Source: Parasaccharibacter apium
Lineage (GTDB): Bacteria; Pseudomonadota; Alphaproteobacteria; Acetobacterales; Acetobacteraceae
Direction of reading: 5' to 3'
Length of the DNA stretch: 64,000 nucleotides
Assembly: GCF_002592045.1 (NCBI RefSeq)
Contig: NZ_MEJG01000004.1
Location: 151,940 to 215,939, forward strand
The notes below the pieces were generated by a model that had not been told where the DNA came from, searched no databases, and was given only the letters and a program-made list of their open reading frames with translations. Shown in pieces: positions 1 through 64,000 of this stretch (position 1 is its first letter; every line of letters starts with the position of its first letter). A program made the position numbers and the translations under genes.

Positions 1-347
1 TGTGCCTTTTTATCATCGCGCTCTTTACTATCTTGGTCTTTTCCACGCTCAATCGCTTATTGGAGGAGAAGAACCCTTTTATCATCCTCTCCACAAGCGG
101 GTTGATAACAGGCTTTGGCTTACAAGCTTTTGTCAATATGGGGTCATCGCTACATTTAATCCCAACTAAAGGGATGACCTTACCGTTTATCTCCTATGGG
201 GGAAGTTCCGCTCTCTCTGTTGCTTTAACAATCGGCATGGCCCTAGCCTTAACACGCCACCGCACAAAGCCAAGCCGTTTTACAACACCATCCTCCAACG
301 CTACCACACACTTAACCGCGCCATCCAAAGAGAATCATAACGTATGA
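1..347 (+). CDS. ftsW: FtsW, lipid II polymerase of the divisome (3' end only)
   Basis: C-terminal part of a SEDS-family septal peptidoglycan polymerase, a multi-pass inner-membrane protein acting with PBP3/FtsI. The reading frame is open from base 3, so the gene starts before the window. The segment NMGSSLHLIPTKGMTLPFIS followed by YGGSS is the diagnostic last periplasmic loop of FtsW/RodA. After it come one final membrane helix and a basic, Ser/Thr-rich cytoplasmic tail. The stop TGA overlaps the ATG of murG (ATGA), so the two are translationally coupled. FtsW rather than RodA is inferred from the dcw-cluster position. Confidence 0.93.
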   Translation, partial: CLFIIALFTILVFSTLNRLLEEKNPFIILSTSGLITGFGLQAFVNMGSSLHLIPTKGMTLPFISYGGSSALSVALTIGMALALTRHRTKPSRFTTPSSNATTHLTAPSKENHNV

Positions 348-1456
348 CAAACGCTCCCATCATCATCGCCGCAGGGGGAACAGGCGGCCATTTTTTCCCC
401 GCTGAAGCTTTGGGGGAAGAGCTCCAACGCCGCGGCTATCCCCTCATCCTCATGACAGACCCACGTCATAATCGCGCCGAGCAGGGTGTTTTTGCACATT
501 ATCCCCGTTATACGCTGGCCAGTAGCGGCGTGGCGGGTAAAAAACCGCTTGATAAATTCAAGGCTATTACGCGCTTATTATGGAGCTGCCTAAAAGCACG
601 CAAGCTCATTGCTGTACATCACCCTACAGCAATTATCGGGTTTGGTGGCTACCCTTCCATCCCTCCACTTTTAGGCAGCCGCCTGCTCTGCCGTAACCGC
701 CCTGCCCTCATCATCCATGAAGGCAACGCCATTCTTGGCCAAGCCAATGCTGTTCTCTCACGCTTTGCCAATGCCATTGCCACCTCCTACCCACAGGTCA
801 TGCGCCTCCCTATTGGGAAAAAGGTCGTCCAAACAGGTATGCCCGTCCGCCCTGCACTTGAAGCCCTAGCTGATGAGCCTTACAGCCCACCCACCCTCCA
901 TACAAATGAGGAGCCCATCCATCTCCTCATCTGGGGTGGCTCTCTTGGTGCGCAGGTTTTTAGTACAGTCGTGCCACAAGCTCTCTGTAACTTACCTCAA
1001 CATATCCGCATCCGCTTACATGTCACCCAGCAAGCCCATGAAGATATGGTCCCCGTATTGACCAACTTGTACAAACAAGTCGGTATTACAGCGCACGTTA
1101 CTCCCTTTATTAATGATGTCGCCTCCGAGCTTAAACAAGCTCATCTCGTCATCGGGCGGGCTGGTGGCTCCTCCGTGGCAGAACTCGCCATAGCAGGACG
1201 CCCCTCCATTATGGTGCCCCTCCCCATTGCTGCCTCTGATGAGCAAGGCTTCAACGCCCAAGCGATGGAGCGCGCAGGCGGGGGCTGGATGATTCGTCAG
1301 CGTGATTTCCAATCTGAAAAACTTTGTGACATGCTCCTCCATCTCTTTGAGCATCCTGATGAGTTGAGCCGTGCTGCCCATGCAGCACGAACCCTCCAAC
1401 AGCGCCACGCTGCAAAAAAACTGGCCGACCTCGTTGAAGCCACTCTAAAAAGCTGA
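344..1456 (+). CDS. murG: MurG, UDP-GlcNAc:lipid I N-acetylglucosaminyltransferase
   Basis: Transfers GlcNAc from UDP-GlcNAc to lipid I to form lipid II on the inner face of the membrane. It is a GT28 enzyme of 370 aa, near the usual length. Visible motifs are GGTGGH (residues 11-16), GFGGYPS (99-105), GGSLGA (198-203) and GRAGGSS (271-277), followed by the sugar-nucleotide site EQGFNA. The loop usually read as HEQN is HEGN here (125-128), a Q-to-G change in an otherwise ordinary protein. It starts in an ATGA overlap with ftsW and is followed 39 bases later by murC. Confidence 0.96.
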   Translation: MTNAPIIIAAGGTGGHFFPAEALGEELQRRGYPLILMTDPRHNRAEQGVFAHYPRYTLASSGVAGKKPLDKFKAITRLLWSCLKARKLIAVHHPTAIIGFGGYPSIPPLLGSRLLCRNRPALIIHEGNAILGQANAVLSRFANAIATSYPQVMRLPIGKKVVQTGMPVRPALEALADEPYSPPTLHTNEEPIHLLIWGGSLGAQVFSTVVPQALCNLPQHIRIRLHVTQQAHEDMVPVLTNLYKQVGITAHVTPFINDVASELKQAHLVIGRAGGSSVAELAIAGRPSIMVPLPIAASDEQGFNAQAMERAGGGWMIRQRDFQSEKLCDMLLHLFEHPDELSRAAHAARTLQQRHAAKKLADLVEATLKS

Positions 1457-1495
1457 TTATCTGCCCTTCCCCCTCATTAATTGGAGTAACCCTTC

Positions 1496-2914
1496 ATGCG
1501 CACATTACCCCTTAACCTGGGCTTGATCCATTTTGTTGGTATTGGGGGCATTGGCATGTCCGGCATTGCAGAAGTACTGCATCTGCTGGGTTATAAGGTG
1601 CAGGGGTCTGACATTGCCGAGAATGCGAATGTCCAACGTCTTCGCAAAGCAGGGATCACCGTCCATATCGGCCATGATGCCGCTAATCTGGGTGAAGCAC
1701 GCGTGGTAGTGACCTCCACAGCGGTTAAACGTGATAACCCAGAGGTTGTTGCCGCACGCGCCCGGCTCATCCCCGTTGTAAGACGGGCCGAGATGCTCGC
1801 CGAACTCATGCGCCTGCGCTGGGCCATCGCCATTGGGGGGACGCACGGCAAAACCACCACCACCAGCCTTGTGGCCTGCGTGCTAGAGCAAGCCAAGCTG
1901 GACCCGACCGTCATCAATGGCGGAATCATCGAGGCTTACGGCACCAATACCCGCATGGGTGCTGGGGATTGGATGGTCGTAGAAGCTGATGAGAGTGACG
2001 GCTCCTTCCTCCGCTTGCCGGCTATCATCGCCGTTGTTACCAATATGGACCCCGAACATCTGGACCATTGGGGCTCTGATGAGGCTATGGAGGCAGGCTA
2101 CCGGCAATTTGTCTCCAACATTCCCTTTTATGGTTTTGCCGTCTTATGTGTGGACCATCCACGCGTCCAACAGATGATCCCTCAACTCTCTGATCATCGC
2201 CTCATTACCTACGGCTTCAGCCCGCAGGCGGATGTCCGGGCCGAAATCACCGGGACAGATAGTGAGGGCGTCACCTTCCACGTCACCATCACAGACCGTA
2301 CCGCTAACACCCAGCGGCGTGCAGGGCCGTTCCATCTCCCCATGTTTGGCCATCATAATGTCCTCAATGCTGTAGCTGCCATTGCCGTAGCTTTAGAGAT
2401 GGACATTCCCGATACGGTCATCGCCGATGCTCTTGGCGGCTTCCGCGGAGTGCAACGCCGCTTTACCCTCACCGGGACATGGAATAACGTAAAAATCATT
2501 GATGATTACGGCCATCATCCTGTTGAAATCGCCGCTGTATTAAAAGCCGCGCGACAAGCTGGGGCAAAACACGTTATTGCTGTGATACAACCTCATCGTT
2601 ATTCCCGCTTGCAAGCCCTCTTTAACGACTTCTGCACCTGTATGAATGATGCTGATACCGTCATCGTTGCTGATGTCTATGCCGCAGGGGAACCCCCCCT
2701 TGAGGGCGTTGGGCGTGATCAGTTGGTCGAAGGGCTACGCGAGCGTGGACACCGCCATGTTCTGCCCCTCCCTTCGGAAAAAGACCTCGCTGCCTTAATT
2801 GCAGACATTGCCGTACCGGGGGATTATGTCCTCTGCTTAGGCGCAGGCTCCATCACCCATTGGGCAAAAGCCCTCCCTGCTCAGCTCGCTGCGCATAAAC
2901 CGGAGAGCTTATGA
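1496..2914 (+). CDS. murC: MurC, UDP-MurNAc:L-alanine ligase
   Basis: Cytoplasmic ATP-dependent ligase adding L-Ala to UDP-MurNAc, the first step of stem-peptide synthesis. The 472 aa contain the N-terminal UDP-binding Rossmann motif GIGGIG (15-20), the ATP P-loop GTHGKTTT (115-122), EADESDGS (163-170), the central [10 protein letters not shown] and the C-terminal-domain motif DDYGHHP near residue 330, all typical of Mur ligases and specifically MurC. A GGAG ribosome site precedes the ATG. The last bases overlap murB in an ATGA junction. Confidence 0.97.
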
Positions 2915-3819
2915 CCAGTACAGCCCCTTTCCAGCCGCTCCGTGGCAGGCTGAAAGCCGATGTCCCCCTTGCCCCGCGCAGTTGGTTCCGCACTGGGGGG
3001 CAGGCGGACTGGCTCTTTGTCCCACAAGATGAAGAAGACCTCGCCACAGCTCTACAGCAAAGCCCGCCTAATATGCCCCTTACCGTCTTGGGGGCGTGCT
3101 CTAACATCATCATTCGCGATGGCGGATTAGCCGGGCTAACGCTGCGCCTCGCCGGTGGTTTTGCCCAGATTGAAGCTGATGGTGATGGCCTCATCGCCGG
3201 GGCGGCAGCACTGGATAGCAGCGTGGCAGAAACCGCCGCCCGCGCTGGGATGGCAGGCTTTGCCTTTCTCTCCACCATTCCCGGCTCTATTGGCGGGGCA
3301 GTACGGATGAATGCCGGGGCTTATGAGAGGGATATGGCCTCCTTGTTAGATTGGGTTGAGATTCTCACGCGTGAGGGCACATATCAACGCCTCCCCGCAG
3401 CGGATTTGCACATGGGCTACCGCCATACAACCCTGCCAGACGGTGCCATCGTCCTCCGCGCTCGTCTCAAAGCCCAAGGGGCGGAAGACCCCGCCCTCAT
3501 CCAAGAAGCGATGCACGTTATGCGGGCTAAACGCGAGGCCAGCCAGCCTTTACGCGCTCGTACTGGTGGCTCGACCTTCCGTAACCCAGAGGGTCATAAA
3601 GCATGGGAGCTGATAGACGCCGCTGGCTGCCGTGGGTTGCGTCATGGTGGGGCACAAATAAGTGAAAAACACTGCAATTTTATGCTCAATACAGGCCACG
3701 CCACCAGCACCGAGCTAGAGGACCTTGGCGAGATGGTCCGCGCCCGCGTGCTAGCACAAAGCGGTATAGAGCTACAATGGGAAATTAAACGGCTAGGCCG
3801 CCTCTCTCATCCAGCATGA
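2911..3819 (+). CDS. murB: MurB, UDP-N-acetylenolpyruvoylglucosamine reductase
   Basis: FAD- and NADPH-dependent enzyme reducing UDP-GlcNAc-enolpyruvate to UDP-MurNAc. The 302 aa show the FAD-binding PCMH region with [14 protein letters not shown] (125-138), the catalytic serine in GGSTFRNP (about residue 220), and the C-terminal catalytic glutamate region [10 protein letters not shown]. The gene lies between murC (ATGA overlap) and ddl, the usual alphaproteobacterial dcw order, and is certainly co-transcribed with them. Confidence 0.96.
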
Positions 3820-3832
3820 TGAAGTTTTGAGT

Positions 3833-4825
3833 ATGACGCAGCACTTATCCTCCTCTCCGACCTCACAGTCTGTAGCCGTTCTTATGGGCGGGACCTCCAG
3901 CGAGCGCAGTGTAAGCCTCTCCAGCGGCAAAGCCGTCACAGCGGCTTTAAAAGAAGCCGGACATCACGTCCACGCGCTTGATGTCGGGCCGGACATCACC
4001 ACGACCATCGCCGCGTTAAAAGCCTGCCGCCCAACAGTTGTCTTTAATGCGCTGCATGGCCCCGGTGGGGAGGATGGTGCCATTCAGGGCGTGTTAGAAT
4101 GGCTAGGCCTGCCCTACACACATTCCGGCATTTTAGCCTCGGCAATAGCGATGAATAAGGCCACCACCCGCATGGCCCTCCAAGCAGCTGGCCTACCCGT
4201 GGCAGAGGGCTGCCTCATCACCCCCGCCGCCCTTATTGACCGTGCCCCCCTTCCTGCGCCTTATGTTCTCAAACCAGTCGCCGAAGGCTCCTCTGTTGGG
4301 GTGCATATTCTCCATCAAGATGATGAATCAACACGCCGCACGATTGCGGAATCATGGACCTATGGCCCACAGATTTTGGCTGAACACTTCATCCCCGGGC
4401 GGGAACTGACCGTAGCTGTGTTGGGGGATACCCCCCTCGCTGTAACAGAAATTCTCCCCCAAGAAGGCGGGGGATTCTATGACTTCGCTGCAAAATATCA
4501 GGCGAATGGCTCCCGCCATATCATTCCCGCCCCCCTGCCCACATCCATCACTGAGCGCGCCCTCGCCCTAGCATGCCAAGCTCATCATGCCCTTGGCTGC
4601 AAGGGGGCAAGCCGGACTGATTATCGCTATGATGAGCAAACTCATCAGCTCGTGATTTTGGAGGTCAATACCCAACCGGGGATGACAGCAACCTCCCTCC
4701 TGCCAGAGCAAGCCGCCGCGCGTGGGGTCAACTACCCGCAACTTTGTGATTGGTTGATCAAAGACGCGCTGGGCCAAGCAAGCCCCCTTACCCTTACATC
4801 TCTACCTTCGACACATACAGCCTAA
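3833..4825 (+). CDS. ddl: D-alanine--D-alanine ligase
   Basis: ATP-grasp ligase making D-Ala-D-Ala for the muropeptide. Visible are the N-terminal MGGTSSERSVSLSSG, the substrate loop HGPGGEDGAIQG, the ATP-grasp segment VLKPVAEGSSVGV, and the metal-binding end EVNTQPGMT. The frame could also open at a TTG six bases upstream (3827), but the ATG at 3833 is preferred. No strong ribosome site precedes either, suggesting coupling to murB, whose stop is 13 bases upstream. About 330 aa, slightly longer than average because of a low-complexity C-terminal tail. Confidence 0.95.
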   Translation: MTQHLSSSPTSQSVAVLMGGTSSERSVSLSSGKAVTAALKEAGHHVHALDVGPDITTTIAALKACRPTVVFNALHGPGGEDGAIQGVLEWLGLPYTHSGILASAIAMNKATTRMALQAAGLPVAEGCLITPAALIDRAPLPAPYVLKPVAEGSSVGVHILHQDDESTRRTIAESWTYGPQILAEHFIPGRELTVAVLGDTPLAVTEILPQEGGGFYDFAAKYQANGSRHIIPAPLPTSITERALALACQAHHALGCKGASRTDYRYDEQTHQLVILEVNTQPGMTATSLLPEQAAARGVNYPQLCDWLIKDALGQASPLTLTSLPSTHTA

Positions 4826-4831
4826 CACCCT

Positions 4832-5725
4832 ATGGCGTTTTTCTTCAAAAAACGGCCTCACATGCCGCTAGACCCTTACGAGGACCGCCCCTCTCGCCTC
4901 TTTCTCTTTTGGCAGCGTCAAAAGATGATTCTCCGGCGATTGAGCATTGTCATACTCGTTACCGTCCTCCTCGCTGGGGCTGGCTGGCTGGCATGGCTCA
5001 GCCTAGGAGGCCATGCTTTTACCAACGCCTTAACCGAACGCTTCGCCCAGCTAGACCCCCTCCGCATCCGTCACATCACCATAACAGGCCGCCATTTAAC
5101 TGATGAAAGCGACGTGATGGAGGCCCTCGGCACGGGCTTAGACCATTCGCTCTTCGGTTTCTCCGTAGAGGATGCCCGCAAACGCCTTGATAAACTACCC
5201 TTTATTGAGCATTCGACCGTCGAGCGTCATCTACCCGATACAGTCCTCATCACGTTGGAAGAAAAACACCCTATCGCCATCTGGCAGATTGATGGCCATT
5301 TCATCCTCATCAACCAAAAAGGCGATAATGTCTCCCAGCAAGAGCTTACCGCACATAACCGCTCTGCTTTTCGCAAATTACCACTCGTTGTCGGGGCTGG
5401 GGCCAATTTAGAAGCCGCCTCTATTTTAGGGTTATTAGACCATTATCCCGACATTAATAGCCATGTTCTTGCCTTCATCCGTATCGGACAAAGACGTTGG
5501 AATATTCTAATGCAAAATGGCACAACCCTCCTCCTGCCCGAAGGGGCAGAGGCTGCCGCTTTGGAGCGTCTGCATAGTTACCAAACGGAGTACCAACTCC
5601 TTGACCGTCCCTTAAAGACCATTGACATGCGCCTACCCGATCGTATGGTCATTCATCCCGCTACCCCCAGTACTGACCAGGATAACCCAACACCATCGTC
5701 CACGCCGCCGACAATTGGACATTAA
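4832..5725 (+). CDS. ftsQ: FtsQ, cell-division protein
   Basis: Bitopic divisome scaffold linking early and late division proteins. It has a short basic cytoplasmic tail (1-36), one transmembrane helix (about 37-57), and a periplasmic POTRA domain starting at IRHITITGRHLT (about 79-90). The FtsQ segment PFIEHSTVERHLPDTV and then EEKHPIAIWQ follow. The C-terminal 20 residues are a Thr/Pro-rich tail. It lies 6 bases after ddl and 6 before ftsA, so is part of one dense transcript. Confidence 0.94.
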   Translation: MAFFFKKRPHMPLDPYEDRPSRLFLFWQRQKMILRRLSIVILVTVLLAGAGWLAWLSLGGHAFTNALTERFAQLDPLRIRHITITGRHLTDESDVMEALGTGLDHSLFGFSVEDARKRLDKLPFIEHSTVERHLPDTVLITLEEKHPIAIWQIDGHFILINQKGDNVSQQELTAHNRSAFRKLPLVVGAGANLEAASILGLLDHYPDINSHVLAFIRIGQRRWNILMQNGTTLLLPEGAEAAALERLHSYQTEYQLLDRPLKTIDMRLPDRMVIHPATPSTDQDNPTPSSTPPTIGH

Positions 5726-5731
5726 GCCATT

Positions 5732-7063
5732 ATGACATCTTCCCTCCCCTCACATACACAGGCTCTTCCCGTCCCCCAGCAGGATCGTGCCGTCCTCCCC
5801 ATCCTCCCCTCAGAGGAGCAACAAGGCTTTGTTTGGACCCCCGGTTTAAAGGCGGTCTTGGATATTGGTTCCACCAAAATCACCTGCTTGATCGGACAAG
5901 GCTTAAAAAATGGGGGCTTACGTGTTCTTAGTTGGGGATGGAGACGCTCCGAGGGGGTTAATTCTGGCGCGATTGTTGATACAGCAAAGCTAGAGCGTGT
6001 TATCCGCGCTACCGTCGGTGATGCAGAACGAAAAATTAGCCGTCGTATTCGAGATGTAACCGTCAATCTTTCCTGTGGTGCTCCCCGCAGTTACCATCTT
6101 GATACCTATCTCTCCCCCAATGGACGAGAAGTTGATGAAGCAGACTTACAAGAGCTTTACGAACAAGCCCGCTATGACGCTATAGAAACCGATCGCCGCA
6201 TCATCCATGCTATGCCGCTAGGCTTTAACATTGATGAGAGCATCACCGTCCTCAACCCTTGTGGCCATCAATGCGAAAGATTAATGGGCAAGTTTCATAT
6301 TATTGATGCCCAAACAAGTGTGATCCACACATTAGATGCCGTCCTACAGCGGGCTGAGCTTCGCGCTATTGATATACTCTCCAGCCCCATTGCCTCCGGC
6401 ATCGCCGTGACGGACCATGACGAGCGCGACCTTGGCGTAACTGTCGTCGATATGGGGGCAGGCACTACGACATTGGCTGTTTTTGCCCGTGGGCGTGTCC
6501 TTTATACACGGCATATTCGGGTGGGTAGCCATCATATCACACGCGATATTGCCCTTGCTCTTTCAATCCCCATCGACGCGGCAGAACGTCTTAAAACACT
6601 CTATGGCGTAGCATATGCTTCCGCTGATGATGCCAGCCTTCCCATTGCCCTTCCTCTCTCGCATCATAATGGCATACGCCAAATTACACGGGCCGATATT
6701 GTCCGCGCTATCGCCCCCCGCGTAGAAGAGACATTAGAGATGCTCCGCCACGAGCTTAACGGCGCAGGCCTTGGCCGCCCCGCAGAAGGCCGCGTTGTCC
6801 TCACAGGCGGTGGGGCTTTGCTCAACGGTCTTGATAGCGTCGCCGCAGAAATCTTAAACCGCCCCGTCCAAGTTCGTCCTCCCAGTGGGATACGTGGTTT
6901 ACCAGAATCCAGCCATCCCTCCATATGGGCAGGGTTTTCTACCGCGGCAGGCTTATTGGCTTGGTCCGCTGGCGCGCGCAGTAGCTTTTGCCTAGCAGAA
7001 CAACACGCCCCTACACGCGGGCTTGGTAAACGACTAGCTGGCCTATTGCGCAAAAAACTATAA
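5732..7063 (+). CDS. ftsA: FtsA, actin-like membrane tether of FtsZ
   Basis: Peripheral membrane ATPase of the actin/Hsp70 fold that anchors FtsZ and recruits the divisome. Motifs are phosphate-1 LDIGSTKITCLIG (about 43-55), phosphate-2 VVDMGAGTTTLAVF in the middle, and the adenosine motif VVLTGGGALLNGL (about 360). The C-terminus RLAGLLRKKL is a basic amphipathic membrane-targeting helix. The N-terminus carries about 35 extra Pro/Gln-rich residues compared with the E. coli protein. 128 bases separate it from ftsZ. Confidence 0.96.
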   Translation: MTSSLPSHTQALPVPQQDRAVLPILPSEEQQGFVWTPGLKAVLDIGSTKITCLIGQGLKNGGLRVLSWGWRRSEGVNSGAIVDTAKLERVIRATVGDAERKISRRIRDVTVNLSCGAPRSYHLDTYLSPNGREVDEADLQELYEQARYDAIETDRRIIHAMPLGFNIDESITVLNPCGHQCERLMGKFHIIDAQTSVIHTLDAVLQRAELRAIDILSSPIASGIAVTDHDERDLGVTVVDMGAGTTTLAVFARGRVLYTRHIRVGSHHITRDIALALSIPIDAAERLKTLYGVAYASADDASLPIALPLSHHNGIRQITRADIVRAIAPRVEETLEMLRHELNGAGLGRPAEGRVVLTGGGALLNGLDSVAAEILNRPVQVRPPSGIRGLPESSHPSIWAGFSTAAGLLAWSAGARSSFCLAEQHAPTRGLGKRLAGLLRKKL

Positions 7064-7191
7064 TTTGGTTAGGATAATCAATATTTAAGGTTACATTTGT
7101 AAGCTCAGATGGTAGCCTACCACTACTTTGTAGCTGCCGTGTATTTTCTACGGTCCGCCTCGTACATAACCCCAGCCGGAGCAAGATCATT

Positions 7192-8622
7192 ATGTCATTA
7201 ACGCTGACACCAACCACCCCCGGTTTGAGTGCTGTAAGCCCCCCACGTATTACTGTTATTGGGGTTGGCGGCGGCGGTGTTAATGCCGTTAATAACATGA
7301 TCACCAGCCAATTGCGCGGGGTCAATTTTATCGCGGCTAATACGGATGCCCAACAGCTAGCCCTCTCCAAAGCAGAGACACGCCTACAGCTCGGCCCCAC
7401 CTTAACGCGCGGTCTGGGGGCCGGTGCTAAACCAGAAGTTGGTCGCCAATCCGCCGAAGAAGTGGAAGATGAGATCCGCCAACATCTCGAAGGGGTGGAC
7501 CTCGTTTTCGTCACCGCTGGTATGGGCGGGGGGACAGGGACTGGTGCCGCCCCTGTGGTTGCACGTATTGCCCATGAGACCGGTGCTCTAACCATTGGCG
7601 TTGTTTCCAAACCATTTGATTTCGAAGGCTCCCGCCGAGGGCGCGCTGCTGCAGCCGGCATTGCCGAGCTGGAAAAATACGTTGATACTTTACTCGTTAT
7701 CCCCAACCAAAATCTTTTCGGCAGTGCCTCTCTGACAACCTCGTTGGTTGAGGCCTTCGCTATGGCGGATGATGTCCTCTATAGCGGTGTACGCAGTGTT
7801 ACGGACCTCATGGTCGAAGCCGGCTATCAAAATCTCGACTTTGCTGATGTCCGTACCGTCATGAGCGGTATGGGCAAGGCAATGATGGGTATTGGGACAG
7901 CCTCCGCCGAAGAAGATGGCGAGGATTGGGCCATTACAGCTGCTGAGCGTGCTATTTCTAACCCTCTATTAGAGGAAACCTCTATTAAGGGGGCCCGTGC
8001 TTTGCTGGTCAATGTCACGCTAGGGCCAGATATGAGCTTACTTGCCTATAACCAAATTATGAATCTCATTCGCGAGACAGCGGATTGCGATGACGAAGAG
8101 ATTAATAGCGGCTTTGTCGTCAATGAGAATATGAAAGGCAAAGTACAAGTCTCTGTTATTGCCACGGGGCTAGATGGCCGGCTCCATGCCGTTACACGGG
8201 AGGGTGATACTGCCGAAACCCCAACCGCAGAAACACCCTCTCACCCACAAAAAGACGATACATCAACTGTAGCTGAGACAAACCCCTCATCCTCCAGCCC
8301 CGCTGAGGCCCAAACCTCTGAGCCTCATGCTGAGGATATTCCTCACCAGATTGCTGGCAGCTCCATCCCCCTAGCCTCCCATAATGCCCTTTACACTCCG
8401 CAAGAGCGTGAATCTCTGGAAGTTTCGCGCCCTCAAGAGGACGCTACACAAACAGGTGGTGGGCTTTTTAGCCGCTTTTTTCGGACCCGCCCTACCCCTG
8501 AGGCAGAGCGTAAAACCCCCACCCCACCCACGGAGCCAAAGCGGCATGACCAGCCCCTTCCCCCAAATGAGGAAGATGACCTAAACATCCCAACCTATTT
8601 ACGACGCGGCCCTAAATCATAA
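7192..8622 (+). CDS. ftsZ: FtsZ, tubulin-like division GTPase
   Basis: Polymerising GTPase that forms the Z-ring. The GTPase domain (about 20-330) shows GVGGGGVN (24-31), NTDAQQL (50-56) and the tubulin signature GGGTGTG (112-118). A long acidic, Pro/Ser/Thr-rich linker follows (about 331-460). The C-terminal peptide LNIPTYLRRGPKS binds FtsA and matches the alphaproteobacterial form. The 128-base gap upstream suggests an additional promoter, but I could not define one with confidence. Confidence 0.97.
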   Translation: MSLTLTPTTPGLSAVSPPRITVIGVGGGGVNAVNNMITSQLRGVNFIAANTDAQQLALSKAETRLQLGPTLTRGLGAGAKPEVGRQSAEEVEDEIRQHLEGVDLVFVTAGMGGGTGTGAAPVVARIAHETGALTIGVVSKPFDFEGSRRGRAAAAGIAELEKYVDTLLVIPNQNLFGSASLTTSLVEAFAMADDVLYSGVRSVTDLMVEAGYQNLDFADVRTVMSGMGKAMMGIGTASAEEDGEDWAITAAERAISNPLLEETSIKGARALLVNVTLGPDMSLLAYNQIMNLIRETADCDDEEINSGFVVNENMKGKVQVSVIATGLDGRLHAVTREGDTAETPTAETPSHPQKDDTSTVAETNPSSSSPAEAQTSEPHAEDIPHQIAGSSIPLASHNALYTPQERESLEVSRPQEDATQTGGGLFSRFFRTRPTPEAERKTPTPPTEPKRHDQPLPPNEEDDLNIPTYLRRGPKS

Positions 8623-8686
8623 CAAAGCCTAGGGACAGAGCCCTTGTCGTTATCAGGCTTGTTCTATCACGTTGGATGAGGCTCGC

Positions 8687-9745
8687 ATGCTTGCGCAACC
8701 TGCTTATATGGAACCTACAACATATCGCAGGTTGCGCCTGCCTCACCCCAAAAAGCATCGTCGCCCTCTCCAACAAACTACATTAAAACACGCGATCCAT
8801 TGTCGGGGTGTCGGTTTACATAGCGGCCGCCCCGTTACCCTACGGCTTATCCCGGCCCCCGCTCATACAGGCTTACGCTTCCAACGTTTGGATTGCCCCG
8901 GTACCCCTTCCTTCCGTCTCACGCCAGAATGCATCATCAATAGCCCTCTAGCGACGGTCGCCTCTGCGCCTGGGCAAACGGGGCTTCACATCGCCACGAT
9001 TGAACATCTCCTTGCGGCTCTTCATGCCTGCAAAATTGATAATCTTCTTATCCAGGTCGATGATGCAGAACTCCCCATTTTAGATGGCTGTGCCTCGTCT
9101 TTTCTCTTCCTCTTAGAAGCCGCAGGCCGTACCGCTCTCAACGCACCTCGCCACATCATTCACATCTGCCGTCCCGTTTCTGTACAGGGGAAAAATGGGG
9201 CTTATGCTCGTCTTGCACCGCACCATACTGGGCACCTTCATCTCTCTTTAAGTATCGACTTCCCCGCCCCGGCTATTGGCCAGCAATCTTATGCACTAAC
9301 ACTGGCTAAAGAGCCTTTTAAACGCGATATCGCCTTCGCCCGCACCTTTGTAAACTACGAAGATATTGCCCCCCTTCATGCTCAAGGCCTCGCCCTTGGG
9401 GGAACCCTAGAGAACGCTTTGGTCATCCAACATGACCATGCCCTCAACCCTGGCGGTATGCGCCGTCCTGATGAATGTGTCCGCCATAAAATGCTTGATG
9501 CAATTGGGGACCTTTATTGTGCTGGTTATGGTCTCTCCGGCCAATTTGAGGGGTATAAAACAGGCCATGCCCTTAATAACCAACTTTTGCGTGCGGTGTT
9601 ATCATCTCGCAATAACTGGCAGTTTATTGCAGATTCCGCACCTGACCTTCCTTTACCTAGGAAGAATATCAGGCTAAAGGAAAAGAACCCTCTTCCCCTA
9701 GAAAACTCCCATGCTATAAGAAAATCATGGTCAGCAGCATCCTAA
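8687..9745 (+). CDS. lpxC: LpxC, UDP-3-O-acyl-N-acetylglucosamine deacetylase
   Basis: Zn-dependent deacetylase and committed step of lipid A synthesis. Zinc ligands are visible in TIEHLLAALHA and in HKMLDAIGDL; the family segment GVGLHSG opens the domain. The ATG at 8687 is chosen because GGATGAG lies 6 bases upstream of it; a TTG at 8672 would add five residues. Either way the N-terminus has about 25 more basic residues than E. coli LpxC. The small inverted repeat AAGCCT/AGGCTT between ftsZ and lpxC is of unknown role. The 3' end overlaps bamD. Confidence 0.95.
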   Translation: MLAQPAYMEPTTYRRLRLPHPKKHRRPLQQTTLKHAIHCRGVGLHSGRPVTLRLIPAPAHTGLRFQRLDCPGTPSFRLTPECIINSPLATVASAPGQTGLHIATIEHLLAALHACKIDNLLIQVDDAELPILDGCASSFLFLLEAAGRTALNAPRHIIHICRPVSVQGKNGAYARLAPHHTGHLHLSLSIDFPAPAIGQQSYALTLAKEPFKRDIAFARTFVNYEDIAPLHAQGLALGGTLENALVIQHDHALNPGGMRRPDECVRHKMLDAIGDLYCAGYGLSGQFEGYKTGHALNNQLLRAVLSSRNNWQFIADSAPDLPLPRKNIRLKEKNPLPLENSHAIRKSWSAAS

Positions 9746-10773
9746 ACTCACATAATACCCGCTCTCGTTTCTATCTTTCGGCTTTTACAGCTCCTGTTCT
9801 GCTAGGGTTTGCCCTGCTCACTGGCTGCTCATCGGATGCCGATATTCAGGCGAAATTGCCACGCACCGCAGATGCCGAAACCCTCTATAATTACGGGATT
9901 GATGCCCTCCATGGGGGCCATTATAAGCTCGCTAGTGCCGAGTTTGAGCTTCTGCAACAAAATTACCCTTATTCCGGCTATACTGGTAATGCGGAGCTGA
10001 TGGAGGGGTATGCCTATTACCTCCAGGGCGAATATGCCCTCTCTGTCCAGCAGTTAGAACGCTATCTGCAACTCCACCCCACCAGCCCAGATGCCGCTTA
10101 TGCCTATTATCTGCGCGGCTTGTGCTATTATGAGCAGATCGGCGATGTCTCGCGCGATCAACTTGGCACGCTAGAGGCTATGGACGCCCTGCAAGAAGTC
10201 ATTACCCGTTTCCCCCAAACCTCTTACGCACGCGATGCGCAATTGAAGGTTGATCTCTGCCGCGATCATCTCGCCGGGAAAGAGATGTATGTAGGGCGTT
10301 ATTATCAGCGTGAGAAAGACTATCAAGCCGCCTATGGGCGGTATCAGCGCGTTATCCAAGACTTCCAAACGACCAACCATGTGCCAGAAGCCCTTGAGCG
10401 TCTTGTAGAAGTAAACCTTGATCTTGGCTTACCAGATGAGGCCCGCCAAGCGGCGGCCGTATTAGGCTATAACGCGCCTGATAGCCGTTGGTATCATTTA
10501 GCCTATAATAAGCTAAAAGCTAACCATCAACTTACGCCACAACTTCGCAAGCCAGAGCCCCTACGCAAAGAGCCTAAAGAAAAGCGTCATCGCACTAAAC
10601 ATCACCGTGATGCATTAGTGCCTGCCCCCATGGTTAGCCACCCTGCTCAGCCAGATTCCGTCATTACACAGCCGGTCTCGGAGACACGCTCTAACCCTGT
10701 AACCTCGATTGATATCCCCCCAACAACGACAACCACCCCGCCGCCTACCAACAAGGCTAAGGGAGCCAAATAA
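9727..10773 (+). CDS. bamD: BamD, outer-membrane assembly lipoprotein
   Basis: Lipoprotein of the BAM beta-barrel insertion machine. It has a signal peptide ending in lipobox LLTGC (Cys at about residue 35), then TPR-like helical repeats beginning DAETLYNYGIDALHGGHYK and continuing to about residue 260. The last ~85 residues are a basic then Pro/Thr-rich low-complexity extension not present in the E. coli protein. It begins inside the last 19 bases of lpxC, so is translationally coupled, and is followed by a strong terminator. Confidence 0.93.
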   Translation: MVSSILNSHNTRSRFYLSAFTAPVLLGFALLTGCSSDADIQAKLPRTADAETLYNYGIDALHGGHYKLASAEFELLQQNYPYSGYTGNAELMEGYAYYLQGEYALSVQQLERYLQLHPTSPDAAYAYYLRGLCYYEQIGDVSRDQLGTLEAMDALQEVITRFPQTSYARDAQLKVDLCRDHLAGKEMYVGRYYQREKDYQAAYGRYQRVIQDFQTTNHVPEALERLVEVNLDLGLPDEARQAAAVLGYNAPDSRWYHLAYNKLKANHQLTPQLRKPEPLRKEPKEKRHRTKHHRDALVPAPMVSHPAQPDSVITQPVSETRSNPVTSIDIPPTTTTTPPPTNKAKGAK

Positions 10774-10783
10774 GCCTCATCAC

Positions 10784-10828
10784 AAGGCCAGTTAGACGAG
10801 GTACCCCTTGCTTAACTGGCCTTTTCTT
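10784..10828 (+). terminator. Rho-independent terminator after bamD
   Basis: Inverted repeat AAGGCCAGTTA (10784-10794) / TAACTGGCCTT (10813-10823), a perfect 11-bp stem, running into TTTTCTT. It closes the dcw-lpxC-bamD transcript. Confidence 0.88.
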
Positions 10829-10905
10829 CTCATATATTTGACATTGCATCATTTAAACACCACGGCAGCAATACGCCATCTTGGCCGAGTTCTGGAGGCT
10901 GCATT

Positions 10906-14714
<3,809 letters not shown>

Positions 14715-14723
14715 AGACAATCC

Positions 14724-16085
14724 ATGCCCACTATATCACCAACCCACCATCCCCTCCTGATGCTCACAACCGGCCTCATCGCTATTGTGCTGCTTATTGG
14801 GGTGTCCGTCCTCATCTCCCTTTCGGAGATTTCCTTCGCTGCGGCGCGCGAGACGCGTATGCGTGCCCTAGCCGAGGCTGGGGATAAACGCGCCCGCGCC
14901 TTCCTTCGCCTCCGCCGCAATAGCGGACAAGTGATGACGGCTATCCAAATCTGCCTCAACGCGGTTGGGATTCTCGGCGGTGTGATTGGTGATGCCCTCC
15001 TTACCGACCCCTTTGCCGATGGGCTTTGTGCGCTAGGCATGGCCGCCCCTTTAGCGGAGAAAATAGGCTCCTTCAGCTCCTTTATCCTCGTCACTGGGCT
15101 ATTCGTCCTCTTTGCGGACCTCCTTCCCAAACGCACAGCGATGAACGCCCCAGATAAAATCGCCCTCGCTGTTGGATGGTTCCCCGCCCTTGTCCTAAAA
15201 TTGCTTTACCCGGCTGTGTGGGTCTTTTCGCATATTGCAGACCTCATCTTAAAACTCCTGCGCATCCCTGCTACCGCCACGGTAGAGCCTGTCACACCAG
15301 AGGACCTCCGCGCCATTCTGGCCGCAGGTACAGCCTCTGGCGTGTTGCTAGAGCAAGAACATCAGATGATTCAAAATGTCATGGCCTTACAGACACGCTC
15401 TGTGACCTCCGCCATGACCCCGCGTGATGAAATCGTCTATCTTGATGTCAATGAAAGCTTGGAGAGCCAACGCGATAAGGTCCGTGTTCGGCCTTACTCG
15501 CGCTATCCTTTATGTAATGGCTCGTTAGACCAAGTTATCGGCTCTATTCGGGCTGAAGATGTTCTCGTGGCTGTGGTGGATGAACCCGCCACTCTGACAA
15601 ACCCTCAAAAAGCCCCTCCCAAACAAATCTTCAACATGCGGCGTGATGTTCTCTCCCTGCCCGATACGCTTAATCTTTGGGAGACGCTCGCGCAGTTCGA
15701 TACACATGGGGCAGGTTTTGCGCTCATCTTTAACGAATATGGGTTAGTTGTTGGCCTCATCACCTATAAGGATATTATGGGTGCGCTCATGGATGGGCTT
15801 GCTAACCCATTTGAGGAACAAGCCATCGTCCGCCGTGATGATGATTCTTGGCTCATTGACGGGGCAGCCCCTGTTCTTGATGTCGTGCGGGAGCTTGATA
15901 TTCCTCTCATTCTTGACCATGCCGAGTTTGATACAATCGGCGGCTTTGTCATCCACCGCCTCCGCCGTATGGCCCGCAAGGCTGATCGTATTGAGGTTGC
16001 AGGGTTCCGCTTTGAGGTAGTCGATGTCGAGCGATTCCGCATCAATCAGCTCCTCGTCACACGGATGAAGAAGGCCATTCCATGA
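14724..16085 (+). CDS. CNNM/CBS-domain membrane protein (hemolysin-like, CorC family)
   Basis: Probable divalent-cation transport or sensing protein. The N-terminus has the CNNM (DUF21) transmembrane domain with about four helices (residues 10-160). A CBS-pair region follows (about 205-340), including VTSAMTPRDEIVYLDVNES, then a C-terminal CorC/HlyC domain (about 360-450). The family was first named for hemolysins; Mg2+/Co2+ efflux is the better supported role. It starts 9 bases after ligA and overlaps pncA in ATGA. Confidence 0.88.
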   Translation: MPTISPTHHPLLMLTTGLIAIVLLIGVSVLISLSEISFAAARETRMRALAEAGDKRARAFLRLRRNSGQVMTAIQICLNAVGILGGVIGDALLTDPFADGLCALGMAAPLAEKIGSFSSFILVTGLFVLFADLLPKRTAMNAPDKIALAVGWFPALVLKLLYPAVWVFSHIADLILKLLRIPATATVEPVTPEDLRAILAAGTASGVLLEQEHQMIQNVMALQTRSVTSAMTPRDEIVYLDVNESLESQRDKVRVRPYSRYPLCNGSLDQVIGSIRAEDVLVAVVDEPATLTNPQKAPPKQIFNMRRDVLSLPDTLNLWETLAQFDTHGAGFALIFNEYGLVVGLITYKDIMGALMDGLANPFEEQAIVRRDDDSWLIDGAAPVLDVVRELDIPLILDHAEFDTIGGFVIHRLRRMARKADRIEVAGFRFEVVDVERFRINQLLVTRMKKAIP

Positions 16086-16660
16086 CGCCCTCTCTTGCCA
16101 CACCGTACGGCACGGCCCAAGATGCGCTGCTCATTATCGATATGCAGCGGGACTTCATGCCCGGTGGGGCCTTACCTGTCTCCGATGGAGATAGGCTCAT
16201 CCCTCATATCAATCAGCTAACAAAGCTTGGCTTTCGTGCCGTCATCGCTACGCAGGACTGGCACCCGGCAGGCCATTGCTCCTTCACCCAACAAGGCGGG
16301 CCTTGGCCTATCCATTGCCTCGCAGGCAGCCACGGTGCCGCCTTTGTAGATGGATTAAACCACAGCCCTATCACCCATATTATCCGCAAAGGCACGGCAT
16401 TGGGAGCAGACTCCAACTCCGCCTTTTACGATGATGCAGGCACATCCACCGGGCTAACCGCCCTGCTCAAAGGCCTAGACGTATCACGCGTCTTTCTCTG
16501 CGGTGTGGCGTTAGATGTCTGCGTGCTCGCAAGCGCGCGCCACGCCGTGCAGGATGGCTTTACCACCACCATCCTCCAACACGCCTCTGCGGGCATCAAC
16601 ATCACGCCTGAGTTTTTCGCAAAAGCCAAGCGTGAGCATATTCATATCAGCAACTCCTAA
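16082..16660 (+). CDS. pncA: Nicotinamidase
   Basis: Hydrolyses nicotinamide to nicotinate for NAD+ recycling. Catalytic triad as in PncA: Asp20 in LLIIDMQRDF, Lys103 in IIRKGT and Cys147 in GVALDVCVLA. Metal ligands are Asp59 and His61 in TQDWHP and His78 in PWPIHC. The 192 aa are of normal length. Its position in the ligA transcript is fitting, as LigA consumes NAD+ and releases NMN. It ends one base before the convergent GH144-like gene. Confidence 0.93.
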   Translation: MTPSLATPYGTAQDALLIIDMQRDFMPGGALPVSDGDRLIPHINQLTKLGFRAVIATQDWHPAGHCSFTQQGGPWPIHCLAGSHGAAFVDGLNHSPITHIIRKGTALGADSNSAFYDDAGTSTGLTALLKGLDVSRVFLCGVALDVCVLASARHAVQDGFTTTILQHASAGINITPEFFAKAKREHIHISNS

Positions 16661-16661
16661 T

Positions 16662-18131
16662 TCACGGCATCGTCTCTTGCGGCTTCGAGAGCCATCCCCC
16701 CGTAAATCCGGCTTTCTCCAACCCTGCACGGATATAACGGTTCTTCCGCATCACCTTCCATACAAAGCCGCTGCGTAGATTCTCAATCATCAGCAAAATT
16801 GGCCCTTGATCAATACCAAGCTGCTGCTCATCCACCCAGAACCCATCCTTCGTCTCAAAACTTGGGTTAAACGCATCCAAAAAACCATATTGATTATAAA
16901 TCCGCTCCCCGTAACGTTCCTTCATCGCTTTTAGCGCAGGCAGCGTGATTTCCGGCGCAAACGCAACGGACCCACCTATGGCCGTTGGGGCAATCGTACC
17001 ATCATCTAAAACGTAGTCCCTCCCAGCCCCACGGGCACTATAAGCCATAAAATGCCGCTTCTGCCCATCGACCTCACGCTCAGCCTCACCCGGCCCATCG
17101 GAGGCCGTTAAGCCCCAGATATTCTCATCATATCCCCGCCAATGGCCCGGATTATGCACGGCATAATCCCGCTGCGCATAAACAGCCTCACGACTATTCT
17201 GGAAGTAATCATACCCGCGCTCACGGCTCGCTTTATCACGAATATCACGGAAATCGACCCACGATTCGCTATATTGATGCCCAAATAATGGCGCGAAATT
17301 AAGGAGATGATGCCCGTAAAACTCCCCTTGCTGTCCTTTATGCGTCTCCGTCCAACGGTCCCATATTCCCGCTGGCAGAGCATGAGATGGGGCCCCTAAC
17401 GCCATAACATACAGCATCAGCCCCTCATTATAGCCTTTCCATTCCGCAGAGAGGAACTTATCAGGCGGCATCCACCCCATGCTCAACCAAGAGCTTTTAC
17501 CGCCTGTCATCCAACGCCAATTCACACGGCGATAAAGCTTATCCGCTAATGCCCGAATCTCACGCTCATCAGCATTATGTCCATCATAATAGGACTGGGT
17601 GAATAACACCCCAGCCATCAATAAGGCCGTATCAATACTCGAAAGTTCCGACCAATCTGCCACGCGCAAACCGGTCTCAGAATCTAAGAAATGATAGAAA
17701 AACCCACGATACCCCGCCGTCCCATTCACCGCGCGCCCTTGCGGTAAAGAGAGAAGAAAACGCAGCGTGACTAAACTGCGCTCCACAGCCTGCGCCCGTG
17801 TGATATAGCCGCGCTCCACACCAATGCCATAAGCTGTCAGACCAAAGCCAACACTAGCAATACTCGCTGCCCCATGCGGCAAAGGCGCACGGTCTGGCAC
17901 CAACCCATTGCGCGGATTCGCCGTCTCCCAAAACCAATTGAACGTACGATGCTCCACATCCTCAAGGAAAATATCATGAGCAGAAAGGGAAGTTGACGTT
18001 TTATAAATTACAGTTTGGGCGGTCACATAAGAAGAGATAGGCAATATGCCCCCCATCCCCACAATGGCAAGCGGAAGGATACGCAATATACGCCAAGAAG
18101 ATGAAAAAATCTTATTATGCCAACATGCCAT
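16662..18131 (-). CDS. Secreted glucoamylase-like protein (PF10091/GH144-type)
   Basis: Probable periplasmic or secreted glycoside hydrolase. A hydrophobic signal segment ends near SSYVTA/QT, followed by EDVEHRTFNWFWETANPRNG, the opening of the glycoamylase-like (alpha/alpha)6 domain also found in GH144 beta-1,2-glucanases. Further family blocks include SVGFGLTAYGIG, PQGRAVNGTAGYRGFFYHFL and GLTASDGPG. The start at 18131 has GGAGGG nine bases upstream; a longer form would start at 18161. True substrate is not deducible. It borders the glycan locus. Confidence 0.82.
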   Translation of the reverse strand: MACWHNKIFSSSWRILRILPLAIVGMGGILPISSYVTAQTVIYKTSTSLSAHDIFLEDVEHRTFNWFWETANPRNGLVPDRAPLPHGAASIASVGFGLTAYGIGVERGYITRAQAVERSLVTLRFLLSLPQGRAVNGTAGYRGFFYHFLDSETGLRVADWSELSSIDTALLMAGVLFTQSYYDGHNADEREIRALADKLYRRVNWRWMTGGKSSWLSMGWMPPDKFLSAEWKGYNEGLMLYVMALGAPSHALPAGIWDRWTETHKGQQGEFYGHHLLNFAPLFGHQYSESWVDFRDIRDKASRERGYDYFQNSREAVYAQRDYAVHNPGHWRGYDENIWGLTASDGPGEAEREVDGQKRHFMAYSARGAGRDYVLDDGTIAPTAIGGSVAFAPEITLPALKAMKERYGERIYNQYGFLDAFNPSFETKDGFWVDEQQLGIDQGPILLMIENLRSGFVWKVMRKNRYIRAGLEKAGFTGGWLSKPQETMP

Positions 18132-18340
18132 GGAAACTATCCCTCCATTAGACTCTCTCATTCCAATCCCAAGGAATGATTTACAGCTTACATGACAATT
18201 ATCACCATTGTGAATTCCTTTTTTTGAAGTTTTATCTTTAATAATTAATTCATAATATGAGATAAAAAATTCTTATAGCTCTAATATCATTTTTTTTATA
18301 CAACAAAGGAACGGTTAACGTCCTAATAGATTCTACAACA

Positions 18341-19252
18341 ATGAACTCTATACCTATTATTCTTGCATTCAACCAAGATTTTACCTTGCCTGCTTTGACA
18401 ACAATATATTCACTTATACAGCATTGCTCTGACCTACGCCGTATCGAATTTTTTATTTTCTATGATGCACTTAACCCTTACGTTATGCATCTTATTGAGA
18501 AATTTATCCACTCTTGCGGGCCGCTTGTCACGTTCATTAAATGCAGCACTGCATTCGAGGGTTACAATATCCCCACGCACGACCCTAGGCATCCCAAAGA
18601 AGTTTTCTTCCCGCTCTTAATCCCTAAATATTTCGCCTCTTACGACCAAGCTCTTTTCTTAGATTCTGACCTTTTCATTCGTGATGATATTCTCACAATG
18701 ATTGATGCTATGCCTAATGACAAAAAAATAGGCGCTGTTAAGGATACATATCATAGTCATCTACATACAAGTCATATATGGGGCTTTGAGGATTATACAA
18801 GAAACACCCTTCAAATAAGACATTATGAAAACTACTTTAATAGTGGTGTCGTCCTCTTTAATACAAAAAACATTACTACCGAAGAAGCAAAACACTGCAT
18901 TGAATTGATAAAAAATCAATGGCAATCACATGATGAATCTATTTTAAATTATCTTTTCCAAGATTCTCTGCATCTTTTTCCCAGTAAATGGAACGTCAAT
19001 ATAGAATATATGCATCTTCCCCCAGAAGAGTTCCGCCAGTCTTTTCAGTCAGACCTCATCGAAGGACGGCAGAATGCTGCCATTTGCCATTTTGCGGGAC
19101 CAAGCAAACCTTGGCAGCAACAACCAGAATACCGCCTTCTTACCTATTACCCCGAATATGAAAGTACATGGCACGCACTACAAAAGCGTCTTGCCCCCTT
19201 AGCAGCAGAAATCTTATGTGGCTCCCTATGGGATAGCGTACCCCCAAAATAA
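18341..19252 (+). CDS. Family 8 glycosyltransferase
   Basis: GT8-type enzyme, retaining, using a UDP-sugar. The 303 aa begin with the nucleotide-binding strand IPIILAFNQDF. The metal-binding DxD motif is in ALFLDSDLFIRDD, with NSGVVLFNT and the C-terminal HFAGPSKPW as further GT8 hallmarks. The coding sequence is visibly AT-richer than the dcw genes and is preceded by 200 bases of AT-rich DNA, consistent with acquired glycan genes. Ribosome site weak. Acceptor unknown; LPS or capsule side chain is likely from context. Confidence 0.85.
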   Translation: MNSIPIILAFNQDFTLPALTTIYSLIQHCSDLRRIEFFIFYDALNPYVMHLIEKFIHSCGPLVTFIKCSTAFEGYNIPTHDPRHPKEVFFPLLIPKYFASYDQALFLDSDLFIRDDILTMIDAMPNDKKIGAVKDTYHSHLHTSHIWGFEDYTRNTLQIRHYENYFNSGVVLFNTKNITTEEAKHCIELIKNQWQSHDESILNYLFQDSLHLFPSKWNVNIEYMHLPPEEFRQSFQSDLIEGRQNAAICHFAGPSKPWQQQPEYRLLTYYPEYESTWHALQKRLAPLAAEILCGSLWDSVPPK

Positions 19253-19356
19253 AAAACAATATTTAATACACAATTAAAATACTAAATTTCCTATTTTCAT
19301 GAATGATTATATGAATTACATTCAATAAAATGTTTTATATTTATAAAAGGTAAATA

Positions 19357-20511
19357 ATGAAATTTTGTATTATCGGTGCTGGTTTTAGTGGGGCCATCAT
19401 TAGCCGACATCTCGCCCTACAAGGCCATGACGTTCTCCTGCTAGATGAGCGCCCACATCTCGCAGGTAACTGCCATACATCACGTGATCCTAGCAGCCAT
19501 ATTATGCTACACCATTACGGCCCGCATATCTTTCATACAGCCCATCACCATGTTTGGGAGTTCATAACGCAATTTGGCACATTCCGCCCTTATATTAACC
19601 GCGTTAAAGCGGTCTCACAAAATCAGATTTTTTCCCTTCCTATCAATTTAATGACTATTAATCACTTTTATAAAAAAACTATGAATCCTCGCGAGGCTGA
19701 GGAATTTATTTATGCCATCTCTGACAAAACAATCAAAAACCCTTCTAATTTTGAAGAACAAGCTCTTTCTATGATTGGAAAGGACCTATATTACGCCTTC
19801 TTCCAAGGCTATACACGTAAACAATGGGGCATGGACCCAAAAAAACTCCCTGCTTCTATTCTAAAGAGACTACCTGTTCGATTCAATTACGATGATAATT
19901 ACTTTAGCCATCCTTACCAGGGCATCCCCGAAAAAGGATATACAGCCCTCGTTGAATCTATGCTCTTAAACCTTCCTATAGACATCAAACTCAATACAAA
20001 GTTTGAAGAACTCCCTTTTAAAGAGGCTTTTGACCACATCTTCTATACAGGACCGATTGACCGTTACTTTAACTATGCTTATGGCCATCTACCCTACCGC
20101 ACATTAGATTTTGAAAAGCAGGAAGGCCACGGTGATTACCAAGGCACAGCCGTTATTAACTATTGTGATGAAAATATCCCTTACACCCGCATCGCCGAAC
20201 ATAAACATTTTACACCGTGGGAGGCACCTCACTTAGAAAAAACAATCTGGTTTCGGGAATATAGCCGCCTCGCCCAAGAGAAAGACATACCCTATTACCC
20301 CATAAGATTAGCCCAGCAAGACGCCATGCTCACCACCTATATCCAACGCGCTGAAGCAACTCCCCATGTCTCTTTCTTAGGACGGCTAGGGACCTATCGT
20401 TACCTCGATATGGATGTAACCATACACGAGGCCCTCAAAGCATGTTCAGTTATTGATCATGCCCTTAAAACAGACACCCCAATCCCAAGCTTCTTCCACA
20501 CATCCAGTTGA
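19357..20511 (+). CDS. glf: UDP-galactopyranose mutase
   Basis: Flavoenzyme converting UDP-Galp to UDP-Galf. The FAD-binding N-terminus is CIIGAGFSGAIISRHLA, followed by DERPHLAGNCH and HHYGPHIFHT, then GYTRKQWGMDPKKLP, all diagnostic of Glf. 384 aa, normal length. Ribosome site AAGG is 7 bases before ATG. Its presence implies galactofuranose in a surface glycan, so at least one neighbouring glycosyltransferase should be a Galf transferase (inference). Confidence 0.95.
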   Translation: MKFCIIGAGFSGAIISRHLALQGHDVLLLDERPHLAGNCHTSRDPSSHIMLHHYGPHIFHTAHHHVWEFITQFGTFRPYINRVKAVSQNQIFSLPINLMTINHFYKKTMNPREAEEFIYAISDKTIKNPSNFEEQALSMIGKDLYYAFFQGYTRKQWGMDPKKLPASILKRLPVRFNYDDNYFSHPYQGIPEKGYTALVESMLLNLPIDIKLNTKFEELPFKEAFDHIFYTGPIDRYFNYAYGHLPYRTLDFEKQEGHGDYQGTAVINYCDENIPYTRIAEHKHFTPWEAPHLEKTIWFREYSRLAQEKDIPYYPIRLAQQDAMLTTYIQRAEATPHVSFLGRLGTYRYLDMDVTIHEALKACSVIDHALKTDTPIPSFFHTSS

Positions 20512-20557
20512 CCAGAGAAAATACAGAGGCTCAAAATTCCTCTATATCCCCTGGTCA
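20509..20557. terminator. Hairpin between convergent glf and glycosyltransferase genes
   Basis: Outer stem TGACCAG (20509-20515) / CTGGTCA (20551-20557) with inner AGAGG/CCTCT. It lies between two converging genes and may end both transcripts, though no T-run follows on either side. Confidence 0.4.
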
Positions 20558-20569
20558 TACATTTTCATC

Positions 20570-22471
20570 TTATTGAACATGCAAGGGTAAATTCCCCATC
20601 CGCTCTGTGGGAATGGTATCAAAAATATACCGCCATTCCTCCCGCAAGCGAGAAGCAACGTCAGCCTCAGCAATCATATCCAAAAGGTAATTTAAACGCT
20701 CTTCCCACGCGCGCCGTACAGTATTTTCTGCCTCACGTACGGCAGGGATACTCCGCAAACGGTCTAACTCCCTTTGCGTTGCCAGCTCACGCAGCAGAAC
20801 ATTCTCATTAACAGCGGTAGAGGTATCCTCAAGCTGGGTAATATAAGAATTAGCCCAATAATCCGCATAACGCTCTACACCGAAAGAAATAGCACCATCC
20901 AATCCACTATTACGGGCATATTTCCATATCCATTCTACAATGGATTTAAAGTAGTAGTGCGATATATAGATCTTATCAAAATAGCCATGATCAGAAAAAG
21001 CAGGATCACGCCCAATGCCAGGTGGTGGATTACGATATTCATGCAATCCGCCATTTGCTAATCTATATGTAAAGGAGTCCCCGTACCACCAAAGGGGATT
21101 ATGCGGACGCGATTGTAAAACCTTCTGCGGACGACAGACAGACTTCACTAACCGCCATCCCTCTCCCACACGACCATGAGAGACAATAACCCGATTACGT
21201 TGTGTCAACGGGACGGTCAGGTCGGCAAAACCATTTTGATTCACTTCAGATGAAATGAACTGCCAGTTTAAAGCGATGGCGTCCGTATCCCAACGCTCCA
21301 TCCCTCTTAGATAATCCTGCACCTTATCAAACATAGGCGAGAGTGTAATAAACTCATCACCATCGAGGATAAAGCTCCACTCATAATCCAAAATATCCGG
21401 TAGGATGTTCAGCGCATGACCATAAGCCTTAAGCTGCGCTGAATCCCCTAAAGACACCTTGTTATCAATATAGGTGATAATACCTTCATCATGCAGAGTT
21501 TTTAAAAGAATATCCGACTGATCATCATTATCATTACTATAGATGAAAAAATGCTCGACCCCCATATTCCTATGGTAAGCGATCCATTCCAGTAAATAGA
21601 TACCTTCATTACGCACGGTAGAGAGGAGACATACTTTCTTCCGAGGGATAATGTGGCCTCGCATATATTGTAACAACATATGCAAGAACCCCTCGGGGGA
21701 TCCTACTACGCCGTATGTCAAGCGTATATTCGCTGCATCACAAAGCAGCGAACCATGCGCCGCTGGCCGTCCACCATCCTGCCAAGCAACTAAGCTATTA
21801 ATCGCATCTAGCCAAAAAACATCTCTTACTTTCCGACTTAACGCATCTAATAACGCCTTGTCCTTAAACAACAAAGCTGCGAAGGCTTTCAGATCCCGCG
21901 TACGTATAAAAGGGAAAAGCCCGTCTAAAACATGCTGGAGATAATGCCCCTCATAATTGAGAATCAAAGCACGCAGGCCCTCAGGGCTGATCGTGCGTTG
22001 AAAATGCCCTGCAAATTCTCGCCCTAAATGTAATAAGGCGCCTTTTGGTGGTTCTACTGGGCAGAAATGGAATTGCTCCCATCCCTTCATCTGCACACAA
22101 TCACCCAGTAAATAATTTACACCCTTAGCGTAGGACCAAGCATGGGTTGTGCAAAAGCGCTCCTGCACAAAAACACTTTCCAACCCGGCATATTCTCCAC
22201 TTTCCACCGTCTTAATACGCCGGAAGGGGATCACTGTGCCCTTATAGAGGAACTGGTCTATCCATAAAACGGAGGGGGATGCCTCCGCTTCCTCGGGAGG
22301 CTCCGCCGTCAAAAATGCGTAATCAGGCCACTGCGGGAAGACCACACATAACAACGGACGATATACCGACGTGCCATCTTCCGCGCGCGAGGTCATCTCA
22401 TCACTACGTACATGGCAAACAGCACCATCCTTCTGCCTTACGGCCAACCAGCCTCCGTGGGCAGTTTCCAA
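20570..22471 (-). CDS. GT92/GT2-like glycosyltransferase with N-terminal extension
   Basis: 633-aa probable glycosyltransferase. The catalytic part begins around residue 282 with KKVCLLSTVRNEGIYLLEWI, then HRNMGVEHFFIYSNDNDDQ and YEWSFILDGDEFI, the pattern of GT92/Glyco_tranf_2_4 enzymes; DGDEF supplies the acidic metal-binding motif. The first ~280 residues are unrecognised. Their start, GGWLAVRQKDGAV, recalls the N-termini of the GT32 genes of this locus. The start is TTG with GGGGAAG upstream; the frame stays open to 22522 with no better start codon. Substrate unknown. Confidence 0.78.
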   Translation of the reverse strand: METAHGGWLAVRQKDGAVCHVRSDEMTSRAEDGTSVYRPLLCVVFPQWPDYAFLTAEPPEEAEASPSVLWIDQFLYKGTVIPFRRIKTVESGEYAGLESVFVQERFCTTHAWSYAKGVNYLLGDCVQMKGWEQFHFCPVEPPKGALLHLGREFAGHFQRTISPEGLRALILNYEGHYLQHVLDGLFPFIRTRDLKAFAALLFKDKALLDALSRKVRDVFWLDAINSLVAWQDGGRPAAHGSLLCDAANIRLTYGVVGSPEGFLHMLLQYMRGHIIPRKKVCLLSTVRNEGIYLLEWIAYHRNMGVEHFFIYSNDNDDQSDILLKTLHDEGIITYIDNKVSLGDSAQLKAYGHALNILPDILDYEWSFILDGDEFITLSPMFDKVQDYLRGMERWDTDAIALNWQFISSEVNQNGFADLTVPLTQRNRVIVSHGRVGEGWRLVKSVCRPQKVLQSRPHNPLWWYGDSFTYRLANGGLHEYRNPPPGIGRDPAFSDHGYFDKIYISHYYFKSIVEWIWKYARNSGLDGAISFGVERYADYWANSYITQLEDTSTAVNENVLLRELATQRELDRLRSIPAVREAENTVRRAWEERLNYLLDMIAEADVASRLREEWRYIFDTIPTERMGNLPLHVQ

Positions 22472-22584
22472 ATAAAAAAACTTCCCCGGTCTGCATTCAT
22501 GCCTGACAACCCTTCTGCATTTTCACTACACCGATCTCATTTTTTTATCTTGGCACCCTTATCAGGTATTGATATTGTTCGCCT

Positions 22585-23478
22585 ATGCAAACATTACCTT
22601 TACCTCCAGCAGGCACCATCCCCATTGTTTTGGGACTAAGCGAAAACTTCGCACCATACGCCTATACTACCATACAATCCGGGTTAGACAATATTCTTCC
22701 TGGTGTCCGACTGGCGTTTTATTTATTCCATGAAGGCATGTCAAAAGAGACACAGGACATTGGCCGCCGCCTCTTTAACTCGCCTCGTTCGGAAATCCAT
22801 TTTGTCGATATTAGCGAATGGATGAATAAAAACAACCCCTCATACTTAGGACATGCGTCTCGTCCTACTTTTTATCGTTTGGCTATTCCAGAAGTTCTTC
22901 ACAACTTTCCGCGCGTTATTTACCTCGATTCTGATATTTTTATGCGTCGTTGCCCAAGCGGGCTTTTCTACTCCATTCATAAGGATGCGCAGATCGGCGC
23001 TACGCGGGACCTCCTTATGATTCCCGCTCAACATAATGGATTCCGCCTTCCCAAAGAGGTCGCCGGGGGGCCCCCTCTTATCGATTATCACCGGGGCGCT
23101 TTGGGTGTTCAAAACTCCGACGATTATTTCCAAGGCGGCGTGTTGGTCATCAACATCGATAAAATTACCGAGCACCAAGTGCGGGAGTGTGGCACCCTAT
23201 GCGGCACTCTTTTTTGGATGATGGACCAAGATATTCTCAACCGCGTCTTTTACGGCCATGTTTGCTTTATTCATCCCAATTGGGATGTTTGCTGGGGGCC
23301 AGGCTGTGAGGAAGCGAGTGAAAATCTCCCCCCCCATTGGAGGGACTTATACCGTGAAACCCTGAAGGATCCTTTTGCGATTCACTACACAGGCTTCCCA
23401 AAGCCGTGGAATGGCTGGGACGGCCCCTTCACAGATGATTACCGCAGAACTCTAGAACGAGTTATGCAGTATTTCTAA
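22585..23478 (+). CDS. Family 8 glycosyltransferase (second)
   Basis: GT8 enzyme of 297 aa, paralogous in layout to the gene at 18341. It opens IPIVLGLSENFAPYAYTTI, has the DxD motif in VIYLDSDIFMRR, the acceptor-side YFQGGVLVINIDKI, DQDILNRVF and the C-terminal HYTGFPKPW. It is a single + gene between two - genes, followed at once by a bidirectional terminator. GC-richer than the first GT8, so the two probably have different histories. Confidence 0.87.
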   Translation: MQTLPLPPAGTIPIVLGLSENFAPYAYTTIQSGLDNILPGVRLAFYLFHEGMSKETQDIGRRLFNSPRSEIHFVDISEWMNKNNPSYLGHASRPTFYRLAIPEVLHNFPRVIYLDSDIFMRRCPSGLFYSIHKDAQIGATRDLLMIPAQHNGFRLPKEVAGGPPLIDYHRGALGVQNSDDYFQGGVLVINIDKITEHQVRECGTLCGTLFWMMDQDILNRVFYGHVCFIHPNWDVCWGPGCEEASENLPPHWRDLYRETLKDPFAIHYTGFPKPWNGWDGPFTDDYRRTLERVMQYF

Positions 23479-23480
23479 TA

Positions 23481-23513
23481 AAAAATCCCCGGATCAACTC
23501 CGGGGATTTTTTT
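23481..23513. terminator. Bidirectional terminator between convergent genes
   Basis: AAAAATCCCCGG (23481-23492) pairs with CCGGGGATTTTT (23500-23511), with A- and T-runs at the two ends. It can serve both the GT8 gene (+) and the unknown-family gene (-). Confidence 0.9.
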
Positions 23514-23546
23514 GACCTCTAATAAAGCGTCTTACTTTATAAAGTC

Positions 23547-24188
23547 TCAATCCTCTAATGGTACATTAGAGCGTGTCACGGTTAGTTTTACTTGGTCACT
23601 CTCTGGGCTGAGCAATAATACATCAACAGACTTACCAGCCGGAATCTCGCCAATTTCAGCCAATTTCTCTAGGTTTCTAGAAAGCGCGACTTTCTGTCCC
23701 CCTAACCAGAAAAAGTTCCCAATATTCTGGGAAACATCCGGCCAAGCCAAACCACTCACTGGCTTACCATTAATCTTAAGCTCTGCCAGAGAACCATCTA
23801 GAAAAATGGAAAAAGCATCCATCATTGGCTTAGTTAAAGGAATGAAGCGTTCCCAATCCAACAAATAGCCGGCATACCAATGCATATCCTCATTGCTTGG
23901 GTTGATGGACAAAAAGGTCCCCGCAGCCCCCTGCGTTTGAAGCCCAACAATATGCTTCCCTGCTTCGACAAACTGCGCTTCTGGCAAACCCTGAGGGATA
24001 GAAGATGTCCGACGCAGCATCACACGCGATGGCGTCTGCACTGGCCAAGACGAAATCATAAAAAGGTCAGGATATTCACACGGCGTTAAAAACTGACGCC
24101 GTAGCTCCTTCCGGTCCCCATCATAATTCACCACATGACCAAACCAGTCCAAAAGCCATATACGTTGCAGGGCATCAAAATCAGGCAT
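23547..24188 (-). CDS. Unknown ~213-aa glycan-locus protein, paralogue 1
   Basis: No family recognised. It shares three blocks with the proteins at 25350 and 28049: an N-terminal IWLLDWFGHVVNY (consensus W-F/L-x-D-x-F/Y-G-H), a central GTFLSINPSNEDM, and LDWERFIPLTKPM. The G-x-F-L-S-I ... W-E-R-F spacing recalls a beta-trefoil/fascin-like repeat, which would suggest glycan binding; this is only a hint. No signal peptide, so probably cytoplasmic. The ATG at 24188 follows GGAGG by 8 bases. It is the most divergent of the three copies and lies downstream of a GT32 gene. Confidence 0.72.
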   Translation of the reverse strand: MPDFDALQRIWLLDWFGHVVNYDGDRKELRRQFLTPCEYPDLFMISSWPVQTPSRVMLRRTSSIPQGLPEAQFVEAGKHIVGLQTQGAAGTFLSINPSNEDMHWYAGYLLDWERFIPLTKPMMDAFSIFLDGSLAELKINGKPVSGLAWPDVSQNIGNFFWLGGQKVALSRNLEKLAEIGEIPAGKSVDVLLLSPESDQVKLTVTRSNVPLED

Positions 24189-24301
24189 AAATTTTTCCTC
24201 CAAAGGGAATGAGTATATGCCTCGCTTAGCATATACTCTCTTATCAAGTCCTACCAGAATCCTAACGAAACATCAAAAAAAGATGCACGCTATCAATCTA
24301 C

Positions 24302-25345
24302 TCATAAAACACTAGTATCCGACACGATAGGCGCCGACGAAGAAGCATAATGTACGCGTCCCCCCGTATGCTGCTCGTGACCGCCCTTGTCGTCAAGCGT
24401 TGTATATTCCACACCATTACTTAAACTATGAATATGACGGATTGGCCCCTCATTTCCATAAGCTTCAATCATGCGAGAATACACAATCGGCCCTGTCACC
24501 AATAGCGTCCCATGCCGCCCGCTACCCTGCATATCAGGTTGATAAACACGCAAAAGACACATCACCTGGTGGATAATGCGCCGCATAGTCGGATGTCCAG
24601 ACGCACATATAAGGTAATATTGCTCATACTCCCCGTAGGTCATATGCTGGACTTCAGGATGTTGGCGCGCTGCATGCCACCAGTGCGATACTAAAAAACG
24701 ATCATCAGGCCGTGTAATTATGCTTAATGGCGTGGCAATGGCCGTCTTTAAATCCACATAGACGCCCCCAATCGCATAAATACACAAATAACGGAAGAGG
24801 TCCGCTTTAGCAGCACCATAATCTGGGTGGATGGCCTGATAATAGCTGTAAACTTCTTCGCTATAATGATCTAAAATGAACTTTTTAATGTCAAAAAAAC
24901 CACCATCAGACCAATAAAAATATTCATATTCAGCATTTAAATGGAGCAATTGTGCGCGATTATCACGGAAAACTTCAGGATAAGTGCCAGGCTCTCCAAA
25001 ACCGATGCCAATTTGATGAATATTCTTCTCGATCCCCGCATTTAGCGGACGTTCTGGCACTGGGTCAGGTAGAATAGATGGATCAATCTTTTGAAAAATC
25101 GCACTCTTACCAGGGCCAGTAACATGCTCGATGCTCATATCATAGCCAAAGGAGAGGAATCCCTTCTCCTCATGCCGAAAAACATAGCGCTGTGAGGCTA
25201 CATCCTGACGGACATAGCCCCTCTCGCGTAATTCTTCCTCCGTTAACGGCTTTGCCTCATCCTTATCAAACCAAGAACATAAATGCCGCTGCACAATCAT
25301 CCCATCGCACGAGGCAATATAAGTACCCAAATAGCCAACAAACAT
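24302..25345 (-). CDS. GT32-type glycosyltransferase (copy a)
   Basis: Probable GT32 (DXD sugar-binding, Gly_transf_sug) enzyme of 347 aa. The catalytic region starts near residue 108 at NIHQIGIGFG, continues YFYWSDGG and GAAKADLFRYLCIYAIGGVY, where VDLK provides the DxD-like metal site. The first ~100 residues form a separate module opening GYLGTYIASCDG. The protein is about half identical over its catalytic part to the one at 28708. It starts 4 bases after the unknown gene at 25350, so the two are translationally coupled. Confidence 0.82.
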   Translation of the reverse strand: MFVGYLGTYIASCDGMIVQRHLCSWFDKDEAKPLTEEELRERGYVRQDVASQRYVFRHEEKGFLSFGYDMSIEHVTGPGKSAIFQKIDPSILPDPVPERPLNAGIEKNIHQIGIGFGEPGTYPEVFRDNRAQLLHLNAEYEYFYWSDGGFFDIKKFILDHYSEEVYSYYQAIHPDYGAAKADLFRYLCIYAIGGVYVDLKTAIATPLSIITRPDDRFLVSHWWHAARQHPEVQHMTYGEYEQYYLICASGHPTMRRIIHQVMCLLRVYQPDMQGSGRHGTLLVTGPIVYSRMIEAYGNEGPIRHIHSLSNGVEYTTLDDKGGHEQHTGGRVHYASSSAPIVSDTSVL

Positions 25346-25349
25346 ATCC

Positions 25350-26003
25350 TCAACCCTCCCCCACGATCGGTTTCAAACGGGTTGCCGTTATCTCACAACA
25401 CGACTCGCTATTATGCAAAGGCAAAGACAACGTTATGACATCATGAACGCCTAACCGTCCCAAGGCTGCAAGAGCTTGCCGACTCTTCATTAAATCAATG
25501 CGTAATGTTCCCAATAATGCCGTATACAATTCTGCTGCGCCGGCTTGAGGGAACTCTAATTGTTTAATTCTCTGACCTGTCGATGATAGATGAACCTCAC
25601 CGATATCAGGGTCCGTCATAAGGATGAGACCTTGAAACATATCATGCGTAATAGGCAAAAAACGCTCCCACTCATTGGCAGCACCAACAAAAAGAGTGTG
25701 ATTATTACGCACATCAATAGAAAGATACGCCCCGGCCTCATCCTGCAATGTCACAAGGCCGCTATCCTCGGTGTTTAACACAAGGGCAGGCACCTCTAAC
25801 GGCACACCGGAGTTCCCCCACCATGTTGGAACAGAAGAGACCGGCAATGGATAGGGCAACGCCACAAATCCCTTCAACAACATTCCTAATAAAGGAACCC
25901 GCGCCAAGCCCCGCCTATACGGCTCGTAACACAACATATGCCCGTAACCATCAAGAAACCAAACCTTCTCGAACGAGCACAAAAAAGAATTTTTGACAGC
26001 CAT
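25350..26003 (-). CDS. Unknown ~217-aa glycan-locus protein, paralogue 2
   Basis: Same unrecognised family as 23547 and 28049. Blocks: FEKVWFLDGYGHMLCYEP near the N-terminus, TWWGNSGVPLEVPALVL, GAYLSIDVRNNH, and NEWERFLPITHDM. It is closest to the copy at 28049. No signal peptide or membrane segment. Ribosome site AGGG 7 bases before ATG. It sits directly upstream of a GT32 gene, exactly as paralogue 3 does, so a partner, chaperone or substrate-targeting role for the GT32 enzyme is plausible but unproven. Confidence 0.74.
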   Translation of the reverse strand: MAVKNSFLCSFEKVWFLDGYGHMLCYEPYRRGLARVPLLGMLLKGFVALPYPLPVSSVPTWWGNSGVPLEVPALVLNTEDSGLVTLQDEAGAYLSIDVRNNHTLFVGAANEWERFLPITHDMFQGLILMTDPDIGEVHLSSTGQRIKQLEFPQAGAAELYTALLGTLRIDLMKSRQALAALGRLGVHDVITLSLPLHNSESCCEITATRLKPIVGEG

Positions 26004-26128
26004 TTACAATCCCTGCCCCTCACCTATCGTGCCTCACTATGCTCTTATATGTAAAAGAACACAAGGTTAGAAGATAAAAACAACCTTACAAAGGAACTCA
26101 ATCTTAATATTTATATCTTTTTAAGATG

Positions 26129-27895
26129 TTATTCTTCCAATTCACGCACCTTTCTCTGATACAGATCCTTCAGGTATTGCCCCGCTCTAAGATATACTAC
26201 ACGACCGAAATGATCGTATGTGTGAGCTTCTTCCAAAGAATGAATAAACTGATCAAAATTTACACACCGTACGTTAGGAAATTCCTCCGATACTTCATAC
26301 TGCCAAAAAGCCACCGTCGCATGCCGTTCTAATATGCCGGACTCAGGGTATAGATCAGGCACTTTAGAGGGAAGTGTAAACAACACAACATCACAATGTG
26401 CGGGAACCTTCCGCAAAATTGCCCGCAAATTTTCCTTATGTCGTTCCTCGTCAATCACGCCTAAGGGACGCAAATTAGCCTTTGCAAAACGGTAATAGCG
26501 TAACTCCGAGCGTGGACCGCCCATTCTTAAAAAATCATCTTCATAAAATTGCTGAAAATTCCCATACGCTACCTGCGGAGGGCAATAAGTCGCTGTATGT
26601 TCACTATCTGGCAAACGGTAAATTTGGAAGCCCGCATCTGCCCAAAAGCTAAACACCACCAACCCCCATGGGGCCTCTTCTAAAGGTTGCAAAGAAGGGA
26701 AAAAATCTTCCGCCTTATAACCACATTGCCTCAGAGCGGTATGCTCACGCTCCCCTCCCTCCACACTGATACGCACCATGGAGGAATGGTCCCGCCGAAT
26801 CAAAAAACCATTACGCACCGTATTCGTAAAAACGGTGATATCGCTTGAGCAATCTTTTACATAATGCCGAATAGAATCAACATCACAACCACCCCCCATA
26901 AGGATAGGATAATCGGCCTGCTGTAGAGGCACAGCCTCGCCCTCTTCATCAAAAGAGGTAAGCTGCACCCAATCTACCGGAGCTGTGTCTGTAGTCGGGT
27001 CGTTTGCCACCTCCCCTTGGACCTCTAAATATGGCTCACCAAGATAGCGGTACACCCATGTCTCAATATGCATCCCAAGGGTACGGCACGAAAAACAGAA
27101 ATGAACGAGAAAATTATCCGTGGCATTCTGCACAACGTGGAAAAAACCAACGATGCCATAATCACCATAATTATCTCTCACACGGACGACCGCCATATGG
27201 TTGAACGTCCCTGTATGTTCGATCATCCGCTCAACATCATAAAGAGCCTCAACTTTATCTTCTGAAAGCCTCTTTTTTGTAAAGTTAAGCTGATTCGTTC
27301 GATTTAGTAATTCTGCAACGCGCTCTTTATGCTCTGTTAAATCATAAATAATTTCAACTTGTATATTGCTCTTCCGCAAAAAATCATAATCATCAAGCGC
27401 AGCATCACCACTTTCATTACGATCTTTATATTTCTGCTCTTGTAGTTTATACTGTTTAAGGCGTTTTTTCTCTTTATCATCTTTCCCCTTAAAGAGGTCA
27501 GACTCTAATATACGCTCTACAAATGTTTCATCCTCCACTTGGATACCAGGACAGGTTTGGCGCACCTCCTCGCGGTTCGTAGGATTATCATCAATAAACA
27601 TGACCGTTTCCGGCCGAAGTTGCATCTTCTGAATAATTTCAGCAACGCGTTTGCCTTTGCTGCTCCAATCGATACTAGGGAACACAAAATGATCCCATAT
27701 CTCCATGGCTTCAAGCTCGGCTTTTACGGCCTCGAAATCGTTCTTCGAACAAATAGAATTTAAAATACCGCGTTCCGTTAAGGTCCGTACGATAGCAGCG
27801 GCATTACTCTCAGCGATGATTCCTTCTTCAGCGAGCGTTCCTTTCCAAAAGGTCTCATCCATATCCCATATTAGCAATCTAACGGCTTCACTCAT
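26129..27895 (-). CDS. FkbH-like HAD-superfamily protein with C-terminal SGNH-like region
   Basis: 588 aa. The HAD domain opens LLIWDMDETFWKGTLAEEG, with nucleophile D-x-D; the second motif is SICSKNDFEAV and the fourth VMFIDDNPTNREE. The FkbH-type acyl/glyceryl-transfer region follows (RTNQLNFTKKRL). The last ~230 residues begin ILMGGGCDVDSIRHYV and end TYDHFGRVVYLRAGQYL, reminiscent of SGNH hydrolase blocks. FkbH relatives load glyceryl units onto carriers; here glycan decoration is inferred. No acyl carrier gene is nearby. ATG at 27895 has AAGG 7 bases upstream; GTG at 27901 is less likely. Confidence 0.8.
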   Translation of the reverse strand: MSEAVRLLIWDMDETFWKGTLAEEGIIAESNAAAIVRTLTERGILNSICSKNDFEAVKAELEAMEIWDHFVFPSIDWSSKGKRVAEIIQKMQLRPETVMFIDDNPTNREEVRQTCPGIQVEDETFVERILESDLFKGKDDKEKKRLKQYKLQEQKYKDRNESGDAALDDYDFLRKSNIQVEIIYDLTEHKERVAELLNRTNQLNFTKKRLSEDKVEALYDVERMIEHTGTFNHMAVVRVRDNYGDYGIVGFFHVVQNATDNFLVHFCFSCRTLGMHIETWVYRYLGEPYLEVQGEVANDPTTDTAPVDWVQLTSFDEEGEAVPLQQADYPILMGGGCDVDSIRHYVKDCSSDITVFTNTVRNGFLIRRDHSSMVRISVEGGEREHTALRQCGYKAEDFFPSLQPLEEAPWGLVVFSFWADAGFQIYRLPDSEHTATYCPPQVAYGNFQQFYEDDFLRMGGPRSELRYYRFAKANLRPLGVIDEERHKENLRAILRKVPAHCDVVLFTLPSKVPDLYPESGILERHATVAFWQYEVSEEFPNVRCVNFDQFIHSLEEAHTYDHFGRVVYLRAGQYLKDLYQRKVRELEE

Positions 27896-28048
27896 CCACA
27901 CACCTTAATCAGCTATCAAAGGAGGAATACATCCTCTTTTCTCTATGGTTAACACGTTACAGTTTTTACATTCTGTGCACTATAAACTTTTTCTCAAGAA
28001 TGAGGAAATAATCTTATAAAAAAGCACAAAAAGTTCTATAGTTCCTCG

Positions 28049-28690
28049 ATGATTGAGCGAGATTTACCTTTTTTTGAGAGAGTTTGGTTCTTCGATTGCT
28101 TTGGGCACATCATTAGCTATGCCCCCTCTCAGAGCCGCCTTATACGTACTCCTTTCCAAGGGACACTTATGAACGGCTTTATTCCTTCTCCCTTTCCTCT
28201 CCCGCCACAAGCAGACCTCACATGGTGGAATCTTAACGGAGAACAGCTCCCTGTCGAACCTCTCATTATGAAAAAAATCCGCAGAGGCTTAGTTAAATTA
28301 CAAAAAAAAGACGCAAACGAGTTTCTCAGCATTAACCCACGCTCTGATGATCTCGGCTTTGTAACTGGCGTCAATGCGTGGGAGCAATTTCTCCCCGTGA
28401 CAGAGCGCATGTTACAAGGTTTAGCCCTCATCAGTGACCCTGATATGAGCCATATTACGGCCGAAGCATCATCTAAGCAGGTAGGGCATTTCAGCTTTTT
28501 GCCTCCTAGCGACAATAAGCCAGGTGGTGGGCGCATTGGGGAGGTCGTGATTAATCTTTACGACAACCTACCCAGCCTAGCTGCTTTATCCTCTATAAAA
28601 GAAGGCGAAGACCACACAATCTCTTTTACAAATTATGACAATGAGTCTGTCAGCCACTTCACCTTATTTTGTCGCTCGGTCAAACCATAA
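28049..28690 (+). CDS. Unknown ~213-aa glycan-locus protein, paralogue 3
   Basis: Third member of the unrecognised family. Blocks: FERVWFFDCFGHIISYAP, LTWWNLNGEQLPVEPLIM, NEFLSINPRSDD, and NAWEQFLPVTERM. More than a third of positions match paralogue 2 by eye. Followed 17 bases later by GT32 copy b, mirroring the order on the other strand. No signal peptide. It is read divergently from the FkbH-like gene across a 153-base AT-rich gap that must hold both promoters. Confidence 0.74.
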   Translation: MIERDLPFFERVWFFDCFGHIISYAPSQSRLIRTPFQGTLMNGFIPSPFPLPPQADLTWWNLNGEQLPVEPLIMKKIRRGLVKLQKKDANEFLSINPRSDDLGFVTGVNAWEQFLPVTERMLQGLALISDPDMSHITAEASSKQVGHFSFLPPSDNKPGGGRIGEVVINLYDNLPSLAALSSIKEGEDHTISFTNYDNESVSHFTLFCRSVKP

Positions 28691-28707
28691 ACTGATGGGC
28701 CTACGTC

Positions 28708-29742
28708 ATGTTTCTTAGCCGTCTTAACACCTATATTGCCTGTACTCCACAAGGGCTAAGCCAACAGCATGTTTGCGCTTATAGCGATGAGAACGCCCTT
28801 CCCCCTGCCTCTGAAGGGGACATGACACATCATGGCTATGTGCTCAAAAACATGGGTAACAACCAATATGTTTTTACCCATCCAGAGCAAGGGAATCTCA
28901 TTCTACATCCTGATATGTCCATGACCCATCATAGCGATCTGCTCCATGCAGATAGTTATGTGCGCATCATTGACCCTACTATACTCCCACCACCTCCCCC
29001 CGTTATAGAACCAGCCACGACCATTGCGAAATATATTCATCAAACAGGCAAAGAGGCTGAATTCCCCGAATCATTTCGGCATAATCGTGATAATTTGATT
29101 CTTCTCAACCCAGATTATGACTTCTGCTATTGGTCCGACCAAGGCGGCCGCGCTATTCATGATTTTATAGCGGAGCATTATGGCGACGATGTTTTACGCT
29201 ATTATAATGCAATAAATCCCCGTTATGGGGCCGCACGGGCTGATCTTTTCCGTTACCTATGCCTCTACCAGCTCGGCGGTGTGTATCTGGACCTTAAATC
29301 GACAATCGTCGTCCCGCTGCACACAATCATTCGGCCTGACGATACAGCCTTATTATCCTTCTGGCCGCGTGTGGGTACGGAATATCCCGAGATTCAGCAT
29401 GTTAAATATGCGGGAGAATATCAACAATTCTTCCTCATCTACGCAGCAGGGCACCCTTTACTACGACGTATTATTCATCAAACATTATGCAATATTAAAC
29501 TCTATGATCCCTTTATTCATAGTGTGGGCCTGCAAGGGACGTTCCTGACCACAGGGCCTATTATATATTCCCGTATTCTCCACAGCTATCGCACACCGCA
29601 AAATGCACGGCTCTTCCATGCGCTAACCAGCGGGGTTGAGTATAATATCTTCTCTCACGAAGCTCATTACGCCAAAATTGGGCCAACACATTATACGCGC
29701 CAAGATACACCGCTCATTATCGAGCCAGAGACGTTACCGTAA
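28708..29742 (+). CDS. GT32-type glycosyltransferase (copy b)
   Basis: 344-aa paralogue of the gene at 24302. N-terminal module opens NTYIACTPQGLSQQHVC. The catalytic part has YIHQTGKEAEFPESF, FCYWSDQGG, GAARADLFRYLCLYQLGGVY and LDLK. The C-terminal GTFLTTGPIIYSRIL matches GTLLVTGPIVYSRMI of copy a. Weak ribosome site, so probably coupled to paralogue 3 upstream. Sugar and acceptor unknown. It is the last gene of the glycan locus before the tRNA genes. Confidence 0.82.
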   Translation: MFLSRLNTYIACTPQGLSQQHVCAYSDENALPPASEGDMTHHGYVLKNMGNNQYVFTHPEQGNLILHPDMSMTHHSDLLHADSYVRIIDPTILPPPPPVIEPATTIAKYIHQTGKEAEFPESFRHNRDNLILLNPDYDFCYWSDQGGRAIHDFIAEHYGDDVLRYYNAINPRYGAARADLFRYLCLYQLGGVYLDLKSTIVVPLHTIIRPDDTALLSFWPRVGTEYPEIQHVKYAGEYQQFFLIYAAGHPLLRRIIHQTLCNIKLYDPFIHSVGLQGTFLTTGPIIYSRILHSYRTPQNARLFHALTSGVEYNIFSHEAHYAKIGPTHYTRQDTPLIIEPETLP

Positions 29743-29798
29743 TTACAGAAGAAATGAGGCTTCAAGCTAAAAATTGCGCACCAAGCCACAATATATGA

Positions 29799-29875
29799 TG
29801 GTGCGCCCTGCTGGATTCGAACCAGCGACCCACAGCTTAGAAGGCTGTTGCTCTATCCAGCTGAGCTAAGGGCGC
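29799..29875 (-). tRNA. tRNA-Arg (TCT)
   Basis: 77-nt cloverleaf on the minus strand with 7-bp acceptor stem, anticodon stem ACAGC/GCTGT around loop CTTCTAA (anticodon TCT), T-arm GGTTCGAATCC, and an encoded CCA end. It reads AGA codons. Confidence 0.95.
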
Positions 29876-29895
29876 TCTGCCTTTGCTGTGTAACG

Positions 29896-29972
29896 TGGTC
29901 GGGGCGCCCGGACTCGAACCGGGGGCCTCCTGTACCCAAAACAGGCGCGCTACCAGGCTGCGCCACGCCCCG
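29896..29972 (-). tRNA. tRNA-Pro (TGG)
   Basis: 77-nt minus-strand cloverleaf: acceptor CGGGGCG pairing CGCCCCG, anticodon stem CCTGT/ACAGG around TTTGGGT (anticodon TGG), T-arm GGTTCGAGTCC, encoded CCA. It lies 20 bases upstream of tRNA-Arg in the same direction, so both probably share a transcript. Confidence 0.95.
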
Positions 29973-29997
29973 ACGACGTGAGCTACTTCTTAAAGGG

Positions 29998-30017
29998 CCT
30001 TGCCCTTTCAGGCAAGG
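29998..30017. repeat. Small perfect hairpin between tRNA-Pro and gpt
   Basis: CCTTGCC (29998-30004) / GGCAAGG (30011-30017) with a 6-nt loop. It lies just after the gpt stop codon on the minus strand and may act as a weak terminator; there is no clear T-run. Confidence 0.4.
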
Positions 30018-30053
30018 GGGTTTCACCCCAAACAGGTGAGTTTTTTCATAAAA

Positions 30054-30569
30054 TTATACAACGGCTCCACGGCTAAGGGGCGGCACAAATTGCGGGGCCA
30101 TATCCCAGGGGAACAATACCCATGTATCTTGTGCAACTTCCGTTACAAAATGATCCGTATAAGGCCGCCCATCGGGTTTGGCATAAAGGCAAGCAAATAC
30201 CGCCTTAGGCAGCATCTCCCGCACATAACGCGCTGTCACACCAGAATCGACAAGGTCATCCACAATAAGAAACCCCTCCCCGTCTCCAGCCGCGTCTGCC
30301 TCTTTAAGCAGTTTAGGCTCCTGCTGGGTGCCCTCTTCTCCTTCATAACTCACAACCGAGACCGTCTCGATCAATCGGCAGCCCAACTCCCGCCCTAAAA
30401 TTGCAGCAGGAATTAGCCCCCCTCGTGTAATCGCTACGATACCACGAAACGGCCTATATTGCCGCATCAACTCCGCTGCGAGCAGGCGCGCATCACGATG
30501 CAGCTGGTCCCATGTAACCGTTGCGTATTTAATGTTCTGAGAGCCTTGTGTCTGCGCTGCGCCCGTCAT
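30054..30569 (-). CDS. gpt: Xanthine-guanine phosphoribosyltransferase
   Basis: Purine salvage enzyme adding phosphoribose from PRPP to guanine or xanthine. The 171 aa contain the PRPP-binding motif FLIVDDLVDSGVTA, the hood-side AITRGGLIPAAILGREL, and the base-binding end DTWVLFPWDM typical of Gpt rather than Hpt. It stands alone between tRNA clusters with gaps on both sides. Likely soluble or membrane-associated. Confidence 0.9.
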   Translation of the reverse strand: MTGAAQTQGSQNIKYATVTWDQLHRDARLLAAELMRQYRPFRGIVAITRGGLIPAAILGRELGCRLIETVSVVSYEGEEGTQQEPKLLKEADAAGDGEGFLIVDDLVDSGVTARYVREMLPKAVFACLYAKPDGRPYTDHFVTEVAQDTWVLFPWDMAPQFVPPLSRGAVV

Positions 30570-30671
30570 GCTGGTTAATGCCTTCCTTATGGCTATCCTC
30601 GATGGTCATTCCCTCATACTGCATTGTACGGGAGGGTAGAACTGGTGGATCACATAATTTAGCGAACATAT

Positions 30672-30702
30672 AAAAAAAGCCCGCACCCCAAAAGGCCGGA
30701 CT
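30672..30702 (-). terminator. Terminator of tRNA-Asn copy 1
   Basis: On the minus strand AGTCCG (30702-30697) can pair with CGGGCT (30683-30678), followed by a run of seven T. The same structure follows tRNA-Asn copy 2. Confidence 0.68.
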
Positions 30703-30715
30703 TACTTAAAAAGGC

Positions 30716-30791
30716 TGGCTCCCGAAGTAGGACTCGAACCTACGACCCAGCGATTAACAGTCGCTTGCTCTACCAACTGAGCTATTCGGGA
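30716..30791 (-). tRNA. tRNA-Asn (GTT), copy 1
   Basis: 76-nt cloverleaf: acceptor TCCCGAA/TTCGGGA, anticodon stem AGCGA/TCGCT around CTGTTAA (anticodon GTT), T-arm GGTTCGAGTCC, encoded CCA. Identical in sequence to copy 2, 207 bases upstream in transcription. Confidence 0.96.
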
Positions 30792-30804
30792 TCAGCTGGG
30801 AGCT

Positions 30805-30833
30805 TATCTACCCAAACTCCCCGAATGGGTAAA
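30805..30833 (-). promoter_or_regulatory. Promoter of tRNA-Asn copy 1
   Basis: Minus strand: TTTACC (30833-30828), 17 bases, TAGATA (30810-30805), about 14 bases before the tRNA 5' end. The same two hexamers with the same spacing precede copy 2, while the spacer bases differ, which supports function. Confidence 0.65.
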
Positions 30834-30878
30834 GGCTTTTTTTCACAATGATGAAAAAACTTTCGCAGCTTTAAGCAC

Positions 30879-30909
30879 AAAAAAAGCCCGCCCCTTAAAA
30901 GGCCGGACT
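30879..30909 (-). terminator. Terminator of tRNA-Asn copy 2
   Basis: Minus strand AGTCCG (30909-30904) / CGGGCT (30890-30885) followed by seven T; the loop differs from copy 1, while the stem and T-run are kept. Confidence 0.68.
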
Positions 30910-30922
30910 TACTTAAAAAAGC

Positions 30923-30998
30923 TGGCTCCCGAAGTAGGACTCGAACCTACGACCCAGCGATTAACAGTCGCTTGCTCTACCAACTGAGCTATTCGGGA
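30923..30998 (-). tRNA. tRNA-Asn (GTT), copy 2
   Basis: Same 76-nt sequence as the copy at 30716, anticodon GTT, encoded CCA. Part of a tandem duplication that includes promoter and terminator. Confidence 0.96.
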
Positions 30999-31010
30999 TC
31001 AGCTAGGGCT

Positions 31011-31039
31011 TATCTAGCGAAACTCAGCCTATGGGTAAA
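31011..31039 (-). promoter_or_regulatory. Promoter of tRNA-Asn copy 2
   Basis: Minus strand TTTACC (31039-31034), 17-base spacer, TAGATA (31016-31011), upstream of the tRNA by about 13 bases, matching the copy 1 promoter. Confidence 0.65.
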
Positions 31040-31082
31040 GCCCTATAATACGTTTCTTCCTCAAGAAAACACTCAACAACAA

Positions 31083-31571
31083 TTAAGACGCAGCAGAATG
31101 GCCCCTCTCCAGCTCTTCCCGCCCCTCTGTTGCTAATTGGTCAACGCGCTCATTTTCCTCTAGCCCTGCATGAGCCTTCACCCAATGCCATTCTATTTTA
31201 TGGCGTTTCGCAACGTCTAAAATGCGCCGCCATAAATCCATATTCGCTACCGGGTCACCTGATGCATTGCGCCAGTTACGACGTACCCACCCTGTATGCC
31301 AACGCGTTATGCCATTCTGCAAATAAGCACTATCGGTATAAAGATTCACGATACAAGGTCGCTTTAGGGCCTCCAAAGCCATAGCGGCAGCGGTAAGTTC
31401 CATACGATTATTGGTCGTCTCCGCTTCGCCGCCTTTCATTTCCTTTTCATGCCCTTGATAGCGCAAAAGTACGCCCCATCCCCCAGGGCCGGGGTTGGGT
31501 TTACACCCGCCATCGGTCCAAATATCGACCTCCATAATGGGGGTATCTTCTGCCTCAGCATTACGGGACAT
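31083..31571 (-). CDS. rnhA: Ribonuclease HI
   Basis: Cleaves the RNA strand of RNA-DNA hybrids. Catalytic residues are visible: Asp in DIWTDGGCKPNPGPGG, Glu in NNRMELTAA, Asp in NLYTDSAYLQNGI, and the final His/Asp block WHWVKAHAGLEENERVD. 162 aa. The ATG at 31571 follows AAGG and overlaps the end of thrB by 11 bases. It forms the order ispH-thrB-rnhA found in many alphaproteobacteria. Confidence 0.96.
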   Translation of the reverse strand: MSRNAEAEDTPIMEVDIWTDGGCKPNPGPGGWGVLLRYQGHEKEMKGGEAETTNNRMELTAAAMALEALKRPCIVNLYTDSAYLQNGITRWHTGWVRRNWRNASGDPVANMDLWRRILDVAKRHKIEWHWVKAHAGLEENERVDQLATEGREELERGHSAAS

Positions 31572-32514
31572 GCGGCACCTTTTGGAAATGATGCAACCGC
31601 CGCTGATACGCCCATGGGTCTTTACGCGTCACCAACGCCCCGGCTGGGGTATGAACCCAGTCATAAAGACGTGTGAGCAAAAACCGTAACGCCGCCCCTT
31701 GGCATAAGACCGGCAAAGCCGCCCGCTCTGCATCACTTAGGGGGCGAATCTGCTCGTAACCTTGTAAAAGAGCCTCTGCCCGGTCGGGTTGATAATCCTG
31801 CTCGGCTTTAAAGCACCACGCATTTACACAAATAGCGAGGTCATAAGCGAGGAAGTCCGTACAAGCGAAGTAGAAGTCGATAATGCCGGATAATATCTCG
31901 CCTTCAAAAAAGACATTATCTACGAATAAATCAGCATGAATCTGCCCACGCGGTAAATCATTCGCCTCTGGCCATGCCTTAATGACCGCAGCGAGAGCCT
32001 CTTTTGTTTCTGTAATGAGGGCTGCTACAGCCTCATCACCGCCATCGGTGCAACTTGCAAATACGCTTTGCCATCCCTGTGGCCCAAGGGCGTTGGGACG
32101 TTCCGCCTTATAGCTTTGCCCGGCCTTATGCAAACGCGCCAAAGCCTGTCCCACTTGCGCACACGCCGCTGGTGTAATCTCCTCCCGTGCGTGCCCCTCA
32201 AGGAAGCTGACAATCACAGCAGGCTTACCCGCTAATTGCCGCAATACGCGGCCATCCCGCGCCATGATAGGTTGAGGGCACGCAATATCATGCTGCGCTA
32301 AATGACCCATCAACCCCAAGAACCACGGCAATTCTTGCGGGTTCATGCGTTTTTCAAAGATGGTTAGGATAAAACGGCCTTGCGTGGTCTTGAGCAAGAA
32401 ATTGCTATTTTCAATGCCCTCAGCGATCCCGTCAAAGGATTGTAAATCCCCTATAGAATAAAGGGAGAGGAAGTCCCGTAAGACCTCCTCATCTAACTCC
32501 GTATAAACGGCCAT
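31561..32514 (-). CDS. thrB: Homoserine kinase, type II (aminoglycoside-phosphotransferase fold)
   Basis: Phosphorylates homoserine on the way to threonine. The 317 aa are of the APH-fold ThrB used by alphaproteobacteria, not the GHMP form. Markers are GIENSNFLL near the N-terminus, the catalytic loop RGQIHADLFVDNVFF and the DFG-like IIDFYFACTDFLAYDLA. It begins 6 bases after ispH and overlaps rnhA at its end. Confidence 0.92.
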   Translation of the reverse strand: MAVYTELDEEVLRDFLSLYSIGDLQSFDGIAEGIENSNFLLKTTQGRFILTIFEKRMNPQELPWFLGLMGHLAQHDIACPQPIMARDGRVLRQLAGKPAVIVSFLEGHAREEITPAACAQVGQALARLHKAGQSYKAERPNALGPQGWQSVFASCTDGGDEAVAALITETKEALAAVIKAWPEANDLPRGQIHADLFVDNVFFEGEILSGIIDFYFACTDFLAYDLAICVNAWCFKAEQDYQPDRAEALLQGYEQIRPLSDAERAALPVLCQGAALRFLLTRLYDWVHTPAGALVTRKDPWAYQRRLHHFQKVPHVP

Positions 32515-32520
32515 AAGGCT

Positions 32521-33543
32521 TTAGACCGCATCCGCCAGAGGCTGTGGCAAGCGGAAATTGATGTTCTCCTCCTTCACAATGCGCTCCTCAATAGTGACAT
32601 CATAGCGAGCGGAAAGCTCCTCTATCATCTCCTGCACCAAGCTCTCCGGTGCGGAAGCCCCGGCACTCATCCCTAATGTTTTGACGCCATCTAATTCGCT
32701 CCAATCCATGTCGGAGACTTTCGGCACCAAGAGGGCACGCTTTGCAAGAGAGCGTTCTGCCACTTCGCGCAGCCGTTGCGAATTGGAGGAGTTGGGCGAG
32801 CCAATAACAATCACCAAATCACATTCCGCAGCCAGCTCCTTAACCGCCATTTGGCGATTCGTCGTGGCGTAACAAATATCTTCCCGCCGCGGCCCCACAA
32901 TATTAGGGAAACGCGTGCGCAGAATATCAACAATCTCCGCTGTATCATCAACTGAGAGCGTTGTTTGAGTAATGAAGGCGAGGCGGTCCACATCCTTCGG
33001 TTGAACCTCAGCAGCCTCACGCGCATCATTAATCAAGGTGACGGCTCCGGGAGGGAGCTGCCCCATTGTTCCCACAACTTCGGGGTGGCCTGCATGACCA
33101 ATCATCAAAATATGACGCTGCTCTGGCCCACCACCGGCAAAGTGACGCTCTGCCTCCCGATGGACTTTAGAGACAAGCGGGCATGTGGCATCCAAATATA
33201 AAAGGTTACGCCGCTGCGCCTCCGCTGGCACGGATTTCGGCACACCATGGGCGGAGAACACTACATGACCATCTTCAGGAACTTCATCTAGCTCCTCTAC
33301 AAAAATGGCCCCTTTGGCTTCCAGACCTTCTACAACCGTGCGGTTATGAACAATCTCATGGCGGACATAAACAGGCGCGCCGTAGCGACGCAAAGCCTCT
33401 TCCACCACACGAATAGCCCGATCCACCCCCGCACAAAAGCCTCGCGGGCCTGCGAGTAGAATCTTTAACTTGGGCCGAGAGGTCGGCGAATCTGCTCCGG
33501 GGTTAGCAGAGTTGGCGGTTACAGGTGTCGTCTGTTCTGACAT
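32521..33543 (-). CDS. ispH: IspH, 4-hydroxy-3-methylbut-2-enyl diphosphate reductase
   Basis: Last step of the MEP isoprenoid pathway, producing IPP and DMAPP. The three [4Fe-4S] cysteines lie in [22 protein letters not shown] and [10 protein letters not shown]. Other family markers are [20 protein letters not shown], the catalytic-Glu region [10 protein letters not shown] and [11 protein letters not shown]. 340 aa with an extra ~25-residue Pro/Ser-rich N-terminus. First gene of the ispH-thrB-rnhA transcript. Confidence 0.97.
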
Positions 33544-33706
33544 AATCTTCCCCAGGCAGGCGATAAACGATACGATATTGAACGGTTCGGCAATACCTCA
33601 TACAAAGATATAGCATATAAAGCATCACCTTTGGGCCCTTATATCGTCCGTATTGCCGTCTGCTGCAATGTCCTACACCCATTTTCTATGGAGTTTTCTG
33701 AATCCG

Positions 33707-34309
33707 ATGCCCGCATTCTCTCCCTCTTCCCCTATATTCTCCCGCTTGATGGGGGGTTTCGGTGCCCTCATGCTCATTAGTTTTCTTACCGGCTGCGAAG
33801 GTGCTGATACCACACATACCTTCGCCCCAGCATGCCCCAAATTTGATGTGCCCGGCCCCTTAGCGGACCTCATTACTTATGATGGCAAAGGGCTGGATGC
33901 TGCACACAGGCTCACCTCAACGCATATATTAGCTGTGCAAGGTGATTGTCGTACCGGCCCGCAAGATGAGCAAAAACGCCCCCTTACCCGTGTACGTCTT
34001 AGCTTGAACCTCCAACTAGAGCGTGGTCCCGCCGCAAAGGGCGATACCGTAACCATCCCGTATTTTGTGGCCATCCTACAAGATGGAAAGATTGTAGATA
34101 AAAAAATCTTCACCGAGACGCTAAAATTAACACCTGCGCTCTCCATCACACAGGTTAATACGCCGTTGCGTTTTATTGATATCCCAACGGGCAATAATCC
34201 GCAGATCAGCCCTTACTCTATGGAGATCGGCTTGCAGCTAAACCATGATGAATTAGATTATAATCGGACCCATTTACGCGCAGCTCAATTCCAAGAACAT
34301 GTGCAATAA
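33707..34309 (+). CDS. Putative lipoprotein, function unknown
   Basis: About 200 aa. A signal peptide ends in lipobox LISFLTGC, giving a predicted outer-membrane or periplasmic lipoprotein. The mature part starts with a short Cys-containing segment (FAPACPKFDVPG), then beta-rich sequence with VRLSLNLQL and TIPYFVAIL. I recognise no named domain. The ATG at 33707 is chosen because it gives a compact signal peptide and has GGAG upstream; the frame is open from a TTG at 33653. It is divergent from ispH. Confidence 0.68.
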   Translation: MPAFSPSSPIFSRLMGGFGALMLISFLTGCEGADTTHTFAPACPKFDVPGPLADLITYDGKGLDAAHRLTSTHILAVQGDCRTGPQDEQKRPLTRVRLSLNLQLERGPAAKGDTVTIPYFVAILQDGKIVDKKIFTETLKLTPALSITQVNTPLRFIDIPTGNNPQISPYSMEIGLQLNHDELDYNRTHLRAAQFQEHVQ

Positions 34310-34326
34310 CGAGCGGCGCTACCCCC

Positions 34327-35430
34327 CTATATCGCGGTAAACTGCCGCCATGTATGATCATCATCAGAGAGCGTGCCGAATGTCTGGCCAATGAGGTAAT
34401 CAGCCACGGCACGTTCATTAAAGAGTTGATGATAACGCTGCCACCCCGCCCGAGCGACATCTTGGCGGCTTTTGGGATGTTGATGGAAGAAACAGATAGC
34501 CTCACTAAGCTCATCTATTGTACTAAAAAACCCCATCTCTCGCTCAGAAAAAAGGCAATCATAGCCTGTTTGTCGCTCCATAAATACAAGCTGTCCATTA
34601 CCGAGCATCTGTGCAAGACGATCTGAACTATAAAGATGATAATCCGCCCGGCGGCTAATATTAAGGCCCATCGCGCTCTGCTCTAGTAACGCAGCGTAAG
34701 CAGGCCCGCTCACATAAGGCTGCCCGCGTACCCCTGCATACGCATAGCGCATAGTGGGCGGCAATGTCCCCTCTAACATCTGACAAAACTGGTTCATCTC
34801 CCAGCTCTGCCCACAAATGAGCCGCTCGCGCGCTGGATTACCGCAAGAGTAAAAAAGGTCCGCTTCTATATTTTGACGCGCAAAAGCCTGACCACGCTCT
34901 ACACTCGCATCTACTGGATTAGGCAGAAAATAAACACGCCCGCCTTCTCCTATAATCTCACGCACAATCGGCCCCGCCGTGGAGATGAAACTAGCATCCA
35001 CCACCTGATGCCGGGCAGCAAAATCCCGCACATTATCAGGGACAAATAACGCATCAATATTCCATTGTACGATGAGCATTCCTGGCTGCTGGCGGCGTAT
35101 CTCCGCAATGACAGCAGGGGGAATCATATAGCCATGACCTAATAAAAGAAGGTCCGGCGCACTTAGCGCGAGGAATTCCTTCAACGCACGCCATAAATAC
35201 CGCCGCCCTAATTTGCGGCTGCCAAACCATCCCCCCGCACGCGCAACATCGCGGTAGGAGAGATCAATAACGTGATGCCCGTTGCGGACTAACCCGTGAG
35301 AGAGCTTACCCCCCACACTAAACTGGCTAGGGGCGTTTCTCTTCAAACTAAAAAAGAAATCCCCGACATGGACAATCTTCAACGGACGCGCCGTAACCCA
35401 TCCGCCTCCCCCATGTCGGGCATTGTGCAC
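34327..35430 (-). CDS. CgeB-like glycosyltransferase (GT-B fold)
   Basis: About 367 aa, GT4/CgeB-like. An N-terminal Rossmann start LKIVHVGDFFFSLKRNAP, a mid-protein VQWNIDALFVPDN, and the C-terminal half with GLNISRRADYHLYSSDRLAQ, QLVFMERQTGYD and FFSTIDELSEAI match the Glyco_trans_1_2 region. The GTG at 35430 is chosen: AAGGA lies just before it and it begins 2 bases after the stop of the coiled-coil gene, so the two are coupled. Substrate unknown. Confidence 0.8.
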   Translation of the reverse strand: MHNARHGGGGWVTARPLKIVHVGDFFFSLKRNAPSQFSVGGKLSHGLVRNGHHVIDLSYRDVARAGGWFGSRKLGRRYLWRALKEFLALSAPDLLLLGHGYMIPPAVIAEIRRQQPGMLIVQWNIDALFVPDNVRDFAARHQVVDASFISTAGPIVREIIGEGGRVYFLPNPVDASVERGQAFARQNIEADLFYSCGNPARERLICGQSWEMNQFCQMLEGTLPPTMRYAYAGVRGQPYVSGPAYAALLEQSAMGLNISRRADYHLYSSDRLAQMLGNGQLVFMERQTGYDCLFSEREMGFFSTIDELSEAICFFHQHPKSRQDVARAGWQRYHQLFNERAVADYLIGQTFGTLSDDDHTWRQFTAI

Positions 35431-35431
35431 T

Positions 35432-36031
35432 CTAATCCTTCCACCACTGTACTGGTTTTTGGTTGGATTCATCCGCCTCAACAGACGCCGCTTTCACCTT
35501 TGTAGCCGAAGCAGACTTTTTACGCTGTTGCCCACGCAACTGGTGCAACTCCGACCTAAGGCACAAAATCTCTTCATCACGCTGTTGTATCAGCTTCTTG
35601 CCTTCATCAACCTGCAAACGCAAATGCGTTATTTGCGTTGTCGCCGTACGGACACGATCCCCCAGAATAGCTAACTCGGCCTCTGCATCGTGCGATCGGC
35701 GTCTCTCCCGCTGCAAGCTCTGCTTTAACCGCTCTTGCTCCTGCCCCACCTCGATTGTCGCAGCAATACGGTTTACGTTCCGCTTCTGCCCTGGGCGTGC
35801 GAGGGTCTGATGTTCCACAACCACTGTATCGTCCCCTGCAAAACGGCGACGACGCGTTGTTGTCTGCTGGTTTACCCGCCCCCTAAAGGGAACACGCCCT
35901 GACGCACCACTATTTTGCTGCCGATTACCAACCATTCCCGGTTGAGACGGTGACACAGTGTCATTACCCATCCCCATTCTCTCCAACGCTTCACGGAGAG
36001 AATGCTCGGTTAGATACGATTCATCCTGCAT
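35432..36031 (-). CDS. Coiled-coil protein of unknown function
   Basis: About 199 aa, no recognised family. The N-terminal half is polar, Gln/Arg/Gly-rich and probably disordered. Residues from about 95 to 165 form a heptad-rich coiled coil (QERLKQSLQRERRRSHDAEA onward). A Lys/Ala-rich linker and the distinctive end KPVQWWKD follow. The tight coupling to the downstream CgeB-like transferase suggests the two act together. The ATG at 36031 is preferred over a TTG at 36049. Confidence 0.65.
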   Translation of the reverse strand: MQDESYLTEHSLREALERMGMGNDTVSPSQPGMVGNRQQNSGASGRVPFRGRVNQQTTTRRRRFAGDDTVVVEHQTLARPGQKRNVNRIAATIEVGQEQERLKQSLQRERRRSHDAEAELAILGDRVRTATTQITHLRLQVDEGKKLIQQRDEEILCLRSELHQLRGQQRKKSASATKVKAASVEADESNQKPVQWWKD

Positions 36032-36198
36032 TGTCTGTAATTTCAACAATCTTCAATAAAGTTATACGATTCAAGCCACTATCACTCCCTCTATTCTCCA
36101 TAATATCTACCTCCTAAAAGATATGACTTATAGATTAGAGGGAATAATAGGTCTCTATTCCCAACGACTACTTGCCTCTGCCACATTACAATGAAAAT

Positions 36199-36223
36199 GT
36201 CAAAAATAAGATAACATTTTGAC
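36199..36223 (-). terminator. Possible weak terminator after the DUF4142 gene
   Basis: GTCAAAA (36199-36205) / TTTTGAC (36217-36223), an AT-rich 7-bp stem about 30 bases past the stop of the minus-strand gene. The surrounding 36032-36252 gap is AT-rich and otherwise empty. Confidence 0.35.
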
Positions 36224-36252
36224 AGGTCGCCGATTAGCCGTTTCTAGAAATT

Positions 36253-36801
36253 TTAACGATGAATTAACCCATTACCTTGCACTTGGCATTGCTCTAATAA
36301 GGTTACTAGCGCACCGGCAAGGCTTTTCATCTCCGCTGTGCTTCCATTTTTCTGCACAGCCTTTAATTCCGCCCGTTCTTTTGCTGTGGAGGAATGTGTT
36401 AAATTGTATAGAAAATTTCTATCAAAGGGACGACCATACAGCTTCCCTAAGCGTGTTAGGCGGTTCTTATCCTGTGCTGATTGAGCATCTGACAAAGCAA
36501 GATTAAAATTTGTTGCCAGTTTTTGCGCTGCCACATGCGTTTTATCGTAATCCTGCACCATTTGGCGAGCAAAACCCTTCACTAACTCATCACTACTATG
36601 GGTCTCAGCCAAACTCGCCATAGCCTTCATGTAAACAGCTCGAGACTCAATTTTCTGCAACATTGCCACATCACTTACAGACAGTTTAGGCGGCGTTACT
36701 GGCCCTTTAGGTAGAGGCGGAACCCGCGGTGCTGAAGGCGGGAATAATGCACACCCCCCCATAGCCAAAAATGCAATACATAATATGGAATGACGTTTCA
36801 T
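36253..36801 (-). CDS. DUF4142 lipoprotein
   Basis: 182 aa. Signal peptide with lipobox AMGGCAL (Cys about 17), a Pro-rich spacer, then a helical DUF4142 domain (ferritin-like fold) with LSVSDVAMLQKIESRAVYMK, the characteristic SSDELVKGFARQMVQDYDKTH, and a leucine-rich last helix. The family is predicted periplasmic and common in acetic acid bacteria and rhizobia; no biochemical role is established. Divergent from the DUF423 gene. Confidence 0.82.
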   Translation of the reverse strand: MKRHSILCIAFLAMGGCALFPPSAPRVPPLPKGPVTPPKLSVSDVAMLQKIESRAVYMKAMASLAETHSSDELVKGFARQMVQDYDKTHVAAQKLATNFNLALSDAQSAQDKNRLTRLGKLYGRPFDRNFLYNLTHSSTAKERAELKAVQKNGSTAEMKSLAGALVTLLEQCQVQGNGLIHR

Positions 36802-36876
36802 AATTTTCTCTTCTCATCCTCCCAAACACATGGAACACTCAACAACAGTCGTTAATTACGTCAGGTTATAACCAAT

Positions 36877-37296
36877 ATGCAGCAACATAACAGGACGATT
36901 CCTACCTATATCCATAGGATTTTACGTTATCTTTTCGCTTTCGGAGCCTTCTATGCCAGCCTCGCCGTTGCTAGCCAAGCCCTAGCCACCCATCTGCCCG
37001 GCGCCGCTTTTCTATCTCCACAAGGCAGAGATATGCTCCATAGAGCTGCCGACATTGCTTTATGGCACGGAATCGCCCTCTGTGCCCTAAGCTTAGGAGC
37101 CTCCCAACTGCATCCGCTACGTCTTACATGCGGCTGCATAGGTCTGGCCCTCGGCACCACCCTCTTTAGTATCCCTGTTGCACTTCATGGAGTTGGGGTC
37201 TTATTCCCTGCACGACTAGCCCCCTTAGGGGGAACAATGCTCATCCTGTCGTGGTTATGTGTAGCGTCCTCTGCTCTACAACGGAGGGGCGCTTAA
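36877..37296 (+). CDS. DUF423 membrane protein
   Basis: 139 aa with four predicted transmembrane helices. Markers of DUF423 are FGAFYASLAVASQALATHLP near the N-terminus, RAADIALWHGIALCALS, and LGTTLFSIPVALHGVGVL. Family function is unknown. It overlaps the convergent gene at 37293 by four bases. Confidence 0.82.
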   Translation: MQQHNRTIPTYIHRILRYLFAFGAFYASLAVASQALATHLPGAAFLSPQGRDMLHRAADIALWHGIALCALSLGASQLHPLRLTCGCIGLALGTTLFSIPVALHGVGVLFPARLAPLGGTMLILSWLCVASSALQRRGA

Positions 37297-37622
37297 CGCC
37301 CGCGTATTTTTTGCAACAGCCATAATCCTGACAGCTGGATTAACAGGGCAAGCACAAAAGCCCCTAACACAATACCCAGCAGGATGAGTTGCTCCCGCCC
37401 CAAAGCTGTTTCTATATGCAGCAGCGTATAAAGTTGCTGCCACCACGCTGTCCCCGCGACATATTGCACAGCATGAAACACAGGAGAGCAGAATCGCACA
37501 AGCAGGAGGAAACCAAACGTTAGCCCCAACAACACGACCATACGACCAAGCGTAGAGGCAACCGATACCTCTTTACGCGACGTTTTATAAAAAATTGGCC
37601 GTTTCCGTCTCACCTCAAACAC
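37293..37622 (-). CDS. Small two-helix membrane protein, unknown
   Basis: 109 aa. Basic N-terminus (VRRKRPIFYKTSRK), helix 1 at about 28-46 (VVLLGLTFGFLLLVRFC), a short loop, helix 2 at about 80-103, and a basic end KIRGR. No family recognised. The start is GTG at 37622 with AGGATGG upstream; an ATG at 37541 is possible but would trim helix 1. Confidence 0.6.
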   Translation of the reverse strand: MFEVRRKRPIFYKTSRKEVSVASTLGRMVVLLGLTFGFLLLVRFCSPVFHAVQYVAGTAWWQQLYTLLHIETALGREQLILLGIVLGAFVLALLIQLSGLWLLQKIRGR

Positions 37623-37750
37623 CCATCCTGCTCACAACGTAAAGATAGCCTAACAGGAAATCATAGTTGATCAAGGAATCCAGGCCGCGAAAGGCCATTT
37701 TCAGCATCGTATTGTTACAGTTTCTCTACCTTCCTCTCTTAGGAGTACGT

Positions 37751-38955
37751 CTAGCCCTTTATCCCCGCCACAAAATCCTTCAATCGCTCGCAGGCTTCGG
37801 CAAGCTCTGCATCGGCGGCCGCAAAGGAGAGCCGTAAATGTGGGCCATAACCAAAGGCAGAGCCGGGAACTGTAGCGATGTGCGCTTCCTCCAACAGAGC
37901 CTCAGCAAAGGCAACATCATCTTTTAACAAACGCCCCCCGGCTGAATGCATGCCCATCAAAGTAGATAAGCCGGGATAAGCATAAAATGCCCCTTGCGGC
38001 ATAGCGCAGCTAAGCCCGGTAATCTGCTGTAAAGCCCCGACCACAACGCCACGTCGCCGCTCATAAGTTGCTCGCATCGCCTGCACCCCGGCCATATCTT
38101 CCCGCAAAGCCGTGGCGGCCCCGCCTTGTGCTAAGGTACAAATGCCGGATGTCGCATTGCCCTGTACTTTAATCATCGCCTTAATGAGCGGCACAGGACC
38201 ACAAGCGAAGCCAACACGCCAGCCAGTCATCGCATAGGCTTTGCTCATCCCATTGATGATGAGGACACGCTCTGCCAAATCCGGCGCGACATTGAGCAAA
38301 GAAAGATGCGCTTTACCATCAAAGGTGAGATGCTCGTAAATCTCGTCACTCATCACCATGACATGCGGGGCATCGCGCAACACAGCAGCAATCGCCTCCA
38401 AATCAGCGCGCTCTAAAATAGCCCCGGTCGGATTATTGGGGAAGTTCAGCACAAGCCAACGCGTGCGTGGAGTGATTGCTGAGCGAATCGCTTCTGCTTG
38501 TGGGCGAAAGCCATCTTCCTCCCGGCAAGGGACCTCCACCGGCACACCACCAAACATCCGCGCAATGAGGGGATAACTCACCCAATAAGGAGCGGGAACA
38601 ACAACCTCATCCCCCTCATTTAAGGAGGCCATAAACGCATTAAAAATAGCTTGTTTGCCGCCATTACAGACCATCAACTGCTCTAGCGATACATCCAACC
38701 CATTATCCCGCTTAAACTTTGCCGCAATGGCCTCCAATAGCGGCTTCTGACCGGGAATTGGCGGATAGCCAGTATGCCCCGCGCGGACTTCTGCCACCGC
38801 ACCTTCCAACGCGGCGTTAGGCGATGGGAAATCCGGCTGGCCCAAGGCTAAGGAAATCACCGGCTTACCCTGCGCTTTAAGCTCACGCGCACGCGCGGCC
38901 ATAGCAATGGTTGCTGGTGTGGGTAATGTCGCTAAACGCTCGGCTGGTTTAAACA

Positions 38956-38956
<1 letters not shown>
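37751..38956 (-). CDS. Class I/II PLP aminotransferase, aspartate type (copy 1)
   Basis: Fold-type I aminotransferase of 401 aa. PLP lysine in [16 protein letters not shown]; cofactor contacts in NFPNNPTGA and SDEIYEHLTFDG; family start VISLALGQPDFPSP. Substrate is probably aspartate or an aromatic amino acid. Its ATG shares a base with the TAA of the upstream paralogue (TAATG), so the two are strictly coupled. Confidence 0.88.
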
Positions 38957-40170
<1,214 letters not shown>

Positions 40171-40207
40171 TTACATCTTTAACAGGGGCTTCTTAGGCCC
40201 CTTGCAC

Positions 40208-41317
40208 TTAAGCGCGGGCGCGCAATGCTTTAAGAACAGCCGCACCCATCTCCTCAGTCCCCACGGGGGTATCGCCCGCCGCCGCAATATCTGCCGTCCG
40301 TAACCCAGAGGCCAGAACATCAGACACGGCTTGCTCAATCAACGCAGCATCCTCACCACGCTCCAGCGAATAACGCAGTAACATCGCTAAGGAGAGGATT
40401 TGCGCAAGCGGGTTCGCAATGCCCTTGCCCGCAATATCGGGTGCACTCCCATGGATGGGCTCATATAAAGCCGCGCGTTTATCACTCCCGGCCGGTGTGC
40501 CTAATGTGGCAGAAGGCAACATGCCTAAAGAGCCCGTCAACATCGAGGCGAGGTCAGATAATAAATCCCCAAAGAGATTCCCCGTAACCATCACATCAAA
40601 TTGCCGTGGGTCCCGCACGAGCTGCATCGCACAATTATCAGCTAACATGTGGGTCAGCGTGACATCGCTATATTCACGTTTATGTAGGTCCGTCACAACC
40701 TCACGCCAGAGCAGGCCGCTCTCCATGACATTGCCCTTCTCTACCGAGCAAACACGACCACTCCGCAAACGAGCGAGGTCGAACGCTACACAAGCCACAC
40801 GCTCAATCTCGGCTGTGGTGTAAACTTCGGTATTAATCCCGCGCTTTGTGCCATCGGGGAGGGTCTCAATACCGCGCGGCTCGCCAAAATACACACCGCC
40901 GACCGTCTCACGCACAATCATCAAATCCAACCCACGCACCACATCCGGCTTTAACGCAGATGCCGATAATAGCGGGTCGAACAATTTGGCAGGACGTAGG
41001 TTTGCGTAAAGATTCAAATCCTTACGCAAGCGCAGAATAGCCACCTCTGGCCGGCGGTCAAAGGGGACATCCTTCCATGCTGGGTCCCCTACCGAGCCAA
41101 ATAAAACAGCATCGGCCGCTTTTGCTTTAGCAATCACCTCATCGCGGATAGGTACATCATATTTAGCCAGAGACGCCCCACCGACAAGGTCCTCCGACAA
41201 GTCAACATTAAGCCCGCGCTCGGCCTTCAACCAATCAATAATCTTGACCGCCTGAGCCATAATTTCTGGTCCGATGCCATCACCGGGCAGCAAAAGGATT
41301 TTATGTGAAGCACTCAT
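40208..41317 (-). CDS. leuB: 3-isopropylmalate dehydrogenase
   Basis: NAD+-dependent oxidative decarboxylase of leucine synthesis. Start [14 protein letters not shown], substrate-binding [40 protein letters not shown], the catalytic/metal segment [20 protein letters not shown] and NAD-binding [20 protein letters not shown]. 369 aa. Overlaps leuD by four bases (ATGA). Confidence 0.97.
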
Positions 41318-41976
41318 GCTGTTTCTCCTTTTGCGCCAATGACGCTTTGCGGGCGGCTAGCTTGCTTCGTTGAAGGCACCCACGCGCGTGAAGGCCGGGC
41401 CTCAAAAGCGCGGATGGCCTCCTCATGAGTCTTCAGCGTTTGAGCCACATCATCCAGCCCTTCTAAAAGAACCTGACGGCGGAACGGGTCCATCTCAAAC
41501 GTCACGACCTCACCATCAGGGCGATGAATCTCTTGCTTTTCCAAGTCAACGGTTAAGCGCGCATTTTCACCATGGCTTGCATCCTCCATCAGAGCGAGGC
41601 ATTGCTCACGCGGCAGGCGAATGGGCAAAATGCCATTCTTAAAGCAGTTATTATAGAAAATATCGGCAAAGCTGGGCGCGATAACGCAACGAATACCGAA
41701 ATCCAACAACGCCCAAGGGGCATGCTCGCGCGAAGAACCACAGCCCAGATTATCTAGCGTGATGAGAATACCAGCCTTACGATAGGCTGGTTTATTCAGC
41801 ACGAAATCCGGGTTTTCTTTCCCCTCAGCATCATAACGTTGCCCGGCGAAAAGATGCTTACCCAACCCCGTGCGATGAATGGTTTTAAGAAAACGAGCGG
41901 GGATGATTTGGTCCGTATCCACATTCTCTTGTGGGAGAGCCGCTGCAACGCTGGTTAAACGTGTAAATTTTTCCAT
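41314..41976 (-). CDS. leuD: 3-isopropylmalate dehydratase, small subunit
   Basis: Swivel subunit of isopropylmalate isomerase, working with LeuC. Markers: [32 protein letters not shown] and [17 protein letters not shown]. The 220 aa include a ~15-residue C-terminal Ser/Arg-rich tail. It begins 2 bases after leuC and ends in an ATGA overlap with leuB. Confidence 0.97.
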
Positions 41977-41978
41977 GA

Positions 41979-43421
41979 TTAAGCGGCTCCTTCTGCCAAT
42001 TCAGGCTTTAACAAATCACGCGCATCACAGAGCGTCCCTGTCACAGCCGCCGCAGCGGCCATAGTGGGAGAGCAAAGATGCGTCCGCCCATCCGGGCCTT
42101 GCCGTCCCTCAAAATTACGGTTGGAGGTGGACGCAGAACGCTGCCCTGCACTGAGCTTATCGGGGTTCATACCCAAGCACATAGAGCAGCCCGCTTCGCG
42201 CCATTCAAACCCGGCTTCACGGAAGATTTTGTCCAGCCCTTCTTGCTCCGCAGCATAGCGCACAAGGCCAGAGCCCGGCACGACCATCGCGCGCACACCC
42301 TCAGCCACCTTCCGCCCCTTAAGGACTGCCGCAGCGGCGCGAAGGTCCTCAATACGGCTATTCGTACAAGAGCCGATAAAGACGACATCCACCGGTGTGC
42401 CGGCAATTTTCTGCCCTGCTTCTAGCCCCATATAGGCCAGCGTGCGGCGGATACGCTCGGCCTTGGCTGGGTCGGCAAACTCCTCAGGGCGAGGCACGGT
42501 GCCTGTAATGGGCAGGACATCTTCCGGGCTTGTCCCCCATGTGACAGACGGCGTAATTGCCGCGGCATCCAACACCACTTCTTCATCAAAATGCGCGCCA
42601 TCATCGGTAGCTAACGTCTTCCAATAAGCCACGGCTTGCTCGAAAGCCTCACCCTGCGGGGCAAAAGGACGGCCCTTTACATACGCAAAGGTCGTTTCAT
42701 CCGGTGCGACCATGCCTGCGCGCGCTCCGGCTTCGATAGACATATTACACAGCGTCATGCGCCCAGCCATATCCAGATTACGGATGGCAGAACCTGCAAA
42801 CTCAATCACATGGCCTGTCCCACCAGCTGTGCCGATACGGCCAATGATGCTGAGCATGATGTCCTTTGCCGTCACGCCCGGTGCGACATCACCCTCAACC
42901 CGCACACGCATATTCTTGCTACGCTTCTGAAGCAGCGTCTGGGTTGCCAATACATGCTCGACTTCAGACGTACCAATACCAAAAGCCAAAGAGCCAAAAG
43001 CCCCATGGGTGGAGGTATGGCTATCCCCGCACACAATCGTCATGCCGGGGAGGGAGACGCCTTGCTCTGGCCCAACCACATGCACAATGCCCTGCTGGCG
43101 GGACCGTAAAGGAAAATATGGAACGCCAAACTCTTTAACATTCGCCTCCAATGTTTCAATTTGAAGGCGGCTCTGCGGGTCTTCCACCGGTTGGGAGCGG
43201 TCAGAGGTCGGGACGTTATGGTCTGCCACAGCCATTGTGGCATCAGGACGCCGTACTGGGCGGCCCGCAGCCCGCAAACTCTCAAAAGCCTGCGGGCTGG
43301 TCACCTCATGGAGGAGGTGCCGGTCGATGTAGAGAAGGCTTGTTCCGTCATCAAGGGTTTTCACCACATGATCATCCCAGATCTTATCATATAAAGTTCT
43401 AGGGTTAGCCGGATGTTGCAT
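41979..43421 (-). CDS. leuC: 3-isopropylmalate dehydratase, large subunit
   Basis: [4Fe-4S] aconitase-family subunit interconverting 2- and 3-isopropylmalate. Cluster cysteines in FIGSCTNSR and [10 protein letters not shown]; substrate loop [20 protein letters not shown]. 480 aa. A ribosome site GGAGATGAG precedes the ATG. It begins only 33 bases after rplS, so the leucine genes may be read from the ribosomal-protein transcript; no leader peptide or attenuator fits in that gap. Confidence 0.97.
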
Positions 43422-43454
43422 TCTCTCTCATCTCCTTTAATGAGAGCTGAAAAA

Positions 43455-43838
43455 TCAGCCCTCCTTTTTCACATCGCGTGGACGCTCGGCAATACGAGCG
43501 GACTTACCAGAGCGACCACGAAGGTAATATAGCTTCGCGCGACGCACCTTACCACGGCGCACTACTGTAATATCAGCAATGGCGGGGGAGAAAAGAGGGA
43601 AAACACGCTCCACACCCTCACCATTGGAGACTTTACGCACTGTAAAGCTGCTGCCAAGGCCACGGTTAGAGCGGGCAATCACGACCCCCTCAAACACCTG
43701 AACACGTTCGCGTGTGCCTTCCACAACGCGCACACCAACGCGCACCGTATCCCCCGCGGCGAACTCTGGCACGCTACGGATAGCAGCGAGACGCTCCATT
43801 TCGCGCGCCTCATATTGCTGAATGATGTTCATACTCAA
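43455..43838 (-). CDS. rplS: 50S ribosomal protein L19
   Basis: Located at the 30S-50S interface. The 127 aa carry [40 protein letters not shown] and the C-terminal [20 protein letters not shown], all L19 hallmarks. Last gene of rpsP-rimM-trmD-rplS, the standard bacterial order. Confidence 0.97.
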
Positions 43839-43856
43839 ACTCCTGCAAAAACAAAC

Positions 43857-44561
43857 TCAATGGTGCTGAAAGCGTTCATACACAGCCCAGAGGTCTGGGC
43901 GGCGCGTCCGCGTTACAGCAATGGATTTCTCATCACGCCAACGGGCGATCTCCCCATGATTGCCAGATAGCAGAACCGGAGGAACCTCGCGCCCCTCCCA
44001 ACATGCAGGCCGTGTATATTGGGGATATTCCAACAATCCAGCAGAGAAGCTTTCTTCCTCCCCACTTAATGCGGACCCCATCACACCCGGCAGAAGCCTC
44101 ACACAACCATCCAAAAGGGCTAACGCTGGGATTTCTCCCCCTGAAAGGACAAAATCCCCCATGCAGACTTGCTCGACTGCATGTTTCTCCAGCACGCGCT
44201 CATCCACCCCTTCGAAGCGTCCACAAAGAATGATAACCCCATCCCCCTGAACGTAACGTGCAATATCCTTCTGCTCTAGACGATGCCCACGCGGTGTTGG
44301 ATAAATCACCGGGCGGTTATCGCCTACCTGCTTTACACTGGTTAGGGCGTCATCCAGCACATCAGGCCGCATAACCATCCCTGCTCCCCCGCCAAAAGGC
44401 GCGTCATCCAAAGCTTTATGCACCCCCCGCCCAAAGGGACGAAGGTCGTGCGTATGGCACGCCCATAAAGCTCGCTCTAACGCACGGCCTGCTAAAGAAC
44501 AGCCTAGCGGGCCGGGGAACATCTCCGGGAAAAGGGTTAAGATATCAGCCTGCCATGTCAT
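43857..44561 (-). CDS. trmD: tRNA (guanine-N1)-methyltransferase
   Basis: SAM-dependent SPOUT enzyme making m1G37 in tRNA. It shows [45 protein letters not shown] and the knot region [20 protein letters not shown]. 234 aa. Starts in an ATGA overlap with rimM. Confidence 0.97.
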
Positions 44562-45100
44562 GAGCGGACTTCTACCTCACCAGCTAAATCCCCTTCTACC
44601 TCCACAGCCTCCGGCGGAACGATCACAAGGCGTTTTGCCTTTATGTCTAGCTCCGGCACGCACGCCATGGTGAAAGGAATCAACTGCCCTGTTTCCAGCT
44701 CTAAGCTTGTGCCTGCCCCATAATCATGGACATTCACAACACGCCCAACTGCTTCCCCAGAGGTGAGAGAGGCCTCCATACCGATGAGATCAATATGGTA
44801 GAACTCATCCTCATCTGCCTCTGGCAATGCCTCACGCGCCGCATAGAGCTTACGATTCACCAGCTTTTCTGCCGCTGTACGGTCCGGTAATGGCTGGCCA
44901 TCCTGCCCTAGAATGGCCGCTATGCCCGGTGCCTTCCAGCGTATATGCCACATAGCTCCTGTCTCATCATGCAGAGGGCCAAGTGCCTCCACAGTTTCGG
45001 GATGCTCTGTAGCAGGATGCAGGCGCACAAGGCCCCTTACACCATGCGGGCGGCCAATTGTGGCCACCAAAACATCCTGATGTGACGAAGATTGTGACAA
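44558..45100 (-). CDS. rimM: RimM, 16S rRNA processing factor
   Basis: Assists 30S head maturation and binds S19. N-terminal beta-barrel start [17 protein letters not shown], then a PRC-barrel with [12 protein letters not shown] and [16 protein letters not shown]. 180 aa with a Glu/Val-rich C-terminus. Between rpsP (22 bases) and trmD (overlap). Confidence 0.95.
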
Positions 45101-45122
45101 GAGGAAATCTCCCGCTTAGGCC

Positions 45123-45479
45123 TTACTCGGCCTCGGCTGCCTTAGCGGCCTCAGCAGCGGCAGCAGCACGCTCTTGGGCTTTCTTCTTCGGTGCAGATTT
45201 CTTCGGCTGCTCATGGAAGGTCGGCTTCGGAGCCAGCCCTGCATGACCGAGGAAACGCGCCACACGGTCGGTCGCTTGCGCGCCCTTCTCCAGCCAATGC
45301 TTAATGCGCTCGTCATTAAGACGGACACGCTCGGCATGGTCGGAAGGAAGCATCGGGTTATAAGCCCCGACCTTCTCTACAAAACGGCCATCACGCGGGC
45401 TGCGGCTGTCGGCAATCACAATATGATAATATGGACGCTTCTTCGCCCCTGCGCGGGATAGACGAATCTTCAGGCTCAT
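45123..45479 (-). CDS. rpsP: 30S ribosomal protein S16
   Basis: Start [20 protein letters not shown] and [19 protein letters not shown] are S16 signatures. 118 aa, longer than E. coli because of a Lys/Ala/Glu-rich C-terminal extension (about 95-118), usual in alphaproteobacteria. First of the rpsP-rimM-trmD-rplS group and 53 bases after ffh. Confidence 0.97.
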
Positions 45480-45532
45480 AATAACTCCTGCCTTATCAAA
45501 ACATTACAAAAAACACACAGCCAAGCAGACAC

Positions 45533-46954
45533 TTAGCCAAAAGGTGGTCGGCCAGCTGGACCGCCCATCCCCTTGAGCATATCACCTAGGCCACCAGCAC
45601 CCCCCATGCCACGCATCAACCCTGCTAAGCCGCCCATTTTACTAAGCCGCTTCATCATCGTGGCCATCTCGCTAAATTGCTTTAATAGCCGGTTGACCTC
45701 TGGCACGCTCGTCCCAGAGCCAAGGGCGATACGCTTTTTGCGTGACGCCTTGATAATCTCCGGGTTTTTGCGCTCCTGCACTGTCATGGAGGAAATAATC
45801 GCCTTGTGCCGGTTGAAGATGGAGGTATCCAAATCCTTCCCAGCGAGCTTATCCTTCAGCTTGCCCATCCCCGGCAACATACCAAGAATACCAGAGATAG
45901 ACCCAAGGCGGTTAATTTGATTGATCTGTGAGACGTAATCATTCAGATCAAACTTGCCGGCGAGCATCCGCTTGGCAACACGCTCACCTTCTTCCTGATC
46001 AAGCTGCTCGGACGCTTTTTCCACCAGCCCGGCGACATCGCCTAAGCCGAGGATGCGCCCTGCAACACGCTCAGGATGAAACTCTTCCAGAGCATCCATC
46101 TTCTCACCAGAGCCGGTGAATTTGATGGGCTCCCCTGTTACGGCCTTCATGGAGAGGGCGGCACCACCACGGGCATCACCATCCATACGGCTCATAATCA
46201 CGCCTGTTAGCCCGACCTGCTCCTTAAAGGATTGGGCGGTATTAACGGCATCTTGCCCGGTCATGGCATCTACAACCAGCAGCGTTTCCACCGGTTTTGC
46301 CACGTCACGGACCTGACGGACCTCATCCATCAAGGCTTCATCAATCGCCAGACGCCCTGCGGTATCTAAAATAACGACATCAAAGCCTTCACGACGGCCA
46401 GCCTCTAGCGCGCGGCGGGCAATATCAACCGGCCCTTGTCCCTGCTCTATCGGCAATGAGGTGACTAACCCCTCCGTCCGTCCCCCCACTTGCTCAGCAA
46501 TTTGCTGAAGCTGCAACTGCGCGGCGGGACGCTGCACGTCCAAGCTCGCCAGCAGCACCTTTTTACGCTCCCGGCTAGCAAGGCGCAAAGCCAGCTTACC
46601 AGCGGTCGTGGTTTTACCCGCCCCCTGCAAACCAACCAAAAGATACGGAATCGGTGCCGGGGCAGAGAGGTTAAGCGGAACAGCCCCCGCCCCGCCCAGA
46701 GCCTCAATCAACGCATCATTGACAATCTTCGCCACAGCCTGACCGGGGGAGACGCCATCCAGCACCTCACCACCAACAGCGCGCTCCTTTACCTTGCTGA
46801 CAAAGCTGCGCACCACAGGCAGGGCGACATCGGCCTCCAGCATGGCCAAGCGAACCTCGCGCATGGCCTCGGTGACGTCACCCTCCGAAAGCTTCCCCCC
46901 ACGGGAGAGACCCTCAAAGACCTTCGACATTCTGCCAGAGAGCTGCTCGAACAC
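45533..46954 (-). CDS. ffh: Ffh, signal recognition particle GTPase
   Basis: SRP54 homologue targeting nascent membrane proteins. N domain, then GTPase motifs GLQGAGKTTTAGKL (G1), LDTAGRLAIDE (G3) and the closing GSGEKMDALEEFHPERVA. The methionine-rich M domain ends MRGMGGAGGLGDMLKGMGG. 473 aa. Start is GTG (46954) with AAGGA upstream. No SRP RNA gene was seen nearby. Confidence 0.97.
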   Translation of the reverse strand: MFEQLSGRMSKVFEGLSRGGKLSEGDVTEAMREVRLAMLEADVALPVVRSFVSKVKERAVGGEVLDGVSPGQAVAKIVNDALIEALGGAGAVPLNLSAPAPIPYLLVGLQGAGKTTTAGKLALRLASRERKKVLLASLDVQRPAAQLQLQQIAEQVGGRTEGLVTSLPIEQGQGPVDIARRALEAGRREGFDVVILDTAGRLAIDEALMDEVRQVRDVAKPVETLLVVDAMTGQDAVNTAQSFKEQVGLTGVIMSRMDGDARGGAALSMKAVTGEPIKFTGSGEKMDALEEFHPERVAGRILGLGDVAGLVEKASEQLDQEEGERVAKRMLAGKFDLNDYVSQINQINRLGSISGILGMLPGMGKLKDKLAGKDLDTSIFNRHKAIISSMTVQERKNPEIIKASRKKRIALGSGTSVPEVNRLLKQFSEMATMMKRLSKMGGLAGLMRGMGGAGGLGDMLKGMGGPAGRPPFG

Positions 46955-47161
46955 GATCTATCCTTAATTCCATGACAAATGCGCCACTGCGCGAACCCTC
47001 GCGGAGTGACGTGTCCGTAAACTTTTTATGCCTTTACGACCTCTACCGCCCTCCGTCAAGCATTTCCCACTCTGCTCTACCTTCTGTTGCCTCTCTTGCA
47101 GCAGAAGCGTAGCCTAAGTGGACCTCTTTATATGATGATCGGACTCACAAAGGGTTACAGC

Positions 47162-47932
47162 ATGAATATTCTCATCGTCCTCGCCCATCCTGAACGCCAA
47201 TCCCTCAATGGGGCTTTGGTTGATATTGCCGCACGAGAACTCGGCTCCCTCGGCCATGAAGTGCGTCTATCCGACCTTTATCGCATGGAGTGGAAAGCCA
47301 CGGTTGATCGTGCTGACTTCCCCCATCAAACAACGGGCGAGCCTTTTAATGTCGCAGCCGCCTCTGCCCAAGCTTATAAGAGTGGAGAGCTGACCGAAGA
47401 TGTTAAAGAGGAGCAAGAAAAGCTCCTCTGGGCTGATGCGGTTATCTTCCAATTCCCCCTCTGGTGGTTTTCTGCTCCGGCTATTTTAAAGGGATGGATT
47501 GAGCGCGTCTTTTCTGCTGGCTTTGCATATGGCACAGGCAAAAGCTACGGCGATGGAAGCATGAAGGGCAAACGCGCCATGCTCAGCGTGACAATCGGCG
47601 GGACAGAACATGACTACGCCGCCCGCGGCATTTGCGGCCCTATTGAGGACCTCCTCTTCCCGCTCACCCATGGCACGCTCTTTTATACGGGCTTTGCTAC
47701 CTTGCCGTCCTTCCTCGTCTATAACGCCGACCGGCTAGAAGATTATGGCGAAGGCTTCCCGGCTGTTGTTGACCGCTTCCGGGATCGTCTCGCCACGTTA
47801 GAGACCACGCCGCCTATTGCGTTCCGCTCCGCAGCAAGTGGGGATTACGACCCTAAAACGCGGGAACTTCGTCCCGGTTTGGAAGAGGCTCATGCGCATG
47901 GCTTTAACCTCCATATCAAAAAGCTATCCTAA
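47162..47932 (+). CDS. NAD(P)H:quinone oxidoreductase-like flavodoxin-fold protein
   Basis: 256 aa of the NQO1/KefF-like family, FMN- or FAD-dependent two-electron quinone reduction. Start MNILIVLAHPERQSLNGALV, flavin-binding FQFPLWWFSAPAILKGWIER, and GKRAMLSVTIGG. The ATG at 47162 has AAGGG 7 bases upstream; the longer frame to a TTG at 47087 is rejected. Divergent from ffh. Could protect against quinones or electrophiles; substrate not deducible. Confidence 0.85.
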   Translation: MNILIVLAHPERQSLNGALVDIAARELGSLGHEVRLSDLYRMEWKATVDRADFPHQTTGEPFNVAAASAQAYKSGELTEDVKEEQEKLLWADAVIFQFPLWWFSAPAILKGWIERVFSAGFAYGTGKSYGDGSMKGKRAMLSVTIGGTEHDYAARGICGPIEDLLFPLTHGTLFYTGFATLPSFLVYNADRLEDYGEGFPAVVDRFRDRLATLETTPPIAFRSAASGDYDPKTRELRPGLEEAHAHGFNLHIKKLS

Positions 47933-47984
47933 TCCCGCTCTCACACGCGTTCTCTAACCCTCTCCCCCTCCTGAAAGCTGCTCC

Positions 47985-49295
47985 ATGACCGCACATAACA
48001 TTACTTGCCCGCACTGCCATGAGACGTTCTCGCTTGATAATGCAGGCTATGCTGACATTGTTAAACAAGTGCGCGATAAGGAGTTCTCCAAGGCCCTGCA
48101 TGAAAAGTTGGAAGCTGCTGCCCAGGAGGAACGTCTTGTTGCCGAGCGCGCTAAGCTGGCCTCCGAGCGTGAGATGAATCAGGCCCTTCATGAGCGTGAT
48201 GCGAAAATACAAGCCCTTAAAAACCAACTTGAGCGACATGAAGCCGACCAACAAGCCGCCGCCCGCCTCGCTGAAGCAGAAAAGAAGGCCCAGCTACAAG
48301 AGGCTGTGCAAGCTAAGGAGCGGGAAATCCATGCCCTCCAAGCCAAGCTATCAGCAAGCAAAACAGAGCAGGAGCTTGCTATTACAAAGGCGGTGGACGC
48401 GATTCAGAAGGAACGTGACACCCTACAAAACACCTTAAGTGAAGCTGAACTCAAAAGCCGCCTCGCCACCACGCAACTAAAAGAGCGTTACGAGTTGCAG
48501 CTAAAGGACCGTGACGACCACATCGAGCGGCTAAAGGACATGAAGGCCCGTCTCTCCACCAAAATGGTTGGGGAAACGTTGGAGCAGCATTGCGAGGTGG
48601 AGTTTAACCGCTCCCGCGCTATGGCCTTCCCGCGCGCGTATTTTGAGAAAGATAATGACGCACGCTCTGGCAGTAAGGGCGATTACATCTTCCGCGATGT
48701 AGATGAAAGCGGAACGGAAATCCTCTCCATCATGTTTGAAATGAAGAACGAAAATGACAACACCGCCACCAAAAAGAAGAATGAAGATTTCCTCAAAGAG
48801 TTAGACAAAGACCGCACGGAGAAGAAATGCGAATATGCCGTGCTGGTCTCCCTGCTAGAGCCAGAAAATGAACTTTATAATACGGGGATTGTAGATGTCT
48901 CACATCGCTACCCGAAGATGTACATCATCCGCCCGCAATTCTTCCTCCCCATTATCTCCCTCCTCCGCAACGCGTCCACCAATGCGCTAACCTATAAGAG
49001 AGAACTAGAACTCACACGCCAGCAAAGCATTGATGTCACCAATTTTGAAGAGAAGCTGGAGACATTTAAAAACGGCTTCTCCCGCAATTACGACCTCGCC
49101 CATAAGCAGTTTAACAAAGCGATTGAGGAGATTGATAAATCCATCTCCCACCTTCAGAAAATCAAAGAAAACCTACTGAGTTCGGGCAACAACCTCCGCC
49201 TTGCCAATGACAAAGCCCAGGACGTCACCATCAAAAAACTCACACGCGGCAATGCAACAATGAAGGCGCAATTTGCGGCTCTGAAGGGAGAGTGA
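47985..49295 (+). CDS. DUF2130 protein: zinc-ribbon, coiled coil, nuclease-like domain
   Basis: 436 aa. N-terminal CPHCHETF zinc-ribbon-like segment, a long charged coiled coil (about 45-180), then the DUF2130 domain from about 185. In the latter, [20 protein letters not shown] followed by EMKNE has the D...E-x-K spacing of PD-(D/E)XK nucleases. A second coiled coil (about 345-410) follows. Role unknown; the architecture suggests nucleic-acid binding and cleavage. Directly upstream of the CRISPR-like cassette. Confidence 0.82.
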
Positions 49296-49306
49296 TGGGT
49301 TTCATG

Positions 49307-49341
49307 AAGATAGTAGAATATTTTATACGTTGACCTCTTTC
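49307..49341 (+). promoter_or_regulatory. Self-target site: AAG PAM plus protospacer-like sequence in promoter
   Basis: AAG at 49307-49309 is followed by 32 bases (49310-49341) that match the spacer at 49638-49669 at 18 of the first 22 positions. Mismatches are at 6, 15, 18 and 19; the remaining 10 do not match. AAG is the classical type I-E PAM, and positions 6 and 18 are among those flipped out in Cascade-bound duplexes. The site overlaps the -35 box, so binding would block transcription. Confidence 0.72.
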
Positions 49342-49358
49342 ATGGAAGGAGCTATCTT
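49330..49358 (+). promoter_or_regulatory. Sigma-70-type promoter of the small peptide gene
   Basis: TTGACC (49330-49335), 17-base spacer, TATCTT (49353-49358). The predicted transcript starts near 49365, just before the 13-bp hairpin. Good match in hexamers and spacing. Confidence 0.7.
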
Positions 49359-49372
49359 TATTCCATGGTAAA

Positions 49373-49402
49373 AGAACTGGTGAGCCGCCGCTCACCAGTT
49401 CT
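49373..49402 (+). repeat. Perfect 13-bp hairpin in the 5' UTR of the small peptide gene
   Basis: AGAACTGGTGAGC (49373-49385), loop CGCC, GCTCACCAGTTCT (49390-49402). No T-run follows, so it is not a terminator. It would lie at the very 5' end of the transcript and could stabilise the RNA or control translation. Confidence 0.75.
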
Positions 49403-49433
49403 ATGCCTCCATTCCACAGATACGGAGATTATC

Positions 49434-49589
49434 ATGAAGTATGACGCACCTCACTCTAACATAAAAAGCTGGTTACATACCAGTCTTTTCATACTAACTA
49501 CCGTTCTCCCTTTTCTCATCAACCACCCCGCGGATGAGAAGCAGATCGATATTTCTGCAGTAATCGCGATATCCATCCAAAAAATGTAA
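49434..49589 (+). CDS. Small hydrophobic peptide, candidate CreT-like toxin
   Basis: 51 aa: a polar N-terminus, one hydrophobic segment (WLHTSLFILTTVLPFLI, about 12-28), then an acidic-polar tail and a second mildly hydrophobic end. No family recognised. The ATG at 49434 has GGAG 6 bases upstream. The frame also opens at an ATG at 49365, exactly at the predicted transcript start, giving a leaderless 74-aa form whose beginning would be coded by the hairpin; less likely. Its promoter is matched by the neighbouring spacer, which is why a toxin of a CRISPR-repressed pair is proposed. Confidence 0.6.
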   Translation: MKYDAPHSNIKSWLHTSLFILTTVLPFLINHPADEKQIDISAVIAISIQKM

Positions 49590-49608
49590 TCACTTTTTAG
49601 CCGTTCCT

Positions 49609-49698
49609 AAGTTCCTCGCCTTTGCGGGGATGAACCGATAGTCGAATATTTCATCGGTTCTATGGAAGAACGTTCCTCGCCCTCGCGGGGATATACGG
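49609..49698 (+). CRISPR. Two-repeat type I-E-like mini-array (CreA-like guide)
   Basis: Repeat 1 (49609-49637) and repeat 2 (49670-49698) are 29 nt each, 23/29 identical, and start 61 nt apart, leaving a 32-nt spacer (49638-49669), exactly type I-E geometry. Each has the GTTCCTCGCC...GCGGGGAT core with CCTCGC/GCGGGG stem and repeat 1 ends in the 8-nt handle ATGAACCG. By recall repeat 1 agrees with the E. coli I-E repeat at 22 of 29 positions. Both are degenerate and there are no further units or cas genes in the window. No separate promoter was evident. Confidence 0.72.
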
Positions 49699-49729
49699 AA
49701 AAAGCCACTCTATAACGGGGTGGCTTTTT
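49699..49729 (+). terminator. Rho-independent terminator directly after repeat 2
   Basis: AAAAAGCCAC (49699-49708) / GTGGCTTTTT (49720-49729), then TCTTT. It starts at the base after repeat 2, so promoter, hairpin, peptide gene, mini-array and terminator form one unit of about 365 nt. Confidence 0.88.
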
Positions 49730-49805
49730 CTTTACCCTTTATACCCCCATACCGCGAACACCGCTTGACGCTATCCGCGTGAGACAGTATCAACAGCCGC
49801 AGATT

Positions 49806-49895
49806 GGATGGGTGTCCGAGTGGTTTAAGGAACTGGTCTTGAAAACCAGCGTGCGTGGAAGCGTACCGTGGGTTCGAATCCCACCCCATCCGCCA
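49806..49895 (+). tRNA. tRNA-Ser (TGA)
   Basis: 90-nt class II tRNA: acceptor GGATGGG/CCCATCC, anticodon stem CTGGT/ACCAG around CTTGAAA (anticodon TGA), long variable arm, T-arm GGTTCGAATCC, encoded CCA. Confidence 0.96.
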
Positions 49896-49986
49896 CGAGC
49901 CATGTAAGGTCGTCCTTACAAAGACGGCTCATCTCCCTATGATAGAAGACGAGCCGTTGCGTTTTGTAAGGGTAGTCGGCACGTTT

Positions 49987-50250
49987 TCAGCCGCGATGGT
50001 CGTACTGGGCGCGCTCTCCAAGCTTGGTGATCTGTGCGGCCTCTAGCCCTTCTGGGTTATGCTGAGCCTTTTTAGCAATCTCGCGCTCTGCCTCTGTCGC
50101 ATGCTCACCAGTTTTGAGAACGTGATGAGCAAGCTCCAACACTTCATCCTTTGTAAGCAGTTTTGGCGAATGAATTGCCTTGCGGGCGAGCTCATGCAGA
50201 GAGCTGCTAGCATGGGGGGCTTTATGCTCATGTGATGATGTATGTGGCAT
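49987..50250 (-). CDS. Small His/Ala-rich protein, unknown
   Basis: 87 aa, hydrophilic, with a His/Ser-rich start (MPHTSSHEHKAPHASS) and a helical remainder containing LLTKDEVLELAHHVLK and a second helix AEREIAKKA. No signal peptide, no family recognised. Upstream GGTTAGGGAT provides a plausible ribosome site. It lies 22 bases downstream of the secreted-protein gene at 50272 and may share its transcript. Confidence 0.62.
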   Translation of the reverse strand: MPHTSSHEHKAPHASSSLHELARKAIHSPKLLTKDEVLELAHHVLKTGEHATEAEREIAKKAQHNPEGLEAAQITKLGERAQYDHRG

Positions 50251-50271
50251 ATCCCTAACCTTTCTTTCCTC

Positions 50272-50571
50272 TCACTTAAGACGCTTCATCGCCTCCCCTT
50301 CACGGTGGGGCCTATGCTGCCATGGCACAAGCGCAGCCCTTGCAAGACTGATATGCCTCCGCTGGTCATTCTCAGATAAGCCAGAATCGTCATTATGTGA
50401 ATCTACCGTCCCTGCGTAATGGCCTATGCCATCTTGCACACTGCTCATTACCTCCAAATGTGCCTCGGGATCAGCACTGCCCTCATAGCGTATCGTATGG
50501 GCCCGCGCGAAACTCGGCATCCCTATCACGCCCAACCATCCTATCACCAGCAGAAGACCAATATAGTGCAT
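50272..50571 (-). CDS. Small secreted protein, single-repeat paralogue
   Basis: 99 aa from the ATG at 50571, which has GGAGG 5 bases upstream (frame open to 50592). Signal peptide GLLLVIGWLGVIGMPSFARA closely resembles that of the gene at 51323, as does the C-terminal SENDQRRHISLARAAL. Between them lies one degenerate copy (GHYAGTVDSHNDDSG) of the 17-residue unit repeated six times in the relative. Likely periplasmic or extracellular. Function unknown. Confidence 0.68.
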   Translation of the reverse strand: MHYIGLLLVIGWLGVIGMPSFARAHTIRYEGSADPEAHLEVMSSVQDGIGHYAGTVDSHNDDSGLSENDQRRHISLARAALVPWQHRPHREGEAMKRLK

Positions 50572-50674
50572 CTCATCCTCCATAAGGCTCATGGCCCCTT
50601 CTTTTCATAGCTTTCTCTTGCTGCGCCTCCTCAACATGAATTACCACTTAACCCTTCGTAATTAGGAGGCCTCT

Positions 50675-51244
50675 ATGCCACATACGCTTGACCCTCACCG
50701 CACAGCCCTTATCCTCATCGACCTCCAAGAAGGCATTGTCTCCCTGCCCACAGCACCACGCAGCGGGGCTGAAGTCGTAGCTGCGAGCAAGATAATCGCA
50801 GAGCGTTTCCGCCACGCTGGAGCAGTGGTTGTGCTGGTTAATGTCGCCTTTGCTGCTGATGGAAAAGATGCTCTCTCCGCCCCTGTCGATAAGCCTTTGC
50901 ATGACCCCAATACATCTCTACCCGCTCATTGGGCGGAACTCGTCCCCGATTTGGCACGGGAGGGAGACCTCCGCGTTACAAAACATCAATGGGGCGCGTT
51001 TTATGGAACCGATTTAGACCTCCAACTACGTCGGCGAGGGATAAACACTATCGTACTAGGCGGAATCGCTACCAATATGGGCGTGGAATCCACCGCCCGC
51101 GCCGCGCATGAACATGGCTATCACGTCATTATCCTAGAGGACCTCACCGCGGGGCTGGATGAGGAGATGCATCATTTTGCTTTCCAGCGGCTCTTCCCGC
51201 ATCTGGCGCGCATTCGCCAAAGCAATGAGATTCAATTTCCCTAG
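50675..51244 (+). CDS. Isochorismatase-fold protein, YecD-like, lacking the catalytic cysteine
   Basis: 189 aa of the cysteine-hydrolase (isochorismatase-like) fold. The catalytic Asp is in ALILIDLQEG and the Lys in RVTKHQWGAF. The nucleophile segment reads GGIATNMGVESTARAA, where hydrolases have Cys and this has Gly, as in E. coli YecD. It therefore probably lacks ordinary hydrolase chemistry. It lies between the two paralogous secreted-protein genes, on the opposite strand. Confidence 0.82.
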   Translation: MPHTLDPHRTALILIDLQEGIVSLPTAPRSGAEVVAASKIIAERFRHAGAVVVLVNVAFAADGKDALSAPVDKPLHDPNTSLPAHWAELVPDLAREGDLRVTKHQWGAFYGTDLDLQLRRRGINTIVLGGIATNMGVESTARAAHEHGYHVIILEDLTAGLDEEMHHFAFQRLFPHLARIRQSNEIQFP

Positions 51245-51261
51245 GCTTCATCCTGGCACAT

Positions 51262-51296
51262 AAAAAACAGCCTTCCTCACACCTTGAAGAAGGCTG
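51262..51296 (-). terminator. Terminator of the repeat-protein gene
   Basis: CAGCCTTC (51268-51275) / GAAGGCTG (51289-51296); reading the minus strand, the stem is followed by TTTTTT (51267-51262). It closes the gene at 51323, and may also stop the + gene ending at 51244. Confidence 0.82.
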
Positions 51297-51322
51297 CCAC
51301 GCACTATGAATCGGCATAAAGA

Positions 51323-51823
51323 TCAGTGAGGCAGGCGATGAAGCAGAATCAAAGCACCTGCCTTCCGGTCTGCGTCAGACAGTGGGGCATCCCCATCAGT
51401 CCCATCCCGCTCTATGCTTCCAAGATAGCTGCCATCCCCTCCCCTTAAAGTTCCATCCTTCTCAATACGTCCAGCATAGCTACCGCCTTCACCTCTTACG
51501 GTTCCATCCTCCTCGATATTCCCAACATAGCTACCGCCTTCGCCTCTTATGGTTCCATCCTTCTCGATATTCCCGGCATAGCTGCCACCTTCTCCCCTTA
51601 TGGTTCCATCCTTCTCGATATTCCCAGCATAGCTGCCACCTTCTCCCCTTATGGTTCCATCCTTCTCGATATTCCCAGCATAACTACCACCGGGCCCCCG
51701 TATAACGCTGATCTGCTGTACATGCCCCAAAGGCACGGACTGACCATCATATGCGCCAGCAACACCCGGCATACCGGCAACACCCAGCCACCCCATCACC
51801 ACTAAAATACCGGTGTAATTCAT
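51323..51823 (-). CDS. Secreted protein with six 17-residue repeats
   Basis: 166 aa from the ATG at 51823; the frame runs open to 51919. A signal peptide (TGILVVMGWLGVAGMPGVAGA-type) precedes a short linker, then six tandem units of the form IRGEGGSYAGNIEKDGT, and a short C-terminal tail LSDADRKAGALILLHRL. The repeat looks like a beta-hairpin unit with a central Gly-x-Ile-x-x-Asp-Gly; I recognise no named family. No anchoring motif. Relative of the protein at 50272. Confidence 0.72.
   Translation of the reverse strand: MNYTGILVVMGWLGVAGMPGVAGAYDGQSVPLGHVQQISVIRGPGGSYAGNIEKDGTIRGEGGSYAGNIEKDGTIRGEGGSYAGNIEKDGTIRGEGGSYVGNIEEDGTVRGEGGSYAGRIEKDGTLRGGDGSYLGSIERDGTDGDAPLSDADRKAGALILLHRLPH
51398..51703 (-). 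repeat. Six tandem 51-bp coding repeats
   Basis: Six contiguous in-frame units of 51 bp. The first three (promoter-proximal) are nearly identical at DNA level, the last three more diverged, suggesting recent expansion at one end. Such arrays change length easily. Confidence 0.92.
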
Positions 51824-51929
51824 CACAAACCGCCTTAAATGAAAAATCTTTTCCATATGCCTCACTACACCGTATCTCGTGGCAACTGCGTTACAACGCC
51901 ATGAAGACGCCGTAACCATGCATGCTAGC

Positions 51930-52487
51930 TCACTTCAAAAGAGCCGCCCATTCCTCCACCGATTGCCCGCTTTGGAAACGCTCATCCAACGTGCCATTCA
52001 GCATAAAACTTGGTGAGACATGAATCTTATTGTGCCGTGCATAACGTGTATGGGCTTTAATAGCCTCCGTCACGCTTGCTAGACGGAACGGCACCGCAAG
52101 ATTAAGCCGCGTATAGACCTCTAGCCGCTCTAGCAATTCTTCCGGCGTGGTGTGCATATTCGCGCCCTCATAATGATGAGCGAACTCGAACTCCTCACGA
52201 TGATCCCCCACACTCCGCAACGTTTGCCACGCTTTATCGCGCCCCTCTGGCAATGCAGCCGCAGCCAAAATGCAGCGCGTCACCACGCCAGAGAAGAGAT
52301 GCCACGGTTGGGAATGGAGATAAATATGCAGTGTCATAGCCTCCTCCCCTACATGGGCTAAGAGGGGCATTAACTTACGTGAGGCCCGCACACAAAAGGG
52401 GCATGTTGGCTCTAAAAAGACCTCTAATTTTTTCGGCCCATGGCCCCAGATAAGCTCTGCGGGTTTATGCGTCTCTTGTGCTGGCAT
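51930..52487 (-). CDS. DsbA-like thioredoxin-fold protein
   Basis: 185 aa. The active-site motif is FLEPTCPFCVRASRKLM, C-x-x-C with PF as in a thioredoxin_4/DsbA-type protein, followed by a helical insertion and the cis-Pro strand region IHVSPSFMLNGTLDE. No signal peptide is visible, so cytoplasmic, perhaps FrnE-like. The ATG at 52487 has AAGGAG 9 bases upstream; the frame extends to 52742 but that part is an out-of-frame reading of the helicase tail. Confidence 0.83.
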   Translation of the reverse strand: MPAQETHKPAELIWGHGPKKLEVFLEPTCPFCVRASRKLMPLLAHVGEEAMTLHIYLHSQPWHLFSGVVTRCILAAAALPEGRDKAWQTLRSVGDHREEFEFAHHYEGANMHTTPEELLERLEVYTRLNLAVPFRLASVTEAIKAHTRYARHNKIHVSPSFMLNGTLDERFQSGQSVEEWAALLK

Positions 52488-52550
52488 AATCTGATGCTCC
52501 TTAGCTTTACCCCTATGACCTCCCCCTAACGTAGGGTGCACCCCCATAGC

Positions 52551-52577
52551 AAAACAGCCCCGCATAAAACGGGGCTG
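52551..52577 (-). terminator. Terminator of the DEAD-box helicase gene
   Basis: CAGCCCCG (52555-52562) / CGGGGCTG (52570-52577), with TTTT following on the minus strand. It lies just past the helicase stop. Confidence 0.8.
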
Positions 52578-52608
52578 CCACGCATAACACACATAACCAC
52601 AAAGCTTT

Positions 52609-53925
52609 TTAGGACGACCGCCGCCCGCGTGAACGCCCTGCCCCACCACGACCAGAGGAGGATGGACGGGTAGACGCCGCCCGTGGGCTGCGACCACGGC
52701 CCCCACCGGATGGGCCACCACGGCCACGACCACCGCGCCCACGGCCTCCCCCTAAAACAGGCGGCGGCAATGTGGAGTTCTGCGCGTCATCAGAATGGTA
52801 AGGATGGTCCGTAATCACAGGCACAGCCTTGCTGATGCGCTTCTCAATCTCTTTTAACCATGCACGCTGCTCTGCCTCACAAAGGGATACAGCCCAACCC
52901 TCGCGACCGGCACGCGCTGTACGGCCAATGCGATGGACGTAAGCCTCTGGCACATTCGGCAAATCGTAATTAAAGACGTGAGAAACCTCATCCACATCAA
53001 TACCGCGCGCGGCAATATCTGTGGCGACTAACACGCGGACACTCCCATCCCGAAAGCCTTGCATGGCACGCTCACGTGCCCCTTGGGACTTATTGCCATG
53101 AATCGCCGCTGCGGGAATCCCATGCTTACTGAGATATTCTGCCACTTTATTGGCTTCATGCTTCATCAGCGTAAAGACAACAGCCCGCACGACACGGTCA
53201 TTATTGACCAACATCATCAAAGCTTCTTTCTTTTGAGCTGAATCGACAAATAGAACCGCCTGACGAATACGATCCACCGTGCTGGATTCCGGCGTGACTT
53301 GCACCGTCTCGGGCTCATGCAGCAAAGAATGCGCTAAGTCACGAATAGAGGCTGGCATAGTCGCGGAGAAAAGGAGCGTCTGCCGTTTTTCTGGCAAGCG
53401 CGCTACAATCTTACGAATATCATGCACAAAGCCCATATCCAACATACGGTCTGCTTCATCCAGCACGACAATCTCCGGTGTGGAGAGGTCGATATGGCCT
53501 TGCCCTACAAGGTCCAACAAACGCCCCGGGGCAGCGATGAGGACATCTACGCCGCGTTTCATCGCTTCGACCTGACGATTCTGCCCAACACCACCAAAAA
53601 TCACAGCGTAAGAGAACTTCATATGCCGCGCATAGGCCGCAAAATTATCGCCTATCTGCGCCACTAGCTCCCGCGTAGGGGCCAGCACCAACACACGCGC
53701 CCCGCGCGGGGTCGCTTTGCGAGGCGTCTCCAATAAATAATGCAAAATCGGCAAAGCAAATGCTGCCGTTTTGCCCGTCCCCGTCTGCGCAAGGCCTAAA
53801 AGGTCTCGTCCCTTTAACAGATGAGGGATCGCCCCCGCCTGAATCGGCGTTGGTGTCTTATAGCCCTCTTCATCTAAAGCCTGCAAAATGGGGGCTGCCA
53901 AACCGAGCGTGTTAAAACTGCTCAT
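52609..53925 (-). CDS. DEAD-box RNA helicase, RhlE type
   Basis: 438 aa. Q motif and Walker A GLAQTGTGKTAAFALPIL, PTRELVAQIG, DEADRMLDMGF (DEAD), SATMP (motif III), then the second RecA domain with ATDIAARGIDVDEV and HRIGRTARAGREG. The last ~50 residues are Gly/Arg/Ser-rich RGG repeats typical of RNA-binding tails. Probable role in ribosome assembly or RNA decay, as for RhlE relatives. Confidence 0.94.
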   Translation of the reverse strand: MSSFNTLGLAAPILQALDEEGYKTPTPIQAGAIPHLLKGRDLLGLAQTGTGKTAAFALPILHYLLETPRKATPRGARVLVLAPTRELVAQIGDNFAAYARHMKFSYAVIFGGVGQNRQVEAMKRGVDVLIAAPGRLLDLVGQGHIDLSTPEIVVLDEADRMLDMGFVHDIRKIVARLPEKRQTLLFSATMPASIRDLAHSLLHEPETVQVTPESSTVDRIRQAVLFVDSAQKKEALMMLVNNDRVVRAVVFTLMKHEANKVAEYLSKHGIPAAAIHGNKSQGARERAMQGFRDGSVRVLVATDIAARGIDVDEVSHVFNYDLPNVPEAYVHRIGRTARAGREGWAVSLCEAEQRAWLKEIEKRISKAVPVITDHPYHSDDAQNSTLPPPVLGGGRGRGGRGRGGPSGGGRGRSPRAASTRPSSSGRGGAGRSRGRRSS

Positions 53926-53998
53926 GATGTTTCCTTAAAAACCGGCGTTATTCCAGCATCCATCTGGCAACACCGCATAAAACGGACGCCTAAAACAC

Positions 53999-54016
53999 AC
54001 ACTCTTAAAGGAGTGT
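53999..54016 (-). terminator. Possible terminator after metW
   Basis: ACACTC (53999-54004) / GAGTGT (54011-54016), followed on the minus strand by GTGTTTTAG. Short stem and broken T-run. It lies in the 168-base gap between metW and the helicase gene. Confidence 0.35.
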
Positions 54017-54093
54017 TATCTCGTCCCCCTCTAAATAGGACTATTTTTGTCTTATAACAAGAGAAAAATATTTTCCTCCCATCTAGGCGCTTT

Positions 54094-54696
54094 TCATCTC
54101 CCTTTTTGCAGAAGAAACAAAGCTTGTTCGCCCAACAAATTTGCCAAATGAGGTGACCGCTCCGCCACGCGTGACCGCTTATCCCCATTTACAACCATCC
54201 AATTCCGCACCGCATACCCATCCTCAGCACATAAAGCGAAGAAGTCATAAATCGTACAAGGATGGATGTTGGATGTCTCATACCACGGGGTTGGCCAAAC
54301 CGCCGTCATGGGCATACGCCCTGTGCGCATTAAATGCCAACGCAAACGCCAATGCCCAAAATTGGGGAAGGAGACCAAAGCTGATCGCCCAATCCGTAAC
54401 ATATGCCGCAAAACCTCACGCGGACGCTCCACCGCTTGAAGGGTGCGCTGTAGGACAACATAGTCAAATGTATCTTCTGGATAATCCGCCAAAACTTCAT
54501 CCGCATCCCCGTGCATAACGGGCAAGCCATGCGCAACGGACTGAGTCACGGCCTTCATATCCAGCTCTAAGCCTTGGGCATCACAGCCTTTTTGGCGGGA
54601 GAGATAGTCAATCAAACTGCCATCCCCGCTCCCAATATCCAGTACCCGACTCTGCGGTGCGACCATAGTCGCAATCAATTCTTGATCAAACCGCAT
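54094..54696 (-). CDS. metW: MetW, partner of MetX in methionine synthesis
   Basis: About 200 aa with a SAM-methyltransferase-like fold: [19 protein letters not shown] (motif I), [35 protein letters not shown] and [15 protein letters not shown] are MetW hallmarks. MetW is needed for full MetX function in several proteobacteria. The ATG at 54696 is chosen because GGAGG lies 7 bases upstream; it overlaps the metX end by 11 bases. Confidence 0.93.
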
Positions 54697-55846
54697 GATC
54701 ATCCCTCCCCTCTGGTAAGCCCGCATGACGTGCCGCGCCGTTTAAAAACCCGCGCACTGTACGATCAAAATCCGGCTCTTCTAGCAGAAAGGCATCATGG
54801 CCACGGTCGCTCTCAATCTCCACAAAAGAGACATGTCCCCCTGCCTGATTAATCGCCCGCGCCAACATTCTTGATTGTGCCGTGGGAAACAGCCAATCCG
54901 AGCTGAAGGACACAACACAAAAACGCGTCCGCACCTGCTGAAAAGCTGCCGCTAGATTACCCCCATGCTCACTGCCGAGATCGAAGAAGTCCATCGCGCG
55001 GGAAATTGTCAGGTAAGAATGTGCATCAAACCGCCGTGTGAAATTAGAGCCTTGATATTGCAGATAACTTTCGACCTGAAACATCCCCCCAAACGGTAAC
55101 GCCGCTAAAGGCGAATTGGGGGCGGGCATTGTTCCTGGCCGTATTTCCCTCCCAAACTTCCGCGTTAGAGCTTCTTCTGAGAGATAAGTAATATGCCCCA
55201 CCATACGCGCTACAGCCAAACCGCGCGCTGGGATAACCCCATGAGCTTGATAATCTCCCCCATGCCAATCGGGGTCCGCATAAATTGCCTGCCGGCTGAC
55301 CTCATTAAACGCAATATTCTGCGCCGATTGGAAGGGAGAGGTGGCAATCGGCATAGCTGCAAAAACACGCTCAGCGTAATCTGTAGCCCATGTGAGGGTT
55401 TGCATCCCCCCCATCGAGCCTCCAATAACGGCAAATAATTGCTTGATCCCAAGATGATCAATCAACTTTATCTGCGCTGCTACGATGTCATGCATCGTAA
55501 TAGGGGGAAAATCCTTCCCCCATGGTTTGTCCGTCCCCGCCCGCATAGTCGTGGGGCCGGTCGTCCCCATGCAGCCCCCTAAGACATTGGTACAGATGAC
55601 AAAAAAACGCTCTGTATCAATCGGCAAGCCGGGGCCAACCATACGCGACCACCAACCCGGCTTCCCCGTAAGAGGGTGCGGGCTGGCGACAAACTGATCC
55701 CCCGTAAAGGCATGGCAAATGACAATCGCATTATCCCGCTTTGGCGAGAGCGTACCATAAGTTTGATAGGCCACCTCCAGCGGAGCAATAACCTCCCCAC
55801 ATTGGAGGGGCATCCCGTTTGGAAAGATGATGGACTGAACTTCCAC
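54686..55846 (-). CDS. metX: MetX, homoserine O-acyltransferase
   Basis: Alpha/beta-hydrolase enzyme activating homoserine for methionine synthesis with acetyl- or succinyl-CoA. Nucleophile Ser in [11 protein letters not shown], catalytic Asp in [10 protein letters not shown], His in [10 protein letters not shown]; start [17 protein letters not shown]. Acyl donor cannot be told from sequence by eye. The GTG at 55846 has GGAG 7 bases upstream; another GTG at 55891 would add 15 residues. I found no SAM riboswitch in the short upstream gap. Confidence 0.94.
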
Positions 55847-55953
55847 TCTAAGGCTCCGGCCGCTTGTGACAAAGAGCCTGTATAGAAGCACCGCCCCCGC
55901 CCCCGTTTCAAGCTAGAATACGCCGCCTTAAGCACATTCGACAGCTATATCTA

Positions 55954-56412
55954 TTACTCAGCGGCTTCCATCAGTGCAGGGTAATTATCTTGCGCCAAAG
56001 CAGGCATGGGCATTTTAACCATATTCCCCTTACTCGCTTCCCGTTTTGGCAACCAATACCCATACGCTGCCAGAGCCTGACCGAGATGCATCAACGCCTC
56101 CCCTAACGCTGTATGAATGGTTTGCTCCTCTGGCATATTCTGCATCTCTGCAAGAAGGTCTAACAAATGAGACTCCGTTGCTGAGTATTCTAAAGACGGC
56201 ATTGCACAAACCGCCTGGAGGAACAAAGGCCGAAACTGCTCCTGCAAAAGCTCCGCCTCTTGTCCTACTAACCCCGCTAAAGATTTAGAACGCCGCCAGC
56301 AACGCGGCCCCAATAAATAACGCAGGGCCCATAAGGCGGTCTGCTCCTCCCGTACTAATGTGCTCATGGGCATACCGTATGTGCCGTGCTGTTCTACGAT
56401 CTGGCCGATCAT
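55954..56412 (-). CDS. Helical protein of unknown function
   Basis: 152 aa from the ATG at 56412, which has GGGAG 7 bases upstream; the frame continues to a GTG at 56499. Mostly helical, with TLVREEQTALWALRYLLGPR, AELLQEQFRPLFLQAV and IHTALGEALMHLGQALAA. No signal peptide or known motif. It stands upstream of metX in the same direction and may share its promoter. Confidence 0.62.
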   Translation of the reverse strand: MIGQIVEQHGTYGMPMSTLVREEQTALWALRYLLGPRCWRRSKSLAGLVGQEAELLQEQFRPLFLQAVCAMPSLEYSATESHLLDLLAEMQNMPEEQTIHTALGEALMHLGQALAAYGYWLPKREASKGNMVKMPMPALAQDNYPALMEAAE

Positions 56413-56673
56413 GGGACCTCTCCCTCTCTCTGCGAATTGCTTCAAGAATGACGTTAGATGAGAACTCTTATCAGTTGCAACAAGAAGATAATGCTTCACA
56501 CCTCACTCTGCCCCTAATACGAGCCAAAAAAGGGAGAAAACTGCCAATTATAGCTATTATTAATTTTTCTTATAAAGTAGCGAATCAGAATGAGGAATCA
56601 CCACATAATGTGATAAAAATGCAAAATTACCACTATATGTAGTCCTCTTTTTCGCGCGCCTCTCTTAATAACT

Positions 56674-57270
56674 CTATTGGCGAAATGGTGGTTTTTGAAT
56701 CCAACCATCTAATTGCTGCATTGCCGCATCAGAGCCATCAAGGGCAAAGTTAATCGTCAACGTACCTCGTCCCACCTTATCCACCACGATATGACCCGTT
56801 TTCCCTGTTTTTAATTGGGCAACTTGCTCTGTAGAAAGATCCAACGAAGCCATACATCCCGATGCAACACAGGACTGCCATTGCAACGTCATCGGAACAT
56901 TATCATCTAACGTGACACGCACATTTCTTTTAAGAGAGAGCGCAAGCGGTACCATGGTTGTTAACCGCCATGGCCGACCTATAAGCGGGTCGTTCATCAC
57001 ACTCTCTGTTGCGCGCGCTAAGATTACAGCCCCCAACGACTCTGTTTTTCCTTTATTCCCCTGCATCACCAAAGTCTGCTGCATCAGACAGACTTGAGGG
57101 CCTTGTGCTGGATTGATCGCAGGGAACACACAGCGATACATCCACCCCCCTGCCGAACCAGAAATGACAACCGGTGCCGTTTGCCCACCCTCAACAGCTC
57201 TAGCAATCGGGGACACTATCGCTCCACCAATCAAACAAAGAAGCACCAATATGCCGCAAGATGTTTTCAT
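56674..57270 (-). CDS. IalB-family periplasmic protein
   Basis: 198 aa. Signal peptide ending SPIARA, then the invasion-associated-locus-B fold: GGWMYRCVFPAINPAQGPQV with paired cysteines, CLMQQTLVMQ, LQWQSCVASGCMASLD and a final strand TLTINFALDGSDAAM. The domain is widespread in alphaproteobacteria, including non-pathogens, so no virulence role is implied. GGAGG 5 bases before ATG. Confidence 0.85.
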   Translation of the reverse strand: MKTSCGILVLLCLIGGAIVSPIARAVEGGQTAPVVISGSAGGWMYRCVFPAINPAQGPQVCLMQQTLVMQGNKGKTESLGAVILARATESVMNDPLIGRPWRLTTMVPLALSLKRNVRVTLDDNVPMTLQWQSCVASGCMASLDLSTEQVAQLKTGKTGHIVVDKVGRGTLTINFALDGSDAAMQQLDGWIQKPPFRQ

Positions 57271-57756
57271 CCCTTCCTCCCGTCAAAATATGAGACTACT
57301 ACCCACGCTACAATAAAATTATCAGCTACACTTTTAGTATATTACAAAACACATAGAAAATAATCAAATCATCAATCAACTCTATCAATAAACTACAATC
57401 AAAATAGAAAGAATACTAAATTCATACCCCAGCAATACCATTTCATATAAAATATGATACAAAATACCATTTTAAAATTATTCAATAAATATGAAGTATT
57501 CATAAAATATTAAAGATTATTATGAGATAATACTTTTCCATATATCACACATATACCCCTTATTATTATGAGAAAAATACAAACAAAAATCTCAAATATT
57601 TAACTTTAATTAATATTTTTTAAATTTTTTACATAAGAAATTTTCTCGGAAAAGGTTTCTCGGATTTTTATTCCTTAAGATTTAATTAAAAATATATTGC
57701 ATAATAATTTATAATAAGTTAACAGCATCCCATCCGTGAAAAGTTGAGAAAGCCCC
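57271..57756. other. AT-rich intergenic region upstream of the exopolysaccharide cluster
   Basis: 486 bases with no credible gene, strongly AT-rich with many A and T tracts, separating the minus-strand IalB gene from the + exopolysaccharide genes. It must contain promoters for both sides. The only structured element I see is the direct repeat at 57642-57664. Confidence 0.7.
57642..57664 (+). repeat. Direct repeat TTTCTCGGA, 14-base period
   Basis: TTTCTCGGA at 57642-57650 and again at 57656-57664, GC-richer than its surroundings and about 93 bases before the Wzz-like gene. Possible regulator-binding site or promoter element; not proven. Confidence 0.45.
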
Positions 57757-58809
57757 GTGGAAACAAGAACGATTTTTTACAAGAAGAAGCTCTTCTGGTG
57801 GGTATGCGGTGGGCCATCGCTCATTGCTGCCGTTTATTTATTTGTCTGGGCCACCCCACGCTACGAAAGTACAGCCATCCTCCGCGTTTATGAGGCAGGG
57901 GGGCAAGAGACGTCCGGCGGTAGCGCCGCTACAGAAGGTCTCGGCGGTAGTATGGCCTCGCCTGGCGCTTATGTTCTTACACAATACATCGCCAGTTGGG
58001 ATGCTTTCCAAGCGCTGCACCCCGAACGTTTAAAAGAGCACTGGCAGAATGGAGATTGGCCTTCTTCCTTTGGGGGGCCTCTCACTCTGTTTTCATCCAA
58101 TCAAATGCGGCTTTGGGAATATTACAAGAAACATGTCACCGCTCAACTTGATGATATTTCTGGGTTGGTTACTATCAATGTCGATGGATATTCATCTGAT
58201 TTCTCATGGACACTCAATAAAGACCTCTTAGAGCTTGCACGGAAAGAACTTGCAGAGAGCGGAATTAAATCAGATCAAGCGGAGCATAATATGCTCCTCC
58301 AAAAAATTGATCTCGATAAAAACAGCTTAAGTGCCGATTTGGGCAAAATCGCTAAATTACAAAAAGAAGCAGGCATCTCGGACCTAAAGGGAGATTATCA
58401 AGTCGTTCTCAATAGTCTTGCTGCTGCCGAGAAGGAACGTATTTCCGTCGATACCCGTGCCGCCGCTACAGAGTTTCTCGCTGCCCGGGGACAACAAATT
58501 GAGGCCTTGAGAATTCAACTTGCCGCCCTCGATAAAGAAATCGAGCATCAGCGAAATGATATTGCCCAAAAATCAGCTATTTACAAAGAATATGGGCGTA
58601 TTGAAGCCCAAGCTGAGCAAGACACCAAACTCATTATGCTTGATGAAGAAAGTTTACTTGAAAATGAAAGGAATGCCGTACGTCATGCTTATTACATAGA
58701 CATCATTGAAAACCCTATCCACCCAACCAACGCAACCCGACCACGCGCCCTAATGTGGACACTCATTATTTTGGCATGTTCCTTTGCCATATACCTCATC
58801 ATTAAGTGA
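57757..58809 (+). CDS. Wzz/KpsE-like polysaccharide export inner-membrane protein
   Basis: 350 aa, start GTG. Helix 1 (about 13-31) ends in VWATPRYESTAILRV, the beta-alpha entry of polysaccharide co-polymerases; a long periplasmic coiled coil (about 170-290) follows, and helix 2 at the very C-terminus (about 329-349). There is no tyrosine-kinase domain, so it is KpsE-like rather than Wzc-like. The next gene follows after 7 bases. Confidence 0.85.
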   Translation: METRTIFYKKKLFWWVCGGPSLIAAVYLFVWATPRYESTAILRVYEAGGQETSGGSAATEGLGGSMASPGAYVLTQYIASWDAFQALHPERLKEHWQNGDWPSSFGGPLTLFSSNQMRLWEYYKKHVTAQLDDISGLVTINVDGYSSDFSWTLNKDLLELARKELAESGIKSDQAEHNMLLQKIDLDKNSLSADLGKIAKLQKEAGISDLKGDYQVVLNSLAAAEKERISVDTRAAATEFLAARGQQIEALRIQLAALDKEIEHQRNDIAQKSAIYKEYGRIEAQAEQDTKLIMLDEESLLENERNAVRHAYYIDIIENPIHPTNATRPRALMWTLIILACSFAIYLIIK

Positions 58810-58816
58810 GATGATT

Positions 58817-59998
58817 ATGCTTGGCTACCTTGTCACTCCCCCTAAGATCCATCCCTTAAATACAAAGAGCGTAAAAACAGTAGCACTATCTGTAGCTCTC
58901 CTACTCTCAACCTCTGCGTGTGCGTTTATGCCCTCAGTCGGCCCTCATGCAGATTACATCGAAACTCAATCTGAAAATCATGAAGCCCCTCCCCTTATCG
59001 ACGTTGATATCCAACTCGCGCAAACGCTCGCAAAAACAGTCAATATGAACGAAGCGCGCCAAGAAGGTGATCTTCTCTCTGCACTCAACATACCCTTTTC
59101 ACGACTTCCCGAAACCAGAATTGCCCCGGGTGATCAACTAAGAATAACCATCTGGACGCAAGGCGGAGGACAAGCCGCCGCATCTGAATCAAGCGAAAAC
59201 ACCTCCCCTGGGTCTATTTCGCCTGCTCAGTCCAAAATAGGGGTCTATTCAGTTAATAAAGAAGGTAAAGTTGACATCCCCTATGCAGGTTTTGTTGACA
59301 TTAAAAATACAACACCTCATCAGGCACAAAATATTATTCGGTCTCGTTTAACTGCGACCCGTTTATTTGAAAGTGTCGAGGTATCTCTGCAATTTGACGT
59401 AAACCATGGTCAAAATATTATCGTGATGGGGGCAGTCAATAAACCCACCATTATTAACTGGAATGATGGCGGGGTCTCTCTTGTAGAAGCTATTGCCCAA
59501 GCCGGGGGGTATGTCGTGGGTGAGCCTTTGCACGGCAGTGATTTAGGTATGAATATTCTCCTCGCCCGTGCAGGACATGAATATGATATCCCCCTAAGAA
59601 CAGCCTTATTACATACCATTCAGTTACAACCGGGCGATAAAATTGCTCTACAGCACAAACCCAGCGTACGTGTCCTCTGCCTGGGGGCGGGATGGGCCGC
59701 TCCACGCATGAGCGCATTTTCACAAACGCCTACTCTATCGCAAGTTATGGCGTCCGTTAATGGGTTAAACCCCCAAACAGCACAAGGGCGAGCGATCTTC
59801 ATCCTAAAAAAAGATCAGTCCATTATGTTTAGGGTTAATTTTGATCGTGTTGAAGGCATGGAAGCCTCTCAAATTATGCCAATTGAAGATGGAGATATGG
59901 TGTACGCCCCCGTATCACGCTCTGTCACAATGCAACAAGTGCTCGGTATGTTCATGTTTATTGCTGGGCAAGGTATGTCAGCCGCCGCTGTTAGATAA
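58817..59998 (+). CDS. Wza/KpsD-like outer-membrane polysaccharide export lipoprotein
   Basis: About 393 aa. A signal peptide with Cys after LLSTSA may be lipid-modified. The export domain opens ETRIAPGDQLRITIWTQGGG, continues YSVNKEGKVDIPYAGFVDIK (PES domain), and two SLBB-like units follow (VMGAVNKPTIINWNDGG; LQPGDKIALQHKPSVRV). The ATG at 58817 is chosen over 58784, with AAGTGAG 6 bases upstream. With the Wzz-like partner it forms a transenvelope export pair. Confidence 0.87.
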   Translation: MLGYLVTPPKIHPLNTKSVKTVALSVALLLSTSACAFMPSVGPHADYIETQSENHEAPPLIDVDIQLAQTLAKTVNMNEARQEGDLLSALNIPFSRLPETRIAPGDQLRITIWTQGGGQAAASESSENTSPGSISPAQSKIGVYSVNKEGKVDIPYAGFVDIKNTTPHQAQNIIRSRLTATRLFESVEVSLQFDVNHGQNIIVMGAVNKPTIINWNDGGVSLVEAIAQAGGYVVGEPLHGSDLGMNILLARAGHEYDIPLRTALLHTIQLQPGDKIALQHKPSVRVLCLGAGWAAPRMSAFSQTPTLSQVMASVNGLNPQTAQGRAIFILKKDQSIMFRVNFDRVEGMEASQIMPIEDGDMVYAPVSRSVTMQQVLGMFMFIAGQGMSAAAVR

Positions 59999-60006
59999 AA
60001 ACGACT

Positions 60007-60048
60007 ATTTACGAGCATAGGTTCTATAAAGGGCAAATGCTCGTAAAT
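60007..60048. repeat. Perfect 12-bp inverted repeat after the Wza-like gene
   Basis: ATTTACGAGCAT (60007-60018) / ATGCTCGTAAAT (60037-60048), 18-nt loop, no T-run after it. It may protect the upstream transcript end, weakly terminate it, or be an operator for the OpgH-like gene. Confidence 0.6.
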
Positions 60049-60181
60049 ATAAATACAACCAAAGGTTGAAATTACTCTCACTTCTAGCTGATCACGGAGC
60101 AAAGATTCTTAATTTTAAGTATATTTAATTAATAAATTATTGAATTTTCATACTCCGTTCGTTAATAAATACGAAACTGTT

Positions 60182-60201
60182 AATTCTTTATTAAGAATTA
60201 C
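60182..60201. repeat. 8-bp inverted repeat upstream of the small ORF
   Basis: TAATTCTT (60182-60189) / AAGAATTA (60194-60201) with a 4-nt loop, about 25 bases before the gene at 60227. Possible operator in the AT-rich 228-base gap. Confidence 0.4.
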
Positions 60202-60226
60202 CTCATCAGAATAGGAACGAAAAGCC

Positions 60227-60442
60227 ATGCCTGCTTCACTGGACAATCACGCCTCCTCTCTTCTTACCTCATCCGCTCAAGATATGCCTATCTCAACAGC
60301 CGAATGGGATTTACTGAAAAGAAAGGCCTTGGAAGAGTTTGCTGACAGAAAAGCCCCGTCTATCGCTTTCACTCGTTTTTCGCAGCATGATAATTCAAAT
60401 ATTTCCATAAAGGAGAAGGTACTACTGCATGTTGTTTTCTAA
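60227..60442 (+). CDS. 71-aa protein coupled to the OpgH-like gene
   Basis: No recognised family. Polar, no membrane segment; contains ISTAEWDLLKRKALEEFADR, likely one amphipathic helix. Its last 14 bases overlap the start of the OpgH-like gene in another frame, indicating translational coupling. OpgH proteins normally have a long cytoplasmic N-terminus that the gene here lacks, so this could be a detached N-terminal segment or a separate small partner. Confidence 0.6.
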   Translation: MPASLDNHASSLLTSSAQDMPISTAEWDLLKRKALEEFADRKAPSIAFTRFSQHDNSNISIKEKVLLHVVF

Positions 60443-62501
60443 CAAAAACATCATGAAAAATAAAACTCAATACTGGAAACTGGCAAGCCGTAGAAGAACC
60501 CTTCTTATACGATCCCTGACTTTTATTTTTAATAGTTTCTCTACGGCCGTATTGTTGTTCTTTTTATTCATGTACCATTTTCCTGTATATTTTATTATCC
60601 CTTTTGCCGCGTGTAGTTTCCTTCTCGGCTTTATCGCCTCCTCATATTTTATTGCTATGTGGTTCGGTCTATATGCCTCCCTTCGTGGCCCAAAGAAAGA
60701 CCCCTACGACCCTTCTCATAATCAAAAAGATCTAGATGATAACACGCTTGTTGCACTTGTATTCCCCATTTACCATGAAGATGTTCGACGCATTGGTGCC
60801 GCGCTCGGAGCAATGATCGAAGACCTCAGACAATATAAAGAATATAAAAATTTTGAGTATGTAATACTATCTGACAGCCGCGATGAGAATATCATTTACC
60901 AAGAGAATTATATTTTTCATCTTTTAAAAGAAGATTATCCAGATGCACGAATTATTTACAGGCATAGAATTTCCAACATTGATGCTAAGATCGGCAATAC
61001 GTCTGACTTCATCATGCGCTGGGGAGAAAGATATAAATTTATGGTAATGCTTGATGCCGATAGTCTAGTCCCTGGGGAAACCCTATCACAAATGGCGCGC
61101 ATTATCGAAGGTAATGATAAAATTGGCATTATACAAACTACCTACTACGGTATTATGACGCGTACCCTATATGCTAGACTGCAAAGCTTTGGTTCTGTTT
61201 TCGGCGTATTAGTAAGTTTTTACGGTCAATATTACTTCAGAATGGGTCGAGGTCAGTATTTTGGACATAATGCCATCCTTCGCGTGGAAACCTTTAAAAA
61301 ATTTGCAGCTCTTCCTCGATTTGAAGCTAGAGCCCCTTTTCCTGCGGGACGCCCTTTGTCTCATGATTTTGTCGAAGCTGCGTTTTTTGAAGGAGCAGGT
61401 TACGAAGTCTGGTTATTACCTTATTTAGAAAGCTTTGAAGACCAATTAACTAACCTTGTAGATGACATGAAACGAGAAACACGCTGGATGTATGGGGCGT
61501 TATTCTGGCTTCGTGTCTTCCGTATGAAACGCCTATCCAATGAGGGCATGAAGCATCTTTTTATTTCCTCTTTACACTATTTCAACGCATGGATCGGCAT
61601 TGTTTTTTATGTATGCAGTATATTAGGCATGATATATGTTCTTAAACATCCTATCCATTCATACATGCTGCGGGAGAAATTCAGCTTATTATTCGACACC
61701 TCCCTCTTTTTATTCTTTTTTGCATTTTTTGCGCGTTTTTCTGTTTATCTTCTCTATTTCTATAAAAAGAACCAACTATCTGGTTTTGGCGGTTTCTCCA
61801 AACTGTTAGTCTCTTATATACTCTCCATTATTTTCGGTATGGCTATTGCACCAATTACCATGATGCAAATATCAAAATTTCTTTTTTATTGGATAAAAGG
61901 CCGAAAAATACAATGGGGAGAACAAAATAGAGAGGACCGTTCATTATCATTTAGAGAGGTATTCGAGCATTTTTTCTCCGTATCGTTGTTCGGGTTGTCT
62001 CTTACATATATTGTATTGACGTATATTTTACCCCTTGCAACACCTCATACAATGAAAATACTTCATATGTCTAAAGTATGGCTTTGGGTTTGGTATATTC
62101 CTGCTTTATCTGGGCTGGTTTTTGCTCCATTTATTATTCGAACAACAAGCCAAAGATTTCCATGGATGGAAAAAATGGGATGGTTTAGTACCCCTTTTGA
62201 GACTAATGAACCTTTTGTCGTGAAACGAACAAGAGTTATAAAGGAACGCTATGATTCTATTGTTCCTGAAAGCTTAAAATTTGAAGAGTCTCTATCTAAT
62301 TCCTGGTTTTTCTTTAGGCATTACGCATCCATTACATCGCGTCCACAAAAATTCTTTTTCTGGAAGGATAAACTTTCTCAACGGCCATTTGCGCAATTAA
62401 CACGTCAGGAGAAACTACTTATCTTTCGCTGCCGCGAATTATGGGAATATTTCTTCCTGAAAAAAAATAAGCTATTGACCTCAGACACGGAAACATTCTA
62501 G
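60429..62501 (+). CDS. OpgH-like membrane glucosyltransferase (GT2)
   Basis: 690 aa with about eight membrane helices and a GT2 domain. Blocks: VALVFPIYHEDVRRIGAALG, YVILSDSRDENI, the catalytic MVMLDADSLVPGETL, GIIQTTYYGIMTRTLYAR, GQYFGHNAILRVETF, GRPLSHDFVEAAFFEGAGYE and KRETRWMYG (R-x-x-R-W, as KRDRRW in E. coli OpgH). The C-terminal FGGFSKLLVSYILSIIFGMA and APFIIRTTSQRF also match OpgH. It likely makes a beta-glucan, here in an exopolysaccharide context. AAGGAGAAGG precedes the ATG. Codon use is AT-rich. Confidence 0.86.
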   Translation: MLFSNKNIMKNKTQYWKLASRRRTLLIRSLTFIFNSFSTAVLLFFLFMYHFPVYFIIPFAACSFLLGFIASSYFIAMWFGLYASLRGPKKDPYDPSHNQKDLDDNTLVALVFPIYHEDVRRIGAALGAMIEDLRQYKEYKNFEYVILSDSRDENIIYQENYIFHLLKEDYPDARIIYRHRISNIDAKIGNTSDFIMRWGERYKFMVMLDADSLVPGETLSQMARIIEGNDKIGIIQTTYYGIMTRTLYARLQSFGSVFGVLVSFYGQYYFRMGRGQYFGHNAILRVETFKKFAALPRFEARAPFPAGRPLSHDFVEAAFFEGAGYEVWLLPYLESFEDQLTNLVDDMKRETRWMYGALFWLRVFRMKRLSNEGMKHLFISSLHYFNAWIGIVFYVCSILGMIYVLKHPIHSYMLREKFSLLFDTSLFLFFFAFFARFSVYLLYFYKKNQLSGFGGFSKLLVSYILSIIFGMAIAPITMMQISKFLFYWIKGRKIQWGEQNREDRSLSFREVFEHFFSVSLFGLSLTYIVLTYILPLATPHTMKILHMSKVWLWVWYIPALSGLVFAPFIIRTTSQRFPWMEKMGWFSTPFETNEPFVVKRTRVIKERYDSIVPESLKFEESLSNSWFFFRHYASITSRPQKFFFWKDKLSQRPFAQLTRQEKLLIFRCRELWEYFFLKKNKLLTSDTETF

Positions 62502-62515
62502 CAGGTTAAAGAAGA

Positions 62516-63967
62516 ATGCTTACAAAACGCAGTTTTTTAATGAGTTGCATAACCGCTCTTCTCCCTAAACCTTCCTGGGGAGACGTTACTCTCAACAAAC
62601 AATCAGAACATATTCTTATTTCGACACAAAAATCCCCTTTTCCACCTTATTGGAAGGAATGTGTAGGTTCAGGCAGAGCAATCCAGGCCTTACGAAAAGA
62701 ATGGTTGGATGATTTAAAATTCATTAAACAGACATGTGGTTTTAAATCGGTTAGATTTCACGGCTTGTTAAATGATGAAGTAGGTTTGTGTAGAGATACG
62801 TGTAATGGGGAATATAATTTAAATTATCTATACATTGATCATATCTTCGATAGTATTATTGACTTGGGTATGAAACCTTTCGTGGAAATAAGTTTCATGC
62901 CTTCTCCACTTCGTAGTGGGAATGATACAATTTTTTGGTATAAAGCAAACACATCACCACCCAAAGACCCAAAAGAATGGTCTCACTTAATAAAAAACCT
63001 CATTGAACATCTAATAAATCGCTATGGTATTTATGAAATAAAATCATGGAAATTTGAAGTATGGAATGAGCCTAATATCAATTTTTGGAGCAAAGATCAA
63101 AGAAGTTACTTTCTCTTGTTTGAAGAGACATATAAAGCAATCAAATCTGTCAACCCAGATATTGCCGTAGGTGGTCCAGCGACTGCACAAATGGGCTGGT
63201 TATCCGACTTTCTAACATTTTGCCAACAAGCAAATATTCGACCTGATTTTCTTTCCTCTCATGTTTATGACCATGATCCTCAAGAAAAAATTTTCGACAA
63301 ACCTGTGCATTACGCATTTTCTGAAGTAATTCCAAAAGCCATTCAATATGCTAAACAGAAAATCTCTGCTTCTTCTCGTCCTAATATTCCTCTTTATATT
63401 ACGGAATGGACGTCACAAAACCCGGCCTACATATTAAAAATGATATATGAATGCGCTGGTCAAATTGACATATTCTCTTATTGGACTTTTAACACACTTA
63501 TAGAAGAAAATGGTCCCGTACCTGGATTCAACCAAAGTTATTTTGGATTGTTAGATTTTGGCTCTCTTCCAAGGCCCTCTTTTCATGCATTCTTTTTCCT
63601 CAATAAACTCTCTCCTAATAAACTTAATACAAATAGTAAATCTATTCTCGCCACAGAAGACGAAAAAGGAAGGATTTTATCCGTAGTTTGGAATTATCAA
63701 GATGATGATAAAACAGAAAAAGAATACACCATCACCCTTACTAAGACATATTCATCCGTTCTGATTACTTATTATGATCCCCAAACTGATCCAATACTAA
63801 CACTTTGGCATAAAATGGGATCTCCCCCTTCGCCCACTCGTCATGAATATAACGTATTACAGAATAGTTCGTTAAGTTACAGCACATTCTCTTATCGTTT
63901 AACTCAACAAAACTCTTTTTCGTTCTCATTACCTCCGAATGCAATTGCCTTTATTGAAATTGAGTAA
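62516..63967 (+). CDS. Family 39-type glycoside hydrolase, secreted
   Basis: 483 aa. N-terminal Tat- or Sec-type signal (TKRSFLMSCITALLP). (beta/alpha)8 barrel with SVRFHGLLNDEVG, the acid/base Glu in KFEVWNEPN, GGPATAQMGWLSDFL, HVYDHDP and the nucleophile Glu in LYITEWTSQ. The C-terminal beta domain ends PPNAIAFIEIE. The family includes PslG, the hydrolase encoded in the P. aeruginosa Psl locus. Fifteen bases after the OpgH-like gene, same AT-rich codon use. Confidence 0.86.
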   Translation: MLTKRSFLMSCITALLPKPSWGDVTLNKQSEHILISTQKSPFPPYWKECVGSGRAIQALRKEWLDDLKFIKQTCGFKSVRFHGLLNDEVGLCRDTCNGEYNLNYLYIDHIFDSIIDLGMKPFVEISFMPSPLRSGNDTIFWYKANTSPPKDPKEWSHLIKNLIEHLINRYGIYEIKSWKFEVWNEPNINFWSKDQRSYFLLFEETYKAIKSVNPDIAVGGPATAQMGWLSDFLTFCQQANIRPDFLSSHVYDHDPQEKIFDKPVHYAFSEVIPKAIQYAKQKISASSRPNIPLYITEWTSQNPAYILKMIYECAGQIDIFSYWTFNTLIEENGPVPGFNQSYFGLLDFGSLPRPSFHAFFFLNKLSPNKLNTNSKSILATEDEKGRILSVVWNYQDDDKTEKEYTITLTKTYSSVLITYYDPQTDPILTLWHKMGSPPSPTRHEYNVLQNSSLSYSTFSYRLTQQNSFSFSLPPNAIAFIEIE

Positions 63968-64000
63968 ATCCCCAATTTTTGGTATTTTCTAGGGCTTAGG

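Follow-up and report, generated by a model that had tools for sequence, protein, structure and literature searches.

Is the pair of CRISPR-like repeats that stands beside a small-peptide gene at positions 49307-49729 of the window, i.e. of the whole 64,000-nucleotide stretch of DNA analysed here, part of a module in which a crRNA-like guide keeps a toxin gene silent? The original prediction, made from the letters alone, read it as a type I-E CreTA-like module, and those of the proposed checks that were run support this reading. As judged from its sequence and from those of its relatives, the segment is quite probably a type I-E CreTA-type module, which would silence a predicted toxin (CreT) by means of a guide RNA (CreA) and Cascade. 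The source genome (1.85 Mb) belongs to Bombella, a genus of acetic acid bacteria of bees that includes honey-bee symbionts. In the window, the module site has a DUF2130 gene on its left and a tRNA-Ser gene on its right and lies 14 kb from the nearer end of its draft contig, not adjacent to cas genes; by eye, integrase-like ORFs downstream of it in two relatives make the tRNA-Ser gene look like an island insertion site. The features of the locus, all on the forward strand, are the following:

47985-49295 (+): DUF2130 gene, left flank (PF09903, E 5e-91)
49296-49667 (+): cassette of promoter, peptide gene, psiR1 and most of the spacer, with another allele in the conspecific genome G060 (from alignment)
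49307-49309 (+): AAG, PAM-like trinucleotide
49310-49341 (+): predicted Cascade target (protospacer), identical to the spacer at 18 of its first 22 nt
49330-49358 (+): predicted module promoter, TTGACC-17-TATCTT, with the -35 box at 49330-49335
49373-49402 (+): hairpin in the 5' leader of the predicted peptide mRNA (the 95-nt leader folds at -37.0 kcal/mol, with z -5.9 relative to mononucleotide shuffles)
49424-49427 (+): Shine-Dalgarno-like GGAG
49434-49589 (+): creT-like ORF of 51 aa with a hydrophobic segment, predicted toxin (no Pfam match, two database proteins)
49609-49637 (+): psiR1, degenerate I-E repeat with intact 8-nt 5' handle ATGAACCG
49630-49690 (+): 61-nt mature CreA guide predicted from the place of the repeats and the rules of I-E processing, provided that Cas6e cuts each hairpin at its 3' base
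49638-49669 (+): psiS, 32-nt spacer
49670-49698 (+): psiR2, hairpin retained, last 8 nt degenerate (5/8)
49699-49729 (+): intrinsic-terminator-like hairpin common to the modules (from alignments; a simple terminator scan did not list it)
49806-49895 (+): tRNA-Ser(TGA) gene, right flank

A CreTA system is expected to have matching type I effector genes in its genome, and a complete I-E operon (cas3-cas8e-cse2-cas7-cas5-cas6e-cas1e-cas2e) is indeed encoded on another contig, in agreement with the predicted location of the module away from cas genes. The same separation is found in the relatives (genomes are designated by G numbers, G000 being the window's own): in these draft assemblies, cas genes and module are on different contigs in seven of the eight genomes with a module, and in G001, where both are on one contig, the module (24.5 kb) and the cas genes (1162.7-1167.2 kb) are more than 1.1 Mb apart. 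A position inside or beside the cas locus, which was taken as the usual place of creTA and not as part of its mechanism, is therefore not what is seen here. The array that follows the cas operon has ATGTTCCCCGCCCCCGCGGGGATGAACCG as its commonest repeat, and the comparison of this repeat with the module revealed the same 8-nt handle as in psiR1. The Cse2 (Cas11) protein of this genome is encoded by a 357-aa ORF (L016:13836-14906) with two family-matched stretches, by eye a tandem duplication.

The guide unit was re-read and recomputed, and the coordinates predicted for the two repeats (61-nt period) and for the spacer between them proved right; the 5' handle and the AAG before the target were likewise read directly and recomputed. 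Compared with the array repeat, psiR1 of the window agrees at 8/8 handle positions, and psiR2 at 18 of the first 21 nt and at 5 of the last 8. Over seven modules (G009 not being counted again), psiR1 keeps 5-8 and psiR2 3-5 of the 8 handle letters, with equal numbers (5 and 5) in G060. The hairpins are retained in all aligned modules, and in an alignment of six modules that leaves out G008 and underlies all stem pair counts, the psiR2 stem is paired in 42/42 cells and 4 of the 15 pairs of the terminator-like hairpin (helix 3) have changes on both sides. Covariation of the stems is weak, the count of pairs changed on both sides being reached by 129/500 shuffles and the covariation score by 11/500. 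The way in which the two repeats are conserved would fit the division of labour described for two-psiR creA genes (PMC8501985), with the 5' handle coming from psiR1 and the 3' hairpin from psiR2; in the other modules it holds as a trend. Since psiR1 and psiR2 have only 15-23 of 29 nt in common, they are not the near-identical repeats of an ordinary CRISPR array, and the spacer matches the DNA upstream of its own module where an ordinary array would have foreign-derived spacers; such degenerate repeats around a spacer-like sequence outside arrays, a feature of CreTA, are present in 8/11 Bombella genomes.

The spacer is partly complementary to the PAM-flanked promoter region of the adjacent gene, as in CreTA, the promoter being a predicted one and the PAM set used in the scans being that of E. 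coli type I-E, which may not be that of Bombella. Recomputation reproduced base for base the 18 matches among the first 22 spacer nt from position 49310, with mismatches at 6, 15, 18 and 19; the target overlaps the -35 box TTGACC (49330-49335) of the predicted promoter, as had been proposed. Matches were scored over the read positions (17 of the first 20 spacer nt) and over the seed (positions 1-5 and 7-11), all seed positions being matched in the window. None of 549 I-E array spacers reaches 10/10 seed positions with a PAM in the upstream region of the window's module, and its 15/17 read positions are reached there by 0/380 array spacers and 0/4000 shuffles. The 12-mer ATAGTNGAATAT occurs at two sites in the 1.85-Mb genome, namely the target and the spacer itself. 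In a stricter promoter scan of 49200-49820, TTGACC-17-TATCTT was the sole site, which alone is weak as shuffles average 0.7 sites, and a looser scan gave three weaker candidates besides it. Antisense regulation was considered and rejected, because psiS is in the same sense as the transcript and the target is upstream of the predicted start.

Modules were then sought in 11 Bombella genomes by DNA search, by DUF2130 search and with a covariance model built from six modules, with at most 150 candidates scored per genome. The unit was found in eight genomes (G000, G009, G060, G001, G003, G004, G005 and G008), with seven different spacers of 32 nt (five genomes), 20 nt (G060 and G005) or 33 nt (G004). 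The modules reach 101-130 bits, with array copies coming next at 70 bits, and the module of G008 was found by the covariance model though absent from its training set. The site is between DUF2130 and tRNA-Ser, except in G008 (between ffh and tRNA-Ser) and in B. apis, G004 (between ffh and DUF2130), these positions being assigned partly by eye.

A same-strand PAM-adjacent match upstream of its own module was found for 8/8 guides, with AAG in six cases and ATG in two; ATG is the PAM reported for the I-E CreTA of Citrobacter rodentium in the accessible part of that study (PMC12055562). Over the 17 read positions, the scores are 15 (G000), 15 (G009), 13 (G060), 16 (G001), 14 (G005), 12 (G003, the weakest match), 14 (G004) and 15 (G008). 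Among the 380 array spacers, one reaches the score of G003 and none that of the seven other modules; of 4000 shuffles per module, 2 reach the score of G060, 1 that of G005 and 24 that of G003, with 0 for the others. By the seed alone, 0-3 of the 549 array spacers do as well as the own spacer, depending on the module, and the combined seed p over seven distinct modules is about 1e-12, these tests not being fully independent because some modules look related (G060/G003; G004/G008). Moreover, in 7/7 distinct modules the own spacer beats the spacer of every other distinct module in its own region. Position 6 is mismatched in 6/8 modules versus 3/80 seed cells (Fisher 4e-6; with G009 dropped, 5/7 versus 2/70, Fisher 2e-5), and positions 6 and 12 are not read in a published I-B CreA. 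Spacer and promoter region thus change together and not independently, as had been expected of the pair; a partial exception is G009, which has the spacer of the window but a target mismatched at seed position 2. The other seed mismatches are at position 9 in G001 and G005. A sigma-70-like site with 17-nt spacing, of a kind that is common by chance, is present in G000, G009, G001, G005 and G003, with its -35 box at +17 to +27 of the target. In G060 and G008, the TTGAC-like box is found only well beyond the downstream side of the target, other promoter candidates overlap the target, and it is uncertain which promoter would be blocked.

These results bear on the reading of the locus as a decaying two-repeat array with a self-derived or coincidental spacer and no function. 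The repeats are degenerate and one seed position is lost in G009, as such a relic would have it; nevertheless, seven different re-matched forms are not to be expected of a random relic, and the seed matches of all eight guides upstream of their own modules, the mismatches at position 6 and the retained hairpins leave this reading very little probability. In the CreTA-type reading, a single transcript from the 49330 promoter would cover the peptide gene and the guide and end at the shared hairpin, and since this one transcript would read both, the module would repress itself. Cas6e would free the CreA guide, which would carry Cascade to the promoter of the CreT gene, where Cascade would sit over the -35 box, bound mainly through the seed and for that reason too little for cleavage by Cas3. 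On failure of Cascade (cas loss, anti-CRISPR), the predicted toxin would be made and growth would stop. The module would act in trans, away from cas, with guide and target exchanged between strains as one cassette.

As for the nature of the toxin, both elements predicted after the promoter were recovered: folding gave a stable 95-nt leader, and the 51-aa ORF lies at 49434-49589. An in-frame ATG at 49365, about at the predicted transcription start, would give 74 aa. ORFs of 48-73 aa that follow a leader hairpin and a ribosome-site-like sequence were identified in eight genomes (seven of the modules, not that of G004, plus G007), with hairpin z values of -2.2 to -5.9. By eye, the leader hairpin of the window (49373-49402) and the anticodon arm of the adjacent tRNA-Ser both have GAACTGGT, and the leader hairpin of G003 has GGAACTGGT too. 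Grouping by eye places the peptides of G000, G009, G001, G005, G008 and G007 in an A-type family with a common pattern (in the window MKYDAPHSNIKSWLHTSLF...), and the peptides of G060 and G003 are alike on the C-terminal side. Taken together, and with G009 dropped, the hydrophobic segments exceed what composition predicts (combined p 5e-6), though singly not significantly so in G001 (p 0.43) and G008 (p 0.12), and a membrane-active peptide is only a prediction from this hydrophobicity. A Pfam search with three of the peptides gave no match, hence no KilA-N domain as in CrePA, and a protein database search with the window peptide gave two.

It is somewhat more likely that the toxin is this hydrophobic peptide than that it is an RNA. 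A CreTA-like module with an RNA toxin, in which the ribosome site and the rare codons of the ORF would tie up a scarce tRNA such as tRNA-Ile(CAU), the peptide being irrelevant, is on the whole unlikely, with evidence on both sides. In its favour, (i) ATA accounts for 17/47 Ile codons in the seven distinct toxin ORFs (G009 dropped) versus 10/137 in ten window genes (p 8e-6), and AGA plus AGG for 6/11 Arg codons, with no enrichment of A-ending codons in fourfold families (p 0.14), (ii) codon 10 is ATA in 5/6 A-type ORFs, G005 being the exception, (iii) leader hairpins precede all eight ORFs, (iv) there is no clear purifying selection on the peptide, as divergence is much the same at all three codon positions in most ORF pairs, and (v) the tested CreTs of Haloarcula hispanica, Halobacterium hubeiense and Acinetobacter act as RNA, as far as the accessible parts of these studies report (PMC8501985, PMC10097628). 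However, the Bombella ORFs have 48-73 codons and not 6-11, their rare codons are seldom consecutive, and the further rare codons ACT, TCG and CAC are likewise raised, as would be seen in any gene that is not adapted to its host. The hydrophobic segments also speak against an RNA toxin, as does the only other experimentally tested I-E CreT that was found, that of C. rodentium, which requires translation according to the accessible part of that study (PMC12055562).

The module can next be followed through strains. The DUF2130 genes of the window's genome and of G060 (B. saccharophila, same species) agree at 1288/1308 bases, and psiR2 and the hairpin are identical, whereas the promoter, the peptide gene, psiR1 and the spacer differ along their whole length. 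In the alignment of the window with G060 and G009, the stop codon of the DUF2130 gene is the left border of the differing block, and the only syntenic BLAST match in G060 is a 73-bp stretch to the right of the cassette. The cassette is nevertheless common to the window and G009, another species, at 98%. Because the block differs from that of a conspecific genome yet is common with G009, guide, promoter and peptide gene appear to move as one unit between strains.

B. dulcis (G007) is the only one of the 11 genomes without Cas8e and Cas6e, and the only one without Cas7e among 10 searched (G060 not included). In this genome, psiR1 and psiS are gone and TGTACA stands where its relative G001 reads TTGACA; ATG and the target start CTAGCGCA are kept, together with an intact 52-aa ORF and a weaker promoter-like site (8/12 versus 10/12). 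This disarming in a genome without these cas genes would fit an addiction toxin, as indirect evidence from a single case.

The 549 array spacers, taken from Bombella array stretches, were also scanned against the module loci. One spacer in the second I-E array of the window's genome (G000 C2 206430-206461; L162, L037, L045) is identical at 32/32 positions to the toxin leader and ribosome site of G060 (L019:1232-1263), in a match that is preceded by CAG, is the sole exact one among the 549 spacers and is seen in several loci carrying that cassette. At up to 3 mismatches this spacer is present in 2/11 genomes, once each, and a search of IMG/VR gave no exact match to it. Weaker array-spacer matches, with 3-6 mismatches, are preceded by ATG, ATG, GCG and AAA, and a PAM for Bombella was not obtained from the 549 spacers; once the exact match is set aside, no spacer comes closer to a module region than 9 mismatches. 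The exact match suggests that a lineage of the window's species may once have encountered the rival cassette and kept a piece of it as a spacer.

A broader interpretation, which we hold only tentatively and at somewhat below even chances, is that throughout the genus the site between DUF2130 and tRNA-Ser holds rival addiction cassettes as alleles of one locus, each with its own toxin and guide, which would use the host Cascade in trans, spread by homologous exchange and be hunted by arrays, and that in two alleles the Cas6e cut would strip the toxin message of its stop codon as a second, post-transcriptional lock. Indeed, in G060 and G005 the ORF crosses psiR1 and has its stop codon at spacer nt 2-4, and we infer that the toxin message would lose this codon if Cas6e cut at psiR1.

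Some Bombella genomes may do without the cassette. Cas7e, Cas8e and Cas6e are encoded in G002 (B. intestini) and G006, in which no module was found among the 150 candidates scored per genome, a number that keeps the absence from being proof; at the locus, G002 has a hairpin remnant only. Since both genomes have I-E genes without a module having been found, loss of the whole cassette is probably tolerated. In B. apis MRM1 (G004; L053/L060), the mini-CRISPR is upstream of DUF2130 and has an AAG-flanked self-match 62 nt before psiR1; no toxin ORF was recognised in the 62 nt between target and psiR1, and this guide perhaps represses only itself or DUF2130. Outside the genus, the covariance model was run on 200 evenly drawn Acetobacteraceae genomes with stricter filters and 17 candidates scored per genome; the three genomes matched were all Bombella, in a sample with at least four Bombella and with a model that is maybe too Bombella-like.

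The self-matching mini-CRISPR of B. apis with no recognisable toxin and the life of B. intestini without a module at the site would both suit a guide through which Cascade regulates a small, non-toxic membrane protein, a regulatory use of Cascade akin to that of CreR. This is improbable, as fast-changing orphan peptides that vary with the guide between strains, and disarming in the sole genome without Cas8e and Cas6e, better fit an addiction toxin, and the seed 12-mer has no other genomic site. A CreR function proper, i.e. regulation of cas genes by a mini-CRISPR guide serving repression, as CreR is described in the accessible literature, was rejected: in 20 kb around cas, including the 0.9 kb before cas3, there is no site with at least 12 read or at least 9 seed matches to the spacer of the window.

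Among known systems, as described in the accessible parts of the publications, the preferred reading, a self-repressing CreTA with a peptide toxin, is closest to the type I-E CreTA of C. rodentium, which has a translated small-ORF toxin, needs Cascade and not Cas3, and whose guide partly matches a PAM-flanked site (ATG there) on the toxin promoter (PMC12055562). The C. rodentium module is between cas3 and casA, with creA on the opposite strand, one repeat-like and one spacer-like segment and a 96-bp ORF, whereas the Bombella modules are away from cas, on the same strand as the toxin, with two psi-repeats, a terminator-like hairpin and allelic cassettes, and with what is probably another peptide. 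The I-B CreTAs of H. hubeiense and H. hispanica share the seed (1-5 and 7-11) and autorepression, and that of H. hubeiense also a two-psiR creA in operon with creT and AUA codons in the toxin, but they are archaeal and beside cas genes, with a six-codon RNA toxin in H. hubeiense (PMC8501985). The I-F CreTA of Acinetobacter is bacterial, with two psiR, a 20-nt psiS as in G060 and G005 and position 6 unpaired; unlike the Bombella modules, it lies within the cas locus and has a divergent creA and a 33-bp mini-ORF RNA toxin (PMC10097628). CrePA likewise combines a crRNA-like antitoxin with a protein toxin, but a different one, typically with KilA-N (review, PMC12737573), whereas the three Bombella peptides searched have no Pfam match. 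The accessible open-access literature yielded no CreTA from Bombella or Acetobacteraceae, nor one that lies apart from cas genes, and the main text of a survey of CRISPR in B. apis and relatives (PMC12282179), in the part available, does not mention a toxin or CreTA. As a translated-toxin I-E CreTA is already known from C. rodentium, what appears new here is limited to the placement in trans, the occurrence of allelic cassettes, an I-E layout with two psiR on the same strand and a peptide family of its own, and the array spacer directed at a rival allele.

Within a single genus, these modules offer naturally varied guide/promoter pairs on which co-divergence, exchange of cassettes and disarming upon loss of cas genes are testable. 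They suggest that a place in the cas locus is not required of CRISPR addiction modules, which scans confined to cas neighbourhoods would then miss. They also raise the possibility that such modules, besides guarding CRISPR, compete with one another as mobile alleles. If the toxin lock, here a likely silencing, is true, loss of CRISPR would be costly to the cell.

Two further features of the surroundings were recorded by eye. A small protein with tandem repeats (GGSYAGNIEKDGT...) is encoded near the module (51323-51919, minus strand) and resembles repeated DNA in relatives, and tyrosine-integrase-like ORFs are present downstream of the tRNA-Ser gene in B. saccharophila (L057:8131-9360) and after the tRNA gene in B. 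dulcis (L026).
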